Source: Herbiconiux gentiana
GTDB lineage: Bacteria; Actinomycetota; Actinomycetes; Actinomycetales; Microbacteriaceae
Assembly (NCBI RefSeq): GCF_024978135.1
Contig: NZ_JANTEZ010000004.1
Span: 62,001 to 126,000, forward strand
Direction: 5' to 3'
Length of the DNA: 64,000 nucleotides
Shown: piece by piece, positions 1-64,000 of the stretch
How the letters are laid out: every line of letters begins with the position of its first letter
How positions within the stretch are numbered: position 1 is the first letter of the stretch
Made by a program: the position numbers and the translations under genes
The notes under the pieces: generated by a model
Told to the model about the DNA's origin: nothing
The model's database searches: none
Seen by the model: only the letters and a program-made list of their open reading frames with translations

Positions 1-1468
1 CGACCTCGTCGCCACGGGCGTTGGCCCGGGCCGCGACGAGGCGGCGGTAGCGGGTGACCAGGCGCGCACCGAGCTCGCGCTCGGCCTCGCGGATGGAGCG
101 GCCGAAGTCGTCGTCGAGCTCCACCGGCAGGTCGACGATGCGCTTGGCGGGCAGGTCGGCGGCCACGTCGATCTTGCGACGCCGCACGATGCCCATGTCG
201 ATCACGGCCTCGCGCGCCTCGGCGAAGAAGCCCGCGTCGGCGGGGGTGAGGCCGATCTCCTCGAGGTGCTCCATCAGCTCGGGGCCGGGCTTGTCGCCGT
301 CGATCCAGCCGAGGAACTGCCAGATCGCCCGGAAGTCGTCGACGTCGTTGATCAGCGGCGTTCCGGTGAGCGCCATCATCAGCGGGTTGCCGCCGGGGGC
401 GGTGTGCCGGATGCGGTCGGCCAGCGCCAGCACGTTGCGCGACCGCAGCGACGTCATGTTCTTGATGAAGTGCGCCTCGTCGACCACCATGCCGCGGAAG
501 CCCATGCTGCCGAGCCAGGACAGGTGCCGGTCGAGCACCTCGTAGTTGACCACCACGACGTCGGCGAAGGCGTCGAGCGTCTCGCCGTCGCCGTGCACGA
601 CGGTGGCCCGGCGGTGCGGGGTCCAGAGCTCGACCTCGCGGGCCCAGTTCATCTTCACCACGTTCGGCACGACGGCCAGCAGCGGGTAGGCGTCGGCGAC
701 GGATGCGGCCAGCAGCGACTGCGCCGTCTTTCCGAGACCGGGCTCGTCGGCGAGCAGGAAGGTGCGGTGCCCCGCCTGCACGCTCTGCAGGAAGCGGGAC
801 TGGTGCACCATCAGCTCATGACCGGGAGGGGACAGCCGGTCGATCGTGGGCGCCTCGGGCAACTCCATGCTGGCGGCGCGCCCGCCGGCACCGTACTCGA
901 AGGCGCGGTAGAGCGGGCCGAGCAGTTCCCAGTTCGAGAGCCGGCCGACACCGTGCGGCTTCGCCGGCGTGAGGTCGGGGGCCATGAACGGGTTGGCGAG
1001 CTGGCGCGACTTGACCGACACCGGCACGACCTGGCGCTCGGCGAGTTCCGGCGGCACGACGGTGGCGGTGGGCGCGGGCGCCTCCGGCTCGTCGTCGGGC
1101 ACCTCGTAGCCGGCGTCTTCCAGGTACTCTCGGCGCAGGCTCCGGGCGGCGGGCGAGAGCGGGGCGTCGTTCTCGAGCAGGGCGATCAGCGAGGTGTCGC
1201 GCGCGGCGGTGCGGGCTAGGATCGACGCGATGCCGTCGAGGCGCTTGAGCTGCTCGGCCCGCTCGGCGTCGCCGAGGGTCGTGTCGCCCTTGATGCCGGC
1301 GCGCTCCTCGCGCATCAGCAGCGCCACCACGAGGAACTTCGTGCGGTTGGCGGGGGCGACCTTGCCGCGCTGGGCGGCGGCTTCGACCTCGCGCACCTTG
1401 CGGGCGAGGATCGGGATCAGACCGGTGTTGTCTGCGGTTCGCGAACGGCGGTTGCCGGACCTTGACAA
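1..1468 (-). CDS. SNF2-family DEAD/DEAH-box helicase (3' end beyond the window)
   Basis: Partial gene running off the left edge; about 489 N-terminal codons are visible. An SF2 ATPase of the SNF2 type is shown by a Walker A motif DEPGLGKT near residue 236, a DEAH box (DEAHFIKN) near residue 328 and a TGTPL motif III shortly after. The first ~200 residues carry no fold I recognise and hold an Arg/Lys-rich start and an acidic Glu-Pro stretch. The helicase C domain would lie outside the window. I chose a TTG start at 1468 because AGGAGG sits four bases upstream and there is no in-frame ATG nearby. Family knowledge: ATP-driven translocation on double-stranded DNA, often in repair or remodelling; the exact role is unknown. 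Confidence 0.85.
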   Translation of the reverse strand, partial: MSRSGNRRSRTADNTGLIPILARKVREVEAAAQRGKVAPANRTKFLVVALLMREERAGIKGDTTLGDAERAEQLKRLDGIASILARTAARDTSLIALLENDAPLSPAARSLRREYLEDAGYEVPDDEPEAPAPTATVVPPELAERQVVPVSVKSRQLANPFMAPDLTPAKPHGVGRLSNWELLGPLYRAFEYGAGGRAASMELPEAPTIDRLSPPGHELMVHQSRFLQSVQAGHRTFLLADEPGLGKTAQSLLAASVADAYPLLAVVPNVVKMNWAREVELWTPHRRATVVHGDGETLDAFADVVVVNYEVLDRHLSWLGSMGFRGMVVDEAHFIKNMTSLRSRNVLALADRIRHTAPGGNPLMMALTGTPLINDVDDFRAIWQFLGWIDGDKPGPELMEHLEEIGLTPADAGFFAEAREAVIDMGIVRRRKIDVAADLPAKRIVDLPVELDDDFGRSIREAERELGARLVTRYRRLVAARANARGDEV

Positions 1469-1602
1469 GAGTCCTCCTGGACAGTGAGGCGGAATGCACG
1501 GGCCAGGACGGTAGAGCATCCTGGGGGGTTCAGCATCTCGGGCGGTCGAGCAGGGCGATGGAATCGCGGTCGAGCCGAGGAGCGGGAGATCCCGTGACGC
1601 GC

Positions 1603-1941
1603 TCAGTCTACGCGATGCACCTTGATCAGGAGGCCACTGGCGATGAAGACGATCGCGCCGACGCCGTGGGCGATCTGCCAGCCGATCAGCGGGAGGTCGA
1701 TCGGCAGCACGGGATTCCACAGCACGGCGATGGCGGCGAGCGGCGGCAGCCACCACCACTGCTTCGCCTGCACGGCGAACACGAGCATGATCAGGGCGAG
1801 GATGGCGATGACGAAGCGCGCCACGGTGAACCAGCCGTCGTCGCCGATCACGGCCAGAAAGGCCACCAGGGCGATCGCGCCGAGCAGCCCGGGGGCGAGC
1901 GCGGGGCGGGTGAAGTCGGGGGTGGTCTGTCGCGCGCTCAT
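1603..1941 (-). CDS. small four-helix membrane protein (DUF6804-like)
   Basis: A 112-residue hydrophobic protein. Four membrane segments can be seen: about residues 17-33, 38-58, 63-77 and 85-105. A Trp-rich turn (KQWWWLPP) and the string LWNPVLPIDLP between helices recall the actinobacterial DUF6804 family, but this is from memory of the family pattern and is not certain. No catalytic motif is visible. It diverges from the gene at 1981 across only 39 bases, and a TAGGAT box lies nine bases before its ATG, so it is probably transcribed almost without a leader. Confidence 0.65.
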   Translation of the reverse strand: MSARQTTPDFTRPALAPGLLGAIALVAFLAVIGDDGWFTVARFVIAILALIMLVFAVQAKQWWWLPPLAAIAVLWNPVLPIDLPLIGWQIAHGVGAIVFIASGLLIKVHRVD

Positions 1942-1950
1942 GTCTCGCCA

Positions 1951-1956
1951 ATCCTA
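1951..1956 (-). promoter_or_regulatory. -10 box TAGGAT for the 1941 membrane protein
   Basis: TAGGAT on the minus strand ends nine bases before the ATG, with no ribosome binding site between. It fits a leaderless or near-leaderless promoter and is back-to-back with the box at 1969. Confidence 0.45.
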
Positions 1957-1968
1957 CGCGGCGCTCGG

Positions 1969-1974
1969 TAGGGT
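1969..1974 (+). promoter_or_regulatory. -10 box TAGGGT, leaderless start of the psuG operon
   Basis: TAGGGT is followed by six bases and the ATG at 1981. There is no Shine-Dalgarno sequence, so transcription probably starts at or next to the A of the start codon. Confidence 0.55.
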
Positions 1975-1980
1975 GAACCC

Positions 1981-2379
1981 ATGTCATTCACGTCGGGTGC
2001 TTCGACCCCCCTTTTCGCAGGCCCAGAGGGGCTCTGGACCGCCGATCCCGAGGAGCTCGCCGCGCGGCTGTTCGTGACCGTCTTCGCCGGCCAGGGCGCG
2101 GTGCCGCTGCCGCAGAAAGACGTCTCGGAGGTCTACTCGACGCTCGCCGGCCTCGGCGGCTACTCGCTTCCCGACGTGCGCTCGGGCAACACGCAGCCCC
2201 TCGGCCTGACGGTGCAGCTGGCCCAGGAGGCCATCCTGACCTGGGAGCGCGCGACCGTCGCGGTGCGGCTCTCGGCCGGCGCAGGTCCCGTGTCGCACAC
2301 GGTGACGATGCTCCGCTTCGGGCCGGGCATCCTGAACGCCGCCGACCCGGTGGCCGCGCTCAAGGCGCGGCTGCACTGA
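1981..2379 (+). CDS. unrecognised 132-aa protein, first gene of the psuG operon
   Basis: I do not recognise this protein. It is soluble (no membrane segment or signal peptide), with a mix of hydrophobic and acidic residues and a central stretch suggesting alternating strands and a helix (around residues 72-100). There is no Cys cluster or nucleotide-binding motif. Its TGA overlaps the ATG of the pseudouridine-5'-phosphate glycosidase gene by one base, so the two are translationally coupled. That context suggests, but does not prove, a role linked to nucleoside catabolism. The start at 1981 fits a TAGGGT box six bases upstream (leaderless). Confidence 0.75.
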   Translation: MSFTSGASTPLFAGPEGLWTADPEELAARLFVTVFAGQGAVPLPQKDVSEVYSTLAGLGGYSLPDVRSGNTQPLGLTVQLAQEAILTWERATVAVRLSAGAGPVSHTVTMLRFGPGILNAADPVAALKARLH

Positions 2380-3350
2380 TGGCGCGCGGCATCCAGACCG
2401 AGGCCTTCCGGCTCTCCGACGAGGTCGCCGAGGCCCTCGCGGCCGGCCGCCCCGTGGTCGCTCTCGAGTCGACGATCATCTCGCACGGTCTCCCCCGCCC
2501 CCGCAACCTCGAGGCGGCGCGGGAGTTCGAGGCGATCCTCCGTGACGCGGGGGTCACTCCCGCCACGATCGCGGTGCTCGACGGCGTTCCGCGCATCGGC
2601 CTCGACGACGACGGCGTGCGCCGCATCGCCGAGGAGGACATGACGAAGGCCAGCGTGCGCGACCTGCCGATCCTCTCGGCCAAGGGCGCGAGCGGAGCCA
2701 CCACGGTGGCGGCCACGGCCTACCTCGCGGGGCGCGCCGGCGTGCGCGTCTTCGCCACGGGCGGTCTCGGGGGTGTGCACCGGGGCGCCTCCGACACCTT
2801 CGACGAGTCGGCCGACCTCTCGGCGCTCGCACTCTCGGGGGTCACGGTGGTCTCGGCGGGGGTCAAGTCGGTGCTCGACATCCCCGCCACGCTCGAGCGC
2901 CTCGAGACGCTGAGCGTCCCGGTGGTCGGCTACCGCACCACCGACTTCCCGAGCTTCTGGCTGAGCACCTCGGGCTACACGATCGACTGGTCGGTCGACG
3001 ACACCGACGAGATCGCCCGGGTCATGCGCGGACAGGACCTGCTCGGCCACGGCCAGGGCATCGTGGTGGCGAACCCGCTGCCCGCCGACCAGCAGTGGGA
3101 CCCGGAGGAGCACGACCGCGTGCTGGCCACCGCCTTCGCCGCGGCCGACGCCGCGGGCGTCTCGGGCAAGGCGGTCACACCGTTCCTGCTCGGCTTCATC
3201 GTCGAGGAGTCGGGCGGGCGCAGCCTCGAGGTGAATCTCGACATCGCCCGCAACAACGTGCGGCTCGCGGGCGGCATCGCCCGGTCGTGGAGCGCCCTGA
3301 ACAGCGGGTCGCCGACGGACAGCACCGCTCCCATCGGCACCGCGGTCTAG
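2379..3350 (+). CDS. psuG: pseudouridine-5'-phosphate glycosidase
   Basis: 323 residues, full length for the PsuG/YeiN (IndA-like) family, which cleaves pseudouridine 5'-phosphate to uracil and ribose 5-phosphate by breaking a C-C glycosidic bond. Family signatures are conserved: VALESTIISHG (catalytic-type Glu at residue 30), ATGGLGGVHRG, SAGVKSVLDIPATLE with the Schiff-base-type Lys at 163, TDFPSFW and NPLP. The ATG overlaps the stop of the 132-aa gene by one base, and the kinase gene starts four bases after this stop. Together they form a pseudouridine breakdown operon in which the downstream kinase supplies the substrate. The C-terminal ~20 residues are polar and probably disordered. Confidence 0.95.
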   Translation: MARGIQTEAFRLSDEVAEALAAGRPVVALESTIISHGLPRPRNLEAAREFEAILRDAGVTPATIAVLDGVPRIGLDDDGVRRIAEEDMTKASVRDLPILSAKGASGATTVAATAYLAGRAGVRVFATGGLGGVHRGASDTFDESADLSALALSGVTVVSAGVKSVLDIPATLERLETLSVPVVGYRTTDFPSFWLSTSGYTIDWSVDDTDEIARVMRGQDLLGHGQGIVVANPLPADQQWDPEEHDRVLATAFAAADAAGVSGKAVTPFLLGFIVEESGGRSLEVNLDIARNNVRLAGGIARSWSALNSGSPTDSTAPIGTAV

Positions 3351-3353
3351 CCC

Positions 3354-4364
3354 GTGCCGAGGGTGATCGCGTTCGGCGACGTCTTCGACGACATCATCGT
3401 CACCCCGGCCGGCGAGATCCGCCCCGACACCGACACCTCGGCGACGATCGAGCGGCGTTCGGGCGGGTCGGCGGCGAACGCGGCGGCCTGGTTCGGCCAC
3501 CTCGGCGCCGAGTCGCACTTCTTCGGGCGGGTCGGCGCGGCCGACGTCGAGCGGCACGCGGTCGAGCTCGCGGAGTCAGGGGTCGCGGCCCACCTCGTCG
3601 GCGACCCCGACCGGCCGACGGGCACCATCGTCGTGGTGCTGCAGCCCGACCGCACCCGCACGATGCTCACCGAGCGCGGAGCCAACAGCCTCACGGGCCC
3701 GGCCGACATCGACCGCTCCCTGCTCGAGCCGGGCGCCCACCTGCACCTCACCGGCTACTCGCTCTTCAACGACGTGCCCGGGTCGGAGCGCCTCAGCGCC
3801 GTGCGATCGTGCGCCGCTCTCATCGCCGACGCGGGCGCGGCCGGCATGTCGGTCTCGGTCAATCCCGGTTCGGCGGGCTTCATCGCCGACCACGGAGCCG
3901 CCACCGTGCTCGACGCGGCCCGCGGCGCGACCGTGCTGCTGCCGAACCTCGACGAGGGGCGCGCTCTGACGGGGGCCGATGATCCGGAGGCGGTCGCGAT
4001 CGCGCTGCTCGAGCACGCCCCGGTGGTGGCGCTCACGATGGGGCGGGGCGGGGTGCTCGCCGCGGTTCGGCGGGGGCACGGGCATCCACTCGTCGTGCGC
4101 CTGCCGGCCCTGCTGGTCGACCCGGTCGACACCACCGGAGCCGGTGACGCCTTCAGCGCCGGCTTCGTGCACGCCCTGCTCACGAGCGGAAGCCTCGACC
4201 CCGAGACCATCGACGAGGAGCGCCTCGAACGGGCGGGCCGCGAGGGTGTGCGCTGCGCGGCCGTCGCGATCCAGCGGCTCGGCGCCCGCCCGCCGGCCGC
4301 GGAGGCCCCGACGGCCCCGGATGCCCCGACGGCCCCGGTCGGCCCGGCCGAGGTGCCGGCGTGA
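3354..4364 (+). CDS. psuK: PfkB-family sugar kinase, probable pseudouridine kinase
   Basis: 336 residues with a PfkB/ribokinase fold. An N-terminal ribokinase-like strand is followed by GGSAANAA (substrate-binding glycines, around residue 37) and the C-terminal signature DTTGAGDAF near residue 260, whose Asp is the catalytic base. The tail is an Ala-Pro-Thr repeat of about 20 residues. It starts with GTG three bases after psuG and its end overlaps the next gene by four bases (GTGA). Pairing with psuG points to phosphorylation of pseudouridine; ribokinase or adenosine-type kinase activity cannot be ruled out from sequence alone. Confidence 0.85.
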   Translation: MPRVIAFGDVFDDIIVTPAGEIRPDTDTSATIERRSGGSAANAAAWFGHLGAESHFFGRVGAADVERHAVELAESGVAAHLVGDPDRPTGTIVVVLQPDRTRTMLTERGANSLTGPADIDRSLLEPGAHLHLTGYSLFNDVPGSERLSAVRSCAALIADAGAAGMSVSVNPGSAGFIADHGAATVLDAARGATVLLPNLDEGRALTGADDPEAVAIALLEHAPVVALTMGRGGVLAAVRRGHGHPLVVRLPALLVDPVDTTGAGDAFSAGFVHALLTSGSLDPETIDEERLERAGREGVRCAAVAIQRLGARPPAAEAPTAPDAPTAPVGPAEVPA

Positions 4365-5722
4365 CCTCGGCCACCGCGCCCGCCGCCCCCGATCCCGACG
4401 ACGAGGCCGCCCTCGAGCGCCTCCGCACCCTGATTCGCATCCCCACGATGTCGGTGGCTCCGGCCGAGCGCGACGAGGCCGCCTTCGACCTCTTCGCCGC
4501 GACCCTCCGCGAGCTCTACCCGCTCGTGCACGAGCGCCTCGAGCTCGAACGGATGCTCGACCGCACCTTTCTCTTCCGCTGGCCCGGCCGAGTCGCCGGC
4601 CGTGCGTCCATCCTGATGGGCCACTACGACGTCGTGGTCGCCGATGACGAGGGCTGGGAGCATCCCCCCTTCGCCGCCGACGTCACCGGAGACGGCGCCG
4701 ATCGCGTGCTCTGGGGCCGCGGCACGCTCGACGACAAGGGCTCGGTCGCCGCCGTGCTGGAGGCCGTCGAGCGCTCGCTCGCCGCCGGCGTCACCCCCGA
4801 ACACGACGTCTACCTGCTCTTCGGCCACGACGAGGAGACCGCGGGCACCGGCGCCGAGGCCGCCGCCCGCGCGCTGCACGAGCGCGGCGTCGACCTCGGT
4901 CTCGTGCTCGACGAGGGCGGTGCCGTGATCGAGCGGGCCTTCCCCACGGTCGAGGTGCCCGTCGCGGTGGTCGGCGTGAGCGAGAAGGGCACGACGAACT
5001 TCACCCTCACGGTGGAGCAACGGGGCGGGCACGCGTCCACTCCCCCGGCCGACACCGCCACGAACCGGTTGGCCCGGGCCATCACGCGCCTCGAGCGGCA
5101 CCCGTTCCCGGCCGCGCTCAACCCGGTCACGGCCCGCATGATCGCCACGATCGGCGCGCACGCGAGAGATCCGCTGCGCGCGGTCTTCACCCGGGCCGGG
5201 CTGTTCCGCTCGCTGATCGTGCCCGTGTTCGCCCGCCTCAGCGACGAGACGGCCGCGATGGTGCGCACCACCATGGCGGTGACCCAGCTCTCGGGTTCGT
5301 CCGCGCCGAACGCCCTCGCCGAACGCGCCCAGGCCGTCGTGAACGTGCGCATCGCGGTGGGCTCGACCGTCGACGAGGCCAGGCGGCACCTCGAGCGCTC
5401 GATCGCCGATCCGCTGGTGCGGGTGGAATCCACGATGGAGAACGATCCCGCCCGGGTCTCCCGCATGGACGGCCCCGACTGGCAACTGCTCGCCGAGACG
5501 ATCGTCGCGAGCTATCCGGGTACGGTCGTCACGCCCTACGTGCAGACGGGTGCCACCGATTCACGCTGGTTCTCCCCGCACAGCCGCTCGGTCTACCGCT
5601 TCAGCCCGTTCGAGATGTCGGCCGACGAGCGCGCGACGCTGCATGCCAAGAACGAGCGGATGCACGTGCACACGTGGTTCACGGGCATCCGCTTCTTCGA
5701 GCGCCTGCTGAGGCGGCTCTAG
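4361..5722 (+). CDS. M20-family metallocarboxypeptidase (carboxypeptidase S / PM20D1-like)
   Basis: 453 residues, two-zinc M20 peptidase. Visible metal and catalytic motifs: GHYDVV (residues ~87-92), GRGTLDDKGS (~120-129, bridging Asp), GHDEET (~154-159, catalytic Glu followed by a metal ligand), and the dimerisation-domain motif GGHASTPP. The spacing and the GRGTLDDKG form are those of carboxypeptidase S and PM20D1-type enzymes, which hydrolyse dipeptides or N-acyl amino acids. No signal peptide is visible, so it is probably cytoplasmic. Its GTG start overlaps the kinase stop by four bases, making it the last gene of the operon. Its link to pseudouridine use is not obvious. Confidence 0.9.
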   Translation: MTSATAPAAPDPDDEAALERLRTLIRIPTMSVAPAERDEAAFDLFAATLRELYPLVHERLELERMLDRTFLFRWPGRVAGRASILMGHYDVVVADDEGWEHPPFAADVTGDGADRVLWGRGTLDDKGSVAAVLEAVERSLAAGVTPEHDVYLLFGHDEETAGTGAEAAARALHERGVDLGLVLDEGGAVIERAFPTVEVPVAVVGVSEKGTTNFTLTVEQRGGHASTPPADTATNRLARAITRLERHPFPAALNPVTARMIATIGAHARDPLRAVFTRAGLFRSLIVPVFARLSDETAAMVRTTMAVTQLSGSSAPNALAERAQAVVNVRIAVGSTVDEARRHLERSIADPLVRVESTMENDPARVSRMDGPDWQLLAETIVASYPGTVVTPYVQTGATDSRWFSPHSRSVYRFSPFEMSADERATLHAKNERMHVHTWFTGIRFFERLLRRL

Positions 5723-5749
5723 CGCAACTGCGCCAGCGACGGGCTCTAG

Positions 5750-6349
5750 CTACTCGCCGCTCTTCTCGGCGTTCAGCTGCGCCTGCAGCTCCGGCAGCCG
5801 GATCGGACGGCTCGACGGCGGCAGGTCGTGCACCCGCTCGAGGGCGGGCTCGAGCTCGGACAGCCACGCCTTGTAGCCCTCCTCGTTCAGGTGCAGCCGG
5901 TCTTCGGTGAAGTCGGGGTTGAGCTCGCCCGACTCGACGGCCATCACGGGCCAGAGGTCGAGGTAGTGCGCGCGCACGGTGGCGGCGAACTGCCAGACGT
6001 GACGGTTGATCTCCTTGACGAACTCGGCGTACTCGGCGCCGCGCGGCAGCACCGACTGCACCAGGATGCGTGCGTCGGGCTGCGCGGCCCGGATGTTCAC
6101 CAGCGCGGTCTCGATGCCGCGGACGACCTGCTCGATGCCCCGCCGGTTGGCGACGTCATTGGTGCCGATCAGCAGCACGACGGTGTCGGGGTCTTCGGCC
6201 GCCACCTCGTCGAGCCGGGCGATGAGCCCCTCGGTGGTGTCGCCGCCGACGCCGAGGTTGACGGCCTCGAGCTCGGGGAACCACTCCTGCCAGCGTCCGC
6301 CTTCGATCAGGCTGTCTCCGACGAAGACGGTCTTGGGCTTTCCGGACAT
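5750..6349 (-). CDS. SGNH/GDSL-type hydrolase
   Basis: 199 residues. The four SGNH blocks are present: VGDSLIEGG (nucleophile Ser13), NLGVGGDTT (Gly), LLIGTNDV (Asn) and a C-terminal DRLHLNEEGY carrying the Asp-x-x-His pair. This resembles the esterase or platelet-activating-factor acetylhydrolase-like branch. No signal peptide is visible. I chose the ATG at 6349 over an in-frame GTG six bases upstream because GGAGGT lies four bases before it. It converges with the M20 gene (27 bases apart) and follows the SDR gene on the same strand. Substrate unknown. Confidence 0.9.
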   Translation of the reverse strand: MSGKPKTVFVGDSLIEGGRWQEWFPELEAVNLGVGGDTTEGLIARLDEVAAEDPDTVVLLIGTNDVANRRGIEQVVRGIETALVNIRAAQPDARILVQSVLPRGAEYAEFVKEINRHVWQFAATVRAHYLDLWPVMAVESGELNPDFTEDRLHLNEEGYKAWLSELEPALERVHDLPPSSRPIRLPELQAQLNAEKSGE

Positions 6350-6376
6350 CCGCACCTCCAGGTGAAGTAGATCCCC

Positions 6377-6382
6377 ATTTTA
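6377..6382 (-). promoter_or_regulatory. -10 box TAAAAT for the SGNH hydrolase gene
   Basis: TAAAAT on the minus strand overlaps the TAA stop of the SDR gene and leaves a leader of about 20 bases holding the GGAGGT ribosome binding site of the hydrolase. No clear -35 was seen. Confidence 0.4.
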
Positions 6383-7915
6383 CCCGGGGGCGACGATCCC
6401 CGCTTCGGCCTGCTCGGCCGAGGCCTCCCGGGCGCGGTCCTTCTTGGCCGCGAGCAAGGCCGTCTCGGTGATGCGGTTGGCCATCCCGTTGAAGATCACG
6501 CCATGGAACGGCAGGATCGCGAACCAGTACAACCGGCCGCCGAGGCCGCGCGGGAAGAAGATGGCGCGCTGATCGTAGATCGAGCCTCCGTCGTCGGACG
6601 GCGTGGCCCGCATCTCGAGCCACGCACCGCCCGGCACCTTCATCTCCGCGCGCAGGCGCAGGAACGACCCGCGGTCGATCTGCTCGACCCGCCAGAAGTC
6701 GAGCGCATCGCCCGTGTGCAGCTCGGTCTGGCTGCGGCGGCCTCGGCGGAGGCCGACGCCGCCGACGATCTTGTCCATCCAGCCGCGCACGGCCCAGGCG
6801 ATCGGGAAGGAGTACCAGCCGTTCTCGCCGCCGATCCCCTCGATCACGCGCCACAGCTCGTCGGCGGGAGCGGGCGTGCGGCGCTGCTTCACGTCGAGGT
6901 AGACCGTGTGACCGGCCCAGTCGGGGTCGCTCGGCAGCGGGTCGCTCACCGCGCCGGGCACGAAGGCGTCCTGCCAGCTGGTCTCGACCTCTCCGGCCTT
7001 CATCTTGCCGAGCGCGAGACGCACGGCCCGACGGTAGGGCGTGAGCCCGCCTTCGGGGTCGTCGATGTAGCTGCGGATGTCGTGCTCGTGCGTGACGCAG
7101 TCGAACTGCAGCGAGGCGATGATGGGCACGGCCAGCGCGCGCGGGATCGGCGTGACGAGGTTCACCCACTGCGACGCGAGCCACGGCGTCAGAACGGGCA
7201 GGGCGGCGATCGGCCGCTGGGCGAGACCGGCCTCGAGGGCGTAGCCGTTCATCATCTGGCCGTAGCGCAGCACGTCGGGCCCGCCGATGTCGAAGGTGCG
7301 GTTCACCTCGGGCGGCAGCTCGGCGGCCTTGACCAGGTAGTAGAGCACGTCGCGCACGGCGATGGGCTGGATGCGGTTGCGCACCCACTTCGGTGCCGGC
7401 ATGTAGGGCAGCACGTCGGTGAGGTGCCTCACCATCTCGAACGACGTCGATCCCGAGCCGATCACGACGCCCGCCTGCAGGGCGGCGGTGGGCACGCCCG
7501 ACTCGAGCAGGATGCGGCCGACGGCGACCCGCGACCGCAGGTGGGGCGACAGCTCACCGCTCTCGGGGTGCAGACCGCCGAGGTAGACGACCCGCTTCAC
7601 GCCGGCCTCGGCCACCGCGGTCGCGACGTTGTGCGCCGCGATCTCCTCGCTCTTCTCGAAGTCGCCCTTTCCGCCCATCGAGTGCACGAGGTAGTAGAAG
7701 ACGTCGACACCCTCGACGGCACCCCGCACCGACTCGGCATCGCCGAGATCGCCCTGCACGATCTCGACCGACGCCGCCCAGGGCACGTCGCGCAGCTTCT
7801 CGGGGGTACGCACCAGCACCCGCACGTCGAAGCCCGCGTCGAGCAGTCGGGGCACGAGGCGCCCTCCGATGTAGCCGGTCGCGCCCGTGACGAGGGCCAA
7901 ACGTCGGGATTCCAT
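6380..7915 (-). CDS. SDR-family NAD(P)-binding oxidoreductase with C-terminal DUF2867
   Basis: 511 residues. The N-terminal half is an atypical short-chain dehydrogenase/NmrA-type Rossmann domain (TGATGYIGGRL at residues ~9-19, a YYLVHSMGG motif, and GGLHPE). The C-terminal ~150 residues match DUF2867, a START/polyketide-cyclase-like domain often fused to this dehydrogenase in actinobacteria (WYSFPIAWAVRGWMD; FFPRGLGGRLYWF). The ATG at 7915 is preferred to a GTG nine bases upstream, because a TAGCGT box stands seven bases before it, as at other leaderless starts here. A set of three short direct repeats lies upstream (7958-8027). Substrate unknown. Confidence 0.88.
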   Translation of the reverse strand: MESRRLALVTGATGYIGGRLVPRLLDAGFDVRVLVRTPEKLRDVPWAASVEIVQGDLGDAESVRGAVEGVDVFYYLVHSMGGKGDFEKSEEIAAHNVATAVAEAGVKRVVYLGGLHPESGELSPHLRSRVAVGRILLESGVPTAALQAGVVIGSGSTSFEMVRHLTDVLPYMPAPKWVRNRIQPIAVRDVLYYLVKAAELPPEVNRTFDIGGPDVLRYGQMMNGYALEAGLAQRPIAALPVLTPWLASQWVNLVTPIPRALAVPIIASLQFDCVTHEHDIRSYIDDPEGGLTPYRRAVRLALGKMKAGEVETSWQDAFVPGAVSDPLPSDPDWAGHTVYLDVKQRRTPAPADELWRVIEGIGGENGWYSFPIAWAVRGWMDKIVGGVGLRRGRRSQTELHTGDALDFWRVEQIDRGSFLRLRAEMKVPGGAWLEMRATPSDDGGSIYDQRAIFFPRGLGGRLYWFAILPFHGVIFNGMANRITETALLAAKKDRAREASAEQAEAGIVAPG

Positions 7916-7922
7916 ACCCTTC

Positions 7923-7928
7923 ACGCTA
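7923..7928 (-). promoter_or_regulatory. -10 box TAGCGT, leaderless start of the SDR-DUF2867 gene
   Basis: TAGCGT on the minus strand, seven bases before the ATG at 7915, with no Shine-Dalgarno sequence. Confidence 0.45.
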
Positions 7929-7957
7929 GCCCTCGCAAGCCCCTTGCGGACCGGGGC

Positions 7958-8027
7958 CCGACGGATCGTCAGGTGCCTTGTTCACCATCGGGCACCCGAC
8001 AGATCATCGGCCGCCGACGGATTGTCA
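7958..8027. repeat. three degenerate 14-bp direct repeats upstream of the SDR gene
   Basis: Copies at 7958-7971, 7996-8009 and 8014-8027 follow the pattern ccgac(g/a)gat(c/t)(g/a)tc(a/g). Copies 1 and 3 differ at a single base; copy 2 differs more. They occupy the gap between the end of the deoC-ALDH operon and the SDR promoter, where an operator would be expected. Confidence 0.5.
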
Positions 8028-8032
8028 GCCCG

Positions 8033-8896
8033 CTAGATCAGCGCCTTCGTGTGCCACACCGTCTTCGTCTCGGTGAACGCCGAGATGCGGGCGAGACTCG
8101 GCGTGGCGGCGTCGGGGCCCTCCTCGGGCGTCAGCACGCGCTTCAGGGTCTCGGCCGCAGCGATCTCGAGGTCGATCCACTCCAGCGCCGAGGCGCCCAC
8201 GAGGTCGAGCGCGTTCACGTCGGCGTGGCTCGCGAGCCACGGTGCGAGCTCGGCGGGCGATCCGGTGAGCACGTTCACGACACCCTTGGGCAGGTCGCTC
8301 GTGGCGAGCACCTCACCCAGGGTGATGGCCGAGAGCGGATGCGCCTCACTCGCCACGACCACGACGGTGTTGCCGGCGACGAGCGCGGGCGCCACGGCGC
8401 TGACCAGCCCGAGCAGGGCCGAGTCCTGGGGCGCCACGATCGCGACCACTCCCGTGGGCTCGGGCACCGAGAGGTTGAAGTAGGGCCCCGACACCGGGTT
8501 GGCGTTGCCGGTGACCTGCGCGAACTTGTCGGCCCAGCCGGCGTACCAGACCCAGCGGTCGATCGCCGCATCGACCTGGTCGCGGGCGGCCGACGCCGAC
8601 ACGCCCTCCTGCTTGACGATCTCGTCCTCGAACTGGGCGCGGCGCCCCTCGAGCACCTCGGCCACGCGGTAGAGCACCTGGCCGCGGTTGTAGGCGGTGG
8701 CGCCCGACCAGCCGCCGACGGCGGCGCGTGCCGCCACGACGGCGTCACGCGCATCCTTTCGCGACGCCTGAGCGGCGTTGGCCAGGAAGCGGCCCTTGCT
8801 GTCGAGCACCTCGTAGACGCGGCCCGACTCGCTGCGCGGGAAGGCGCCGTTCACGTAGAGCTTGTAGGTCTTGGGAACGGAGATGTGGGAGCTCAT
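8033..8896 (-). CDS. half-length, catalytically empty aldehyde dehydrogenase paralogue
   Basis: 287 residues, against about 480 for a complete ALDH; it corresponds to the N-terminal NAD-binding half. The general path matches the neighbour (YKLYVNGAF start, W-YYAGWADK-like WVWYAGWADKF, VAGNTVVV). The features that matter are gone: no PWNFP motif (VAPQDS instead), no KPxE lysine (VVVASEAH), a GST-like turn reduced to GAS, no ELGGK glutamate and no catalytic-cysteine segment. It ends normally with TAG. Its ATG overlaps the stop of the full ALDH by four bases. The clean open frame and coupling suggest a kept non-catalytic partner rather than decay, possibly a subunit of a heteromer. That role is inference. 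Confidence 0.85.
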   Translation of the reverse strand: MSSHISVPKTYKLYVNGAFPRSESGRVYEVLDSKGRFLANAAQASRKDARDAVVAARAAVGGWSGATAYNRGQVLYRVAEVLEGRRAQFEDEIVKQEGVSASAARDQVDAAIDRWVWYAGWADKFAQVTGNANPVSGPYFNLSVPEPTGVVAIVAPQDSALLGLVSAVAPALVAGNTVVVVASEAHPLSAITLGEVLATSDLPKGVVNVLTGSPAELAPWLASHADVNALDLVGASALEWIDLEIAAAETLKRVLTPEEGPDAATPSLARISAFTETKTVWHTKALI

Positions 8897-10347
8897 CGCT
8901 GCCCTTCCTTCGCGGTGGAGGTCAAGTAGGCGGCGAGGCCGTGACGACCGCCCTCGCGGCCGTAGCCCGACTCCTTGTAGCCGCCGAAAGGCGACGCCGG
9001 GTCGAAGCGGTTGAAGGTGTTGGCCCAGATCACACCGGCGCGCAGCTTGTCGGCGACCGCGAGGATGCGGCTGCCCTTCTCGCTCCAGATGCCGGCCGAG
9101 AGGCCGTAGGGGGTGTTGTTCGCCTTGGCGATCGCCTCGGCGGGCGTGCGGAAGCTCAGCACCGACAGCACCGGCCCGAAGATCTCCTCCCGGGCGATGC
9201 GGTGGCTGGTCGAGACGTTGGTGAAGATCGTGGGTGCGAACCAGAAGCCGTTCTCCGGCAGCTCGCACGCGGGGCTCCAGCGCTCGGCGCCCTCGGCCTC
9301 GCCGATCTCGCTGAGCTCGCGGATGCGCGCCAGCTGCTCGGCGCTGTTGATGGCGCCGACATCGGTGTTCTTGTCGAGCGGGTCGCCGACGCGCAGGGTC
9401 TCCAGGCGCGACTTCAGGCGCTCGACGACCTCGTCGTGGATCGACTCCTGCACCAGCAGCCGCGATCCGGCGCAGCAGACGTGGCCCTGGTTGAAGAAGA
9501 TGCCGTTGACGATGCCCTCGACGGCCTGGTCGATCGGCGCGTCGTCGAAGACGATGTTCGCTGCCTTGCCGCCGAGCTCGAGGGTGAGCTTCTTGCCGGT
9601 GCCGGCGGTGGAGCGCGCGATCTCGCGGCCGACGGCGGTCGACCCGGTGAAGGCCACCTTGTTCACGTCGGGGTGGTTGACGAGCGCCCGGCCGGTGTCG
9701 CCCGCACCGGTGACGATGTTCACGACACCCGCGGGCAGGTCGGCCTGCTGCAGGATCTCGGCGAACAGCAACGCCGTGAGCGGGGTGGTCTCGGCCGGCT
9801 TCAGCACCACCGTGTTGCCGGCGGCGAGGGCGGGCGCGATCTTCCAGGCCAGCATGAGCAGCGGGAAGTTCCACGGGATGACCTGGGCGGCCACACCGAG
9901 CGCCCGCGGGTTCGAGCCGGCGCCGGCGTACTCGAGCTTGTCGGCCCAGCCGGCGTAGTAGAAGAACCAGGCGGCCACGAGCGGCACGTCGACGTCGCGG
10001 CTCTCCTTGATCGGCTTGCCGTTGTCGAGCGACTCGGCCACGGCGAGCTCGCGGGCGCGCTCCTGCACGAGCCGGGCGATGCGGAACAGGTACTTGCCGC
10101 GGTCGCGCCCGGACAGGCGGGACCAGGTCTTGTCGTAGGCCTTGCGGGCGGCGGCCACGGCGCGGTCGACGTCGACGTCGGTGGCGTTGGCGATGCGCGC
10201 GATCGGCTTCTCGGTGGCGGGCGAGATCGTCAGGAACGACTCCCCCGCGGCCGGCGTGAACTCGCCGTCGATGAAGAGCCCGTACTCGGGCTTCAGGTCG
10301 AGGATCGCCGTCGACTCGGGAGCCGGGGCGTATTCGAGGAATGACAT
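8893..10347 (-). CDS. NAD(P)-dependent aldehyde dehydrogenase
   Basis: 484 residues, full length. All ALDH landmarks are present: PWNFPLLM (around residue 160), LKPAETTP (cofactor Lys), FTGSTAVG, ELGGK (general-base Glu, about residue 255), FFNQGHVCCAGSR (catalytic Cys, about residue 290) and EEIFGPV. It oxidises an aldehyde to the carboxylic acid in the cytoplasm. It lies nine bases after deoC and is coupled to the half-length paralogue. A reasonable inference is removal of acetaldehyde or another aldehyde released by deoxyribose-phosphate aldolase, but the substrate is not determined. Confidence 0.93.
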   Translation of the reverse strand: MSFLEYAPAPESTAILDLKPEYGLFIDGEFTPAAGESFLTISPATEKPIARIANATDVDVDRAVAAARKAYDKTWSRLSGRDRGKYLFRIARLVQERARELAVAESLDNGKPIKESRDVDVPLVAAWFFYYAGWADKLEYAGAGSNPRALGVAAQVIPWNFPLLMLAWKIAPALAAGNTVVLKPAETTPLTALLFAEILQQADLPAGVVNIVTGAGDTGRALVNHPDVNKVAFTGSTAVGREIARSTAGTGKKLTLELGGKAANIVFDDAPIDQAVEGIVNGIFFNQGHVCCAGSRLLVQESIHDEVVERLKSRLETLRVGDPLDKNTDVGAINSAEQLARIRELSEIGEAEGAERWSPACELPENGFWFAPTIFTNVSTSHRIAREEIFGPVLSVLSFRTPAEAIAKANNTPYGLSAGIWSEKGSRILAVADKLRAGVIWANTFNRFDPASPFGGYKESGYGREGGRHGLAAYLTSTAKEGQR

Positions 10348-10356
10348 CGTGTGGTC

Positions 10357-11379
10357 CTAGTCGATCGTGACGTAGTCGGCGCCGGAGTAGTGCCCGGAGC
10401 TGAGCTTCTGCCGCTGCAGCAGCACGTCGTTGAGGAGGCTCGAGGCCCCGAAGCGGAACAGGTGCGGCTGGAGCCACTCCTCGCCCACCGTCTCGGCGAC
10501 GGTGACGAGGTACTTGATGGCGTCCTTCGACGAGCGGATGCCGCCCGCCGGCTTCACGCCGATATTCTCGCCGGTGAGGCGGTGCCAGTCGCGCACGGCC
10601 TCGAGCATCAGCAGGGTGACGGGAAGCGTGGCGGCCGGGGCCACCTTGCCGGTGGAGGTCTTGATGAAGTCGCCGCCCGCGAGGATGGCGAGCCAGGACG
10701 CCCGGCGCACGTTGTCGTAGGTGTTCAGCTCACCGGTCTCGAGGATGACCTTGAGGTGCGCGAATGAGCCGTCGGCCCGTCGGCAGGCCTCCTTGACGGC
10801 GACGATCTCGTCGAAGACGTGGCCGAAGCGGCCCGAGAGGAAGGCGCCGCGGTCGATCACCATGTCGATCTCGTCGGCCCCGGCGGCCACCGCGTCGGCG
10901 GTGTCGGCGAGCTTCACGGGGAGGGCGGCGCGGCCCGAGGGGAAGGCGGTGGCGACGGCGGCGACGTTGATCAGCCCGTCTCCGGGCTCGGTCACCCGGC
11001 CGGCGGCGTGGGCGTCGCCGAGCGCCTCGACGGCGTAGGGAACCATGTCACCGTAGACGCAGACGGCGGCGACGCGGGGCGTCGCGGGGTCGCCCGCATC
11101 CGGAACCAGCGCCTTGGCCACGAGCGAGCGCACCTTGCCAGGGGTGTCGGCGCCCTCGAGGGTGGTGAGGTCGATCAGCCCGATGATGCGGTCGAGGGCC
11201 CAGGCCTTCGACGTGGTCTTGATCGACCGCGTGCCGAGCGACGCGGCGCGCTGTTCGAGGCCCACGGCGTCGACTCCGGGGAGCCCGTCGAGGTACCGCT
11301 TGAGGGTGGCCTCCGTCAGGTCGCCCCCGAGCACCTCCACGGCGCGCTGCGCGGGACTGACCGCTCTTTCAATCGTCAC
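10357..11379 (-). CDS. deoC: deoxyribose-phosphate aldolase
   Basis: 340 residues, DERA class I aldolase cleaving 2-deoxyribose 5-phosphate to glyceraldehyde 3-phosphate and acetaldehyde. Active-site motifs: EIDMVID (proton-relay Asp), FIKTSTGK (Schiff-base Lys240) and GVKPAGGIR (second Lys276). It is longer than E. coli DeoC (about 260 residues) because of an N-terminal extension of some 70 residues, as in many actinobacterial forms. I chose the GTG at 11379 because an AGGAAG sits seven bases upstream. An in-frame ATG at 11430, six bases after a GAGAAT box, could add 17 residues as a leaderless start. First gene of the deoC-ALDH-half ALDH operon, which points to deoxynucleoside catabolism. 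Confidence 0.93.
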   Translation of the reverse strand: MTIERAVSPAQRAVEVLGGDLTEATLKRYLDGLPGVDAVGLEQRAASLGTRSIKTTSKAWALDRIIGLIDLTTLEGADTPGKVRSLVAKALVPDAGDPATPRVAAVCVYGDMVPYAVEALGDAHAAGRVTEPGDGLINVAAVATAFPSGRAALPVKLADTADAVAAGADEIDMVIDRGAFLSGRFGHVFDEIVAVKEACRRADGSFAHLKVILETGELNTYDNVRRASWLAILAGGDFIKTSTGKVAPAATLPVTLLMLEAVRDWHRLTGENIGVKPAGGIRSSKDAIKYLVTVAETVGEEWLQPHLFRFGASSLLNDVLLQRQKLSSGHYSGADYVTID

Positions 11380-11481
11380 GACGTCACTTCCTGATCTGTC
11401 GCGGAGGCGACCCGTCCGGTCGTCCCGCATCCTTCGATTCTCTCACGCGCCTCCGCGCAGTCGCCTGAGATGCCCGGAGCG

Positions 11482-12768
11482 CTACCACTCGTCTTCGAGC
11501 ATGCGCGGTCGGGCCACCACGATACCGCTGACCGTGAGCGCCAGGGCGGTGCCCACGAGGAACAGCAGCGGAACCGTCCAGCCGCCCGTCGTGTCGTGCA
11601 GCACGCCCACGACCAGCGGCCCGAGGGCGCCGATGCCGTAGCCGATCGACTGCACGAACGAGCTCAGGGCCACCGAGCCCTCGTGGGTGCGGGTGCGCAG
11701 GTTGATCAGCACGAGCGAGAGCGGGAACAGCAGCGGCCCGAGGCCGATGAAGGCCACCCACAGCCAGAGCGGGCCGCCGGGCACGAGCAGCAGGCCGCCG
11801 TAGCCGAGCAGGTAGAACACGACGCCGGCGGCGATCAGCGGGCCGACCGTCTTCATCCTGGTGGCGAGGATGGGCACGAGCAGGGCGGCGGGCAGCCCCA
11901 TCACGGAGAACAGCGAGAGCAGGGCGCCCGCCTCGGCCTCCGAGGCCCCGGCGACGTCGGTCAGGATGCTCGGCAGCCAGGCGAACATGGCGTAGGCGTT
12001 CACCGAGGTCAGGGCGAACACGAACATCAGCGACCAGGCGACCGGCGAGCGGAGCACGCGGGCGAAGCCCTTGCGACGCTCGACTGGTTGATCGGCGGAA
12101 CGCTGATCGGCGGCGGGCTGCCCAGCGACACGCGCGTCGGCACCGGCCGGGTCAGCCGCTGCTCCCCCACCGCGCCGCTCGCGCATCCGTCTCGCCAGCA
12201 GGGTCACGAGCGGCACCAGCGCCAGAACCGAGAACACGGCCCACATGCCCACCGACACCCGCCAGCTGCTCGCGTCGGCCACCGGCACGGCGACGAGCGG
12301 GGGCAGGGTCGCGCCGATGGCCATGATGGTCGCGTACAGCGCCGTCAGCAGCCCGATGCGGTCGGGGAAGTACGTCTTCACGAGCGGGGGCAGCAGCACG
12401 TTGGCCACACCCATGCCGGCGAAGGTGACGGCGCTGGCCAGCACGAGCACGAGGTACGAGCCCGAGGATGCCCGCACCAGATGCCCGAGCAGGATGGCGA
12501 CGATCGCCACGATCATCACCCGCTCCACGCCGAAGCGGCGGTGCAGGGCGGGGGCGAACAGCCCGACCACCGCGAAGCTCACGGGCGGCAGCGTGCCGAG
12601 GAAGCCGATGCCGATGGCGCCGATGGCGAAGTCCTCGCCGATGCGGTCGTAGATGGGAGACAGCGCGGCGACGGCGGTGCGGAGGTTGAGGCCGACGAGC
12701 ACCACGGCGAGCAGCGCGACCGTGCGACCTTGCCAGAGCGGCCGGGCCCGCACCTCAGCGGGCGTCAT
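11482..12768 (-). CDS. MFS transporter, CynX/NimT type
   Basis: 428 residues with about twelve membrane segments in two bundles of six, separated by a hydrophilic Ala/Asp/Arg-rich loop (about residues 195-235). The N-terminus (VLVGLNLRTAVAALSPI) is typical of the CynX/NimT branch, which includes cyanate and 2-nitroimidazole transporters. Its start overlaps the end of ribF by 14 bases, so it is co-transcribed with the truB-ribF group. The substrate cannot be read from sequence; the family name reflects similarity only. Confidence 0.88.
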   Translation of the reverse strand: MTPAEVRARPLWQGRTVALLAVVLVGLNLRTAVAALSPIYDRIGEDFAIGAIGIGFLGTLPPVSFAVVGLFAPALHRRFGVERVMIVAIVAILLGHLVRASSGSYLVLVLASAVTFAGMGVANVLLPPLVKTYFPDRIGLLTALYATIMAIGATLPPLVAVPVADASSWRVSVGMWAVFSVLALVPLVTLLARRMRERRGGGAAADPAGADARVAGQPAADQRSADQPVERRKGFARVLRSPVAWSLMFVFALTSVNAYAMFAWLPSILTDVAGASEAEAGALLSLFSVMGLPAALLVPILATRMKTVGPLIAAGVVFYLLGYGGLLLVPGGPLWLWVAFIGLGPLLFPLSLVLINLRTRTHEGSVALSSFVQSIGYGIGALGPLVVGVLHDTTGGWTVPLLFLVGTALALTVSGIVVARPRMLEDEW

Positions 12769-13693
12769 CGAGCACGCGGCGGGCGCGCAGCACGTCGTCG
12801 TCCATCTGGGCGATCAGCGGGTCGATGCCGGTGAACTTCACCTGGCCCCGGATGCGCGCGACGAAGGAGACGTCGACGACGTGGTCGTAGAGGTCGAGGT
12901 CCTCGTCGATCACGTAGGCCTCGACCTGCTTCTGCGGCACGCCGTCGAAGGTGGGGTTGTTGCCGACCGAGATCGCGGCGGGGTAGCGCCGCCCCGCATC
13001 CGTCAGCCAGCCGGCGTAGACGCCGTCGGCGGGGATGAGCCCCTCGGACTCGGGTGAGAGGTTGGCGGTCGGGAAACCGAGCTCGCGGCCTCGCTTGGCG
13101 CCGTGCACCACCATGCCGCGCACGGTGGGCGGGCGGCCGAGCAGCTCGCTGGCCCGTTCGACGTCGCCGTCGGCGAGCAGCTCCCGGATCCAGGTCGAGG
13201 AGACCTTGCGCTCCTCGGCCGGCCGCACGTCGGGGATGAGGTCGACGTCGAAGCCGAACTCGCCGCCGAGCTCCCGGAGGGTGTCGATGTCGCCGCGGCC
13301 CCTGGCGCCGAAGCGGAAGTCCTCCCCCACCATGACGACCTCGGTGCGGCAGACGCCGGCGAGCACGCGCTCGACGAACTCGCGCGGGGTCATCGAGGCG
13401 AGGGCCTCGTCGAAGGGCAGGAAGATCGTGACGTCGACCCCGGTCTCCTCGAGCAGCTCGAGGCGCTGGGAGTTGCCGAGCAGGGCCTCGGGCCGGAGCC
13501 GGGGATCGAGCTGGGCCAGCGGGTGGCGGTCGAAGGTGATGACGACGCTCGTGAGCTCGCGGGTGGCGGCGACGTCGATGAGCTCGGCGATCACGGCGCG
13601 ATGACCGGCGTGCACGCCGTCGAACTTGCCGATCGTGACCGCGCTGGGGCCGAAGCCCGCCGGCACCTCGGCGAGCGAGCGGTACGCCCTCAT
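12755..13693 (-). CDS. ribF: bifunctional riboflavin kinase / FAD synthetase
   Basis: 312 residues, the usual bacterial RibF length. The N-terminal FMN adenylyltransferase domain has GKFDGVHAGH (HxGH-type nucleotidyltransferase) and the flavin motif GEDFRFG, then SSTWIRELL. The C-terminal flavokinase domain has GRELGFPTANL and the NPTFDG region. It makes FMN and FAD from riboflavin and ATP. The ATG overlaps the stop of the membrane protein before it by four bases. Adjacency to truB is a recurrent actinobacterial arrangement. Confidence 0.95.
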   Translation of the reverse strand: MRAYRSLAEVPAGFGPSAVTIGKFDGVHAGHRAVIAELIDVAATRELTSVVITFDRHPLAQLDPRLRPEALLGNSQRLELLEETGVDVTIFLPFDEALASMTPREFVERVLAGVCRTEVVMVGEDFRFGARGRGDIDTLRELGGEFGFDVDLIPDVRPAEERKVSSTWIRELLADGDVERASELLGRPPTVRGMVVHGAKRGRELGFPTANLSPESEGLIPADGVYAGWLTDAGRRYPAAISVGNNPTFDGVPQKQVEAYVIDEDLDLYDHVVDVSFVARIRGQVKFTGIDPLIAQMDDDVLRARRVLDDAR

Positions 13694-14103
13694 CGGGTGC
13701 GTCGCAGCCACAGCATGCCGAGCACGGGGAGCACGAGCGGGATGAACAGGTACCCGGCGCCGTACCACGACCACACGGAGGCCTTCGCGAACAGCTCGGG
13801 CAGGAACAGGCTCAGGGTGCCGACGGTGAGCACCCCGATCAGCTCGAAGGTGATGGTGACCCAGGCGATGCGGTACCAGACCCGGCCCGGGGCGATGAGC
13901 GCCACGGTGGCGACGATGTAGACCACGGCGGCGACGGCCGAGAGCGTGTAGGCGAAGGATGCCTGGTCGAACTTGCCGATGATCTCGACGACCGACCGGC
14001 CGGTGGCTCCGAGCGCCAGGATGGCGTAAACCGCGATCAGCACCCGGCCGATGCCCCGGGCTCGGCTGCGGGGAGGGGGTGGAGCGAGGGTGTCGTGAGC
14101 CAT
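13690..14103 (-). CDS. conserved four-helix membrane protein
   Basis: 137 residues: a Pro/Arg-rich cytoplasmic start, then four membrane segments (about residues 19-37, 52-73, 80-102 and 113-133) and a positively charged end (RRTR). The type is familiar from actinobacteria but I know of no assigned function. It lies between the 122-aa membrane protein and ribF and its stop overlaps the ribF ATG by four bases. Confidence 0.75.
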   Translation of the reverse strand: MAHDTLAPPPPRSRARGIGRVLIAVYAILALGATGRSVVEIIGKFDQASFAYTLSAVAAVVYIVATVALIAPGRVWYRIAWVTITFELIGVLTVGTLSLFLPELFAKASVWSWYGAGYLFIPLVLPVLGMLWLRRTR

Positions 14104-14128
14104 GGCTCTAGAAGTTTATGGCACCCGG

Positions 14129-14497
14129 TCAGCTTCCCTGCACGAACCAGATGACGTTCATGCGGTAGACCATCACCGCCACGGCCAGGCAGATCGCGCC
14201 GAGGATCACGGTGCTCCAGCGGCTGCGCTCGACGAGCGCCCAGAAGCCCCCGGCGACGGGCAGCAGCACGGCCGAGACGAGGTACACCCAGAACTCGAGC
14301 GGGTCGCCGGAAGGGGTGTTGCCGAACGCGGGTGCAGCGATCGCGACCACGAGCTGCACGATCAGCAGCACCTCGACGAGGGCCGTGGCCCCCATGGTCA
14401 GGTCGGTGGGCTTGCGGCCGGCGAGGCCGAGCACCACGCACAGGATGCCCGCCAGCACGGCCACGGCGACCTGGACGATCGTGAACCACTCGATCAT
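14129..14497 (-). CDS. conserved four-helix membrane protein downstream of truB
   Basis: 122 residues with four membrane segments (about 4-24, 35-57, 67-88 and 93-112). There are no catalytic motifs. The ATG overlaps the truB stop by four bases and the next membrane-protein gene follows after 25 bases. The two may form a small membrane pair, which is inference from adjacency. Confidence 0.75.
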   Translation of the reverse strand: MIEWFTIVQVAVAVLAGILCVVLGLAGRKPTDLTMGATALVEVLLIVQLVVAIAAPAFGNTPSGDPLEFWVYLVSAVLLPVAGGFWALVERSRWSTVILGAICLAVAVMVYRMNVIWFVQGS

Positions 14498-15495
14498 GCG
14501 GGGCCCTCGTTCTCGGTCTCGTGCTGGTGCTCGCCCTCGTACTCGTCCGGCGGGAAGTTGACGATGCTCTTGGCCTTGGTCTTCTCGCGCTGCACGAGGC
14601 CGACGAGTCGGCCGGCGGCGGTGATGGCGGCGACGGGGCCGTCGGGCAGCTCGTCGGTCACCCGGATGCGCTGGCCGTGGCCGAGGGCGGCGGTCTCGGC
14701 GGCGTCCACGTCGAGCACGGGGAAGAGGGACCGGGCCACGTCGGCCGGCGCGCGGAGCGGGAGCGGTTCGCCCGCCTCGACGAGGGCCTGGAGCTGATCG
14801 AGGGGCGGAGCATCCGCCACCTGGAACGGGCCGACCCGGCTGCGTCGCAGACTCGTGAGGTGCCCGCCGACGCCGAGGGCTGCGCCGAGGTCGCGGGCGA
14901 TGGCGCGCACGTAGGTGCCCGACGAGCAGACGACGCGCACGTCGACGTCGAGCACGGGATGGCCCTCGTCGTCGACGCCGGCCCGGCCCCCGCCGAGCAC
15001 CTCCAACTCGTCGATCGTGACTGTGCGGCTCTTCAGCACGACGTCCTCGCCGGCGCGCACGCGGGCGTAGGCGCGCTGGCCGTCGACCTTGATGGCGCTG
15101 ACCGAGCTCGGGATCTGCTCGATGATGCCGCGCTGGGCGTCGAGCGCGCGGTCGATGCTCTCGTCGTCGAGGGCCTCCACGGCGCCGGCGGCGGCCCGCT
15201 CGACGAGCTCGCCCTCGCGGTCGTCGGTGGTGGTGCTCGCGCCGAGGCGGATGGTGGCCAGATACTCCTTGTCGAGGCCGACGAGGTAGGTGAGGAGGCG
15301 GGTGGAGCTGTTGATGCCGAGGATGAGCAGGCCGGTGGCCATCGGGTCGAGGGTGCCGGCGTGGCCGACCTTGCGGGTCTGGGCGAGGCGGCGGGTGCGG
15401 GCGACGACGTCGTGGCTGGTGAAGCCGGCGGGCTTGTCGACGAGGAGGATGCCGCTGGGCGTGGGCTTCTGAGTCTTGTCGGCCGCACTGTTCAC
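14494..15495 (-). CDS. truB: tRNA pseudouridine synthase B
   Basis: 333 residues. It makes pseudouridine 55 in the T-loop of tRNAs. Motifs: GILLVDKPAG at the start, GHAGTLDPMATG (catalytic Asp), KEYLATIRLG, and the C-terminal VRSGTYVR-like SSGTYVRAIA. I took the GTG at 15495 as start. An upstream in-frame ATG at 15537 would overlap the start of the divergent gene at 15536 and is unlikely; a GTG six bases further up is a second choice. First gene of truB-membrane pair-ribF-transporter. In many actinobacteria rbfA stands just upstream; here three plus-strand genes intervene. Confidence 0.95.
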   Translation of the reverse strand: MNSAADKTQKPTPSGILLVDKPAGFTSHDVVARTRRLAQTRKVGHAGTLDPMATGLLILGINSSTRLLTYLVGLDKEYLATIRLGASTTTDDREGELVERAAAGAVEALDDESIDRALDAQRGIIEQIPSSVSAIKVDGQRAYARVRAGEDVVLKSRTVTIDELEVLGGGRAGVDDEGHPVLDVDVRVVCSSGTYVRAIARDLGAALGVGGHLTSLRRSRVGPFQVADAPPLDQLQALVEAGEPLPLRAPADVARSLFPVLDVDAAETAALGHGQRIRVTDELPDGPVAAITAAGRLVGLVQREKTKAKSIVNFPPDEYEGEHQHETENEGPA

Positions 15496-15523
15496 GCCTG
15501 ACACGCTAACAGGTGCGTGAGCG

Positions 15524-15529
15524 TAGGCT
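15524..15529 (+). promoter_or_regulatory. -10 box TAGGCT, leaderless start at 15536
   Basis: TAGGCT is followed by six bases and the ATG at 15536. No ribosome binding site is present. Confidence 0.5.
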
Positions 15530-15535
15530 CGGAGC

Positions 15536-16150
15536 ATGGTCGACCCTGCTACTCCCGCGAGCGTCTACGCCGACACGCTGGCTGCCGAGATCCGTCACAA
15601 CTACCGACTGGGCCGTGTGATCGTGGGGGTCGACGGTGTCGAGCACACCCGTGACTTCGCCGACGAGCTGGCGGCCGCCTTCGCGCGCACGGGCGTCGAA
15701 GCGGTGCGGGCCTCGCTCGACGACTTCCAGCGTCCGCGGGCCGAGCGTCTCGCGCTCGGCGAGCACTCGGCCGACGGCTACTACCTCGACCGCTACGACG
15801 TGGACACGCTGAAGCGGGTGCTGCTCGAGTCGTTCCGGATGGCCGGCAGCACCGGTTTCCAGACCACTGCCTTCGACGCGGCGCGTGACGTGCCGGCCGA
15901 GGCGCGCTGGCTCACGGCTCCGGCCGATGCGGTGCTCGTGCTCGACGGGCCGTTCCTGCAGCGGCCCGGGCTGCGCGGGCAGCTGAACTTCACCGCGTAC
16001 CTCGAAGGCCGGCACGCCGAGCTGCCGACCGAGGTGCTCGGGGCGGATGCGCTGTACCAGGCCGAGGCGGGGCCGCGGTTCGGGGCGAGTGCGATCGTCG
16101 ATGTGAGTTCGCCCGAGCATCCGCGTCGCAGCTTCGCCGACAGCTGCTGA
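15536..16150 (+). CDS. uridine kinase-like protein lacking the Walker A P-loop
   Basis: 204 residues. The general design is that of the actinobacterial uridine kinase/phosphoribulokinase-like P-loop family: a VIVGVDGV strand at residues 28-35, SLDDFQRPR, YYLDRYDV and a LVLDGPFLQRP strand. Where active members read roughly GVDGVDGSGKTTFAD, this protein reads GVDGVEHTRDFAD (31-43), so the GSGKT core with its phosphate-binding lysine is missing. The reading frame is intact on both sides. It is therefore either inactive as a kinase or works in a different way. It sits just ahead of mutY and diverges from truB; both starts in this pair look leaderless. Confidence 0.75.
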   Translation: MVDPATPASVYADTLAAEIRHNYRLGRVIVGVDGVEHTRDFADELAAAFARTGVEAVRASLDDFQRPRAERLALGEHSADGYYLDRYDVDTLKRVLLESFRMAGSTGFQTTAFDAARDVPAEARWLTAPADAVLVLDGPFLQRPGLRGQLNFTAYLEGRHAELPTEVLGADALYQAEAGPRFGASAIVDVSSPEHPRRSFADSC

Positions 16151-16158
16151 GGTCGCTC

Positions 16159-16164
16159 TAGGCT
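16159..16164 (+). promoter_or_regulatory. -10 box TAGGCT, leaderless start of mutY
   Basis: TAGGCT is followed by six bases and the ATG at 16171, the same arrangement as at 15524. Confidence 0.5.
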
Positions 16165-16170
16165 GGTCGG

Positions 16171-17103
16171 ATGCCCGAACCGACGCCTCTCTCCTCTGCG
16201 GCATCCCCCTCGGCTTCCTCGACTGAGTTCTCCCCTTCGGCCTTCTCGACCGCCGTCGTGTCGTGGTTCGCCGTCGCTGCCCGCGACCTGCCGTGGCGCC
16301 GACCCGGATTCACGGCCTGGGGCACGCTCGTCAGCGAGTTCATGCTGCAGCAGACGCCGGTGGTGCGGGTGGTGCCGCGGCTGGCAGAGTGGCTGGCGCG
16401 CTGGCCCACGCCGGCGTCACTGGCCGCGTCACCCGCGGGGGATGCGGTGCGGGCCTGGCAGTCGCTCGGCTATCCGCGTCGGGCGCTGAACCTGCACGCC
16501 TGTGCGGTGGCGATCACCTCGCGCTTCGGCGGGGAGGTGCCGCGCGACGTGCCGTCGCTGCTGTCGCTGCCCGGGGTGGGTGACTACACCGCGCGGGCGG
16601 TCGCGGTGTTCGCGTACGGCGATCGGCACCCGGTGGTGGACACGAACATCCGCCGCGTGATCGCTCGAGCCGTCGACGGTGCCCCGGATGCGGCCGCCCC
16701 CAACGCCCGCCGCGACCTCCCCGCGATGGCGGCGCTGCTGCCCCCGTCGGACGCCGACGCCGCCCGCTTCAACGCCGGCATGATGGAGCTCGGCGCCCTG
16801 GTCTGCACGGCCCGTGCGCCGCGCTGCTCCTCCTGCCCGGTCGCCGACCTCTGCGCCTGGCGGGCGGCGGCCTACCCCTCCGCCCCCGTCGCCCGCCGGC
16901 CGGTGCAGAAGAAGTACGAGGGCTCGGACCGCCAGGCGCGCGGCATCGTGCTGGGAGTCCTGCGCGCGTCGGACGACCCGGTCCCCCACACCGCCCTCGC
17001 CGAGGCCCTCCCCGACCCCGCGCGCCTCGGCCGCGCCCTCGCCGGCCTCCTGGCCGACGGCCTCCTGGTGACCCCCGCCGCCGATCTCTACGCCCTCCCC
17101 TGA
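16171..17103 (+). CDS. mutY: A/G-specific adenine DNA glycosylase
   Basis: 310 residues. It removes adenine mispaired with 8-oxoguanine. A Ser/Ala-rich N-terminal stretch of ~30 residues precedes the HhH-GPD domain: EFMLQQTPV (catalytic-type Glu), helix-hairpin-helix LPGVGDYTA, VVDTNIRRV (catalytic Asp), and a [4Fe-4S] loop with C-x6-C-x2-C-x5-C spacing (CTARAPRCSSCPVADLC). The ~80 residues after the cluster have no evident NUDIX-like 8-oxoG recognition domain, so it is a short-form MutY. The second half of the gene uses more CCC and CTC codons than the first. Confidence 0.93.
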   Translation: MPEPTPLSSAASPSASSTEFSPSAFSTAVVSWFAVAARDLPWRRPGFTAWGTLVSEFMLQQTPVVRVVPRLAEWLARWPTPASLAASPAGDAVRAWQSLGYPRRALNLHACAVAITSRFGGEVPRDVPSLLSLPGVGDYTARAVAVFAYGDRHPVVDTNIRRVIARAVDGAPDAAAPNARRDLPAMAALLPPSDADAARFNAGMMELGALVCTARAPRCSSCPVADLCAWRAAAYPSAPVARRPVQKKYEGSDRQARGIVLGVLRASDDPVPHTALAEALPDPARLGRALAGLLADGLLVTPAADLYALP

Positions 17104-17207
17104 CCTCTCGTCTCCTGTCGACCAACTCCGACGACCTTCACGGCCCCGTGTCCTCGTGACCCACTCCGACGACCTGCACGCTCTCACCTGACCTCTCGCG
17201 TCTCCTG
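17101..17207. repeat. nested short direct repeats after mutY (pattern B-A-A-B)
   Basis: An 18-bp unit actccgacgacct(t/g)cacg occurs at 17125-17142 and 17163-17180 with one mismatch. A flanking unit tgacctctcg(cg)tctcctg occurs at 17101-17117 and 17189-17207, the second with a two-base insertion. The outer copies bracket the inner ones. The first copy contains the mutY stop codon. Confidence 0.6.
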
Positions 17208-17239
17208 CCGCACTCGCAAGGCGACCCATGCCCCTCGTC

Positions 17240-17296
17240 GGCAAGCGCGGAGCGCGCGGCAGCCACCCGGGTGCTGCCGCGCGCTCCGCGCTTGCC
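17240..17296. repeat. perfect 24-bp inverted repeat with 9-base loop, upstream of the HNH gene
   Basis: Arm 1 at 17240-17263 (ggcaagcgcggagcgcgcgg then cagc) is the exact reverse complement of arm 2 at 17273-17296; the loop is cacccgggt. The stem is extremely GC-rich and no T-run follows on either side, so it is not a typical intrinsic terminator. It lies 62 bases before the HNH endonuclease ATG. Confidence 0.9.
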
Positions 17297-17357
17297 CTCG
17301 ATGATCAGGGCCGGGTCACGAAGTCCAATGTCGGTGGTCTCTGGTTGACTTATCCTC

Positions 17358-18971
17358 ATGAACAATTCGTCGGTCGTCTTCGCCGAGACCCCTGCCTACG
17401 ATGCCCCGCTCATCGACTCGCTTGGTGCTCAGTTCGACGCGGCGATCCAGGATGTCCGAGCCGCCGACGCGGCCATCGCCGCCGCCGAGGCACTGCGCGT
17501 CCGCCGGCTGGCACGCGTGGCCGAACTCTCATCGCTGATGTCCCAGTCCGACGGCAGCGCCGCCACCGCCGCAGGCCGCGAGTGGGCCCGCCGCCGCCTC
17601 GTGACCGAGATCGCCTGCGCGACGAAGCGCAGCGAACGCACGACAGCCCGCCTGATCGACGACAGCGAGCACCTGGTCGGCGCCTTCCCAAAGACGCTCT
17701 CCCGGCTCTCGTCGGGTGCCATCTCCTACGCCCACGCCAAGTCGCTCGTCGCGCACGCCCTGACAATCCCGGCCGAAGCACGAGCCTCGTTCGAGCGCGA
17801 CGTCCTCCCCCACGCCGAGGCACTCCCGGCCCACCGCTTCGACGACCGCGCCCGCCGCCTGCGCGAGCGCCTGCACCCCGAATCGATCATCACCCGCACC
17901 AAAGCGGCACTCGACGAGCGCTACGTCTCGGTCACGCCCGAATGCGACGGAATGGCCACCATCCTCCACCACCTCCCCGCGGTCGACGCCCTGGCCATCG
18001 ACGACCTCATCGACCGCGTCGCACGCGCCGACCGCGCCAACCGCGCGGCCGCCTCCGCCGCTTCCGACGCTGCCCGCGCCGGACACTCCGACGGCCTCGA
18101 TGTCTCTGATGTCCCCGATATCCCCGATGTCCCCGACAACGACACGCGCACCCACGCGCAGCGCAGGTCCGACGCCCTCACCGACCTCATCCTCGCCCGC
18201 CGCGACCGCCCGGGCTTCATGCCGACGGTTCTCATCACAATGGCGGCGACGACCTTCTCAGGATCCGACGACTCCCCCGCCTCCCTCCACGGCTACGGCC
18301 CCATCGACCCCGCCACGGCCCGCCGCCTCGCGCGTCACGCCCCCACCCACCTCCGTGCGTCCACCCCCGCTCCCGACGCCACCTCCCCGTCACCACCCAC
18401 CATCGTGACGCGCCACCGCACCCGCGCCCACATCCACACCGGATCACCGCCCGCAGATCCCCCCATCGACGCCTCGCCACGCCGCGCCACCCGCACGGGC
18501 ACCCCGACCGGCCCCGCGATCATCGAGAGCGACACCACCAACCCGACGACCACGTCACCAGCCTTTGTTCTCGACACGACTGTCCACCCCGAAGCGCCCG
18601 CCGACTCGCGCGACCGCGACCGCGACCGCGAAGCCGAAAACCGCTACAGCGCCTCATCCGTCGTGCGCACCGTGCTCACCCTGCTCGACGAGACCTGCCG
18701 CTTCCCCGGCTGCGGCCGCCGAGCCGACCGCTGCGAGCTCGACCACACCCACGCCTGGAGCGAGGGCGGCCGCACCACCCCCGACAACCTCGCGCACCTC
18801 TGCTCCCGTCACCACCACCTCAAGCACGAGGGCGGCTGGCACGTCACCCCCTCCCACGACGGCACCCGCACCCTCACCTGGACGAGCCCCCGCGGCGCCC
18901 GCTACACGACCCACCCCGAACACCGCGCCCTGGCCGCCCCCAACCCCGACCCCGACCCGCCACCCTTCTAA
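17358..18971 (+). CDS. DUF222 / HNH endonuclease (13E12-repeat-like family)
   Basis: 537 residues. The N-terminal ~250 residues are the helical DUF222 domain seen in the multicopy 13E12 REP proteins of mycobacteria and their actinobacterial relatives. A long Pro/Thr/Ser-rich variable linker follows, with short tandem repeats (four 3-residue Asp-Val/Ile-Pro units near residue 250; an RDRDRDRE run near residue 420). The C-terminal HNH nuclease domain has CRFPGC, CELDHTHAW, GGRTTPDNL and LCSRHHHLKH, giving both zinc ligands and the catalytic His. The start lacks a clear Shine-Dalgarno sequence. Family members are probably mobile or self-propagating, but that is not proven. Its position between mutY and rbfA, with a long inverted repeat upstream, suggests insertion. 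Confidence 0.9.
   Translation: MNNSSVVFAETPAYDAPLIDSLGAQFDAAIQDVRAADAAIAAAEALRVRRLARVAELSSLMSQSDGSAATAAGREWARRRLVTEIACATKRSERTTARLIDDSEHLVGAFPKTLSRLSSGAISYAHAKSLVAHALTIPAEARASFERDVLPHAEALPAHRFDDRARRLRERLHPESIITRTKAALDERYVSVTPECDGMATILHHLPAVDALAIDDLIDRVARADRANRAAASAASDAARAGHSDGLDVSDVPDIPDVPDNDTRTHAQRRSDALTDLILARRDRPGFMPTVLITMAATTFSGSDDSPASLHGYGPIDPATARRLARHAPTHLRASTPAPDATSPSPPTIVTRHRTRAHIHTGSPPADPPIDASPRRATRTGTPTGPAIIESDTTNPTTTSPAFVLDTTVHPEAPADSRDRDRDREAENRYSASSVVRTVLTLLDETCRFPGCGRRADRCELDHTHAWSEGGRTTPDNLAHLCSRHHHLKHEGGWHVTPSHDGTRTLTWTSPRGARYTTHPEHRALAAPNPDPDPPPF
18099..18134 (+). repeat. 9-bp tandem repeat inside the HNH gene (4 units)
   Basis: gatgtctct, gatgtcccc, gatatcccc, gatgtcccc: four in-frame 9-base units coding Asp-Val/Ile-Ser/Pro. 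It is a likely slippage site in the linker between DUF222 and HNH. Confidence 0.8.
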
Positions 18972-19111
18972 CCCTTCGTTCTTCCGCGCGCCGAGCGCCA
19001 GCACACAACCATGCCCTCCCGCGGCGGTCTACCGCCGGCCTGACGCGACCGCCGGTCGCGCCCCAACCGACATCAGACACCCGTGCCCTCCCGCGCCGCC
19101 GAAACGACGAA

Positions 19112-19139
19112 TGGCCCCATCTCTCGCGAGACAGGGCCA
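19112..19139 (-). terminator. possible hairpin terminator downstream of rbfA
   Basis: Arms tggccc and gggcca enclose a second short stem around ctcgcgag, with mismatches between the two stems. On the minus strand it lies about 25 bases after the rbfA stop and is followed by only a few T residues, so it is a weak candidate. Confidence 0.4.
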
Positions 19140-19162
19140 CTCGAACATCGGCGCGCAAGGAA

Positions 19163-19597
19163 CTAGTCCTCCTCGATCACCTTCGGCTTCACGTACGGGT
19201 CCTCGTCGCCGGCGTACTGCGCCTTCTTCGCCAGACCCTCCACCGCGGCGTCCCGCGCCCGCGCCTCGGCGAGCAGGTCGTCGAGCACCTTCGCGTTCTC
19301 GGGCAGCGCATCGGCGATGAACTCGAGCGACGGCGTGAGCCGCGCAGTGATGTTCTTGCCGACCTCGCTGCGGAGCATCCCGGTCGCCGACTTCAAAGCA
19401 GCGGCCGAGTCGGCCCGCTCGCGGTCGTCGCCGTACACCGTGTAGAAGATCGACGCGTGCTGCAGGTCACCCGTCACCCGCACATCCGTGATGGTGACGA
19501 AACCGAGCCGGGGATCTTTGATGCCCTTCTCGAGCCGCTTCGCCACGATGACCTTGATTCGGTCCGCCATCTTGGCGGCACGTGCCGGATCAGCCAT
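19163..19597 (-). CDS. rbfA: 30S ribosome-binding factor A
   Basis: 144 residues with the single KH-like RbfA domain. Family landmarks: DPARAAKMADRIKVIVA at the start, DPRLGFVTITDVRVTGDLQHA, then FYTVYGDD and the helix with TPSLEFIAD. It binds 30S precursors during 16S rRNA maturation and cold adaptation. I chose the ATG at 19597 because AGAGGG lies six bases upstream and the protein then begins as family members do. An in-frame ATG two codons earlier, and a GTG much further upstream right after GGAGGAGTG, are less likely. Acidic C-terminal tail. Last gene of the proS-nusA-ylxR-infB-rbfA group. Confidence 0.95.
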   Translation of the reverse strand: MADPARAAKMADRIKVIVAKRLEKGIKDPRLGFVTITDVRVTGDLQHASIFYTVYGDDRERADSAAALKSATGMLRSEVGKNITARLTPSLEFIADALPENAKVLDDLLAEARARDAAVEGLAKKAQYAGDEDPYVKPKVIEED

Positions 19598-19650
19598 GAA
19601 CATCCCTCTTTCTGCCTGTGGCATCTCTGCCGGTGGGACTGGATATGAGA

Positions 19651-19687
19651 GGAGGAGTGATGCGACACCAGGCCGCACCACTCCTCC
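19651..19687. repeat. 9-bp inverted repeat between infB and rbfA
   Basis: ggaggagtg (19651-19659) and cactcctcc (19679-19687) are exact inverted repeats around a 19-base loop. On the transcript one arm is a strong Shine-Dalgarno-like GGAGGAGUG followed directly by GUG, in frame with rbfA. Confidence 0.55.
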
Positions 19688-19713
19688 GTCAGCTCACGCT
19701 GCTCTAGCGAACG

Positions 19714-22587
19714 CTAGACGCGCGGCTTCTCCTTCATCTCGATCGTCTCGATCTCGTCGCCGATCTGGATGTCGTTGAACTTACCGAGACCGATACCGGC
19801 CTCGAAGTCCGTCCGCACCTCGGTGACGTCGTCCTTGAAGCGACGCAGCGACTCGATGGCCAGGTTGTCCCCGACCACGACACCCTCGCGGATGACACGC
19901 GCCTTGGCGTTTCGCGTGATCGTTCCCGACCGCACGATGACACCGGCGATGTTGCCGAACTTCGAGGAGCGGAAGATCTCGCGGATCTCCGCGACACCCG
20001 ACTGCACCTCTTCGAACTCCGGCTTCAGCATGCCCTTCAGCGACGACTCGATGTCGTCGAGCGCGTTGTAGATGACCGAGTAGAACCGGATGTCCACACC
20101 CTCGCGAGCGGCGCGCTCGCGCGCCTTCGTGTCGGGACGCACGTTGAAGCCGATGATGATGGCGTTGTCGACCGTGGCGAGGTTGACGTCGCTCTCGGTG
20201 ACCGCACCCACACCGCGGTGGATGATTCGGAGCTGAACGCTGTCATCGACCTCGATCTTGAGCAGCGACTCCTCGAGTGCCTCGACGGCACCGGAGACGT
20301 CACCCTTGATGATGAGGTTGAGCGCTTCGACCTTGCCCTCTTCGAGTGCACGGGTGAAGTCCTCGAGCGAGATGCGCTTGCGAGCCTTGGCCAGCGAGGC
20401 GTTGCGCTCGGCGGCTTCACGCTTCTCAGCGATCTGACGCGCGGTGCGGTCCTCCTCGGTGACGAGGAAGGTGTCACCGGCGCGCGGGACACTCGAGAGG
20501 CCCTGCACCTGCACCGGACGCGACGGGGTCGCCTCGGTGACGGTCTCGCCGTTCTCGTCGACCATCGCACGGACACGGCCGTAAGCCGTTCCCGCCACGA
20601 TCGCGTCACCGACCCGGAGCGTTCCGGACTGGATGAGCACCGTCGCGACCGCACCGCGGCCCTTGTCGAGCTTGGCTTCGATCGCCACGCCGCGCGCATC
20701 CTTGTTCGGGTTGGCCCGCAGGTCGAGACCGGCGTCGGCGGTGAGGAGCACCGCATCGAGCAGGTCCTGGATGCCGATGTCGTTGCGAGCGGACACGTCG
20801 ACGAACATGACGTCTCCGCCGTACTCCTCGGCGACCAGGTTGTACTCGGTGAGCTGCTGACGCACCTTGGCCGGGTTGGCGTCGGGCTTGTCGATCTTGT
20901 TGACCGCGACCACGATCGGCACGTTGGCCGCCTGGGCGTGGTTCAGCGCCTCGATCGTCTGCGGCATGATGCCGTCGTCGGCCGCCACCACGAGGATCGC
21001 GATGTCGGTGACCTGGGCACCACGAGCACGCATGGCGGTGAACGCCTCGTGACCGGGGGTGTCGATGAAGGTGATCGGACGCTCGATGCCCTCGTGCTCG
21101 GTGACCACCTGGTACGCACCGATGTGCTGGGTGATGCCACCGGCCTCGCCCGCCACGACGTTCGCATTGCGGATGGCGTCGAGCAGTCGCGTCTTACCGT
21201 GGTCGACGTGACCCATGACGGTGACGACCGGGGGACGGATCTCCAGGTCTTCGTCGGTCTCGTCTTCCAACTCCTGGTCGAGGTCGATGTCGAAGCCCTC
21301 GAGCAGCTCGCGGTCCTCTTCCTCCGGCGACACGATCATGATCTTGTAGCCGAGCTCTTCGCCGAGCACCTGGAAGGTGGCCTCGTCGAGCGACTCGGTC
21401 GCCGTGGCCATCTCACCGAGGTGGAACAGCACGGTCACCAGGTTGCCGGGGCTCGCGTCGATCTTGTCGGCGAAGTCGGTGATGGATGCACCGCGGCGCA
21501 GTCGCACTACCGTGTTGCCGTCACCGCGGGGAACGCTGACGCCGCCCAGCGACGGGGCTTCGCGCAGCTCGAATTCGGCCCTCTTCGTCCGCTTGGACTT
21601 GCGGGCCTTGCTCTTACCGCCACCGCGACCGAACGCACCGGCGGTTCCACCACCGGGGCCACGGCCACGACCGCCGGCACCCGGACGCGGCGCGAAGCCG
21701 CCGGGGGCACCACCGGGACGGAACCCGGGCGAACCGGGAGCCGGACGAGCGCCACCACCCTGCGGGGCGCCGGGACGGAAGCCCGCACCGGTGCCGGGAC
21801 GCTGGAAGCCCGTGGGGCGAGGAGCACCCGGACGGGGCGAACCCGGACGGGGAGCGCTCGGACGGGGAGCTCCGGGACGCGGGATGGCGCCACCGGCACC
21901 ACCGCCCGAACCGGTGCGGCCCATGCCCTGCTGGCTGGCGAAGGGGTTGTTGCCGGGGCGCGGAGCGCCGGGGCGCTGCATGCCCTGCTGGCTGGCGAAC
22001 GGGTTGTTGCCCGGGCGCGGGATTCCGGGGCGCGGGCCGCCGGGGCGGGGCGCAGCCGAGTCACCGGATGCCGGAGCAGCCGGGGCGGCGGAAGCCGAAC
22101 CGGGAGCGGCCGGAGCCGCCGAGCCCGAGCCCGATGCCGCGGGGGCGTCGGTGGACGACTTGGGAGCAGCCGGAGCAGCCGGAGCGGCTGCGGACGGGGC
22201 CGCCGGAGCGGACGCGGCAGCGCGCTCGGCCGGGGCCGGAGCAGCGGCGGGTGCAGCAGGCGCGGCGGAAGCCGGCGTCGAGCCACGACCGGCCGACGGG
22301 CCGGGAGCCGGAGCGCCGGGACGCGCACCGCCCGGACGAGGCCCGGACGACGACCGCGGAGCAGCCGAGGAGCCCGCACCGGGAGTCGGAGCAGACGATC
22401 CGCCCGACGCGGTCGAACCCGCGCCGGCCTTGATCAGTGCCTCTTTGAGGCGACGAGCCACGGGGGGCTCGATGCTCGACGAGGGGCCCTTGACGAACTG
22501 ACCCATCTCTTTGAGCGTCGCAAGGGCGACCTTGCTGTCGACACCGAGCTCGGCGGCGACTTCATGTACACGTGGTTTTGCAGCCAC
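19714..22587 (-). CDS. infB: translation initiation factor IF-2
   Basis: 957 residues, long as usual in actinobacteria. Order: an IF2_N motif at the start ([12 protein letters not shown]); a low-complexity Ala/Pro/Gly/Arg-rich region to about residue 330, including a 57-bp duplication; a basic stretch [12 protein letters not shown]; a second IF2_N domain (~365-430); and the GTPase domain from GHVDHGKT (~459) with [17 protein letters not shown] and NKIDK. Domains II, III and IV follow. It brings initiator tRNA to the 30S subunit. I chose the GTG at 22587 because CAGGAGAATT precedes it directly; this ribosome binding site is partly inside a 9-bp hairpin. Confidence 0.97.
21922..22035 (-). repeat. 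57-bp tandem duplication inside infB
   Basis: Two near-identical 57-base copies start at 21922 and 21979. Each encodes a 19-residue unit of the type [14 protein letters not shown] in the disordered linker of IF-2. They differ by a few bases. Confidence 0.8.
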
Positions 22588-22593
22588 AATTCT

Positions 22594-22620
22594 CCTGTCT
22601 GGATGGCCCACCCAGACAGG
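22594..22620 (-). promoter_or_regulatory. infB: 9-bp hairpin overlapping the infB ribosome binding site
   Basis: cctgtctgg (22594-22602) and ccagacagg (22612-22620) are exact inverted repeats around a 9-base loop. On the transcript the 3' arm ends in the AGG of the AGGAGA ribosome binding site, seven bases before the GTG start. Folding would hide part of that site. Confidence 0.55.
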
Positions 22621-22669
22621 GCAGGCCGTTAGTAGCGGACGGGTCTCATTTCGAGCCGCTCATCAGTTG

Positions 22670-22945
22670 TCACTCATGGTTCACGGTGCCGTTCAGCCTG
22701 TTCTCTAATGTTGTCGTCTCGAGTGCTCCGTCCACCCGGAGCGCACGCCCGAAAGCGCGACGCGAGACCGCGAGGTGGAAGCACGCGAGTGTCGGATGCA
22801 ACCAGGCGCCTCGCCCGGGAAGAGTGGCCGTCTCGTCGACGACCAGTTCCTGTCCCACAGGGACAGACTCCCTGGCAACGACCCTCAGCAAAGAGGACCG
22901 TGAGGCGCGCGCACGACATCCGACGCACGTTCTAACGGGTTCCAT
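22670..22945 (-). CDS. ylxR: YlxR-family RNA-binding protein (DUF448)
   Basis: 91 residues. The YlxR signature is clear: RTCVGCR near the N-terminus, LLRVVA, and GRGAWLHP with a following Cys. It lies between nusA and infB, its usual place. Family members bind RNA, and in other bacteria have been linked to RNase P or to gene regulation. The ATG at 22945 has a GGAG a few bases upstream. Confidence 0.93.
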   Translation of the reverse strand: MEPVRTCVGCRARASRSSLLRVVARESVPVGQELVVDETATLPGRGAWLHPTLACFHLAVSRRAFGRALRVDGALETTTLENRLNGTVNHE

Positions 22946-22998
22946 GGTACTCCATATTCCCGGGGCGACAGTCGGCTGCCGCTCCGGAAGCGCCCCGA

Positions 22999-23997
22999 TC
23001 AGTCGCCGTCGAGGATGCTGTCGGGCTGGATGTCGATCTTCGCACCCGTGAGCTTCGCGGCGAGTCGGGCGTTCTGGCCCTCCTTGCCGATCGCCAGCGA
23101 GAGCTGGTAGTCGGGCACGAGCGCCCGCACGGCCTTGGTGGCCTGATCGATCACGAAGGCACTCGACACCTTGGCGGGCGAGAGCGCGTTCGCGACGAAG
23201 GTCGGCAGGTCCTCCGAGTAGTCGACGATGTCGATCTTCTCGGCACCGAGCTCCGACGTGACGGCACGCACGCGCTGCCCCAGTTCGCCGATGCAGGCGC
23301 CCTTGGCGTTCACACCGGGCTCGGTGGCGCGCACCGCGATCTTGGTGCGGTGACCCGCTTCGCGAGCGAGCGAGACGATCTCGACGACGCCCGAGGCGAT
23401 CTCGGGCACCTCGAGCGCGAAGAGCTTGCGCACGAGCGAGGGGTGCGTGCGCGACACGGTGATCGCCGGGCCCTTCGGCCCCTTGGCCACGCTCGTGACG
23501 TAGACGCGGATGCGCGACCCGTGCGCGTAGTCCTCGCCCGGAACCTGCTCCTCCGGAGGCATGATCGCCTCGATGGTGCCGAGATCGACGTGGATCATCC
23601 GCGGGTTCGGGCCCTGCTGGATGACACCGGCGACGATGTCGCCCTCGCGGCCCTTGAACTCGCCGAGCACCTTGTCGTCGCCGATGTCGCGCAGCCGCTG
23701 GTTGATGACCTGCTTGGCGGCGAAGGCGGCGATGCGCCCGAAGTCGCTGGGGTTCTCCTCGGCCTCGCCGATGACGACACCGTCTTCATCGAGCTCGGGC
23801 ACGAAGATGCCGATGTGGCCGGTCTTGCGGTCGAGGTGCACGCGAGCGGAGTCGGTGCCGTCCTCCGTGGTGGCCGGACGGTCGGTGTGCTTGAGGAACG
23901 CGGTCAGGATCGCCTGCTCGATGATTCCCACGAGTTCCTCGAAGGGAATCTCTCGTTCACGCTCCAAGAGGCGTAAGACGCTGAGGTCGATGTCCAC
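22999..23997 (-). CDS. nusA: transcription termination/antitermination factor NusA
   Basis: 332 residues: an N-terminal RNA-polymerase-binding domain, an S1 domain (~105-185, ending in HGSRIRVYVT), and two KH domains (EIASGVVEIVSLAREAG; GACIGELGQRVRAV; later IGKEGQNARLAAKLTG). It lacks the acidic C-terminal repeats of E. coli NusA, as is normal in actinobacteria. The GTG start at 23997 is set by GAGGAGG six bases upstream. It follows proS after 60 bases. rimP, which often precedes nusA, is not present between them. Confidence 0.96.
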   Translation of the reverse strand: MDIDLSVLRLLEREREIPFEELVGIIEQAILTAFLKHTDRPATTEDGTDSARVHLDRKTGHIGIFVPELDEDGVVIGEAEENPSDFGRIAAFAAKQVINQRLRDIGDDKVLGEFKGREGDIVAGVIQQGPNPRMIHVDLGTIEAIMPPEEQVPGEDYAHGSRIRVYVTSVAKGPKGPAITVSRTHPSLVRKLFALEVPEIASGVVEIVSLAREAGHRTKIAVRATEPGVNAKGACIGELGQRVRAVTSELGAEKIDIVDYSEDLPTFVANALSPAKVSSAFVIDQATKAVRALVPDYQLSLAIGKEGQNARLAAKLTGAKIDIQPDSILDGD

Positions 23998-24057
23998 TTC
24001 CGGCCTCCTCTGTTCAGATCTGTCACCGCCGATGTCTCCGGCGGTCAAACGAAAAGA

Positions 24058-25821
24058 CTACCCGAAGCTTTCGGCGACGTCATCCAGAGCGACCTGGGTG
24101 CGCTCCCCCGACGCCCGATCCCACAGCTCCACGACGCCGTCGGCGACCCCTCGGCCCACGATCACGATGCGCGGCACGCCGATCAGCTCGGCGTCGCCGA
24201 ACTTCACTCCGGGGCTCACCTTGGGGCGGTCGTCGAAGAGCACCTCGAGGCCCTTCGCCTCGAGGTCGGAGACGACCGACTCGGCGGCCTGGTAGACCGC
24301 CTCGTCTTTCCCGGTGGCGATGACGTGCACGTCGAAGGGCGCGACCGAGGGCGGCCAGATCAGCCCCTTCTCGTCGTTGTTGAGCTCGGCGATGATGGCC
24401 AGGATGCGCGTGACGCCGATGCCGTAGGAGCCCATCGTCACCGTGACGAGCTTGCCGTTCTCGTCGAGCACCTTGAGGCCGAGGGCCTCGGCGTACTTGC
24501 GACCGAGCTGGAAGACGTGACCGATCTCCATGCCGCGAGCCAGCTCGACCGGGCCGGAGCCGTCGGGAGCGGGGTCTCCCGCTCGCACCTCGGCCACCTC
24601 GACGGCGCCGTCGGCCCTGAAGTCGCGCCCGGCGACGAGGCCGAAGACGTGCTTGCCGTGCACGTTGGCCCCGGTGATCCAACCGGTGCCGTCGACCACC
24701 CTCGGGTCGACGACATAGCGGATGCCCGTGCTCGACTCCTCGCCGAGAACCGCACCCTCGGGCGACCAGGGCCCGATGTAGCCCTTGACGAGCCCCGGGT
24801 TCTTCGCGAAGTCGGCCTCGGTGGCGGCCTCGACCTCCGCGGGAGCGAAGGCGACCTCGGCCCGCTTCAGGTCGACCTCGCGGTCACCGGGCAGGCCGAC
24901 GACGACGACCTCGCGCGTGCCGTCGAGGTTCACCAGCGCGAGCACCACGTTCTTCAGGGTGTCGGCCGCCGTCCACGACCGGCCGTCGGGGCGGGGGTGG
25001 GATTCGTTCGCCGCGTCGACCAGCGTCTGGATGGTGGGCGTCTCGGGGGTGTCGTGAACCTCGGCCGGCGTGAGACCCTCGAACGAGCGGGGCTCGGGCG
25101 CGAGGGTGGTGAACGCCTCGACGTTCGCCGCGTAGCCGCCGGCCGACCGCACGAAGGTGTCTTCGCCGACGGGGGTGGGGTGCAGGAACTCCTCGCTCTT
25201 TGAGCCGCCCATCGCTCCGGCGTCGGCCTTGACGATCGCGTATTCGAGCCCGAGGCGGGTGAAGATGCGCTCGTAGGCGTCGCGCTGCGCCTGGTAGCTC
25301 GCGTCGAGCCCGGCGTCGGTGTAGTCGAACGAGTACGCGTCTTTCATGGTGAACTCGCGCCCGCGCAGCAGGCCGGCGCGGGGGCGGGCCTCGTCGCGGT
25401 ACTTGTCCTGGATCTGGTAGATCGACAGGGGCAGGTCTTTGTAGCTGTTGTAGAGGTCTTTCACGAGCAGGGTGAAGACCTCCTCGTGCGTGGGCGCGAG
25501 CACGTAGCCCGCGTCCTTGCGGTCGGAGAGCCGGAACATGCCGGGCCCGTACTCGGTGTAGCGCCCGGTGACCTCGTAGGGCTCCTTGGGCAGCAGGGCC
25601 GGGAAGTGCACCTCGAAGGCTCCGGCGGCCTCCATCTCCTCGCGGATGACCGCCTCGATCTTCGCCTTCACCCGCAGCCCGAGCGGCAGCCAGGCGAAGA
25701 TGCCCGGCGCCTGGCGACGGATGTAGCCGGCGCGGACGAGCAGCACGTGGCTCGCGACCTCGGCGTCGGAGGGCGATTCCCGCAGCGTGCGGAGGAAGTA
25801 GTTGGACAAGCGAGTAGGCAC
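24058..25821 (-). CDS. proS: prolyl-tRNA synthetase
   Basis: 587 residues, class II synthetase of the bacterial type. Motif 2 region: [20 protein letters not shown]; motif 3: [12 protein letters not shown] near residue 465. Between them lies the ~180-residue INS editing-type insertion (starting around residue 225), then the C-terminal anticodon-binding domain. It charges tRNA-Pro. The GTG start at 25821 has no Shine-Dalgarno sequence but a TAGACT box six bases upstream, so it appears leaderless. The region upstream, shared with the divergent ogt gene, holds two DnaA-box-like sequences. Confidence 0.97.
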
Positions 25822-25827
25822 GCACCG

Positions 25828-25833
25828 AGTCTA
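25828..25833 (-). promoter_or_regulatory. proS: -10 box TAGACT, leaderless GTG start of proS
   Basis: TAGACT on the minus strand, six bases before the GTG at 25821; no ribosome binding site. Confidence 0.5.
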
Positions 25834-25870
25834 GCCAGCGCGGCACGAACGCTCACATCGCGGGCGGGGC

Positions 25871-25931
25871 TGTGCACAACTCCCCCGTTATCCCTTCTAC
25901 ACAGAGCAGCGGATGCCCGTCCCTGTCCACA
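25871..25931. promoter_or_regulatory. two DnaA-box-like 9-mers between proS and ogt
   Basis: 25871-25879 reads TTGTGCACA on the minus strand and 25923-25931 reads CTGTCCACA on the plus strand. Each differs by one base from the actinobacterial DnaA-box consensus TTGTCCACA. A gttatccc between them is a poorer match. Confidence 0.35.
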
Positions 25932-25970
25932 GATCGCCCCGCGACCCCGCGCGGCCCGACGAGGGCGTCC

Positions 25971-25976
25971 TACCCT
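25971..25976 (+). promoter_or_regulatory. -10 box TACCCT, leaderless start of ogt
   Basis: TACCCT is followed by six bases and the ATG at 25983; there is no Shine-Dalgarno sequence. Confidence 0.45.
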
Positions 25977-25982
25977 CACCGC

Positions 25983-26501
25983 ATGGACACTCTGACTCAG
26001 CAGCGGGCCGCCGCACCGTTCCTGCAACGCTGCACGACCCCGATCGGCCGGGTCGAGGTGGTCAGCGACGGAGAAGCGGTCACCCGGGTGGCGCTCGAGG
26101 CAGCCGGAGCACTGCCGCACGACGGCCTGGTGTTCGACTCCGACACCGTCGCCGACGAGGCGATCGCGCAGCTGCTCGACTACTTCGAAGGCAGCCGCAA
26201 GCGCTTCACGGTGCCGCTGGCGCACCGCGGCACGCCCTTCCAGGTCGCGGTCTGGCAGGAGCTCGCGGCGCTCGGCTGGGGCGAGCCGACCGACTACGGC
26301 GCGATCGCGCGCGCGGTCGGCAAGGTCGGCGCCGGGCGCGCCGTCGGCGGTGCGGTGGCGCTGAACCCGACGCCGTTGCTCGTCGGCTGCCACCGGGTGC
26401 TCTCGGTCGCCGGCCGCATCACCGGCTGGAGCCACGGAGAGGGGGTGCCGACCAAGGCCTGGCTCCTGTCCCACGAATCCATCGCCTTCGCGGCCGGCTG
26501 A
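25983..26501 (+). CDS. ogt: methylated-DNA-protein-cysteine methyltransferase
   Basis: 172 residues. It repairs O6-alkylguanine by transferring the alkyl group to its own cysteine. The DNA-binding domain runs from GTPFQVAVWQELAALGWGEPTDYGAIA; the arginine-finger helix (GRAVGGAVALNPTP) follows. The active site reads VGCHRVL instead of the usual VPCHRV: the cysteine, His and Arg are kept, but proline is replaced by glycine. The end continues GRITGWSHGEGVPTK, as in the family. The ATG at 25983 matches the expected domain start and a leaderless -10 box. It converges on yaaA. Confidence 0.92.
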   Translation: MDTLTQQRAAAPFLQRCTTPIGRVEVVSDGEAVTRVALEAAGALPHDGLVFDSDTVADEAIAQLLDYFEGSRKRFTVPLAHRGTPFQVAVWQELAALGWGEPTDYGAIARAVGKVGAGRAVGGAVALNPTPLLVGCHRVLSVAGRITGWSHGEGVPTKAWLLSHESIAFAAG

Positions 26502-26542
26502 TGGCGATGACCTTGACCGCCACGGACAGGGCCACGACCACC

Positions 26543-26572
26543 GCCACGGCCACGGCCACGGCCACGGCCACC
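26543..26572. repeat. 6-bp tandem repeat (gccacg)n
   Basis: Four perfect gccacg units and one gccacc at 26543-26572, with a further gccacg at 26531. It lies in the 81-base gap between the convergent ogt and yaaA genes. Confidence 0.85.
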
Positions 26573-26582
26573 CTGAACCGCG

Positions 26583-27332
26583 TCAGACCTCGAGCACCAG
26601 TTCGCCCGACGCGGCGAGCGAGAGACGGTGTCCGGTCGCGCTCCCCCAGGCGATCAGCTCGTCCACCTCCGCGAAGTCGGTACCGTGCTGCACGAGTGCG
26701 CGCACCAGCTCGCCCTTGCCCTTCTTGTTGAAGTGGTTCAGGGCCCGCGTGACGCCGTCTGGCCCTTCGCTAACCACCCGCAGGAAGTGGGAACGGGAGA
26801 CTGCGGGAGGTACGGGGCCGAGATGCACGTAGGCCTCCGAGCGCAGGTCGAGCACGAGTTCGTCGCGGTGGGCCAGCAGGGCCTTCGAGACGGGGGCGCT
26901 CCACGTCGCCTTGAGGCTGTCGCCCTCGAGTCGGGAGTCGTGCGAGAGCCGGTACGCCGGCACCGGGTCTCCCGCACCGACGAGGCCGAACAGCGCCGAG
27001 TGGATGCGCACGTGCCGCGCGGCGAAGGCGCGGGCCGCGGCGTCGAGCGACGGCGCGTCGAGGGCCTCGTACAGCACACCCGTGTAGCGGTCCATCGCGG
27101 GCATCGTAGGTGAGGAGGTGAGAGCGCGGTTGCGATCGACCTCCGAGGCGAGCTTCGGGCCGAGCTTGAGGCGCCGCAGCGACTCCTCTCGGTCACGGCT
27201 GAGCTGCTTCAGGCGCCGCACCGTGGCGCGCCGGGTTGGCGTCAGGGTCGGATGCGAGAGCAACGCCAGATCGAGGGCGGGGCCGTCTCCCCCGTCGTGC
27301 TTGGTCTCCGAGGGCGGGAGCAGGACGAGCAT
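26583..27332 (-). CDS. yaaA: YaaA-family peroxide-stress protein (DUF328/UPF0246)
   Basis: 249 residues with the YaaA pattern: LPPSETK at the N-terminus, RYTGVLYEALD, FGLVGAGDPVPAYRLSHDSRL, LDLRSEAYVHLGP, and HFNKKGKGELVRAL near the C-terminus. In E. coli YaaA limits intracellular iron and DNA damage during hydrogen peroxide stress and has a DNA-binding fold with a helix-hairpin-helix. The ATG at 27332 has a weak AGG upstream. It follows the ATP synthase operon on the same strand but is separated from it by the terminator at 27385. Confidence 0.9.
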   Translation of the reverse strand: MLVLLPPSETKHDGGDGPALDLALLSHPTLTPTRRATVRRLKQLSRDREESLRRLKLGPKLASEVDRNRALTSSPTMPAMDRYTGVLYEALDAPSLDAAARAFAARHVRIHSALFGLVGAGDPVPAYRLSHDSRLEGDSLKATWSAPVSKALLAHRDELVLDLRSEAYVHLGPVPPAVSRSHFLRVVSEGPDGVTRALNHFNKKGKGELVRALVQHGTDFAEVDELIAWGSATGHRLSLAASGELVLEV

Positions 27333-27384
27333 CCGGAGCCTTTCTGGGCGACTGGGCAGCTGAGGAACTGCGAGGAGGAAAACA

Positions 27385-27430
27385 CGAAGGCCGCCGCCCC
27401 ACTCACGAGGAGCAGGGACGGCGGCCTTCG
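27385..27430 (-). terminator. intrinsic terminator of the ATP synthase operon
   Basis: A perfect 12-bp stem, cgaaggccgccg (27385-27396) with cggcggccttcg (27419-27430), begins six bases after the atpC stop. On the minus strand it is followed by TGTTTTCCTCC. This is the clearest Rho-independent terminator in the window. Confidence 0.9.
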
Positions 27431-27436
27431 AGGGAA

Positions 27437-27703
27437 CTACTTGATCAGCTCGGCGTCGCGCGCCACGATCGTGACGGTGTCGTTCTCGACCGAGAGGAAC
27501 CCGTCGTCGGCACGAGCGACCAGGCGCTCTCCGCTCGTCGCGTTCACACGCACCTCGCCCGCGGCGAGGATCGCGAGCATCGGCTCGTGACCGGCCAGGA
27601 TGCCGATCTCGCCCTCGACGGTCTTGGCGACCACCATCGAGGCCTCGCCGGCCCAGATCTGCTGGTCGGCCGAGACGACGCTGACGTTCAGAGGACGAGC
27701 CAT
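27437..27703 (-). CDS. atpC: ATP synthase epsilon subunit
   Basis: 88 residues, the short actinobacterial form: the N-terminal beta-sandwich (LNVSVVSADQQIWAGEA, GEIGILAGHEPMLAIL, GFLSVENDTVTIVA) without most of the C-terminal helical hairpin that inhibits ATP hydrolysis in E. coli. It is part of the F1 central stalk. The ATG at 27703 overlaps nothing; the atpD stop is three bases upstream. Last gene of the operon. Confidence 0.95.
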   Translation of the reverse strand: MARPLNVSVVSADQQIWAGEASMVVAKTVEGEIGILAGHEPMLAILAAGEVRVNATSGERLVARADDGFLSVENDTVTIVARDAELIK

Positions 27704-27705
27704 GA

Positions 27706-29190
<1,485 letters not shown>

Positions 29191-29229
29191 CTACTGGAGT
29201 CTGGGTTGATGTGGCGAAGGCCGCGACGC

Positions 29230-30132
29230 CTACTTGGCGGTTGCCAGGGCGTCGGCCCCGCCGACGATCTCGGAGATCTGCTGCGTGATCTCGGACTGAC
29301 GGGCGTTGTTGGCCAGACGGGTGAAATCGCGGATCAGGTTGTCGGCGTTGTCGCTGGCCGACTTCATGGCCTTCTGACGCGCGGCGTGCTCGGCGGCGGC
29401 CGACTGCAGCATCGCGTTGAAAATGCGGCTCTCGACGTAGATCGGCAGCAGCGCATCCAGCACCGTGGCGGCGTCGGGCTCGAACTCGTACAGCGGGTAG
29501 ACCTCGTTCGACGGCTCGACGGGGGCTTCGCCCTCGACGATCTCGAGCGGGAGCAGACGCACGACCTCGGGAACCTGGCTGACCATGCTCACGAAGCGGT
29601 TGTACACGAGGTGGATCTCGTCGACCCCACCCTCCTGGTCGTCGAGGTTGTAGGCCTCGACGACGGCGTCCGCGATCTCCTTCGCCGTCTCGAACTGGGG
29701 CTGATCCGTTCCACCCGTCCAGGCCTGGACGCTCGCGCGCTTGCGGAAGCTGAAGTAGCCCACCGCCTTGCGCCCGACGAGGTAGAAGATGACCTTCTTG
29801 CCCTCGCTCCGCAGGAGCTCGGCGAGCTGCTCCGCCTCCTTCAGGATCGAGGAGGAGAACGCACCCGCGAGACCGCGGTCGGAGGTGAAGATCACCACGG
29901 CGGCGGTGTCGAGCTTCTCCCGCTCGCTGGTCAGCGGGTGGTCGACGTTGGAGTACGTCGCCACGGCCGAGACCGCACGCGTGATGGCCCTGGAGTACGG
30001 GGCCGAGGCGGCCACGCGCTGCTGCGCCTTCTGGATGCGCGAGGCGGAGATCAGCTCCATCGCCCTCGTGATCTTCTTGGTCGTCTGGGCCGATTTAATC
30101 CTCGACCGATAGACCCTGAGCTGAGCGCCCAT
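29230..30132 (-). CDS. atpG: ATP synthase gamma subunit
   Basis: 300 residues. It is the rotating central shaft of F1. The long N-terminal helix ([23 protein letters not shown]) and the C-terminal helix ([23 protein letters not shown]) form the coiled coil; SDRGLAGAF marks the globular domain. A ~30-residue insertion around residue 200 (acidic, Pro-containing) resembles that of other actinobacterial gamma subunits. It starts two bases after the atpA stop. Confidence 0.97.
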
Positions 30133-30134
30133 GC

Positions 30135-31772
30135 TTAGCGGCGACCCTTCACGATCTTCTCCTGGCCGACGTCGGCCTTGTCGGTCGCCTGGAACTGCTC
30201 CTTGCCCACCGAGGCGAGCGGCTTGCCCTCACCCGTCTGGAACTCGAGCTTGAACTGGTCGACCGCCTTGTCGAGCGCGGCAGCGGTGTCGTCGTCGAGC
30301 TTGTTGGTCTCGCGCAGCGTGGTGAGGATGTCGGTCGTGCGACCGACGTACTCGAGCAACTCGGCCTCGAAGCGCAGGATGTCCTCGACCGGGACCTCGT
30401 CGAGCTTGCCCTTGGTGCCGGCCCAGATCGAGACGACCTGCTGCTCGACGGGGAACGGCGAGTACTGCGGCTGCTTCAGCAGCTCGGTGAGGCGGGCGCC
30501 TCGGGCGAGCTGACGACGCGACGCGGCGTCGAGGTCGGAGGCGAACATCGCGAAGGCCTCGAGCGAGCGGTACTGCGCGAGCTCGAGCTTCAGCGTTCCG
30601 GAGACCGACTTGATCGACTTGACCTGGGCGTCGCCACCGACTCGCGAGACCGAGATGCCGACGTCGACAGCGGGGCGCTGGTTGGCGTTGAACAGGTCGG
30701 ACTGCAGGAAGATCTGGCCGTCGGTGATCGAGATCACGTTGGTGGGGATGTACGCCGAGACGTCGTTCGCCTTGGTCTCGATGATCGGCAGACCGGTCAT
30801 CGATCCGGCGCCCAGCTCATCGGACAGCTTGGCGCAACGCTCGAGCAGACGCGAGTGCAGGTAGAACACGTCACCGGGGTACGCCTCGCGTCCCGGCGGC
30901 CGACGGAGCAGCAGCGACACGGCGCGGTAGGCCTCGGCCTGCTTCGACAGGTCGTCGAAGATGATCAGGACGTGCTTGCCGCCGTACATCCAGTGCTGGC
31001 CGATGGCCGAGCCGGTGTAGGGGGCGAGGTACTTGAAGCCGGCGGGGTCGGAGGCCGGGGACGCCACGATGGTGGTGTACTCCATGGCTCCGGCGTCTTC
31101 CAGGGCGCCGCGCACCGAGGCGATGGTCGAACCCTTCTGGCCGATCGCGACGTAGATGCAGCGCACCTGCTTGTCGACGTCGCCCGAGTCCCAGTTGGCC
31201 TTCTGGTTGATGATCGTGTCGATCGCGATGGCCGTCTTACCGGTCTGGCGGTCGCCGATGATGAGCTGGCGCTGGCCACGGCCGATCGGGATCATGGCGT
31301 CGATCGCCTTGATGCCGGTCTGCATGGGCTCGTGCACGCTCTTGCGGGCCATGACGCCGGGGGCCTGGAGCTCGAGCTCGCGGCGACCCTCAGCAGCGAT
31401 CTCGCCGAGACCGTCGATCGGGTTGCCGAGCGGGTCGACGACGCGGCCGAGGTAGGCGTCGCCCACGGGCACCGAGAGGACCTCGCCGGTGCGGGTGACC
31501 TCCTGGCCCTCCTCGATGCCGGTGAACTCGCCGAGCACGATGACACCGATCTCGTCCTCGTCGAGGTTCTGGGCGAGGCCCAGGGTGCCGTCGGCGAAGC
31601 GAATCAGCTCGTTGGCCATGACGCCGGGCAGACCCTCGACGTGGGCGATGCCGTCGGCGGCGTCGATGACGTAGCCGACCTCGGTCGTGCTGGCCTTGCC
31701 GGGCTCGTAGGCGGCGACGAAGTCTTTGAGAGCGTCGCGGATCTCATCGGGGCGGATCGTAAGTTCAGCCAT
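30135..31772 (-). CDS. atpA: ATP synthase alpha subunit
   Basis: 545 residues. This is the non-catalytic nucleotide-binding F1 subunit. Walker A GDRQTGKT near residue 170, the [11 protein letters not shown] Walker B, and [15 protein letters not shown] (the signature loop, whose Arg reaches into the catalytic site) are all present. The C-terminus is extended by ~30 polar residues compared with E. coli, as in other actinobacteria. Confidence 0.98.
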
Positions 31773-31825
31773 CGTTTTCCCTTTTCTGATGGGGTATGCC
31801 CCCAGTGTGTTCCTGTGCCCTCTGA

Positions 31826-32623
31826 TTAGCCAGCGAGCTGAAGTCTCAAATCGTTGATGCGCGTCGCGACGCTTCCGTCGATGACGTCGTCACCGAGCTG
31901 GATGCGCACGCCGCCCACCACCGAGGGGTCGATCACCTGGTTGATCCGCACCGGCATGCGGTAGCTGCCGGTGAGGGCCTTCTCGAGCCGGGCGATGCGG
32001 TCGGCCGTGAGCGGGGCGGCGACGGTGACCGTCGCGACCCGCGAGCCGGCCTCGTCGGCCACGATCGTGGAGGCGTAGCGGATGAGCTCGCCGATTCGGC
32101 GACCGCGGGGCTGGGTGACCAGCTGACGCACGATGGCGACGGTCTCGTTCGAGGCGCGGCCACCGAGCAGCCGCTCGACGAGCGCCCGCTTCTGCTCGAC
32201 CGAGCCGAGCTTCGAGCCCAGCGCCAGCTCGAGCGACGAATCGCTCGACACGGCGCGGGCGAACTCGAACAGCTCGCGGTCGATCGACAGCGACGAGGGC
32301 GCCGAGAAGGCGACGGCACGGATGCCCAGCTCCTCGATGCCTGCGAGCAGGTCGTTCTTCGACGACCAGCGGCTGGTCGCCACCGTGTCGAGAAGGTCGA
32401 CCGTCGTGGCGCTGTACGCCGTCGCGAACAGCCGGCGCACGAGCGCCGACTTCGCCGCGGGCTCCGCTCCGGGGTCGGAGAGGGCTGCCAGCAGGTGCGA
32501 CGAATCTCCGATGATCCGACCAGCGGCGAAGAGCTCTTCTCCCGTGGCCAGATCGACCGCGCCGGCCACGCTCGAAAGACGAGCCGTGGCGCCGGCGAGG
32601 GCTTCTCTGGTCGCGCTACCCAT
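31826..32623 (-). CDS. atpH: ATP synthase delta subunit
   Basis: 265 residues, longer than the ~180 of E. coli because of an N-terminal region of some 80 residues, common in actinobacteria. The C-terminal part carries the delta/OSCP signature ([20 protein letters not shown] and [24 protein letters not shown]). It links F1 to the peripheral b stalk. The ATG at 32623 comes four bases after the atpF stop; open frame continues upstream within atpF but the overlap would be implausible. Confidence 0.95.
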
Positions 32624-32627
32624 GGTG

Positions 32628-33176
32628 CTACTTCTTTCCCGAGGTGTCGGCCTCGAGGTCGGCGAGGAAGCGGTCGACCAGAGCCGTCGCCTTCGCGTCG
32701 TCGGAGAGGGACTCGCCCACGACACCCGAGGCGAGGTCGATGGCCAGCGAGCCGACCTCCGAGCGCAGCGACACGAGGGCCGCCTGACGCTCGGCCTCGA
32801 TCGCGACCTGGGCGTTCGCCTTGGTGCGCTCGGCCTCGCTCTGAGCCTGAGCGGTGACCTCAGCACCGATGCGCTGCGCATCGACACGGGCCTGCTCACG
32901 GATCTTGGCGGCCTCGGCGCGAGCCTCGGCCAGCTGGGCGGTGTACTGCTGCAGGGCAGCTTCCGCCTCGCGCTGCGCTTCGTCGGCCTTCTCCATGTTT
33001 CCCTCGATCGCGGCGGACCGCTCGTCGAGGAGCTTCTTCATGCGCGGGAGGACGAGCCTCCAGAAGAAGAAGAGGATGACGACGAAACACACCGACGACC
33101 AGATGATGTCGTACCACTCCGGAATGAGTGGATTCTTCGCGGTCTCTTCGCCAGCAGCCAGAACTGCGTTCAGCAT
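32628..33176 (-). CDS. atpF: ATP synthase b subunit
   Basis: 182 residues. One membrane helix near the N-terminus (IIWSSVCFVVILFFFWRLVLP, about 24-44) is followed by a long Ala/Glu/Arg-rich coiled coil forming the peripheral stalk. The start at 33176 is the expected one for the family. Confidence 0.96.
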   Translation of the reverse strand: MLNAVLAAGEETAKNPLIPEWYDIIWSSVCFVVILFFFWRLVLPRMKKLLDERSAAIEGNMEKADEAQREAEAALQQYTAQLAEARAEAAKIREQARVDAQRIGAEVTAQAQSEAERTKANAQVAIEAERQAALVSLRSEVGSLAIDLASGVVGESLSDDAKATALVDRFLADLEADTSGKK

Positions 33177-33207
33177 TCCAGCCTCCTTATCGATCGAAGA
33201 TGGGCGA

Positions 33208-34301
<1,094 letters not shown>

Positions 34302-34432
34302 AGCGTTAGCTATCAGCGCTATCTCCTGTTCGGGGCGTGGAACTGTTCATAGTTCTCGCGACGACGAGCGGGTGGGAGGGGTGCTGCAGGGAGAATGCGA
34401 AGGCATTGTCCAGCGGCGGAACGAACTTCTCC

Positions 34433-34438
34433 ACCCTA
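34433..34438 (-). promoter_or_regulatory. possible -10 box TAGGGT ahead of atpB
   Basis: TAGGGT on the minus strand in the 174-base gap between the AtpI-like gene and atpB. It would give a leader of about 125 bases. No convincing -35 was seen, so this is tentative. Confidence 0.3.
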
Positions 34439-34475
34439 TCAATACTTAGGGCATCCTGACGAATCGTGAGGCCCG

Positions 34476-34970
34476 TCACTGCGGGCCGGGGAGGCGCACG
34501 TCGGAGGCGTAGGGCATGCGGCTGCGGGCGACGACGATGACGTCGACGACGAGGGTTCCGAGCACGGCCACGACGATGCTGAGGAACAGTACGACGTCGT
34601 TCGTGAAGTCGGCGCCGCGCAGCAGCACCACGAGCACGATGAACAGGGCGAACTTCACGATCCACGAGCCGAGCACGATCACGAAGAACAGCGTCGTGAA
34701 CAGCGGTGACGCGGCGAAGCGGTTGGCCACCAGGATGCTCGCCGCCGTGATGCCCGCGAACACCAGCACCATCACCGTGCCGATGAGGGCGCTGATCGCC
34801 CCCGTCCAGCCGTCGACGACGTAGCCGACCACTCCCCCGACGACGGCGATCACCAGGGCGAGGATGGCGTCCCACTTCAGGATGGTCGAGAACACCCCCG
34901 TCGAGGACGGCGTCGGGTAGTTGCCGCGCGGTGCGGGCTCCGGGGTGTACGCGGGGTCGGTCTCGGTCAC
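34476..34970 (-). CDS. AtpI-like four-helix membrane protein
   Basis: 164 residues: a Pro-rich N-terminal stretch and four membrane segments (about residues 33-56, 62-83, 92-117 and 128-146). SWIVKFALFIVLVVLL in the third segment resembles AtpI-family proteins, which help assemble the c ring in some bacteria. Position immediately before atpB also fits atpI. Its GTG overlaps the stop of the transferase gene by four bases. Similarity is weak, so the name rests mainly on place and topology. Confidence 0.75.
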   Translation of the reverse strand: MTETDPAYTPEPAPRGNYPTPSSTGVFSTILKWDAILALVIAVVGGVVGYVVDGWTGAISALIGTVMVLVFAGITAASILVANRFAASPLFTTLFFVIVLGSWIVKFALFIVLVVLLRGADFTNDVVLFLSIVVAVLGTLVVDVIVVARSRMPYASDVRLPGPQ

Positions 34971-36172
34971 GGGGTGGACTCCTTGATGTCGTCGGCGGCC
35001 GCGTCGAGCGGGTCGTCGCCGGCTTTGGCACGGGCTTCGAGGGTGCCCGCGTCGGCGGACTGGGCGGCGAACTCGCGGCGCTTGGCGCGACTGAGCGGCG
35101 AGAGGGTCACGACGGTGCAGACGGCGATGCCGAGGCCCAGCACGATGAACGCGGGCCAGTACGGGTCGAGCACGAAGAAGAGCAGGCAGCCGACCGAGAT
35201 CACGGCCGTCCACGAGTAGAAGATCAGCACGGCCTGCAGGTGGCTGTGGCCCATGTCGAGCAGCCGGTGGTGCAGGTGCTTGCGGTCGGCGCTGAACGGG
35301 CTCTTCCCGGCCCGCAGCCGCCGGATGACGGCGAGGCTGAAGTCGAGCAGCGGGATCACCAGGATGGCGAACGGCAGCAGGATCGGGATGAACGCCGGCA
35401 GCAGCTCCGAGCGGCCGAGCTGGGCGGGGTCGACCTGGCCGGTGACCGCGATGGCGCTCGTGGCCATGAGGAGCCCCACGAGCAGGGCGCCCGCGTCGCC
35501 CATGAACAGTTTCGCCGGGTGGAAGTTCAGCGGCAGGAAGCCGGCGCAGGCGCCGATCAGCACGGCGGTGATGAGCGAGGCGAGGTTGAAGTAGTCGGTC
35601 GGCGAGGTCTCCTGGGCCAGCAGGTAGCTGTAGAGGAAGAACACGCCGTTGGCGATCAGGGCGACACCCGCCACCAGGCCGTCGAGACCGTCGATGAAGT
35701 TGATGGCGTTCATCACCAGCACCACCGCGAGGATGGTGATGATCAGGGACATGGCGGGCGAACCGATGCCGCGGGTGTCGCCGATCGGCAGCGAGAGGAT
35801 CTGCACCCCCTGCCAGGCCAGGAGCCCGGCGGCGAGGATCTGGCCGGCGAGCTTCGTCAGCCAGTCGAGGTCCCAGATGTCGTCGGCCACGCCGATGACC
35901 ACGATGATCAGGGCGGCTCCGAGGATGGCCCAGACCTTCCCGGGCTCGGCGAACACCAGCCGGAACCAGCTGATCTGCGACGCCACGCCGATCGCCACCA
36001 CGACCCCGAGGAACATGGCGATGCCGCCGAGACGGGGCGTCGGCCGGGTGTGCACGTCGCGCTCGCGGATCTTCGGGTACAGCCGGTAGCGGTGGCTGAG
36101 TTTGTAGATCACCCAGGTCAGGCCGAAGGTGACGACCGCCGAGACGAGCGCGACGAGGAGGTAGAAGCGCAC
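34967..36172 (-). CDS. undecaprenyl-phosphate N-acetylglucosaminyl-1-phosphate transferase (WecA/TagO type)
   Basis: 401 residues with ten or eleven membrane helices. MraY/WecA-family motifs: PTPRLGGIAMF, VADDIWDLD (metal-binding Asp pair), NAINFIDGLDGL, FMGDAGALLVG and the cytoplasmic HLHHRLLDMGHSH typical of the WecA/TagO branch rather than MraY. It transfers GlcNAc-1-phosphate to undecaprenyl phosphate, the first step of cell-wall polysaccharide or linkage-unit synthesis. GTG start at 36172, one base after the Sua5 stop. The C-terminal ~45 residues are charged and cytoplasmic. Confidence 0.92.
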   Translation of the reverse strand: MRFYLLVALVSAVVTFGLTWVIYKLSHRYRLYPKIRERDVHTRPTPRLGGIAMFLGVVVAIGVASQISWFRLVFAEPGKVWAILGAALIIVVIGVADDIWDLDWLTKLAGQILAAGLLAWQGVQILSLPIGDTRGIGSPAMSLIITILAVVLVMNAINFIDGLDGLVAGVALIANGVFFLYSYLLAQETSPTDYFNLASLITAVLIGACAGFLPLNFHPAKLFMGDAGALLVGLLMATSAIAVTGQVDPAQLGRSELLPAFIPILLPFAILVIPLLDFSLAVIRRLRAGKSPFSADRKHLHHRLLDMGHSHLQAVLIFYSWTAVISVGCLLFFVLDPYWPAFIVLGLGIAVCTVVTLSPLSRAKRREFAAQSADAGTLEARAKAGDDPLDAAADDIKESTP

Positions 36173-36173
36173 G

Positions 36174-36896
36174 TCAGGCGCCGGGCCCTGAAGTACGGGG
36201 TGCCGGAGTGCCGGGCGCCGGGGAGCCGGATGCCGGGGAGCCCGCGTCGGGCAGCAGCAGCTCCCCGACGATCTCGCGCAGCCGCTCGTCGGACACGGCC
36301 CCGTGACGCACGACACGCAGGGTGCCGTCGGCGCGGGTGGCGTCGACGATGGTGGAGGCCACCGCCTCGGGGCGCTCTCCCCCGTCGAGGTAGACCGTCA
36401 CGCTGTCTTCGAGCATGGCGAGCGCCTGCTGCGCCGTGGTGGCGGCCGGCTGCCCGGTGAGGTTGGCGCTGGAGACGGCGAGGGGCCCGGTGTCGGCGAG
36501 GAGCTCGAGCGCGATCGGGTCGTCGGGCATCCGGAGGGCCACCGTGCCACCGGTCTCACCGAGGTCCCAGGCCAGCGACGGCGTGGCCTTCAGGATGAGC
36601 GTCAGACCTCCGGGCCAGAACGCGTCGACCAGCTGACGGGCCGAGTCGGGGATGCCGACGGCGAGGGCGTCGAGCGTCGGCGACCCGGGGATCAGCACCG
36701 GAGGCGGCGACTGGCGCGTGCGGCCCTTGGCGTCGAGCAGGCGCTGCACGGCGCGGGGCTGGAACGCATCGGCCGCCACCCCGTAGACGGTGTCGGTGGG
36801 GATGACGGCGAGCTCGCCGCGGGCGATGGCCGCACGGGCGAGGCGCATCCCGCTCAGGAGCTGGGTGGAGACGGAGCAGTCGTAGAGGTCAGCCAT
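36174..36896 (-). CDS. tsaC: threonylcarbamoyl-AMP synthase (Sua5/YciO/YrdC)
   Basis: 240 residues. It makes threonylcarbamoyl-AMP for the t6A modification of tRNAs reading ANN codons. Motifs: IPTDTVYGVAADA, KGRTRQSPPPVLI (KxR nucleotide site), TGGTVALRMPDD, and SSANLTGQPA. It lacks the full Sua5 C-terminal domain; instead the last ~20 residues are a Pro-Ala-Ser-Gly repeat. The ATG at 36896 is set by GGAGGT four bases upstream. Placed downstream of prmC, as in many actinobacteria. Confidence 0.93.
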   Translation of the reverse strand: MADLYDCSVSTQLLSGMRLARAAIARGELAVIPTDTVYGVAADAFQPRAVQRLLDAKGRTRQSPPPVLIPGSPTLDALAVGIPDSARQLVDAFWPGGLTLILKATPSLAWDLGETGGTVALRMPDDPIALELLADTGPLAVSSANLTGQPAATTAQQALAMLEDSVTVYLDGGERPEAVASTIVDATRADGTLRVVRHGAVSDERLREIVGELLLPDAGSPASGSPAPGTPAPRTSGPGA

Positions 36897-36942
36897 TGCA
36901 CCTCCATGATAGCGGGGCACCCTCGGATGCCCGGGGAGGCGC

Positions 36943-37134
36943 TCAGCGCTTGGGGACGCGACCGCGGCCGAAGATCAGCCAGAGGATGGAGCCGAGGATC
37001 GACAGGAAGAACGCGACCAGGATCCAGATGAACTTGCCGAGCCCGCCGTGGTTGGGGTTCTTGACGATCGACACGACCGTGACGATGAAGACGATCAGGC
37101 CGACGATGCCGAAGGTGAAGCTGATGGGTTCCAT
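36943..37134 (-). CDS. PLDc_N-domain small membrane protein
   Basis: 63 residues with two membrane helices (about 7-24 and 34-54) separated by a short polar loop (KNPNHGGLGK) and ending in a basic tail. The pattern (W-I-L, then ILWLIFGRGR) matches the phospholipase D nuclease N-terminal domain that also occurs alone in actinobacteria. No enzyme domain is attached. Function unknown. Confidence 0.75.
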   Translation of the reverse strand: MEPISFTFGIVGLIVFIVTVVSIVKNPNHGGLGKFIWILVAFFLSILGSILWLIFGRGRVPKR

Positions 37135-37195
37135 GTTGAGATCCTATTGCCGGCCGCCGACAGCGAGTGGCCGGGTGGTGCCGGTCAGGGGTGGG

Positions 37196-38110
37196 TCAGC
37201 GGATGCCCGTGGTCGCCCGGTCGCGCCCCGTGAGGTCGCGGTGGGTGGCCACGGCCCGCCAGCCGTCGGCGATGAGCAGCTCGCGCATCCCGGGGCCCTG
37301 CAGGTCGCCGTGCTCGATCACCAGGCTGCCGCCCGGGCGGAGCAGGCGCTTCGCGGTGGCCGAGACGTCGCGCACCACGTCGAGGCCGTCGGCTCCGCCG
37401 TAGAGCGCGTGCTCGGGGTCGTGCAGGCGCACCTCGGGGTCGCGCGGGATCGCACCGACCGGGATGTAGGGCGGGTTCGAGGCCACCACGTCGACCGTGC
37501 CGTCGAGCTCGGGCAGCGCATCCGCCAGATCGATGAACACGATGCGGGCGTTCTCGGCGCCCACCGAGCGCAGGTTCTGCTTGGCCCAGATGAAGGCCTC
37601 GGTCGAGTTCTCGACCGCCACGACCTCGGCGTGGGGCACCTCGGTGGCCAGCGACAGGGCGATCGCCCCGCTGCCCGTGCCGAGGTCGACGGCGAGCGGA
37701 TGCGCGCCCTCCGCGGGCACCACGGCCCGAAGGGCGTCGATCGCCAGCTGCGCCACGAACTCGGTCTCGGGCCGGGGAACGAAGACTCCGGGACCGACCG
37801 CCAGTTCGAGCGAGCGGAACCAGGCGACACCGGTGATGTGCTGCAGCGGCTCGCGGGCCGCCCGGCGCTCCACGGCCTCGGCGATGGCGACGGTGTCGTC
37901 GGCGCCGAGCGCCGCATCCGTCACGACCAGCGACTGCACGCGACCGCGCGAGGCACCGAGCACGTGCCCGATCAGCAGCTCGGCGTCGACCTCGGGGTCG
38001 GTCACGCCGCTCGCGCGCAGGATCGCGCTCGAGCGCTCGAAGATCGAGCGCACGGTGGCGGGGGCGCCGGTCGCGGTGTCGAGGAGGGTCATCGGCGGAT
38101 CGGCCCTCAC
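37196..38110 (-). CDS. prmC: peptide chain release factor N5-glutamine methyltransferase
   Basis: 304 residues. It methylates the GGQ glutamine of release factors using S-adenosylmethionine. N-terminal helical domain, then [30 protein letters not shown] (SAM motif I) and the catalytic NPPYIP. The GTG at 38110 overlaps the prfA stop by four bases; an ATG six codons later is an alternative start. Coupling to prfA matches substrate and enzyme. Confidence 0.95.
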
Positions 38111-39186
38111 TCGTCGCCGCCGAGGGCGGCCAGGCGGCTCTCCTCGTCGGCGGTGATGGCGGACTGGATGATCGGCTCGAGCGCGCCGTCCATAACCTGG
38201 TCGAGGTTGTACGCCTTGTACCCGGTGCGGTGGTCGGCGATGCGGTTCTCGGGGAAGTTGTAGGTGCGGATGCGCTCGGAGCGGTCGACCGTGCGGATCT
38301 GGCTGCGTCGGGCCGCGCTGGCCTCGGCGTCGAGCTCCTCCTGCTGCTTGGCGAGGATGCGGGCGCGCAGCACGCGCATGCCGGCCTCGCGGTTCTGCAG
38401 CTGGCTCTTCTCGTTCTGCATCGACACCACGATGCCCGTGGGCAGGTGGGTGATGCGCACGGCCGAGTCGGTGGTGTTGACCGACTGGCCGCCGGGGCCG
38501 CTCGAGCGGAACACGTCGATCTTGAGATCGTTCGGGCTGATCTCGACCTCTTCGGGCTCGTCGACCTCGGGGAAGACGAGCACGCCGGCGGCGGAGGTGT
38601 GGATGCGCCCCTGCGACTCGGTGGCCGGCACACGCTGCACGCGGTGCACGCCGCCCTCGTACTTCAGGTGCGCCCAGACGCCCTCGGCCGGGTCGGTGGA
38701 GCGGCCCTTGACGGCGATCTGCACGTCCTTGTAGCCACCGAGATCGCTCTCGGTGCGCTCGAGGAGCTCCGTCTTCCAGCCCTTCGACTCGGCGTAGTGC
38801 AGGTACATGCGCAGCAGGTCGGCGGCGAAGAGCATGCTCTCCGCGCCGCCCTCGCCGGCCTTGATCTCCATGATCACGTCACGGGCGTCGTCGGGGTCGC
38901 GCGGGATGAGGAGGCGGCGGAGCCGCTCCTCGGTCTCGGCCACGGTCTCCTCGAGCGCGGGCACCTCGTCGGCGAAGGCCTGGTCGTCGGCCGCGAGCTC
39001 GCGGGCCGCCTCGAGGTCGTCGACGCTCTGCTGCCAGGCCGTGTGCGCGGCCACGATGCGGCTGAGCTCGGCGTAGCGGCGGTTGACGCGCTTGGAGCGC
39101 GCCGGGTCGCCGTGCAGCTCGGGATCGCTCAGCTGGCGCTGCAGGTCGTCGTGCTCGGCCTGCAGCGTGGCCACCGACTCGAACAT
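38107..39186 (-). CDS. prfA: peptide chain release factor 1
   Basis: 359 residues. It reads UAA and UAG. The recognition tripeptide appears as PAT in [14 protein letters not shown], and the peptidyl-hydrolysis motif as [15 protein letters not shown]. The ATG at 39186 shares one base with the rho stop (TGATG); a GTG one codon before would overlap by four. The adjacent prmC modifies the GGQ glutamine. Confidence 0.97.
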
Positions 39187-41636
39187 CACTCGCCCTTGTG
39201 GGCGCCGAAGCCGTTGTGGTTCGAGCCGTTGTGGTTGGAGGCGCTGTGGGCACCGTGTCCCTGGGCGGGGGCCGGCATCGACTTCTGCACCTGCATCAGG
39301 AACTCCACGTTCGAGGAGGTCTCCTTGAGGCGGCCGAGCACGATCTCGAGCGCCTGCTGCGGATCGACACCGGCGAGGGCGCGACGCAGCTTCCAGGTGA
39401 TCTTGGTCTCGTCGGCGCCCATCAGCAGTTCCTCGCGGCGGGTGCTCGACGCGTTCACGTCGACCGCCGGGAAGATGCGCTTGTCGGCGAGCTGACGCGA
39501 GAGGCGCAGCTCGGAGTTGCCGGTTCCCTTGAACTCCTCGAAGATCACCTCGTCCATCTTCGAGCCGGTCTCCACCAGCGCGGTGGCGAGGATGGTCAGC
39601 GAGCCGCCGTTCTCGATGTTGCGCGCGGCACCGAAGAAGCGCTTCGGCGGGTAGAGCGCCGAGGCGTCGACACCGCCCGAGAGGATGCGGCCGGAGGCCG
39701 GCGACGCCAGGTTGTAGGCGCGGCCGAGGCGGGTGATCGAGTCGAGCAGCACGACGACGTCGTGGCCCAGCTCCACCAGGCGCTTGGCGCGCTCGATGGC
39801 GAGCTCGGCGACCGTGGTGTGGTCTTCGGCCGGACGGTCGAAGGTCGAGGCGATGACCTCGCCCTTGACGGTGCGCTGCATGTCGGTGACCTCTTCGGGC
39901 CGCTCGTCGACCAGCACGACCATGAGGTGCACCTCGGGGTTGTTGGTCGAGATCGCGTTGGCGATCTGCTGCAGCACGATCGTCTTGCCGGCCTTGGGCG
40001 GCGCGACGATGAGGCCGCGCTGGCCCTTGCCGATGGGGGCCACCAGGTCGATGATGCGCTGCGTCAGCTTGCCGGGCTCGGTCTCCAGGCGCAGGCGCTC
40101 CTGGGGGTAGAGCGGGGTCAGCTTGCCGAACTCGACACGGTTCTGCGCCTCGTCGACGGGCAGGCCGTTGATCGACTCGATGCGCACGATCGCGTTGTAC
40201 TTCTGACGGCCGTTGGAGTCGCCCTCGCGCGGCTGACGGATCGAGCCGACGACGGCGTCGCCCTTGCGCAGGTTGTACTTCTTGACCTGGCCGAGCGAGA
40301 CGTAGACGTCGCTGTTGCCCGGCAGGTATCCGCTCGTGCGCACGAAGGCGTAGTTGTCGAGGATGTCGAGGATGCCCGCGACGGGGATGAGCACGTCGTC
40401 CTCGGAGACCTCGGGCTCGATGTCGTCGCCCCCGGTCTGGCCGCGGCGCTTGCGGTCGCGGTAGCGGTTGCGGGCGCCCCGCTCGCTGCGGTCGCCCTGC
40501 TCGCCGCCCCGGCGCTCGTCGAACTGCTCCTGCTGGCGGGCCTCGCTCTGCTCGCCCTGGCCGCGGTCGGTGCGGTCTGAGCGGTCGTTCTGGCCGTTGC
40601 GGTCGTTGCGGTCGTTCTGGCCGGCGCGGTCGTTCTGGCCGATGCGATCATTCTGGCCGCGCTCGTTCTGGCCGCGGTCGTTCTGGCCGCGGTCGGCACG
40701 GTCGTTCTGGCGGTCGCCGCGGTCGTTCTGCTGCTGGCCGTTCTGGCCGTTCTGGGCGTTCTGGGCGTTTTGGCCGTTGCGCTCGTTCTGGGCGCCGCGG
40801 TCGTTCTGGCCGTTCTGCTGCTGACCGTTCTGCGAGCCCTGGCCGTTCTGCTGGCCCTGGCCGTTCTGCTGCTGGCCGGCGTCGGCGTTCTCGGCGTTGC
40901 CACCGCGACCGCGGCGGTTGCGGCCACGGCCACGACCCTCACGGGGCGCCTGCTCGGTCTGCTCGCCCTGCTCGGCGGCCGCGTCGGTGCCGGCGTCGCG
41001 CCCGGAGGCGTCGGCCGGAGCGTCGACGTTCGGGGCATCCGTCGGGAGCACGGGGGCCTCGGCGCTCTCGTGGTTGGCGTGACCGCCGGCGCTGACACGC
41101 TCGGTGCTCACCCGCTCCGTGGTGACCCGGCGCGAGCGGCGCTTGGGCGAGACCGGGCCCTCGGGGAGCTCGATCACGATCGGCTCCTTGGGGGCCGATC
41201 CGGTGGCGGGAGCCGCACGCAGCAGCTCGTCGGGGACGATGGGGCCGGCCAGGTCGGCGGCAGGGGCCTCGGTGGAGGGCGCCTCGGCGGCGTCGGCGGC
41301 GGGGGCCTCCTCGGCGGGCGCGGCAGGCGCCTCGGCAGCGGCCTCAGCAGCAGGCGCCTCGGCAGCGGTCTCAGCGGCAGCGGGCTCAGCCGTAGCGGCC
41401 TCAGCCGTGGCGGCCTCAGCAGCCGGGGCCACGGAGGCGAGCGCATCGACGGGCAGGTCGAGCGTGGCCGCGGTGGCAGCGGGCAGGTCGTCGCCCTGCT
41501 GCACACGGCGGATGGCCTCGACGAGCTCGCCCTTGCGGAGCTTCGAGGCGCCGGCCATGCCGAGCTGCGCGGCGATCGCCTGCAGTTCGGAGACCTTGAG
41601 CGTCGAGAGCTCGGGGGTGGTGTTGACGTCAGTCAC
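39186..41636 (-). CDS. rho: transcription termination factor Rho with large Asn/Asp/Arg/Gln-rich insert
   Basis: 816 residues, about twice E. coli Rho. Order: Rho_N ([17 protein letters not shown]); an Ala/Glu-rich acidic region (~50-165); [12 protein letters not shown]; a low-complexity insert of ~140 residues (about 245-385) dominated by QNDR and NGQN units; then the RNA-binding CSD ([12 protein letters not shown]) and the ATPase core with APPKAGKT (~547), [24 protein letters not shown] and [15 protein letters not shown]. The core is complete, so the protein should be an active RNA-dependent ATPase. GTG start at 41636. Insert domains of similar make-up are known in other high-GC Gram-positive Rho proteins such as that of Micrococcus luteus. 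Confidence 0.96.
40570..40890 (-). repeat. rho: degenerate repeats coding the QNDR/NGQN insert of Rho
   Basis: Imperfect short units built on cggtcgttctggcc recur many times and encode Gln-Asn-Asp-Arg or Asn-Gly-Gln-Asn. They explain the length of the Rho insert and are prone to slippage. Confidence 0.8.
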
Positions 41637-41848
41637 GGAGATGGTGTCCTTCCCCTGCCGGCATCAGAGGCGAGGCAGAGAACTGCTGCGGAAGGGGGAC
41701 GCAGACAGCTGCGAGGAATCACGCTGCCGAAACAACGGGATGCAACACGAGCCGGATACGTCTCTGCACGCGGCAGGAAATGAGTTGAGGAAATGCGACC
41801 AGGGATGTGGATCAGGTACTCAGAACATCTGATACGCAGAAACTGAGG
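41637..41848 (-). promoter_or_regulatory. rho leader region with C/T-rich, G-poor tract
   Basis: The 212 bases between thrB and rho hold no gene. On the minus strand the last ~90 bases before the weak ribosome binding site (GGGGAAGG) are rich in C and T with few G residues and contain tgcgtcccccttccgcagca and ctctgcctcgcctctg. Such a tract could bind Rho itself (autoregulation by attenuation is known in E. coli). No clear promoter hexamers were found. Confidence 0.35.
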
Positions 41849-42832
41849 CTAGTTCTGATTCTCCGGGTGCACGACCACTGTAGCACCTTTGAAGTCCACG
41901 GCCAGAACCAGCGATTCCCAGGGTGTCGCGGCCTTCTCGGCCACCAGTTCGGCGGCGGCCTGACGCTGCCCCGGGTCGCTGCAGAGCACCAGGATGCTCG
42001 GCCCCGCCCCCGAGACGACGGCCGGGAAGCCCTCGGCCCGGAGCGCACGGATCAGCCGGTCGGTCTCGGGCATGGCGCTCGCCCGGTAGCTCTGGTGCAG
42101 CTTGTCCTCCGTGGCCGCGAGCAGCAGCTCGGGGCTCTGGATGAGCGCGGCAATCAGGAGCGTCGAACGAGAGACGTTGAAGATGGCGTCGGCGTGCGGC
42201 ACCGACTCGGGCTGGAGGCTTCGCGCGAGCGCCGTCGACATCGTCTCGTGCGGCACCAGCACGAGCGGCGAGACGCCGCGGTGCACGATGAGCTTCTTCG
42301 ACTGCGGACCCTCGGGGGTTACCCACGCGATGGTCAGGCCGCCGAAGAGCGCGGGCGCGACGTTGTCGGGGTGGCCCTCGAGCTCGGTCGCCAGGGCGAG
42401 CAGCCCGAGCGAGTCGATCTCGACGATGCCCTCGAGCAGGCCCTTCGCGGCCATGATGCCCGAGACGATGGCCGCACCCGAGGAGCCGAGCCCTCGGCCG
42501 TGCGGGATGACGTTGTGCGCCTCGAGATTCAGGCCCGGGAGCTCCTGGCCGTGGGCCGCGAAGGTGTGGGCGATCGCCCGCACCACGAGGTTCGACTCGT
42601 CGGTGGGCACCTCCCCCGCGCCGACGCCGTGCACGTCGACGAAGACACCCGGCTCGGGGCGCACCGTGACCGTCAGCTCGTCGTAGAGCGCCAGCGCGAG
42701 GCCGAGCGTGTCGAAGCCGGGGCCGAGGTTCGCCGTCGTCGCCGGGACGCGGACCGTGACCGAGGTGCCGACCATCGGGCCGGTCGAACCCACGGCAGCG
42801 CCGACAGAGCCCGCGACCGCCTCGGCGCTCAC
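41849..42832 (-). CDS. thrB: homoserine kinase
   Basis: 327 residues, GHMP kinase. It phosphorylates homoserine for threonine synthesis. Motifs: [20 protein letters not shown], the ATP loop [26 protein letters not shown], and [11 protein letters not shown] near the C-terminus. The GTG at 42832 overlaps the thrC stop by four bases; an ATG at about residue 20 is a possible alternative since the intervening 19 residues are Ala/Gly/Val-rich. Confidence 0.96.
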
Positions 42833-43950
42833 AGAGCGGCCTTCTGCAGCCCGAGCACCCCGGCCACCTCCGCCGCGTCGGCGGGGACGATGGTCGGGGT
42901 GACCTCGCCGCCGTCCTCGGTGCGGAGGGCCCACTGCGGGTCTTTCAGTCCGTGGCCCGTGACCGTGATGACCACTGTGGACCCGGCCGAAATGACCCCG
43001 GCATCGGAGCGCTCCAGCAGCCCGGCCACACCGATCGCGGAGGCCGGCTCGACGAACACGCCGACCTCGGCCGAGAGCAGACGGTGCGCGGCGAGGATGT
43101 GCTCGTCGCTGATCGCACCGAAGTAGCCGTCGGTGGCCTCACGGGCCGCGATCGCGAGCTCCCACGACGCCGGGTTGCCGATGCGGATCGCGCTGGCGAT
43201 GGTGTCGGGGTGGCGCACGATCTCACCGAGCACGATGGGCGCGCTGCCCGCCGCCTGGAAGCCGAACATGCGCGGGAGCTTCGTGGTGACCCCGCGCTCG
43301 AGCTCCTCGGTGTAGCCACGGGAATACGCGGTGTAGTTGCCCGCGTTGCCGACCGGCAGCAGGTGGAAGTCGGGCGCATCCTGCAGCACCTCGACGACCT
43401 CGTAGGCCGCGGTCTTCTGGCCGGCGATGCGGTCGGGGTTGACCGAGTTCACGAGGTGCACCGGGTAGTTCGCCGCGAGGTCGCGGGCGAGGTCGAGGCA
43501 GTCGTCGAAGTTGCCCTGCACCTGGATGAGCTGCGCGTTGTGCGCGATGGCCTGGCTGAGCTTGCCCAGGGCGATCTTGCCCTCGGGCACCAGCACGGCC
43601 GCGGTGATGCCGGCGTGCGTGGCGTACGCCGCCGCCGAGGCGGAGGTGTTGCCGGTCGAGGCGCAGATGACGGCCTTCGCACCGTGCTCGACGGCCTTCG
43701 AGATGGCCATCGTCATGCCGCGGTCCTTGAAGGAGCCCGTCGGGTTCATGCCCTCGTACTTGATGTAGACCTTCGCCCCGGTGCGGGCCGACAGCGCCGG
43801 CGCCGGGATGAGCGGCGTGCCGCCCTCGCCGAGCGTGACGACCGGGGTGGCCTCCGTGATGCCGAGACGGTCGGCGTACTCGTGCAGAACGCCCCGCCAC
43901 TGCCGTGATGCGATGCCGCGGGAGGGGATCTTCTCGGTGCTCTCGGCCAC
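42829..43950 (-). CDS. thrC: threonine synthase
   Basis: 373 residues, PLP enzyme of fold type II, short (actinobacterial/plant-like) class. PLP lysine in [11 protein letters not shown]; phosphate loop [12 protein letters not shown]. It converts O-phosphohomoserine to threonine. The GTG at 43950 overlaps the hom stop by one base (TAGTG), and thrB is coupled downstream. Confidence 0.97.
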
Positions 43951-45287
43951 TAGGGCGTGTCTCCTTCAACTCGTAGTACCGACTCGACCCGAACGACGGC
44001 GTCGTGGGCCGAGACGGCGGCCACCGTGGCCGCGAGTGCGGCCTCCGTGGCTTCGTGCGTGATGATCACAAGGGTAGCGGTGAGCGGCTGATCGCCCGAC
44101 CGGCCCGCCGCGGCACTCGCGACGGTCTGCTGCAGCGCCTCGACCGAGACGCCGTGCTCGCTGAACAGTCCGGCGATCTGGGCGAGCACGCCCGGCTTGT
44201 CGGCGACGACGAGGGTGAGCTGGTAGCGGGTCGTGACCGACCCGATGCCGAACACCGGCAGGTTCGCGTGCACCGACTCCCCCACGCCCGGGCCGCCGGC
44301 GACGTGCCGGCGGGCCGCCGAGACGAGGTCGCCGAGCACCGCCGAGGCGGTCTCGGTGCCGCCCGCGCCCGCGCCGTAGAACATCAGGTCGCCCGCGGCC
44401 TCGGCCTGCACGAACACCGCGTTCTTGGCGTCGTGCACGGCGGCGAGCGGATGACGCCGGCTGATCAGGGCCGGATGCACGCGGGCGACGACACCCTCGA
44501 CCCCGGTCACCGGGTCGGTCAGCCGCTCGCAGATCGCGAGCAGCTTCACGACGAAGCCCGCCTTCTCGGCCGCCTCGACCTGTGCGGCCGTGACCGTGGT
44601 CATGCCCTCGCGGTGCACCGCCTCGACCGGAACCGCGGTGTGGAAGGCGAGGCTGGCCAGAATGGCCGCCTTCTGCGCCGCGTCGTAGCCCTCGACGTCG
44701 GCGGTCGGGTCGGCCTCGGCGTAGCCGAGCTCGGTGGCGACCGCGAGGGCGTTCTCGAAGCTGTCGCCCTGCACGTCCATGCGGTCGAGGATGAAGTTCG
44801 TCGTGCCGTTCACGATGCCCATCACACGCTTCACCCGGTCGCCGGCGAGCGAGTCGCGCAGGGGCCGGATGATCGGGATGGCGCCGCCCGCGGCCGCCTC
44901 GTAGTACAGCTGCGCTCCGACCTGCTCGGCGGCGGCGAAGAGCTCGGGGCCGTGGGTCGCGAGCAGGGCCTTGTTGCCCGTCACGACGTCGGCGCCCGAG
45001 TTGATGGCCGCGAGGATGTACTCCTTCGCCGGCTCGATGCCGCCCATCAGCTCGATCACGACGTCGGCCGACTGGATCAGCGTGAGGGCGTCGGTGGTGA
45101 GGAGCTCGCGCGGGATGTCGACGTCGCGCCGCGCGTCGACGTCGCGCACGGCGACGCCCACGAGCTCGAGGCCGGCGCCCACACGGGCGGCCAGCTCGTC
45201 GCCGTGCTCGAGCAGCAGCCGGGCGACCTGCGAGCCGACCGAGCCCGCGCCGAGCAGCGCGATGCGGAGGTTGCGGTATTCGATCAT
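43950..45287 (-). CDS. hom: homoserine dehydrogenase
   Basis: 445 residues. It reduces aspartate semialdehyde to homoserine. Rossmann motif [15 protein letters not shown]; catalytic domain [40 protein letters not shown] and [18 protein letters not shown]. The C-terminal ~80 residues form an ACT domain ([22 protein letters not shown]), the expected site of threonine feedback control. The ATG at 45287 has GGAGG upstream and overlaps the lysA stop by four bases. Confidence 0.97.
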
Positions 45288-46708
45288 CGGGGGCCTCCGG
45301 AGTAGGCGACGTCGCGGGCGAGGAGGTCGTGCTCGGTCTCGCGGCGCACGAGCAGCCGGGCCTCGCCGCCCGCGACCGCCACGACCGCCGGCCGGGTGAG
45401 GTAGTTGTAGTTGCTCGAGAGCGAGAAGCAGTAGGCGCCGGTCGCCGGCACCGCGAGCAGGTCGCCCGGGCGCACGTCGCCGGGGAGGTAGTCGGCGTTC
45501 ACGACGATGTCGCCGCTCTCGCAGTGCTTGCCGGCGATGCGCACCAGGGCGGGCTGCGCATCCGTCACCCGGCTCGCCAGACGCACCGAGTACTCGGCCC
45601 CGTAGAGGGCGGTGCGGGCGTTGTCGCTCATGCCCCCGTCGACGCTGACGTAGCGACGCACGGCCTCGGTCGCGGGCTCGGCGTGCTCGCCGGGCACGGT
45701 GACCAGCACGTCTTTCACCGTGCCGACCTCGTAGAGGGTGATGCCGGCGGGGCCGACGATCGAGCGGCCGGGCTCGAAGGCGAGGGCGGGCAGCGGGATG
45801 CCGACGCGCGCGCACTCGCGCGCGACGGAACCGACGATGGCGTGGGCCAGCTCGGCGATCGGGGTGGGGTCGTCGGCCGAGGTGTAGGCGATGCCGAAGC
45901 CGCCGCCGAGGTTGAGACCGGGCACCTCGCCGCCGGCGAGCAGCTCGGCGTGCACCTCGAGCAGGCGTGCGGCCGACTCGGCGAAACCGTCGGAGCCGAA
46001 GATCTGCGAACCGATGTGGCAGTGCAGCCCGAGGAAGCGCAGCGAGTCGTGCGAGCGGATGGCCGCCGCGTACTCGACGGCCTGGTCGAGCCGCACACCG
46101 AACTTCTGGTCTTCGTGCGCGGTGGCGAGGAAGTCGTGGGTGTGGGCGTGCACGCCGCTGTTCACCCGCAGGCGCACGGCCTGTACGCGCCCGTGCCGGG
46201 CGGCGGCCTCGGCCACGCGCTCGATCTCGACGGCGCTGTCGATCACGATCACGCCGAGGCCGGCGCCGACCGCTCGATCGATCTCGGCGACGGACTTGTT
46301 GTTGCCGTGGAGGCCCAGGCGCGCGGGGTCGGCTCCGGCCGCGAGGGCGACGGCGAGCTCTCCGCCCGAGCAGACGTCGATCCAGAGGCCGTCCTCGGCC
46401 ATCCAGCGGGCGACGTCGATCGTGAGCAGCGCCTTGGCGGCGTAGTAGACGGTGGCGGTGGTGCCGACGGCGGCGGCCTCGGCGGCGAAGGCGTCGCGGA
46501 TGCCGCGGGCGCGGGTACGCGCATCCGCTTCGTCGATGACGTAGAGGGGCGTGCCGAAGCGTTCGGCCAGGCTGCTCGCCGAGACACCGGCGATCGTGAT
46601 CCCGCCGGAGGCGTCGCGGGAGGCGTGCTGCGGCCAGACGGCCGCGTCGAGCGCATTGCCGTCGTCGGGGTGCCGCAGCCACGCGGGGGCGAGGGGGCTG
46701 GCTGTCAT
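45284..46708 (-). CDS. lysA: diaminopimelate decarboxylase
   Basis: 474 residues, PLP alanine-racemase-fold enzyme making lysine. PLP lysine in VYYAAKALL; HCHIGSQIF; the Gly-rich phosphate loop LNLGGGFGIAY; EPGRSIVGPAG; and the substrate motif KHCESGD. The ATG at 46708 gives the N-terminus normal for actinobacteria. An in-frame ATG 23 codons upstream extends into the leader and lacks family-like sequence. It leads the lysA-hom-thrC-thrB block behind a long leader. Confidence 0.97.
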   Translation of the reverse strand: MTASPLAPAWLRHPDDGNALDAAVWPQHASRDASGGITIAGVSASSLAERFGTPLYVIDEADARTRARGIRDAFAAEAAAVGTTATVYYAAKALLTIDVARWMAEDGLWIDVCSGGELAVALAAGADPARLGLHGNNKSVAEIDRAVGAGLGVIVIDSAVEIERVAEAAARHGRVQAVRLRVNSGVHAHTHDFLATAHEDQKFGVRLDQAVEYAAAIRSHDSLRFLGLHCHIGSQIFGSDGFAESAARLLEVHAELLAGGEVPGLNLGGGFGIAYTSADDPTPIAELAHAIVGSVARECARVGIPLPALAFEPGRSIVGPAGITLYEVGTVKDVLVTVPGEHAEPATEAVRRYVSVDGGMSDNARTALYGAEYSVRLASRVTDAQPALVRIAGKHCESGDIVVNADYLPGDVRPGDLLAVPATGAYCFSLSSNYNYLTRPAVVAVAGGEARLLVRRETEHDLLARDVAYSGGPR

Positions 46709-46911
46709 GGTGTGATCCCTAGTGCTGGAGGGAGCGGCGCCGGTCTGCGGCGGGCACGGGGCCTGGCGGGACGGCATCGATCCGGGCGGCGGCCGCGAGG
46801 CGGCTCAGGGCGGCGAGCGGACCCGGCTTGGTCCCTGAAGCCGTCGCGCGAGGGATGAGCACTCGCGCGTTCCCCCGATTCTAGCGGGTGACGCAGCCCC
46901 GGCCTGTTCCG
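46709..46911 (-). promoter_or_regulatory. lysA promoter (TAGAAT at 46878-46883) and ~165-base leader
   Basis: On the minus strand TAGAAT at 46878-46883 is the best -10 box in this 203-base gap. It would leave a leader of about 165 bases before lysA. I recognise no lysine riboswitch core, and no -35 is evident. A 47-codon open frame starting with GTG crosses the leader; there is no further support that it is translated. Confidence 0.4.
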
Positions 46912-47682
46912 TTACGAACAGGTGCCGAGGGTGCGCAGGCTCTGCTCGTCGACCACGAAGTCGCGGGCCGACACGGTCGCGGTAGCTCCCCCGGAGGCGA
47001 TGTCGAGCGAGTCGACCGTGACACCCTGGGGCAGGTACTGCGCCACACAGACGGTGACGGGGTCGCCGGCCACTCCCTCGAGCAGGCCGCCGAGGTCGAG
47101 TGCGCTGTCGCCGCGGGTGAGCTCGGCGCCCTGCGGGGTGATCACCACGTCGGTTCCGGATGCGCTGACCTGCCCGGTCACGCGATAGCCGACGGTGAGC
47201 CCCAGCACGTCGACGCTGCCCTCGTACGACACGTCGCCGTCGCCGAGGGCGAGCGTCGCGTCGCCGGGCAGCGTGACCACCGCGTCGACCGCGGACTGGT
47301 CGAGCGAGACGGAGGCCCGGACATCGTCGACCGGCTTCGTCAGATCGGTCGGCACCCCGGTGGCGACGACGTGCGCGGCGATCGGGATGCCGCTGACCGA
47401 GAGGGCCGGGGCGTCGAGGGTGACCTCGCCGAGTCGCCCGGCCGCCACCTGCGTGAGGAAGGAGAACCCGGCGATCGACACGTCGACATCGCCGTCGACG
47501 TTCTCGGGCAGCTGCTGCTCGATCTGCGTCGCCGCCTCGTTCTCGGCGTAGGCGCGGAAGGCGACGTCGGCCACCACGACGAGCACGGCCAGCAGCACGA
47601 CGACGCCGACGAGCACCCAGGGCCAGCGTCGGCGGTGGCGAGGAGCGGGCGCGGGCTCGATGGGCAGCGTCTCGGTCGTCAT
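46912..47682 (-). CDS. membrane-anchored DUF2993 (LmeA-like) lipid-binding protein
   Basis: 256 residues: a short Pro/Arg-rich cytoplasmic start, one membrane helix (about 20-40), and an outside domain with the DUF2993 pattern of alternating strands (GFSFLTQVAAGRLGEVTLDAPAL). Mycobacterial LmeA of this family binds phosphoinositides and affects lipomannan elongation. Function here is inferred only from family. It lies between argS and lysA. A CAGGAT six bases before the ATG could be a variant -10 box. Confidence 0.85.
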   Translation of the reverse strand: MTTETLPIEPAPAPRHRRRWPWVLVGVVVLLAVLVVVADVAFRAYAENEAATQIEQQLPENVDGDVDVSIAGFSFLTQVAAGRLGEVTLDAPALSVSGIPIAAHVVATGVPTDLTKPVDDVRASVSLDQSAVDAVVTLPGDATLALGDGDVSYEGSVDVLGLTVGYRVTGQVSASGTDVVITPQGAELTRGDSALDLGGLLEGVAGDPVTVCVAQYLPQGVTVDSLDIASGGATATVSARDFVVDEQSLRTLGTCS

Positions 47683-47759
47683 GAGCCCATCCTGCCCGGT
47701 CTGCCGGGCGAACCGCCCGGTCTGCGAAGGCGAACCGCCCGATCCGTCGAGCGACCCGC

Positions 47760-49415
47760 CTACATCCGGTCGGGCGCCGAGACGCCGAGCAGCTCCAAGC
47801 CGTTGCGGATGACCTGGCCGGTCGCGTCGTTCAGCCAGAGGCGCGTGCCGTGGATCGGCGCGAGCTCCTCGTCGCCGAACGGCAGCACCCGGCAGGCGTC
47901 GTACCAGCGGTGATAGTAGCCGGCCAGCTCCTCGAGGTAGCGGGCGACGCGGTGCGGCTCGCGCAGCTCGGCTGCGTGGGCGACCACCCGCGGGAACTCC
48001 TGCAGCGCGCCGAGCAGCGCCGTCTCGGTGGGGTGCACGAGCAGCGCCGGCTCGAAGTCGGCGTGCGTGACTCCGGCGTCGGCCGCGTTGCGGGCGACCG
48101 AGCGGGTGCGGGCGTGCGCGTACTGCACGTAGAAGACGGGGTTGTCGTTCGTGCGCGAGCGCAGCTTCTCACCGTCGAGCGAGAGCGGGGAGTCGGCCGG
48201 GTAGCGGCCGAGCCAATACCGCAGCGCATCCGCCCCGAGCCAGTCGAGCAGGTCGTCGAGCTCGATGATGTTGCCGGCGCGCTTGGACAGCTTCGCGCCG
48301 TTCAGGTTCACCAGTTGGCCGATCAGCGCGGTGAGCGTGTCGGGGTCGTCGCCGGCGGCGGCCGCGAGGGCCTTCAGGCGGCCGACGTAGCCGTGGTGGT
48401 CGGCCCCGAGCAGGTAGATCTTCTCGCCGAAACCGCGGTCTTTCTTGCTGAGGTAGTAGGCCGCGTCGGCGGCGAAGTAGGTGACCACGCCGTTGCCGCG
48501 GGTGAGTACGCGGTCTTTGTCGTCGCCGAAGTCGGTGGTGCGCACCCAGACGGCGTCGTCGGCCTCGAAGACGTGCCCCTGGGCCCGCAGTCGCGCCTCG
48601 GCGTCGTCGATCGCGGTGCGGCCGGTCTGCGCATCCGGAGCATGCAGCGTGCGCTCGGAGAAGAACACGTCGAAGTGCACGTGGAAGTTCGTCAGCGACT
48701 GCTGGATCTCGGCGAGCTGGTACTCGTAGGCGAGGTCGCGGGCGATGGCGAGCGCCTCGTCGTCGGGCTTGTCGAGCAGGTCGGGCACGGCGGCCAGCAC
48801 GCGCTGGCCGAGCGTCTGGATGTAGGGGCCGGGGTAGCCCTTCTCGGGCGTCGGCAGGCCCTTGGCGGCGGCGAGCACCGAGAGGCCGAAGGTGTCCATC
48901 TGGCTGCCGGCGTCGTTGATGTAGTACTCGGTGGTGACGTCGGCCCCGGAGGCGCGGAGCACGCGCGCGATCGAGTCGCCGAGGGCGGCCCAGCGGGTGT
49001 GACCGATGTGCAGCGGGCCGGTGGGGTTCGCCGAGACGAACTCCATGTTGATGGTGTGGCCGGCGAGCACGGCGTTGTGGCCGAAGGAGTCACCGGCCTC
49101 GACGACCGTGCGCGCGATCTCGCCGGCGGCGGCCGCGTCGAGGGTGATGTTGATGAAGCCGGGGCCGGCGACGTCGACCGCCGAGACGCCGTCGATGCGC
49201 TGGATCAGGGGGGCCAGTTCGAGGGCGAACTCCCGCGGGTTGGTGCCGAGTCGCTTGGCGAGCTTCATCGCGATGTTCGAGGCCCAGTCGCCGTGGTCGC
49301 GGTTGCGCGGTCGCTCCACCGTGGTGTCGGACTCGGTGATCGTCACGTCGGGCACGGCGGCCAGACGGTCGCTCACGATGGCGAAGAGTGCGGCGGAGAG
49401 GGCTTCAGGAGTCAC
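47760..49415 (-). CDS. argS: arginyl-tRNA synthetase
   Basis: 551 residues, class I synthetase. ArgS N-terminal additional domain, HIGH motif in NPTGPLHIGHTRWAALGD, and a KMSKS-equivalent KLSKR in LNGAKLSKRAGN; then the all-helical DALR anticodon-binding domain with YVQYAHARTRSV. The GTG at 49415 stands eight bases after a TAAGAT box with no Shine-Dalgarno sequence. An upstream reading-frame extension shows no conserved sequence. Confidence 0.97.
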   Translation of the reverse strand: MTPEALSAALFAIVSDRLAAVPDVTITESDTTVERPRNRDHGDWASNIAMKLAKRLGTNPREFALELAPLIQRIDGVSAVDVAGPGFINITLDAAAAGEIARTVVEAGDSFGHNAVLAGHTINMEFVSANPTGPLHIGHTRWAALGDSIARVLRASGADVTTEYYINDAGSQMDTFGLSVLAAAKGLPTPEKGYPGPYIQTLGQRVLAAVPDLLDKPDDEALAIARDLAYEYQLAEIQQSLTNFHVHFDVFFSERTLHAPDAQTGRTAIDDAEARLRAQGHVFEADDAVWVRTTDFGDDKDRVLTRGNGVVTYFAADAAYYLSKKDRGFGEKIYLLGADHHGYVGRLKALAAAAGDDPDTLTALIGQLVNLNGAKLSKRAGNIIELDDLLDWLGADALRYWLGRYPADSPLSLDGEKLRSRTNDNPVFYVQYAHARTRSVARNAADAGVTHADFEPALLVHPTETALLGALQEFPRVVAHAAELREPHRVARYLEELAGYYHRWYDACRVLPFGDEELAPIHGTRLWLNDATGQVIRNGLELLGVSAPDRM

Positions 49416-49423
49416 GGCGTACG

Positions 49424-49429
49424 ATCTTA
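49424..49429 (-). promoter_or_regulatory. argS: -10 box TAAGAT, near-leaderless GTG start of argS
   Basis: TAAGAT on the minus strand lies eight bases before the GTG start at 49415. Confidence 0.45.
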
Positions 49430-49430
49430 C

Positions 49431-49465
49431 CGCCCGGGGCCGCCCGGGGCCGCCCGGCCCGCCCG
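49431..49465. repeat. 10-bp tandem repeat cgcccggggc upstream of argS
   Basis: Two perfect copies (49431-49450) and a degenerate third (cgcccggccc) followed by gcccg. Pure G/C DNA just upstream of the argS -10 box, in the region where a -35 element would be. Confidence 0.7.
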
Positions 49466-49486
49466 CAGCCGGTGGGCGACGGATGC

Positions 49487-50281
49487 TCAGCCGAGCTGCA
49501 CCAGGCGGTCGAGGTCGTCGTTCGGCAGCACGTCGACGACGGCCGAGACCTCGAGGCGATCGAGCCGGAGGTAGCCGCCGTGATTGGTGAGGAACGCCGT
49601 GTCGCTCGCGTCGCGGCCGGTCGCGATGCGCAGCAGCGAGTCGCGGGGCGCGAGGGTCGTCGCGTCGACCACGTGCCACTCGCCGTCGACGTGCGCCTCG
49701 GCGACCGCGTGGAAGTCCATCGGGTAGAGGCCGGGGGCGTAGACCGAGACCAGCCGGGCCGGCACGTTGAGGGCGCGCAGCAGCGCGATGACGAGGTGGG
49801 CGTAGTCGCGGCAGACGCCCTGGCGCAGCAGCAGCGTCTGCACGGCGCCGTCGGTGGGAGCGCTGGAGCCGGGCACGTAGCTGAGCTCCTCCCCCACCCA
49901 GGAGCTCACCGCGGTCAGCAGGTCCCGGCCGGCCAGCCCGCGGAACTCGGCCTGCGCGGTGGGCAGCAGGGTGTCGCTCTCGCAGTACCGGCTGGGGCGC
50001 AGGTAGCGGATGAGGTCGACCGTCTCGGTCGGGGCGGGCACCGAGCGACCCTCCGCCGTCGCCTCGTAGCGGGCCGAGAAGCTGCCGGGCTGCACGTCGA
50101 ACACGTGCAGGCGGGTGCCGTGCTGGTCGAGCACGGTCTCGAACTCGACCGGCTCGCCGTCGAGGCGGTACTCGATCACCTCGCGCGACAGCTCGGCGCC
50201 CTCCGCGGCGGCGATGGAGAAGACGACGGTGGTGGCGCGGTCGATCGTGGCGTCGATCGCGGCGGTGACGGAGCGCTGCAT
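49487..50281 (-). CDS. transglutaminase-like (papain-fold) protein
   Basis: 264 residues. The triad is visible: Cys in QGVCRDYAHLVIALLRAL, His in MDFHAVAEAHVDGEW, and Asp in HVVDATT. The N-terminal ~110 residues form the beta-rich bacterial transglutaminase-like N region. No signal peptide or membrane segment. Proteins of this type are usually predicted proteases or amide-modifying enzymes; the substrate is unknown. The ATG at 50281 has GGGAGG eight bases upstream. Confidence 0.88.
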   Translation of the reverse strand: MQRSVTAAIDATIDRATTVVFSIAAAEGAELSREVIEYRLDGEPVEFETVLDQHGTRLHVFDVQPGSFSARYEATAEGRSVPAPTETVDLIRYLRPSRYCESDTLLPTAQAEFRGLAGRDLLTAVSSWVGEELSYVPGSSAPTDGAVQTLLLRQGVCRDYAHLVIALLRALNVPARLVSVYAPGLYPMDFHAVAEAHVDGEWHVVDATTLAPRDSLLRIATGRDASDTAFLTNHGGYLRLDRLEVSAVVDVLPNDDLDRLVQLG

Positions 50282-50348
50282 GCGTCGTTCCTCCCGGGTC
50301 GGTGGGGCGTGGCGGTGGGGCGTGGCGGAGATCGCGGCCATCGCCTGC

Positions 50349-50354
50349 TAATCT
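50349..50354 (+). promoter_or_regulatory. -10 box TAATCT ahead of tRNA-Arg
   Basis: TAATCT lies 16 bases before the first base of the tRNA. No matching -35 was seen. Confidence 0.4.
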
Positions 50355-50369
50355 GTTCAGGCACCCCGG

Positions 50370-50445
50370 GCCCCCATAGCTCAGGGGATAGAGCGTCTGC
50401 CTCCGGAGCAGAAGGCCGTAGGTTCAAATCCTACTGGGGGCACCA
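50370..50445 (+). tRNA. tRNA-Arg (anticodon CCG)
   Basis: A complete cloverleaf: acceptor GCCCCCA pairing with TGGGGGC, D arm gctc-aggggata-gagc, anticodon stem TCTGC/GCAGA with loop CTCCGGA (anticodon CCG, reading CGG), T arm GTAGG-TTCAAAT-CCTAC. Discriminator A at 50442 and an encoded CCA at 50443-50445. It stands alone between the transglutaminase-like and NlpC/P60 genes. Confidence 0.97.
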
Positions 50446-50470
50446 TCACCCGCAGCACGGCTGCGTCGGC

Positions 50471-51805
50471 CTAGACGAGGCGCACGAAGTAGTAGCTGCC
50501 CCAGAGTCCGGTGGCGTGCGTGACGTAGCGGCCCCAGTCGGGCGAGTGGATGACGCCGCCCTGGCCGTCGTAGATGCCGATGTGCGCCCCGGGCCACACG
50601 ACGAGGTCGCCGGCCTGCGCATCCTGAGCCGAGACCCGCACGCCCATGGCGGCCTGGTTGCTCACCATGCGGGGCAGCGAGATGCCGAACTGGCCGTAGA
50701 CGTACTGGGTGAGCCCGTCGCAGCCGAAGGAGTCGTTGGGGTCGGCGCCCCAGCCGTAGGGCACCACGCCGACGAACTGCTCGGCGTAGGCGACCACGGC
50801 GGCACCGCTGTAGGACTGCGCGGGCGGGCTGACGACGATGCCGCCGCCTCCCCCGCCGCCGCCGCCGGACGACCCGCCGCCCCCGGACGAACCGCCGTCG
50901 TCGGAGCCGCCGCCCGACGAGCCGCCGGCGCCGCCGCCGCCGCCACCACCGTTCTGGGCGGCCTCCTCCGCGGCCTGCCGGGCCGCCTCCTCGGCGGCCG
51001 CGGCGGCGGCTGCCGCCTGCTCCTCGGCGATGCGGCGCTGGCGCTCGGCCTCGACACCCGCGGTGTACTGGGCCTCGGTGACGTCGGCCGCGTTCTTCAG
51101 CACCTGCACCTGCACCGTGAGCTCGGCCTGGTGCGCCTCCTGCTCGAGCAGGGCCGACTGCACCGCCTTCTGCGCGTCGACCGCCGACTGCAGCGAGACC
51201 TTCGCCGCGTCGGCGAGCTTCTGCAGCTCCGCCTCGGCGACCTCCGCCTGCTCGGTGAGCGACGTCGCCGTGTTCTGGTCCTGCTTGGCCGCGGTGAACA
51301 CCTGCTGCGAGGTCTCGGAGAGCTTGGACATCGTGCCGAGCTGGTACAGCAGGTCGTCGCTGCCCGAGCCCGAGACCATCAGCTGCGAGGTGAGGTCGTT
51401 GCCGGCGCTCCGGGCGAACTGCGCGGCGAGGCCGGCGGCGCGCTTCTTCGACGCCTCGGCGTCGGCCGCGGCCTGGTCGGCCTGGGCCTTCAAGGTCTGG
51501 GCGGCGCGGGTCTGGGCGGCGAGGGCATCCTGAGCGGCCTTGTCGGCGACCCAGGCCTCGGCGGCGGCGGCCTTGGCCTGGTCGACCTGGGTCTGCAGCC
51601 CCGCGATCAGACCCTCGAGTTCGGCGACCTTCGACTGCGTGGCGCTCTGGCTGGCGCGGGCGGCGACCACGTCGTTCCACGAGGGGTAGTCGGTGGCGGA
51701 GGCCGGCGAGGCGATGAGGACGCTCGCGCAGATCGCGGCGGCGGTCGCCAGGGCGGCGACGGCGGACGCGCGGCGGCGTCGGGCGGGCGTGGTGTCGAGC
51801 GGCAT
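50471..51805 (-). CDS. secreted NlpC/P60 peptidoglycan endopeptidase with coiled-coil N-terminus
   Basis: 444 residues. A Sec signal peptide (RRRR then a hydrophobic core, cleavage near ASA at about 38) is followed by a long Ala/Gln/Lys-rich coiled coil (~45-275), a Gly/Ser linker (~290-325) and an NlpC/P60 domain. Catalytic residues: Cys in FGCDGLTQYVYG (~360) and His in GAHIGIYDG. It is expected to cut stem peptides in the cell wall, with the coiled coil gating activity or binding a partner, as in RipA/RipC-type hydrolases. Two copies of a 20-bp repeat lie 50-105 bases before the ATG. Confidence 0.92.
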   Translation of the reverse strand: MPLDTTPARRRRASAVAALATAAAICASVLIASPASATDYPSWNDVVAARASQSATQSKVAELEGLIAGLQTQVDQAKAAAAEAWVADKAAQDALAAQTRAAQTLKAQADQAAADAEASKKRAAGLAAQFARSAGNDLTSQLMVSGSGSDDLLYQLGTMSKLSETSQQVFTAAKQDQNTATSLTEQAEVAEAELQKLADAAKVSLQSAVDAQKAVQSALLEQEAHQAELTVQVQVLKNAADVTEAQYTAGVEAERQRRIAEEQAAAAAAAAEEAARQAAEEAAQNGGGGGGGAGGSSGGGSDDGGSSGGGGSSGGGGGGGGGIVVSPPAQSYSGAAVVAYAEQFVGVVPYGWGADPNDSFGCDGLTQYVYGQFGISLPRMVSNQAAMGVRVSAQDAQAGDLVVWPGAHIGIYDGQGGVIHSPDWGRYVTHATGLWGSYYFVRLV

Positions 51806-51854
51806 CGTGGAGACCTCTGATGATCGGGTGACGCATCGATGGAGGAGACCTCAT

Positions 51855-51910
51855 CGGTCACTCCAGTAACACGCGCAACATCAAGAACTTCGGTCACTCT
51901 AGCAACACGC
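51855..51910. promoter_or_regulatory. two 20-bp direct repeats upstream of the NlpC/P60 gene, likely operator
   Basis: cggtcactccagtaacacgc at 51855-51874 and cggtcactctagcaacacgc at 51891-51910: 18 of 20 bases match and the copies are 36 bases apart. Each copy contains two half-sites of the type GTnAC or GCnAC spaced by four bases, a 9-base period like that of winged-helix response-regulator sites. A TAGAGT on the minus strand inside copy 2 could be a -10 box. Confidence 0.55.
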
Positions 51911-51958
51911 CGTCGCCAATGACACCCCGGGGCCGGGGTCGGGCGTAGGGTGCGGCGC

Positions 51959-52714
51959 TCAGGCCGCGACGGCGACGGCGCGCGCGGGCTCGGTGACGAC
52001 CGCCAGCAGGGCCCCGAACTGGCCGTCGACGGCGCCCGGGTCCTCCGGGTGCCACTGCACGCCGAGCACCGGCGCGTCGCGGTGGGCGATCGCCTCGACG
52101 AGTCCGTCGTCGGCGACGGCGACGACCTCGAGTCCGCTGCCCAGCCGGGCCACGGCCTGGTGGTGGGCGCTCTGGGTCGACACGACACGGCCGAGCCGGC
52201 CGATCAGCGATCCGGCGATCGCCGTGCCGGCGGTCAGCTGCACGTCATGGGTCGACATCACGCGCTCGATCGGCTCGCCGTCGCGACGGTGGGCGGAACC
52301 CTCCCCCAGGTCCTGGAGGAGCGTGCCGCCGAGCGCGACGTTGATGATCTGATGACCCCGGCAGATGCCCAGGAGCGGCGTTCCGCGGTCGACGGCGCGA
52401 CGCGCGAGCAGGATCTGCGCCTCGTCGGCGCGCTCGGCGTGCCGACCCTCGGCGCGGTAGCCGCGGGCGGCGCCGTAGTACTCCGGGGCGATGTCCTCGC
52501 CGCCGAGGAGCACCACCGCGTCGGCGGCGTCGGTGCGCGCGAGGGTCTCCCCGACCGGCACGTCCTCCGCCGCGACCACGTCCACGGTCCAGCCTGCCGC
52601 CTGCGACACCGCGACCGCGCGACGCATCAGCATCGTCGAGTACGCGTGGTACTCCGGCGCGTGCGGCCGGTGGGCCGTCACGGTGACGATGCTGAGGCGG
52701 CGGTCGGTGGTCAT
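51959..52714 (-). CDS. class I glutamine amidotransferase-like hydrolase (peptidase C26, PuuD-like)
   Basis: 251 residues. Nucleophile in LLGICRGHQIIN; His-Glu in VQWHPE; VLLGGEDIAPEYY and QSAHHQAV are typical of gamma-glutamyl-GABA hydrolases and related C26 proteins. Expected to hydrolyse a gamma-glutamyl amide bond; the true substrate is unknown. No putrescine-pathway genes are nearby. The ATG at 52714 is six bases after a CAGGAT, a variant of the leaderless -10 pattern. Confidence 0.88.
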   Translation of the reverse strand: MTTDRRLSIVTVTAHRPHAPEYHAYSTMLMRRAVAVSQAAGWTVDVVAAEDVPVGETLARTDAADAVVLLGGEDIAPEYYGAARGYRAEGRHAERADEAQILLARRAVDRGTPLLGICRGHQIINVALGGTLLQDLGEGSAHRRDGEPIERVMSTHDVQLTAGTAIAGSLIGRLGRVVSTQSAHHQAVARLGSGLEVVAVADDGLVEAIAHRDAPVLGVQWHPEDPGAVDGQFGALLAVVTEPARAVAVAA

Positions 52715-52834
52715 GCGTCCATCCTGTCGAGCGGGGGCGGGCCATGCATCCGCTCGTGTCACGCGGCGCAACACAGGGGATTCGGCGCCGGCGACGGATG
52801 CGACGGGTTCCTGGCGGCGGAGGCGGCTCCCTCC

Positions 52835-52840
52835 TAGACT
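52835..52840 (+). promoter_or_regulatory. -10 box TAGACT for the TPM-domain gene
   Basis: TAGACT is followed by seven bases and the ATG at 52848. A CAGG between them is too close to the start for a standard ribosome binding site. Confidence 0.45.
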
Positions 52841-52847
52841 TCAGGCA

Positions 52848-55001
52848 ATGAGACAGACCCGCCCGGCCCGCCACGACGCGCGCCCGCCGCACCGCCACCC
52901 TGGTCATCTCGGGCGTGCACGGGTGGGCGCGGCCCTCGCCGCGATCGCCCTGGCCGCACTCGTGCTGGTCGGGCCCGCCCAGTCGGCCCTCGCCGGCGAC
53001 CCGGTGTCGCTCGACGGCCGCTACGTCGTCGACGAGGCCGGGGTGCTCGGCGGCTCGACCGCCGAGGTGCAGGACGCCATCGACACGCTCGCCACCGAGC
53101 AGGGCGTCAACCTCTTCGTGGTCTACACCGAACGCTTCGAGAACCCCGCCGACCGCCAGCAATGGGCCACCGAGACCGCCCAGCTGAACCAGCTCGGCAC
53201 GAACGACGTGCTGCTCGCCGTGGCCGTCGACGACCGGCTCTACCAGCTCTCGGTCGACGCCGGTTTCCCGCTCGACGACCAGCAGCTGCAGAGCATCGAG
53301 ACCGACGACATCGTTCCGCAGCTGAGGAACGAGGACTGGGCGGGTGCCGCCGTCGCGGCCGCGCAGGGGCTGGACGGAGCTCTCGGGGGCAGCGGCGGTT
53401 CGGGCTCCTCCTCCGGCAGCGGCGCGGGCGGCGGCGGCGGCCTGTTCGGCGGCCTCGTCTGGGTCGTCGCGATCCTCGTGGTCCTGCTCGTGGGCGCCGT
53501 CGTGATCGCCCTCGTGCTGCGCCGGCGCCGCACGCTCGACAAGGCCGTCACCGCCCAGGTGCAGGCGGCAGGCCCCAGCCAGAAGGAGCTCGACCAGAAG
53601 GTCGGCGCCCTGCTGGTCGAGCTCGACGACGCCGTCACCTCCAGCACCGAGGAGCTCGGCTTCGCCGTGGCGCAGTTCGGCGCCGAGACCACCGCGCCCT
53701 TCCAGACCGCCCTGACCGAGGTGAAGACCGAGCTGTCCCGCGCCTTCACCATCAAGCAGAAGCTCGACGACGCCGTGCCCGACACCGCCGTAGAGCGCCG
53801 GGCCTGGTCGCTCGAGATCATCGACATCTGCGAGAAGGCGGATGCCCGGCTCGACTCCCAGGCCGCCGCCTTCGACGCCCTGCGCGACGTCGAGCGCGAC
53901 CCCGCTCCGGCCCTCGCCGAGGCGCGCACCGAGCTCGCCGACTCCGAGACCGCGGCCCCCGAGGTGCGGGAGCGCCTCGCCACCCTGGCGCAGAGCTACG
54001 ACCCCGCCGCGCTCGGCACCGTGGAGGGCAGCGCCGAGCAGATCGAGAAGCTCCGGCAGTTCGCCACCGCCCAGCTCGGCGAGGCCGAGCAGGCGATCGC
54101 CGCCGGCCGTTCGGGTGAGGCGGCGGTGCAGATCCGCGCGGCGCGTCAGGCGTCGACCCAGGTGCGCACTCTCGCCCTCGCCGTGCTGACACTCGAGAAG
54201 AACCTGCGCGAGGCCTCCGCGGGTCTCGCGGCCGCGGTCGCCGACGCCGAGTCCGACGTCGCGGCCGCCGCGCAGCTCGAGGCGAGCCGGCCGGGCACCG
54301 GGATCGCCGGGCTCGTCGCGGCCGTCACCGTGGAGCTCGAGCGGGCACGCACCGCCGGGGCCCGCGACCCCCTCAACGCCCGGCAGGCCCTGGAGCGTGC
54401 CGACGCGCCGCTGGATCAGGCCCTGGCCGCCGACCGCACCGAGCGCGAGCGTCAGTCGCGCATCCTGGCCCAGCGGGATCGGGCGATCAGCTCGGCCGAG
54501 AGCCAGGTCGCGTCGACCCAGCAGTTCCTCGAGACCCGCCGCGGCGCCGTCGGGCCGGATGCGCGCACCCGCCTCTCGGAGGCCCAGCGCCACCTGGACC
54601 AGGCCCACGCCCTGGCGACCACCGACCCCGAGGGCTCGTTGCGCGAGGCGACCTCGGCCTCCGAGCTCGCCACCCGCGCCGCGGCGTCGGCCCAGCAGGA
54701 CGTCTCGTGGGCGCAGTCGGGCCAGGGCAGCTGGGGCACGGGGGGCAGCTGGACCTCGAGCGGGAGCCGGCAGAGCGGCGGCGGAGACGACTTCGGCGGG
54801 GCACTGCTCGGCGGCATCATCGGCAGCATGCTCGGCGGGGGCGGCGGCGGACGCTCGTCGTACCGCGGAGGCTTCGGCGGCGGCTCGTCACGCGGCGGCG
54901 GGTTCGGCGGCTTCGGCGGCGGGGGCGGAGGCGGCAGCCGTCGCTCGAGCGGCGGCAGCTTCGGCGGCGGAGGCCGGCGCGGCGGGGGCGGCCGCTTCTA
55001 G
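52848..55001 (+). CDS. TPM-domain membrane protein with long coiled coil and Gly-rich tail
   Basis: 717 residues. Signal or anchor helix (~27-49), TPM domain (Psb32/MOLO1-like, ~50-190: RYVVDEAGVLG, LFVVYTERFENP, DVLLAVAVDDRLYQLSVDAGFPL), Gly/Ser linker, a second membrane helix (~200-224) followed by RRRR, a cytoplasmic Ala/Glu/Gln-rich helical region of ~400 residues, and a C-terminal ~80 residues of Gly/Ser/Arg/Phe repeats. TPM domains face the outside; the helical part would be inside. pspA follows after 100 bases, so a shared role in membrane stress or cell-envelope repair is likely but inferred. Confidence 0.9.
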   Translation: MRQTRPARHDARPPHRHPGHLGRARVGAALAAIALAALVLVGPAQSALAGDPVSLDGRYVVDEAGVLGGSTAEVQDAIDTLATEQGVNLFVVYTERFENPADRQQWATETAQLNQLGTNDVLLAVAVDDRLYQLSVDAGFPLDDQQLQSIETDDIVPQLRNEDWAGAAVAAAQGLDGALGGSGGSGSSSGSGAGGGGGLFGGLVWVVAILVVLLVGAVVIALVLRRRRTLDKAVTAQVQAAGPSQKELDQKVGALLVELDDAVTSSTEELGFAVAQFGAETTAPFQTALTEVKTELSRAFTIKQKLDDAVPDTAVERRAWSLEIIDICEKADARLDSQAAAFDALRDVERDPAPALAEARTELADSETAAPEVRERLATLAQSYDPAALGTVEGSAEQIEKLRQFATAQLGEAEQAIAAGRSGEAAVQIRAARQASTQVRTLALAVLTLEKNLREASAGLAAAVADAESDVAAAAQLEASRPGTGIAGLVAAVTVELERARTAGARDPLNARQALERADAPLDQALAADRTERERQSRILAQRDRAISSAESQVASTQQFLETRRGAVGPDARTRLSEAQRHLDQAHALATTDPEGSLREATSASELATRAAASAQQDVSWAQSGQGSWGTGGSWTSSGSRQSGGGDDFGGALLGGIIGSMLGGGGGGRSSYRGGFGGGSSRGGGFGGFGGGGGGGSRRSSGGSFGGGGRRGGGGRF

Positions 55002-55101
55002 CCCCGGCCCACGACGACCGCATCGGGACCACGACCCCACGGGCCCACGACCAGACTCAGCAGTACCCACAATCCATCGGCACCATCATGAAGGAGACAG
55101 G

Positions 55102-55848
55102 ATGTCCAAGCAGTCCATTTTCGGTCGCATCGCGCAGCTCGCGAAGGCGAACATCAACGCGCTGATCGATCAGGCCGAAGACCCCCAGCTCATGCTCGAC
55201 CAGCTCGTGCGCGACTACACCACGAACATCGCCGACGCCGAGAGCGCCATCGCGCAGACCATCGGCAACCTGCGCCTGCTCGAGGACGACCACCGCGAGG
55301 ACGTCGCGGCCGCCTCCGACTGGGGTCGCAAGGCCCTCGCCGCGAGCCAGAAGGCCGACGAGTTCCGCTCGGCGGGCAACACGGTCGACGCCGACAAGTT
55401 CGACGCCCTCGCCAAGGTCGCGCTGACCCGTCAGCTGCAGTCCGAGAACGAGGCGAAGGACGCCGAGCCCTCGATCGCCAGCCAGACCGAGTCGGTCGAG
55501 AAGCTGAAGTCGGGCCTCGCCGCGATGAAGGAGAAGCTGAACCAGCTGAAGTCCAAGCGCGACAACCTCGTGGCCCGCGCCAAGACCGCCGAGGCGCAGA
55601 GCCAGGTGCAGAACGCGCTGAAGAACATCGACGTGCTCGACCCCACCTCCGACCTCGGCCGCTTCGAGGAGAAGATCCGCCGCGAGGAGGCCCGCGTGCG
55701 CGGCCAGGAGGAGCTCAACGCCTCCAGCGTCGACTCCCAGTTCGAGAGCCTCGAGGACCTCGGCGAGCTGACCGAGGTCGAGGCGCGGCTCGCCGCGCTG
55801 AAGGCCGGCTCGGGCAGCTCCACCCCCGCCGTCACGAGCGGCGAGTAG
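55102..55848 (+). CDS. pspA: PspA/IM30 family phage-shock protein
   Basis: 248 residues, almost wholly helical: an N-terminal amphipathic helix (MSKQSIFGRIAQLAKANINALID), then long coiled-coil helices as in ESCRT-III-like PspA/Vipp1 proteins. It binds damaged membranes and supports the proton-motive force. The ATG at 55102 is set by AAGGAGACAGG. It follows the TPM-domain gene, and the two probably act together at the membrane. Confidence 0.94.
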   Translation: MSKQSIFGRIAQLAKANINALIDQAEDPQLMLDQLVRDYTTNIADAESAIAQTIGNLRLLEDDHREDVAAASDWGRKALAASQKADEFRSAGNTVDADKFDALAKVALTRQLQSENEAKDAEPSIASQTESVEKLKSGLAAMKEKLNQLKSKRDNLVARAKTAEAQSQVQNALKNIDVLDPTSDLGRFEEKIRREEARVRGQEELNASSVDSQFESLEDLGELTEVEARLAALKAGSGSSTPAVTSGE

Positions 55849-55888
55849 GCCCGGCGATCGCGATGGGCGGGCAGCGGGGGCGGGCACG

Positions 55889-56752
55889 ATGAGCGCCACC
55901 TTCGTCGTCGTGCCGAGCTGGCAGGGCTCCGGCTCGAGCCGGGCCATGCGCCTCATCGACGGCGCGGAGGCGGTGCGCGGCGACCTGCCGGCCGCCGCCA
56001 CCCGCGTCGTCGAGGTGCCCCAGGGCGCCGGCGAGTCGCTCGACACCGGGGTGCACCGCTTCTCGTCGATCTCCGCGATCGCCCAGGCGACCGAGGCCGT
56101 GCTGGCCGAGGCGCCCGGCACCCCGATCGTCGTCGGCGGCGACTGCGGCGTCGAGTTCGCCGCCATCCGGCACGCCGCCGCGGTCGCCGCCCGGCGCTCG
56201 CCCGACGCCCGGCTCGCCGTGGTGTGGTTCGACGCCCACGCCGACCTCAACACACCCGAGAGCTCCCCCTCGGGGGCGTTCCACGGCATGGTGCTGCGCG
56301 CACTCCTCGGCGGCGGGCCGGTCGCGCTCTCCGACCCGTCCGGCGCGGGCTCGGCCGGCGTCGTGCTCGAACCCGCCCAGGTGGTGCTCGCGGGGGCCCG
56401 CGCCCTCGACGACGCCGAGGCCGAGTACGTGGCCGAGGCGGGCATCCGGATGCTCGCGCCCACCGAGCTCGCCGACCCCGCCGCCCTCGTCGAGAGCCTG
56501 ACCGCCTCGGGCGCCACCGAGGTCTACCTGCACGTCGACCTCGACGTGATCGACCCGGGCGAGATCGAGGGCGTGCAGTTCCCGGAGCCGTTCGGGCTGC
56601 CGGTCGCGCAGCTCGTCGCCGCGATCCGGGCGGTGCGCGAGCGGTTCCCGCTGACGGGTGCCGGCATCACCGAGTTCGCGCCGTCGACCCCCGAGGCGGC
56701 GGTCGACGACCTGCCCGCCATCCTCCGCATCGTCTCGGCGCTCGTGCGCTAG
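55889..56752 (+). CDS. arginase/agmatinase-family protein with GGDC variant
   Basis: 287 residues in the ureohydrolase fold. Metal motifs are DAHADLN and HVDLDVIDP, as in active enzymes. The first motif, usually GGDHS, reads GGDCGVE: the His that ligates one manganese is a Cys. Such GGDC members are frequent in actinobacteria and may use another substrate or a single strong metal site. No urea or polyamine genes are nearby. The ATG at 55889 lacks a strong ribosome binding site. Confidence 0.85.
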   Translation: MSATFVVVPSWQGSGSSRAMRLIDGAEAVRGDLPAAATRVVEVPQGAGESLDTGVHRFSSISAIAQATEAVLAEAPGTPIVVGGDCGVEFAAIRHAAAVAARRSPDARLAVVWFDAHADLNTPESSPSGAFHGMVLRALLGGGPVALSDPSGAGSAGVVLEPAQVVLAGARALDDAEAEYVAEAGIRMLAPTELADPAALVESLTASGATEVYLHVDLDVIDPGEIEGVQFPEPFGLPVAQLVAAIRAVRERFPLTGAGITEFAPSTPEAAVDDLPAILRIVSALVR

Positions 56753-56889
56753 CGACCGCGAGACCCGCGCCGCCAGCGCAATCCGCGCCACCCGGGCGAT
56801 CCGAACCACCCGCACCAGCCGCGGAATCCGGATCACCCGCACCACCCGCACCACCCCCCGACTCGACCCGAGAAGCACCAGGAGCAGCA
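56753..56889. repeat. degenerate tandem repeats ahead of the flavoprotein gene
   Basis: The 137-base gap holds many imperfect copies of a 9- to 12-base unit such as atccggatcacccgcaccac. The run is open in frame with the following gene (Ala-Pro-Ser-rich) but contains no start codon in that frame. It ends in the CAGGAG ribosome binding site. Confidence 0.65.
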
Positions 56890-58335
56890 GTGACCAAGGA
56901 CTACGACCTCATCGTCATCGGAGCCGGCGCCGTCGGCGAGAACGTCGCCGACCGCGCCGCGCAGGGCGGCCTGTCGGTCGCGCTCGTCGAGGCAGAACTG
57001 GTGGGCGGCGAGTGCTCCTACTGGGCCTGCATGCCCTCGAAGGCGCTGCTGCGCGCCGGCGAGGTGGTGCGCGCCGCCCGTGCCGTCGGCGGAGCGAAGG
57101 AGGCCGTGACCGGCGACGTCGACGCCGCCGCCGTGCTGGCTCGCCGCAACTCGTTCACGAGCGACTGGAACGACAGCGGCCAGGTCGACTGGGTTAAGGG
57201 CGCCGGCATCGACCTCGTGCGCGGCCACGCCGTGCTCACCGGCGTCAAGCAGCTCACCGTGACCGCGGCCGACGGCAGCACCACCGAGCTGAGGGCCACC
57301 CACGCGGTCGCGATCTCCACCGGATCGGTCGCCCTGCTGCCCGACATCCCCGGCCTCGCCGAAGCCGCACCGTGGACGAGCCGCGAGGCGACGAGCTCCC
57401 AGACCGTCCCGCCGCGACTCGCGATCGTGGGCGGTGGCGTGGTGGCCGTCGAGATGGCGACCGCCTACGCCACGCTCGGCTCGAGCGTCACCCTCGTGGC
57501 CCGCAGCGGCCTGCTGGCGAACCTCGAGCCCTTCGCAGGCGAGCTGGTGGCGGATGCCCTGAAGGAGCTCGGCGTCTACCTCCGCCTCGGCGACTCCCCC
57601 GAGCGCGTCGAGCGCGGTGACGACGGCGTGGTGCGCACCACCCTCTCCGACGCCGGCACGATCGAATCGGAGGAGATCCTCGTCGCCACCGGGCGACTCC
57701 CCCGCACGGGCGACCTCGGCCTCGAGACCGTCGGGCTCACCCCCGACGAATGGCTCGACGTCGACGACACGATGCTCGTGCTCGGCTCCGACGGCGCCCC
57801 GCTCGAGGGCGAGTGGCTCTACGCCACCGGCGACGTGAACCACCGGGCGCTGCTGACCCACCAGGGCAAGTACCAGGCCCGGGCCGCCGGCGACGTGATC
57901 GTCGCGCGCGCGAAGGGCGAGCCGGTCGACGACGCGGCCTGGGGCCGGCACGTGGCCACCGCCGACCACCGGGCGGTGCCGCAGGTGACCTTCACCGACC
58001 CGGCCGTGGCCTCGATCGGTCTCACCGCCGAGGCGGCCGAGAAGGCGGGCCTCACGACGACCGTGGTCGACTACGAGATCGGCAGCGTCGCGGGTGCGGC
58101 GGTGCACACGGACGGCTACACGGGCACGGCGCGCATCGTGGTCGACGACGACCGCCAGGTGATCGTGGGCGCCACCTTCGTGGGCCCCGACGTGCAGGAG
58201 CTGCTGCACTCGGCCACCGTCGCCGTGGTGGGCGAGGTGCCGCTGAAACGGCTCTGGCACGCGGTGCCGTCGTATCCCACGATCAGCGAGGTGTGGCTGC
58301 GCCTGCTCGAGGGCTATGGACGGAAGAGCGCATGA
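56890..58335 (+). CDS. FAD-dependent pyridine nucleotide-disulfide oxidoreductase (lipoamide dehydrogenase/mercuric reductase family)
   Basis: 481 residues. FAD motif VIGAGAVGENVADRA; redox-active disulfide GGECSYWACMPSKALL with C-x4-C spacing; NAD(P) motif IVGGGVVAVEMATAYATLGSSV; second FAD motif WLYATGDVN; and a C-terminal dimerisation domain. The substrate cannot be named: it lacks an N-terminal HMA domain and a mercuric-reductase Cys pair at the C-terminus, and no lipoyl-enzyme genes are close. The GTG at 56890 has CAGGAG a few bases before. Its end overlaps the next gene by four bases. Confidence 0.92.
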   Translation: MTKDYDLIVIGAGAVGENVADRAAQGGLSVALVEAELVGGECSYWACMPSKALLRAGEVVRAARAVGGAKEAVTGDVDAAAVLARRNSFTSDWNDSGQVDWVKGAGIDLVRGHAVLTGVKQLTVTAADGSTTELRATHAVAISTGSVALLPDIPGLAEAAPWTSREATSSQTVPPRLAIVGGGVVAVEMATAYATLGSSVTLVARSGLLANLEPFAGELVADALKELGVYLRLGDSPERVERGDDGVVRTTLSDAGTIESEEILVATGRLPRTGDLGLETVGLTPDEWLDVDDTMLVLGSDGAPLEGEWLYATGDVNHRALLTHQGKYQARAAGDVIVARAKGEPVDDAAWGRHVATADHRAVPQVTFTDPAVASIGLTAEAAEKAGLTTTVVDYEIGSVAGAAVHTDGYTGTARIVVDDDRQVIVGATFVGPDVQELLHSATVAVVGEVPLKRLWHAVPSYPTISEVWLRLLEGYGRKSA

Positions 58336-58781
58336 GCGACGCCGGGAGCGCTGAGGCGCTGGCGACGACCGGGGCGGCACCGGGCGGCCCGATCATGGAG
58401 CGGGTGCGGCGCATCCTGTACTACCCGCCGCTCGCCCGCGCCGGCTACCTCTACGCCACCGGTGTCGCGGCGACGCTCGGCACGCTGCTCGGCACCGGCC
58501 GGGTGCGCCGCACCGACGACGGCCTGATCGTCTGCACCGGCCTGCCGAAGTGGGCCTTCAAGCGGGGCGGCACCTGCGTGGGGGGTGTCTACCTCACCGA
58601 CGGCAACGACGCTCCGCACGTGCTGACGCACGAGGCCGTGCACCGCCGGCAGTGGCAGACGTACGGGCTGATGTTTCCCGTGCTGTACGCCCTGGCCGGC
58701 AGCGATCCGCTGCACAACCACTTCGAGATCGAGGCGGGCCTGGAGGACGGCAACTACCTGCCGAGGCGCCGAAAAGGCTGA
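58332..58781 (+). CDS. small HExxH-motif protein coupled to the flavoprotein
   Basis: 149 residues. A segment around residues 35-55 is moderately hydrophobic. The conspicuous motif is HVLTHEAVHRRQWQTYG, an HExxH zinc-peptidase-like site, followed about 25 residues later by HNHFEIEAGLEDGNY whose Glu residues could complete it. Such proteins are often loosely named Fe-S oxidoreductases in databases, but it has only two Cys and no cluster motif. The ATG overlaps the flavoprotein stop by four bases, so they are made together. Confidence 0.75.
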   Translation: MSDAGSAEALATTGAAPGGPIMERVRRILYYPPLARAGYLYATGVAATLGTLLGTGRVRRTDDGLIVCTGLPKWAFKRGGTCVGGVYLTDGNDAPHVLTHEAVHRRQWQTYGLMFPVLYALAGSDPLHNHFEIEAGLEDGNYLPRRRKG

Positions 58782-58788
58782 AAGAGAT

Positions 58789-59175
58789 TCAGACGGATAC
58801 GTGCTCGGCGGGAACCGCCTGACCGAGCCAGACGCAGATCTCGTCCCCGTCGAACTCGGGCTCGCCCGTCGACATCTCGCCGATCCAGGTGGAGACCGCG
58901 CGGCCGAGGGCCTGACCGGGCGCACACGCCAGGCCGGTGCCCATGGCGCCGCTGCGTACGTCGCGCGGCAGCCAGGTGACCGTGACGCGCTCGGGCGTCG
59001 CGATCGGATCGATCTCGGCGGCGGTCGGAACCTCGACGAAGACCTGGCCGCGGGCGCGGTGGCCGAGCGTGGCGACCAGGGCGCGGATGGCGTCGAGGTC
59101 GGCCTCGGTTCCGGCGAGGAGCACGCGGCCGGTGGCACGGGAGACGAGGGTGGCGTCGGAGGCGATCGAGTACAT
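58789..59175 (-). CDS. stand-alone SIP-domain protein (siderophore-interacting family)
   Basis: 128 residues, matching the C-terminal NAD(P)-binding SIP domain of siderophore-interacting ferric reductases (start with ATDADLDAI-like AGTEADLDAIRALVATL and VFVEVPTAAEID) but without the N-terminal FAD domain. It contains one Cys only. The promoter at 59185-59206 contains a DtxR/IdeR-type iron box, so expression should rise under iron limitation. The ATG at 59175 is nine bases after the -10 box, so the leader is very short. Confidence 0.85.
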   Translation of the reverse strand: MYSIASDATLVSRATGRVLLAGTEADLDAIRALVATLGHRARGQVFVEVPTAAEIDPIATPERVTVTWLPRDVRSGAMGTGLACAPGQALGRAVSTWIGEMSTGEPEFDGDEICVWLGQAVPAEHVSV

Positions 59176-59184
59176 GTCCTGATG

Positions 59185-59190
59185 AGTATA
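59185..59190 (-). promoter_or_regulatory. -10 box TATACT of the SIP-domain gene
   Basis: TATACT on the minus strand, nine bases before the ATG at 59175, overlapping the iron box. Confidence 0.55.
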
Positions 59191-59206
59191 GGCATGCCTT
59201 ACTTAG
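59188..59206. promoter_or_regulatory. DtxR/IdeR-type iron box over the SIP promoter
   Basis: ATAGGCATGCCTTACTTAG matches about 13 of 19 positions of the actinobacterial iron-box consensus TTAGGTWAGSCTWACCTAA. It overlaps the -10 box, so iron-loaded repressor would block transcription. Confidence 0.65.
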
Positions 59207-59260
59207 GATTGCCACACCTTCGGCGATCCCCCAGGATGATCGGCCTCCCGCGGTGGTCGC

Positions 59261-60703
59261 TCACCACTGCGGCGGGTGCACCCGTCCCCAGCGCAGCCGG
59301 CGCTCGAGCTGCGTGCTGAGCGCCAGCAGGGTCGCCTCTCCCCCGGGTCGTCCGATCATCTGGGCTCCCATCGGGATGCCGTCGGCCGTGCGGTGCACCG
59401 GGAGCGTGATCGCCGGCAGCCCCGCCACGTTGACGTAGGAGGTGAAGGGTGCGTACTCGACCTGCTGGGCGAAGTTCCGTTCCCCGTCCTTCTGGTCGTA
59501 CCAGCCGACCGGGCGCGGGGTGAGCGCCAGCGTCGGCGTCAGCACGGCGTCGAAGCGGTCGAACTGGCGCACGATCGAGCGCTCGAAGCGCGACAGCGTC
59601 GCCAGGGCCGTCACCAGCTGCGCGGCGGGCAGCGCCCGCCCGCGGTGCATCAGCCAGCGGGTGAGCGGCTCGAGCAGGTGCTCCGTGCTGTCGTCGGCCG
59701 GCAGGGTGGAGGCGCCGGCCTGCCAGATCGTGCGGAACGCGGGCCCGTACTCCGGCGCCGGTTCGAGCGCGAACTCCTCCACGCCGTGCCCGAGCGAGGC
59801 GAGCGTGTCGCGGGCGACGGCCAGGGCATCCGTCGCCGCCTCGTCGAGCCGGATCTCCTGCACCAGCTCCCAGGGTGTGCTCGTCGTGACCCCGATGTTG
59901 AACCGGCCCTCGCCGCGCACCGCGGCACCGAGGAAGAGGCCGTCGTCGTGGGCGGGCGGCCGCAGCGTGTGGGTGTGCCGGATGCGGTCGCCGGTGCGCT
60001 CGATCATGCCGTCGAGCAGCAGCGCCGCGTCGACGACCGTGCGGGCGATCGGGCCGGCGACGGGCAGCCCGGCCAGGGAGTCCTGCCCCGACCCCGCCGG
60101 CACGAGGCCGCGCGAGGGCTTCAGCCCGACGAGACCGCAGGCGGCCGCCGGGATGCGGATCGAGCCCCCGCCGTCGGATCCGGGGGCGAACGGGAGCAGC
60201 CCCGCCGCGACGGCGACGGCCGCTCCCCCGCTGGAGCCGCCGGCGCCCAGCGCGGTGTCGTAGGGGTCGCGCGCCGGCGGGGCCACGCTCGACTCGGTGT
60301 AGCCCGTGAGCCCGAACTCCGGGGTCGCCGTCTTGCCGAGGCTGATCGTGCCGGCACCGTCCAGCTGCAGCGCGAGCTCGTCCGACTCCTCGGGCACGAA
60401 CTGCTCGAACAGCCGCGAACCGAACGTCGTGCGTACGCCCGCGCGCCGCACGAGGTCCTTGTCGGCGAGCGGGAGGCCCCAGAGCAGCGCGGTGCGGTCG
60501 TCGGAGGCATCGAGCATCCGGGCCCGTTCGCGTGCCGCCTCGGCCGTGACGGTGTGGAAGGCGCCGAGCGACGGGTTCCACCGCTCGATCCGCGACAGGT
60601 AGTGGTCGACGAGCTCGAGCACCCCGAGCTCACGGCGCTGCAGCAGCCGGTACAGCTGCAACGCGCCCAGGTCGTGCAGCTCGGTCGGCGGTCGATCGGC
60701 CAT
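59261..60703 (-). CDS. amidase-signature-family amidase
   Basis: 480 residues. The Ser-cisSer-Lys triad is present: Lys in LPLADKDL (~80), Ser in GAGGSSGGAAVAVAAG and Ser in GSDGGGSIRIPA. It hydrolyses an amide bond of unknown substrate. No GatB or GatC gene is near, and the protein lacks GatA-specific context, so a free-standing amidase is more likely than glutamyl-tRNA amidotransferase. The ATG is nine bases after the GNAT stop, so the two are co-transcribed. Confidence 0.92.
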   Translation of the reverse strand: MADRPPTELHDLGALQLYRLLQRRELGVLELVDHYLSRIERWNPSLGAFHTVTAEAARERARMLDASDDRTALLWGLPLADKDLVRRAGVRTTFGSRLFEQFVPEESDELALQLDGAGTISLGKTATPEFGLTGYTESSVAPPARDPYDTALGAGGSSGGAAVAVAAGLLPFAPGSDGGGSIRIPAAACGLVGLKPSRGLVPAGSGQDSLAGLPVAGPIARTVVDAALLLDGMIERTGDRIRHTHTLRPPAHDDGLFLGAAVRGEGRFNIGVTTSTPWELVQEIRLDEAATDALAVARDTLASLGHGVEEFALEPAPEYGPAFRTIWQAGASTLPADDSTEHLLEPLTRWLMHRGRALPAAQLVTALATLSRFERSIVRQFDRFDAVLTPTLALTPRPVGWYDQKDGERNFAQQVEYAPFTSYVNVAGLPAITLPVHRTADGIPMGAQMIGRPGGEATLLALSTQLERRLRWGRVHPPQW

Positions 60704-60712
60704 CGACCGCGC

Positions 60713-61303
60713 CTACTTCAGCGACTTCTGCAGCAGCACCGTGCCGAGCCAGTGACCGAACTTGAAGCCCACTCGGCCGAGCCGGCCGACCTCCTTGAAG
60801 CCGAAGCGCTCGTGCAGGGCGATCGAGGCGTCGGCGCCCTGGTCGGCGATCACCGCGAGCATCTCCTTGATGCCGGCCTTCTTCGAGCGGTCGATCAGCT
60901 CGCCGAGCAGCACCGTGCCGAGGCCCTTGCCCGTGGCCGCCGGCCCGAGGTAGATCGAGTCCTCGACGGTGCGGCGATAGGCCGCCTTCTGCTTCCAGGC
61001 CGACACGTAGGCGAAGCCGAGCAGCGTTCCGCTCGGTGAGACGGCCACGATGAAGGGGTAGTTCTGCTTCTGCGTCCAGGCGAACTTGTGCCGCCACTCC
61101 TTCAGCGTCATCGCGTCCTCGTCGAAGGTCACGACGGTGTTGGCCACGTAGTGGTTGTAGATCTCGCGGATGTACGGAAGGTCGGTGGCCACCGCATCCC
61201 GCAGCTCGTACTCGAACGGCACCTCGAGCGGGGGCTTCTCGGTGCTGGCGGGGCGCAGCTCACGGGGCAGCGTGCGGCGCGGCTGGTACTCCTCTTCCAA
61301 CAT
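60713..61303 (-). CDS. GNAT acetyltransferase, phosphinothricin acetyltransferase-like
   Basis: 196 residues. After a polar N-terminal ~30 residues comes a GNAT domain of the Pat/MddA type: RDAVATDLPYIREIYNHYV, FAYVSAWKQKAAYRRTVEDSIYL and the acetyl-CoA loop ATGKGLGTVLL. Family members acetylate phosphinothricin or methionine sulfone-like compounds. The ATG at 61303 stands seven bases after TAGGCT (leaderless). Confidence 0.9.
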   Translation of the reverse strand: MLEEEYQPRRTLPRELRPASTEKPPLEVPFEYELRDAVATDLPYIREIYNHYVANTVVTFDEDAMTLKEWRHKFAWTQKQNYPFIVAVSPSGTLLGFAYVSAWKQKAAYRRTVEDSIYLGPAATGKGLGTVLLGELIDRSKKAGIKEMLAVIADQGADASIALHERFGFKEVGRLGRVGFKFGHWLGTVLLQKSLK

Positions 61304-61310
61304 GCGGTTC

Positions 61311-61316
61311 AGCCTA
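61311..61316 (-). promoter_or_regulatory. -10 box TAGGCT, leaderless start of the GNAT gene
   Basis: TAGGCT on the minus strand, seven bases before the ATG at 61303; no ribosome binding site. Confidence 0.5.
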
Positions 61317-61334
61317 CCGAGCGCGGGCCCCGGC

Positions 61335-62081
61335 TCAGCGCACGGTCCAGTCGACGGGTGCGGCGCCCTGCTGCTCGAGCAGCGCGTTCACCCGGCTGAA
61401 CGGCCGCGAGCCGAAGAAGCCCCGCGAGGCCGACAGGGGGCTCGGATGCGCGGACGAGACCACGGGCACTCCTTCGAGCATCGGCTCCAACCGGGCCGCG
61501 TCCCGCCCCCAGAGCACGGCGACCAGCGGCGTGCCCCGCCCCGCCAGCACCCGGATGGCGTGCTCGGTCACCTCTTCCCAGCCCCGACCCCGGTGGGAGC
61601 CGGGCTCGCCGGGCCGCACGGTCAGCACCCGGTTCAGCAGCATCACGCCCGCCTCGCCCCACGACGAGAGATCGCCGTGCTCGGCGGGCGGCAGACCGAG
61701 GTCGTCGTGCAGCTCGCGGTAGATGTTCGCGAGGCTCCTCGGCACCGGGCGCACGTGGCGCTCGACCGCGAACGAGAGGCCGATCGGATGCCCGGGCGTC
61801 GGGTACGGGTCCTGCCCCACGATGAGCACCCGCACTCCGGCGAGCGGCGCGCGGAAGGCCCGCAGCACGTCGTCGCCGGCCGGGAGGTAGGGGCGGCCCG
61901 CCGCGGTCTCGGCGCGCAGGAAGTCGCCCATCGCGGCGATCCTCGGGGCGACGGGGGCCAGCGCATCCGCCCAGCCCGCGTCGATCAGCCCGTGCTCGGC
62001 CAGCTCGGCGAGCGAGTGCCCGGGCGGGGGCGACGACGCGGGCGACGGCTCGTGCCCGCGCGGCTGCCGGGTGTCGCTCAC
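61335..62081 (-). CDS. ung: uracil-DNA glycosylase
   Basis: 248 residues, family 1 UDG. Water-activating Asp in [11 protein letters not shown], uracil-binding region LLNRVLTV, and the DNA-intercalation loop [12 protein letters not shown]. It excises uracil from DNA. GTG start at 62081 overlapping the upstream stop by four bases; the first ~25 residues are Pro/Ser-rich. Last gene of a three-gene operon. Confidence 0.95.
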
Positions 62082-62809
62082 GCCCGGTCGGTGCCGGCGG
62101 TCGACACGCGCACGCTGCCGGTGTCGGGGGTGACCTTCCAGACGCTGCCGCGGCCGACGACCCGCAGGGGGCCCTCGCCGATCACCAGGCCCGTGTGCTC
62201 GTCGATCGCCACGCCGCCGTCGACGAGCCCGGCCTCGGTCGCCGCGATCAGCCGCGACACCGAACCCCACTGCGCGGCATGCACGTCGACCGCGAGGTCG
62301 ATCAGGCCGAGGCCCTCGGCGACGGTGAGCTGCTCGAGGTCTTCCGAGGCCTCCTCGGCGCCGATCTCGACCTCGTCGATCTTCCAGCCGCCGACGATGG
62401 CGCGCTCGGCGACGATCGCGGCCCCGGCCGAGAAGCCGAGGTAGGGAACACCCGAGGCGACGAGACGCCGCAGTTCGAGGAAGGAGGGCGCCAGCGACGT
62501 GCGGTAGGCGGGGGTCAGCCCGCCCCAGACGACGATGCCGTCGACGTCGGCGAACGCGGCCGGCGCGATGGGGGCGTTCTCGGGCGCCAGCACGGCGACC
62601 GGCTCGATCTTGCCGAGCTGCTCGAACACGGTGACGAGCTCGGCGTACTTCTCGGGGGCGTCGCCGTCGCGCACCAGCACGATGGCCAGGCGGGCGCCCT
62701 CGAGCTTGCCCGCCGCCTCGGCGTGCGCCGCCAGTTCGTCGAAGAACGGGCGGTAGACCGCCCCGTCGTCCTCGACGGGCCAGCCGCCGCCGATGAGGTG
62801 GATGCTCAC
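62078..62809 (-). CDS. peptidase E-like (S51 / cyanophycinase-like) serine hydrolase
   Basis: 243 residues, class I glutamine-amidotransferase-like fold with the S51 nucleophile elbow [23 protein letters not shown] at the start and VWGGLTPAY are typical. Active-site Ser is clear. Substrate unknown: dipeptidase E releases N-terminal Asp. GTG start at 62809 and GTGA overlaps at both ends couple it to the phosphoribosyltransferase and ung. Confidence 0.88.
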
Positions 62810-63357
62810 GCTTCGAGCGACCGCTCGTCGCCCACCGGCGGGTGCGCCGACCACGGGAACACGATCCAGCGATCGGTCGTCTTCCAGTGGAAGTCGGGCG
62901 CGATCACCGAACGCGGCTTGATGTAGAGGGTGGCCGACTTGACGGTGATGTCGACCTTCTCGAGCAGCTCGACCACGAGGGCGAGCGTGCGCCCGGAGTC
63001 GGCCACGTCGTCGACGAGCAGCACGTTCTTGCCGATCAGCGGCTCGTTGTCGAGCAGCGGCGGCAGGATGATCGGCTCGGGCAGGGTCTCCTCGACGTCG
63101 GAATAGAACTCCACGTTCAGGCTGCCGCAGCTCTTCACGCCGAGCGCGTAGGCGAGAGCTCCGCCCGGGATCAGGCCGCCGCGGGCGATCGCGATCACGA
63201 AGTCGGGCTCGAAGCCGCTCTCGACGATGTCGCGGGCGAGCGAGCGTGACGCGTCGCCGAACTCGAGCCAGCCGAGCACCTCGCGCTCCGGAGCGGCCGG
63301 GGCGGCCGGGGCGGCCGCGGTGTCGTCGAGGGCGAGGTCGTCTGAGGCCGAATTCAT
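62806..63357 (-). CDS. phosphoribosyltransferase (purine/xanthine type)
   Basis: 183 residues. The PRPP loop is [15 protein letters not shown]; the fold start [13 protein letters not shown] is the usual nucleotide-base PRT pattern. An Ala/Pro-rich N-terminal ~25 residues precede it. The C-terminal hood ([14 protein letters not shown]) resembles Gpt/xanthine-type PRTs. Its ATG is seven bases after TAGCGT (leaderless). With ung in the same operon this could concern base salvage, but the base is unknown. Confidence 0.9.
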
Positions 63358-63364
63358 GGAGGCA

Positions 63365-63370
63365 ACGCTA
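63365..63370 (-). promoter_or_regulatory. -10 box TAGCGT, leaderless start of the phosphoribosyltransferase operon
   Basis: TAGCGT on the minus strand, seven bases before the ATG at 63357. Confidence 0.45.
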
Positions 63371-63403
63371 TCGGTAATCCGCCCGCGCGGACGACCCGGC
63401 CGC

Positions 63404-63409
63404 TAGCAT
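63404..63409 (+). promoter_or_regulatory. -10 box TAGCAT, leaderless start of the MFS gene at 63416
   Basis: TAGCAT is followed by six bases and ATG. It is back-to-back with the minus-strand box at 63365. Confidence 0.5.
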
Positions 63410-63415
63410 CCGTTC

Positions 63416-64000
63416 ATGACCCGAGCCGCCGCCCCCGCCGCCCCGTCCGCCCGCGGCGCGCTCGGCGTCTCGGCGTCGCTGATCGGCTTCCTGTTCGCGG
63501 TCGAGCTGACGAGCGGGGTGCTGCAGGGCTACTACGTGCCGCTCATCTCCGACCTGGTGCAGCACCTCGGCATCCGCGACGCCGACTTCAACTGGTTCGA
63601 GGCGGCTCAGCTGCTGCTCTCGGCCCTCGTCGTGCCGGTGCTGGCGAAGCTCGGCGACATGACGGGGCACAAGCGGATGCTGCTGGTCGCCACTGTGGTC
63701 ACCGCCGGCGCGAGCTGGTGGCTCGTCGTCGCGGGCGACTTCACGAGCTTCCTGGTGGCCTGGGCGCTGCAGGGCTTCTACGTGGTGTGGCTGCCGCTCG
63801 AGGTCGCGCTGATCTTCGACCGCGGGCGCCGCACCGGCCGCGCGGCCTCGCAGACGAGGCGCGCGGCCGGGCTGCTCGTCGTGGCGCTGGAGACCGGCGC
63901 CATCGTCGGCGCGCTGGCGGGCGGGGCCGTCTTCACCGCCCTGGGCGGCGACGTGGGCCTGACGCTGATGATCCCGGCGATCGCCGTCACGCTGGTGTTC
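63416..64000 (+). CDS. MFS transporter (3' end beyond the window)
   Basis: 195 codons are visible and the frame is open to the right edge. At least five membrane segments can be seen. The motif A loop between helices 2 and 3 reads GDMTGHKRM, typical of the major facilitator superfamily, and a GYYVPL segment lies in helix 1. Substrate cannot be told. The gene diverges from the phosphoribosyltransferase operon across 58 bases, with a leaderless-type start. Confidence 0.85.
   Translation, partial: MTRAAAPAAPSARGALGVSASLIGFLFAVELTSGVLQGYYVPLISDLVQHLGIRDADFNWFEAAQLLLSALVVPVLAKLGDMTGHKRMLLVATVVTAGASWWLVVAGDFTSFLVAWALQGFYVVWLPLEVALIFDRGRRTGRAASQTRRAAGLLVVALETGAIVGALAGGAVFTALGGDVGLTLMIPAIAVTLVF

Follow-up and report, generated by a model that had tools for sequence, protein, structure and literature searches.

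Does the DUF222/HNH gene that lies between truB and rbfA in Herbiconiux gentiana, with a hairpin in front of it, belong to an element that moves or spreads on its own account? A preliminary description of the window (the whole 64,000-nt stretch of DNA analysed here) had proposed an undescribed mobile or selfish element, with the inverted repeat as a transposition end or an expression signal. Here we consider the gene and its repeat in the window, in the rest of the H. gentiana genome (3.85 Mb, 17 contigs), in its congeners and in other Microbacteriaceae.

The window locus and its gene

The gene order at this locus is truB (-), a 204-aa open reading frame (+) without a Pfam match, an HhH-GPD glycosylase gene (+), the DUF222/HNH gene (+) and rbfA (-) (Table 1). 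As the HhH-GPD gene and rbfA point towards each other, the unit stands between convergent genes. In seven congeners the HhH-GPD gene lies directly beside rbfA, with 42-88 nt between the tblastn hits, and the 204-aa frame adjoins the HhH-GPD gene in six of the seven congener stretches examined, so that the position of these two genes next to rbfA is the normal arrangement. The earlier statement that three genes split rbfA from truB is thus right as to the order, but only the DUF222 gene is extra.

Nor is that gene conserved at this exact site in all relatives. Among the nine other Herbiconiux genomes examined here (of 15 congeners), it is missing in seven and present in two, G009 and G013, again between the HhH-GPD gene and rbfA. 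The same-site DUF222 protein of G009 is 66.6% identical to that of the window; for the HhH-GPD, rbfA, 204-aa and truB products the identity is 88-92%.

Judged by its Pfam matches, the window gene is a member of the DUF222 / 13E12 repeat family (PF02720; E 1.5e-14, 54.5 bits against a gathering score of 24.4) with a C-terminal HNH domain (E 2.7e-6, 27.9 bits against a gathering score of 21.4). These are the only Pfam families over cut-off for the protein, and a recognised transposase, as in a classical insertion sequence, was not found in it by Pfam. The leader between palindrome and start codon presumably holds the gene's own promoter. To the left of the repeat (17063-17198), a 48-nt sequence occurs twice, with 81% identity and at a distance of 88 nt, across the 3' end of the HhH-GPD gene.

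The inverted repeat is exact over 24 bp, as first described, its arms complementary without a mismatch across a 9-nt loop, and it is the longest among the 40 close inverted repeats (>=14 nt, <=60 nt apart) of the window. The left arm contains a small palindrome of its own, GCGC/GCGC around a 3-nt centre. Folding of the repeat region yields -92.1 kcal/mol against a shuffle mean of -67.5 (z -6.1). An RNA reading of the hairpin was set aside: nothing in Rfam exceeded its gathering score there, and the top match, Atu_L6 (29 bits against a gathering score of 100), is regarded as chance.

Table 1. Features of the DUF222/HNH locus, in positions of the window.
Feature	Positions	Strand	Basis or detail
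HhH-GPD (MutY/endonuclease III type) gene, left neighbour, pointing to the unit	16171..17103	+	Pfam
Imperfect extension of the inverted repeat: 38-nt arms, 84% complementary	17226..17310	.	matches the longer arm consensus ACCCGGCCATGACCATCGAGGGCAAGC...
Left arm of the inverted repeat	17240..17263	+	GGCAA-GCGC-GGA-GCGC-GCGGCAGC
9-nt loop separating the arms	17264..17272	.	direct reading of the sequence
Right arm, perfect complement of the left arm	17273..17296	-	direct reading of the sequence
Short 5' leader, palindrome to start codon	17311..17357	+	position; comparison with other type B copies
DUF222/HNH gene, type B (palindrome 5' of gene), 537 aa	17358..18971	+	ORF and Pfam
Residues 39-175: predicted fold matching ParB/Noc DNA-binding domains	17472..17882	+	structure model
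Residues 431-526: HNH nuclease domain	18648..18935	+	Pfam, fold match, residues
rbfA, right neighbour, pointing to the unit	19163..19681	-	adjoins the HhH-GPD gene in 7 congeners

A palindromic arm and its association with DUF222 genes

The repeat is not unique in the genome. There are ten DUF222 matches in H. gentiana, and reading of their flanks found a hairpin at every one (ten hairpins in total, 10/10 beside a DUF222/HNH gene). A genome-wide search with the arm pattern, allowing <=3 mismatches, returned 15 matches against 0 for a mirrored control, and an arm sequence model (R1), built on 19 of the 20 own-genome arms, recovered 22 arms at E<=0.01, namely the 20 in the ten hairpins and two lone ones.

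The conserved unit is a single arm, with the core GGCAAGCNC-3/4 nt-GNGCGCGGCAGC, rather than the long hairpin, because the 3-4-nt centres of paired arms agree in only 10 of 37 rows and mismatch in 27 (two of the rows, L236 and L324, are apparently one locus). Perfection over 24 bp is a property of the window copy. In all ten own copies both arms lie together on one side of the gene and do not flank it, and two types can be told apart by that side. Type A copies (n=7, L002-L008) have the hairpin on the 3' side, some 40 nt after the stop codon, or later in the case of the frameshifted L008; type B copies (L001, L009 and the window copy) have it on the 5' side. Type A and type B proteins are only about 20% identical, and they have the same arms nonetheless. 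Two details of single copies may be recorded here: the HNH part of L008 is out of frame and its hairpin is still perfect, and the 36-37-nt inter-arm loop of L007 looks, by eye, inverted relative to that of L002-L005.

Arm matches at E<=0.01 occur in 14 of the 15 congeners (G015 has one weak match only). Among the 129 arms listed for congeners, 109 lie <=1.5 kb from a listed DUF222 domain, and a finer search placed 12 of the other 20 with DUF222 genes or remnants, which brings the count to 121. The remaining eight comprise two (L104) at a site occupied in a sister species, two at contig ends and four lone arms, all at one place in a conserved gene block. Free-standing palindromes had been considered as REP-like elements, a candidate largely rejected given the 12 of 20 distant arms that lie with DUF222 genes or remnants. 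Lone single arms without DUF222 (L115-L120 and, in the own genome, C1:314108 and C4:31102) stand in one conserved gene block that several Herbiconiux genomes share, where they follow a gene end; seven open reading frames tested at these loci, including those of 443-444 aa, gave no transposase in Pfam and one ROK match.

All DUF222 genes carry arms in G009 (12/12) and G013 (13/13); by R1 the counts are 1 of 9 listed in G010, 0 of 6 in G006 and 0 of 3 in G011. The finer search also found arms with DUF222 at the ends of three G006 contigs, L111 and L112.

In the wider family, an arm match at E<=0.001 is present in 13 of 120 Microbacteriaceae genomes. Five of these have more than one such match; three are Herbiconiux (g1) and two belong to g8, a genus whose arms are like those of named Subtercola. 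A scan of named genomes used exact arm matches, not tied to DUF222, and yielded at least 112 stretches, with many rows from the same genomes; among the matches listed, 67 are in Microbacteriaceae, nearly all in Herbiconiux and Subtercola, and 54 elsewhere. Among these listed matches, 54 of the 67 in Microbacteriaceae lie near DUF222 (<=1.5 kb) against 0 of the 54 elsewhere, and the inner base pair is complementary in 67/67 (C:G 39, G:C 28) against 17/54. In addition, of the 13 listed Microbacteriaceae matches far from DUF222, five (L223, L253, L254, L305 and L311) show DUF222 fragments on finer search. Two genomes of other genera, G016 and G021, hold 12-13 DUF222 genes without the arm palindrome; G016 has two weak arm hits (E 0.005 and 0.012), and three of its loci have single 14-17-bp stems. 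When 20 DUF222 loci of five genera were scanned for hairpins, the 12 loci outside g8 shared none, and shared inverted 12-mers, present in the Herbiconiux and g8 sets, were absent from six G016 and three G021 copies.

The Subtercola-type genes offer a separate view of the arm, since in g8 and named Subtercola loci the 5' arm lies within the coding region, encoding AAAPxGLA. An inverted arm follows 112-167 nt past the stop codon in six of the eight copies of G022, a g8 genome, lies inside a longer open frame in one, and was not found in the eighth. Codons were compared over 15 Subtercola-type genes, the eight of G022 and seven from named loci. Six degenerate codons of the arm are identical in 15/15 genes, and a seventh in 14/14 of those that keep the residue (L185 differs); the background, 130 other conserved columns, has a mean codon identity of 0.67, with 4.6% of columns fully identical. 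The middle codon, which is the arm centre, varies. With its codons fixed at synonymous positions and its centre free, selection on the arm thus appears to act on the nucleic acid. A second motif in these loci (L182-L189), GCATCCAGAACC, also occurs in inverted form, at one position within the gene and one beyond the 3' end, and 7/8 copies have it together with its reverse complement.

Compact units, empty sites and homogenisation

The A-type set comprises 26 copies from three genomes (the own genome, G009 and G013). Their units begin at a common point, about 40-45 nt upstream of the start codon, and finish soon after the second arm; beyond these ends, copies resemble each other only at sites that two genomes have in common. 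Both ends recur in 12 of 14 further rows from other congeners (a count in which L236 and L324 are apparently one locus), and L103 and L325 have a diverged left end; in L103 and L108 the arms flank the gene, one on each side. In g8 the units likewise have a sharp left end, some 40 nt upstream of the start codon, and most G022 copies have their right end at the palindrome, as type A does. The copies of G016 are about equally compact and are dispersed without a palindrome, so that the palindrome is not needed for dispersal.

Copies sit at unrelated, mostly convergent intergenic sites. Among the A copies, 20/26 lie between convergent genes against 11/53 neighbouring pairs in the window, counts that come from a crude GC3 gene call and are non-independent because of shared sites. 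With joined flanks as query against the congeners, those of L002 match without interruption in both G009 and G013, and those of L004 do so in seven congeners (G009, G013, G008, G012, G011, G014 and G005). For L005 the match is unbroken in G013 and falls into two adjacent pieces in G009. The sites of L006 and L008 are filled in G009 and G013 and empty elsewhere, for example in G015 and G004 for L006 and in G003 and G008 for L008. Sites filled in G009 or G013 are likewise filled or empty between species, and decayed copies exist as well, L104 and L107 being remnants at sites filled in the other of these two genomes. The flanking genes align across the empty sites of L002, L004, L005, L084, L087, L088, L093 and L094, and the intergenic DNA does not; as the intergenic DNA of relatives is too diverged, we claim no exact junction or target duplication. 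By eye, some A copies show CGAG close to each end, which we do not take for a target duplication.

Near-identical copies at contig ends were considered as recent jumps and rejected. In H. oxytropis (L108-L110; G003:C31, C7 and C29) two contig ends share an identical 63-nt left end of the unit after unrelated flanks, and two Subtercola vilae contigs share 127 nt. A search of the G003 genome gave bodies of copies that are 90-95% identical, and the shared contig ends may therefore be assembly overlaps.

How copies at shared sites relate was examined with sites named by flank comparison before tree building. In a tree of 26 elements all seven own copies form one clade (100/100), and two of these seven sit at sites that are also filled in G009 and G013. 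Eight same-site groups at six sites were tested: six were rejected (p 9.5e-4 to 5e-53), one was not (p 0.08; one flank shared) and one is a true clade. L006 is closer to own-genome than to same-site copies over most of the element, except for the second 100 nt; between G009 and G013 the windowed identity contrast is weak, and the case there is made by the tree tests. Copies are thus closer within a genome than at the same site in a sister species, and homogenisation between copies is strongly supported by these sequence comparisons.

Within-genome identity of full-length copies is 81.9-88.6% in the own genome, 81.2-90.1% in G009 and 77.3-89.2% in G013; it is 85-90% in G004, reaches 94% at most for full-length copies in G003 and 94.9% at most in G016, and no pair of copies >95% identical was seen in these six genomes. 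Within genomes, dN/dS is 0.13-0.16 (20 of 26 A genes used), which indicates purifying selection, and the N-terminus of A-type genes diverges faster, at 0.39 over the first 90 codons against 0.13.

These results bear unevenly on the preliminary description. Its reading of the repeat as a transposition end or expression signal finds no support, as no pair of copies above about 95% identity was seen, no target duplication could be made out in the diverged intergenic DNA, and the position of the palindrome varies, from the 5' or the 3' side of the gene to its interior. The broader idea of an undescribed mobile or selfish element fits the dispersed copies and empty sites; no recent jump was seen in the genomes compared.

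What the unit may be

The structure models of the L002 protein (mean pLDDT 77.4) and the window protein (75.5) have no Foldseek match at E<=0.001. In VIA-align, ranks 1-10 for the window model are Noc/ParB DNA-binding domains (Z to 9.2), and the L002 model finds Noc/ParB at 12 of its first 13 ranks (Z to 10.6, rmsd 2.2 A), with 105/105 residues against Noc 6y93 at Z 10.2 and KorB at rank 17. The rmsd of the ParB/Noc matches is mostly 2.2-2.9 A over about 100 residues, values that helical domains can reach by chance. The predicted fold of residues ~24-175 thus resembles ParB, Noc and KorB; in contrast to these proteins, the match is to the DNA-binding domain only, a C-terminal HNH nuclease is present, and the sequence similarity is not significant (Spo0J at E 0.1 only, and no Pfam ParB hit). 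The C-terminal part matches HNH domains of the McrA and IscB type in fold and residues, and the HNH motif of the window protein is intact (DH462-463, N477, HH485-486); it differs in that the rest of IscB or McrA is unmatched and no Rfam family passes its gathering score at the locus. Each unit thus probably encodes an enzyme that cuts DNA, one domain of which may bind palindromes.

Free-standing HNH homing endonuclease genes are single intergenic nuclease genes that are present or absent between relatives and undergo gene conversion. The units described here resemble them as lone intergenic nuclease genes with gene conversion and with filled and empty orthologous sites, the window site being empty in 7/9 genomes and others likewise. 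They differ in having about ten dispersed copies per chromosome and a ParB-like predicted fold instead of typical homing DNA-binding modules. It is tempting to see in them a homing-like selfish nuclease family with the palindromes as its candidate binding or cutting sites, an interpretation that we hold tentatively, at slightly less than an even chance. The unit is a single DUF222/HNH gene with a short leader, to which the Herbiconiux and Subtercola copies add copies of one palindromic motif. On this interpretation DUF222 would recognise the palindromic arms through a helix-turn-helix domain of the ParB/Noc type, and the HNH domain would nick or cut at or near the arm sites. Repair from another copy would, on the time scale of species, place the unit at new intergenic positions and homogenise existing copies, so that the cut would drive both spread and homogenisation. 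Against the homing-like interpretation, near-identical copies were not seen, gene conversion between 1.5-kb repeats can occur without any nuclease, and there are armless DUF222 genes in congeners and palindrome-free dispersed units in other genera. The bolder claim, that this is a new class of mobile unit in which a ParB-like domain joined to HNH recognises the unit's own arms, be they 5', 3' or internal, spreads the unit into convergent intergenic sites and homogenises its copies across the genome, is doubtful, if far from fanciful.

Other known systems share some of these features. REP elements with RAYT (REP-associated tyrosine transposase) genes are short palindromes, often in inverted pairs, that go with one gene family. 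Here too short palindromes are tied to one gene family, but by Pfam the gene is DUF222-HNH and not a Y1 HUH transposase, and free-standing palindromes are few (2/22 arms in the genome). The 13E12/REP13E12 repeats of mycobacteria have the same DUF222-HNH protein family, multicopy and dispersed, and REP13E12 loci are tied to HNH/DUF222 in the DIVE paper (PMC10589994). Gene conversion is a further likeness: REP13E12 loci are hotspots, among the most gene-converted in M. tuberculosis, with 87 events, second in number only to PE/PPE (2026 preprint, PMC13061034). They differ in that the passages considered here from both papers do not mention palindromic arms (PMC10589994, PMC13061034). Among the titles and abstract openings listed for searches of the open-access literature, we found no description of such a palindrome-bearing DUF222/HNH unit.

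The palindrome and the nuclease may instead serve the cell. A useful host nuclease family, acting for example against foreign DNA or in chromosome structure, could have been duplicated by illegitimate recombination and homogenised by RecA, with the palindrome as a docking or regulatory site and not one where the protein cuts. The purifying selection and the stability of copies at 77-95% identity agree with such a role, as do the predicted ParB/Noc-like fold, which suggests binding, and a phage and plasmid search that returned just one partial phage record and five distant plasmid records. However, the decayed copies at sister-occupied sites and the large number of empty sites suggest that the gene can be dispensed with, no PADLOC match at E 0.1 was obtained for the window and L002 proteins, and the type A palindrome lies 3' of the gene, far from the promoter. 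We consider a host nuclease family unlikely, though a serious contender.

More improbable is that these are non-autonomous units whose movement depends in trans on an unrelated transposase, one with the conserved left end and the palindrome as its recognition sites, and that the HNH protein is cargo. The sharp left end in two genera, the right end at the palindrome in type A and most G022 copies, and the identical left end at the two H. oxytropis contig ends would all suit such movement. Yet the unit has no second gene, the open reading frames tested at the lone-arm loci have no transposase match in Pfam, and no target duplication could be made out in intergenic DNA this diverged.

There is little to recommend the view of the palindrome as chiefly a transcription terminator or insulator that separates convergent genes and travels with the DUF222/HNH gene. 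The hairpin is certainly very stable, most A copies lie between convergent genes on the crude call given above, and the lone arms, too, follow a gene end. Direct inspection, however, finds no T-run after the window hairpin, as the preliminary description had stated; type B copies, the window copy among them, have the palindrome on the 5' side of the gene; in Subtercola-type genes the arm is inside the coding region with its synonymous sites fixed; and the arm centres mismatch in most pairs. Finally, a chance repeat beside an ordinary gene, in whose favour there is only that the DUF222/HNH gene family is common in actinobacteria, is refuted by the mirrored control and the hairpins at all ten DUF222 genes, and its likelihood is close to nil.

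Many actinobacteria, mycobacteria among them, have DUF222/13E12 genes in multiple copies, and the literature that we found offers neither a function nor a route of spreading for them. If true, a self-spreading ParB-like/HNH unit would explain why these genes are multicopy in actinobacteria. With a DNA site, a predicted fold, a nuclease, filled and empty sites and homogenisation to work from, the question of whether they are selfish nucleases becomes directly testable.
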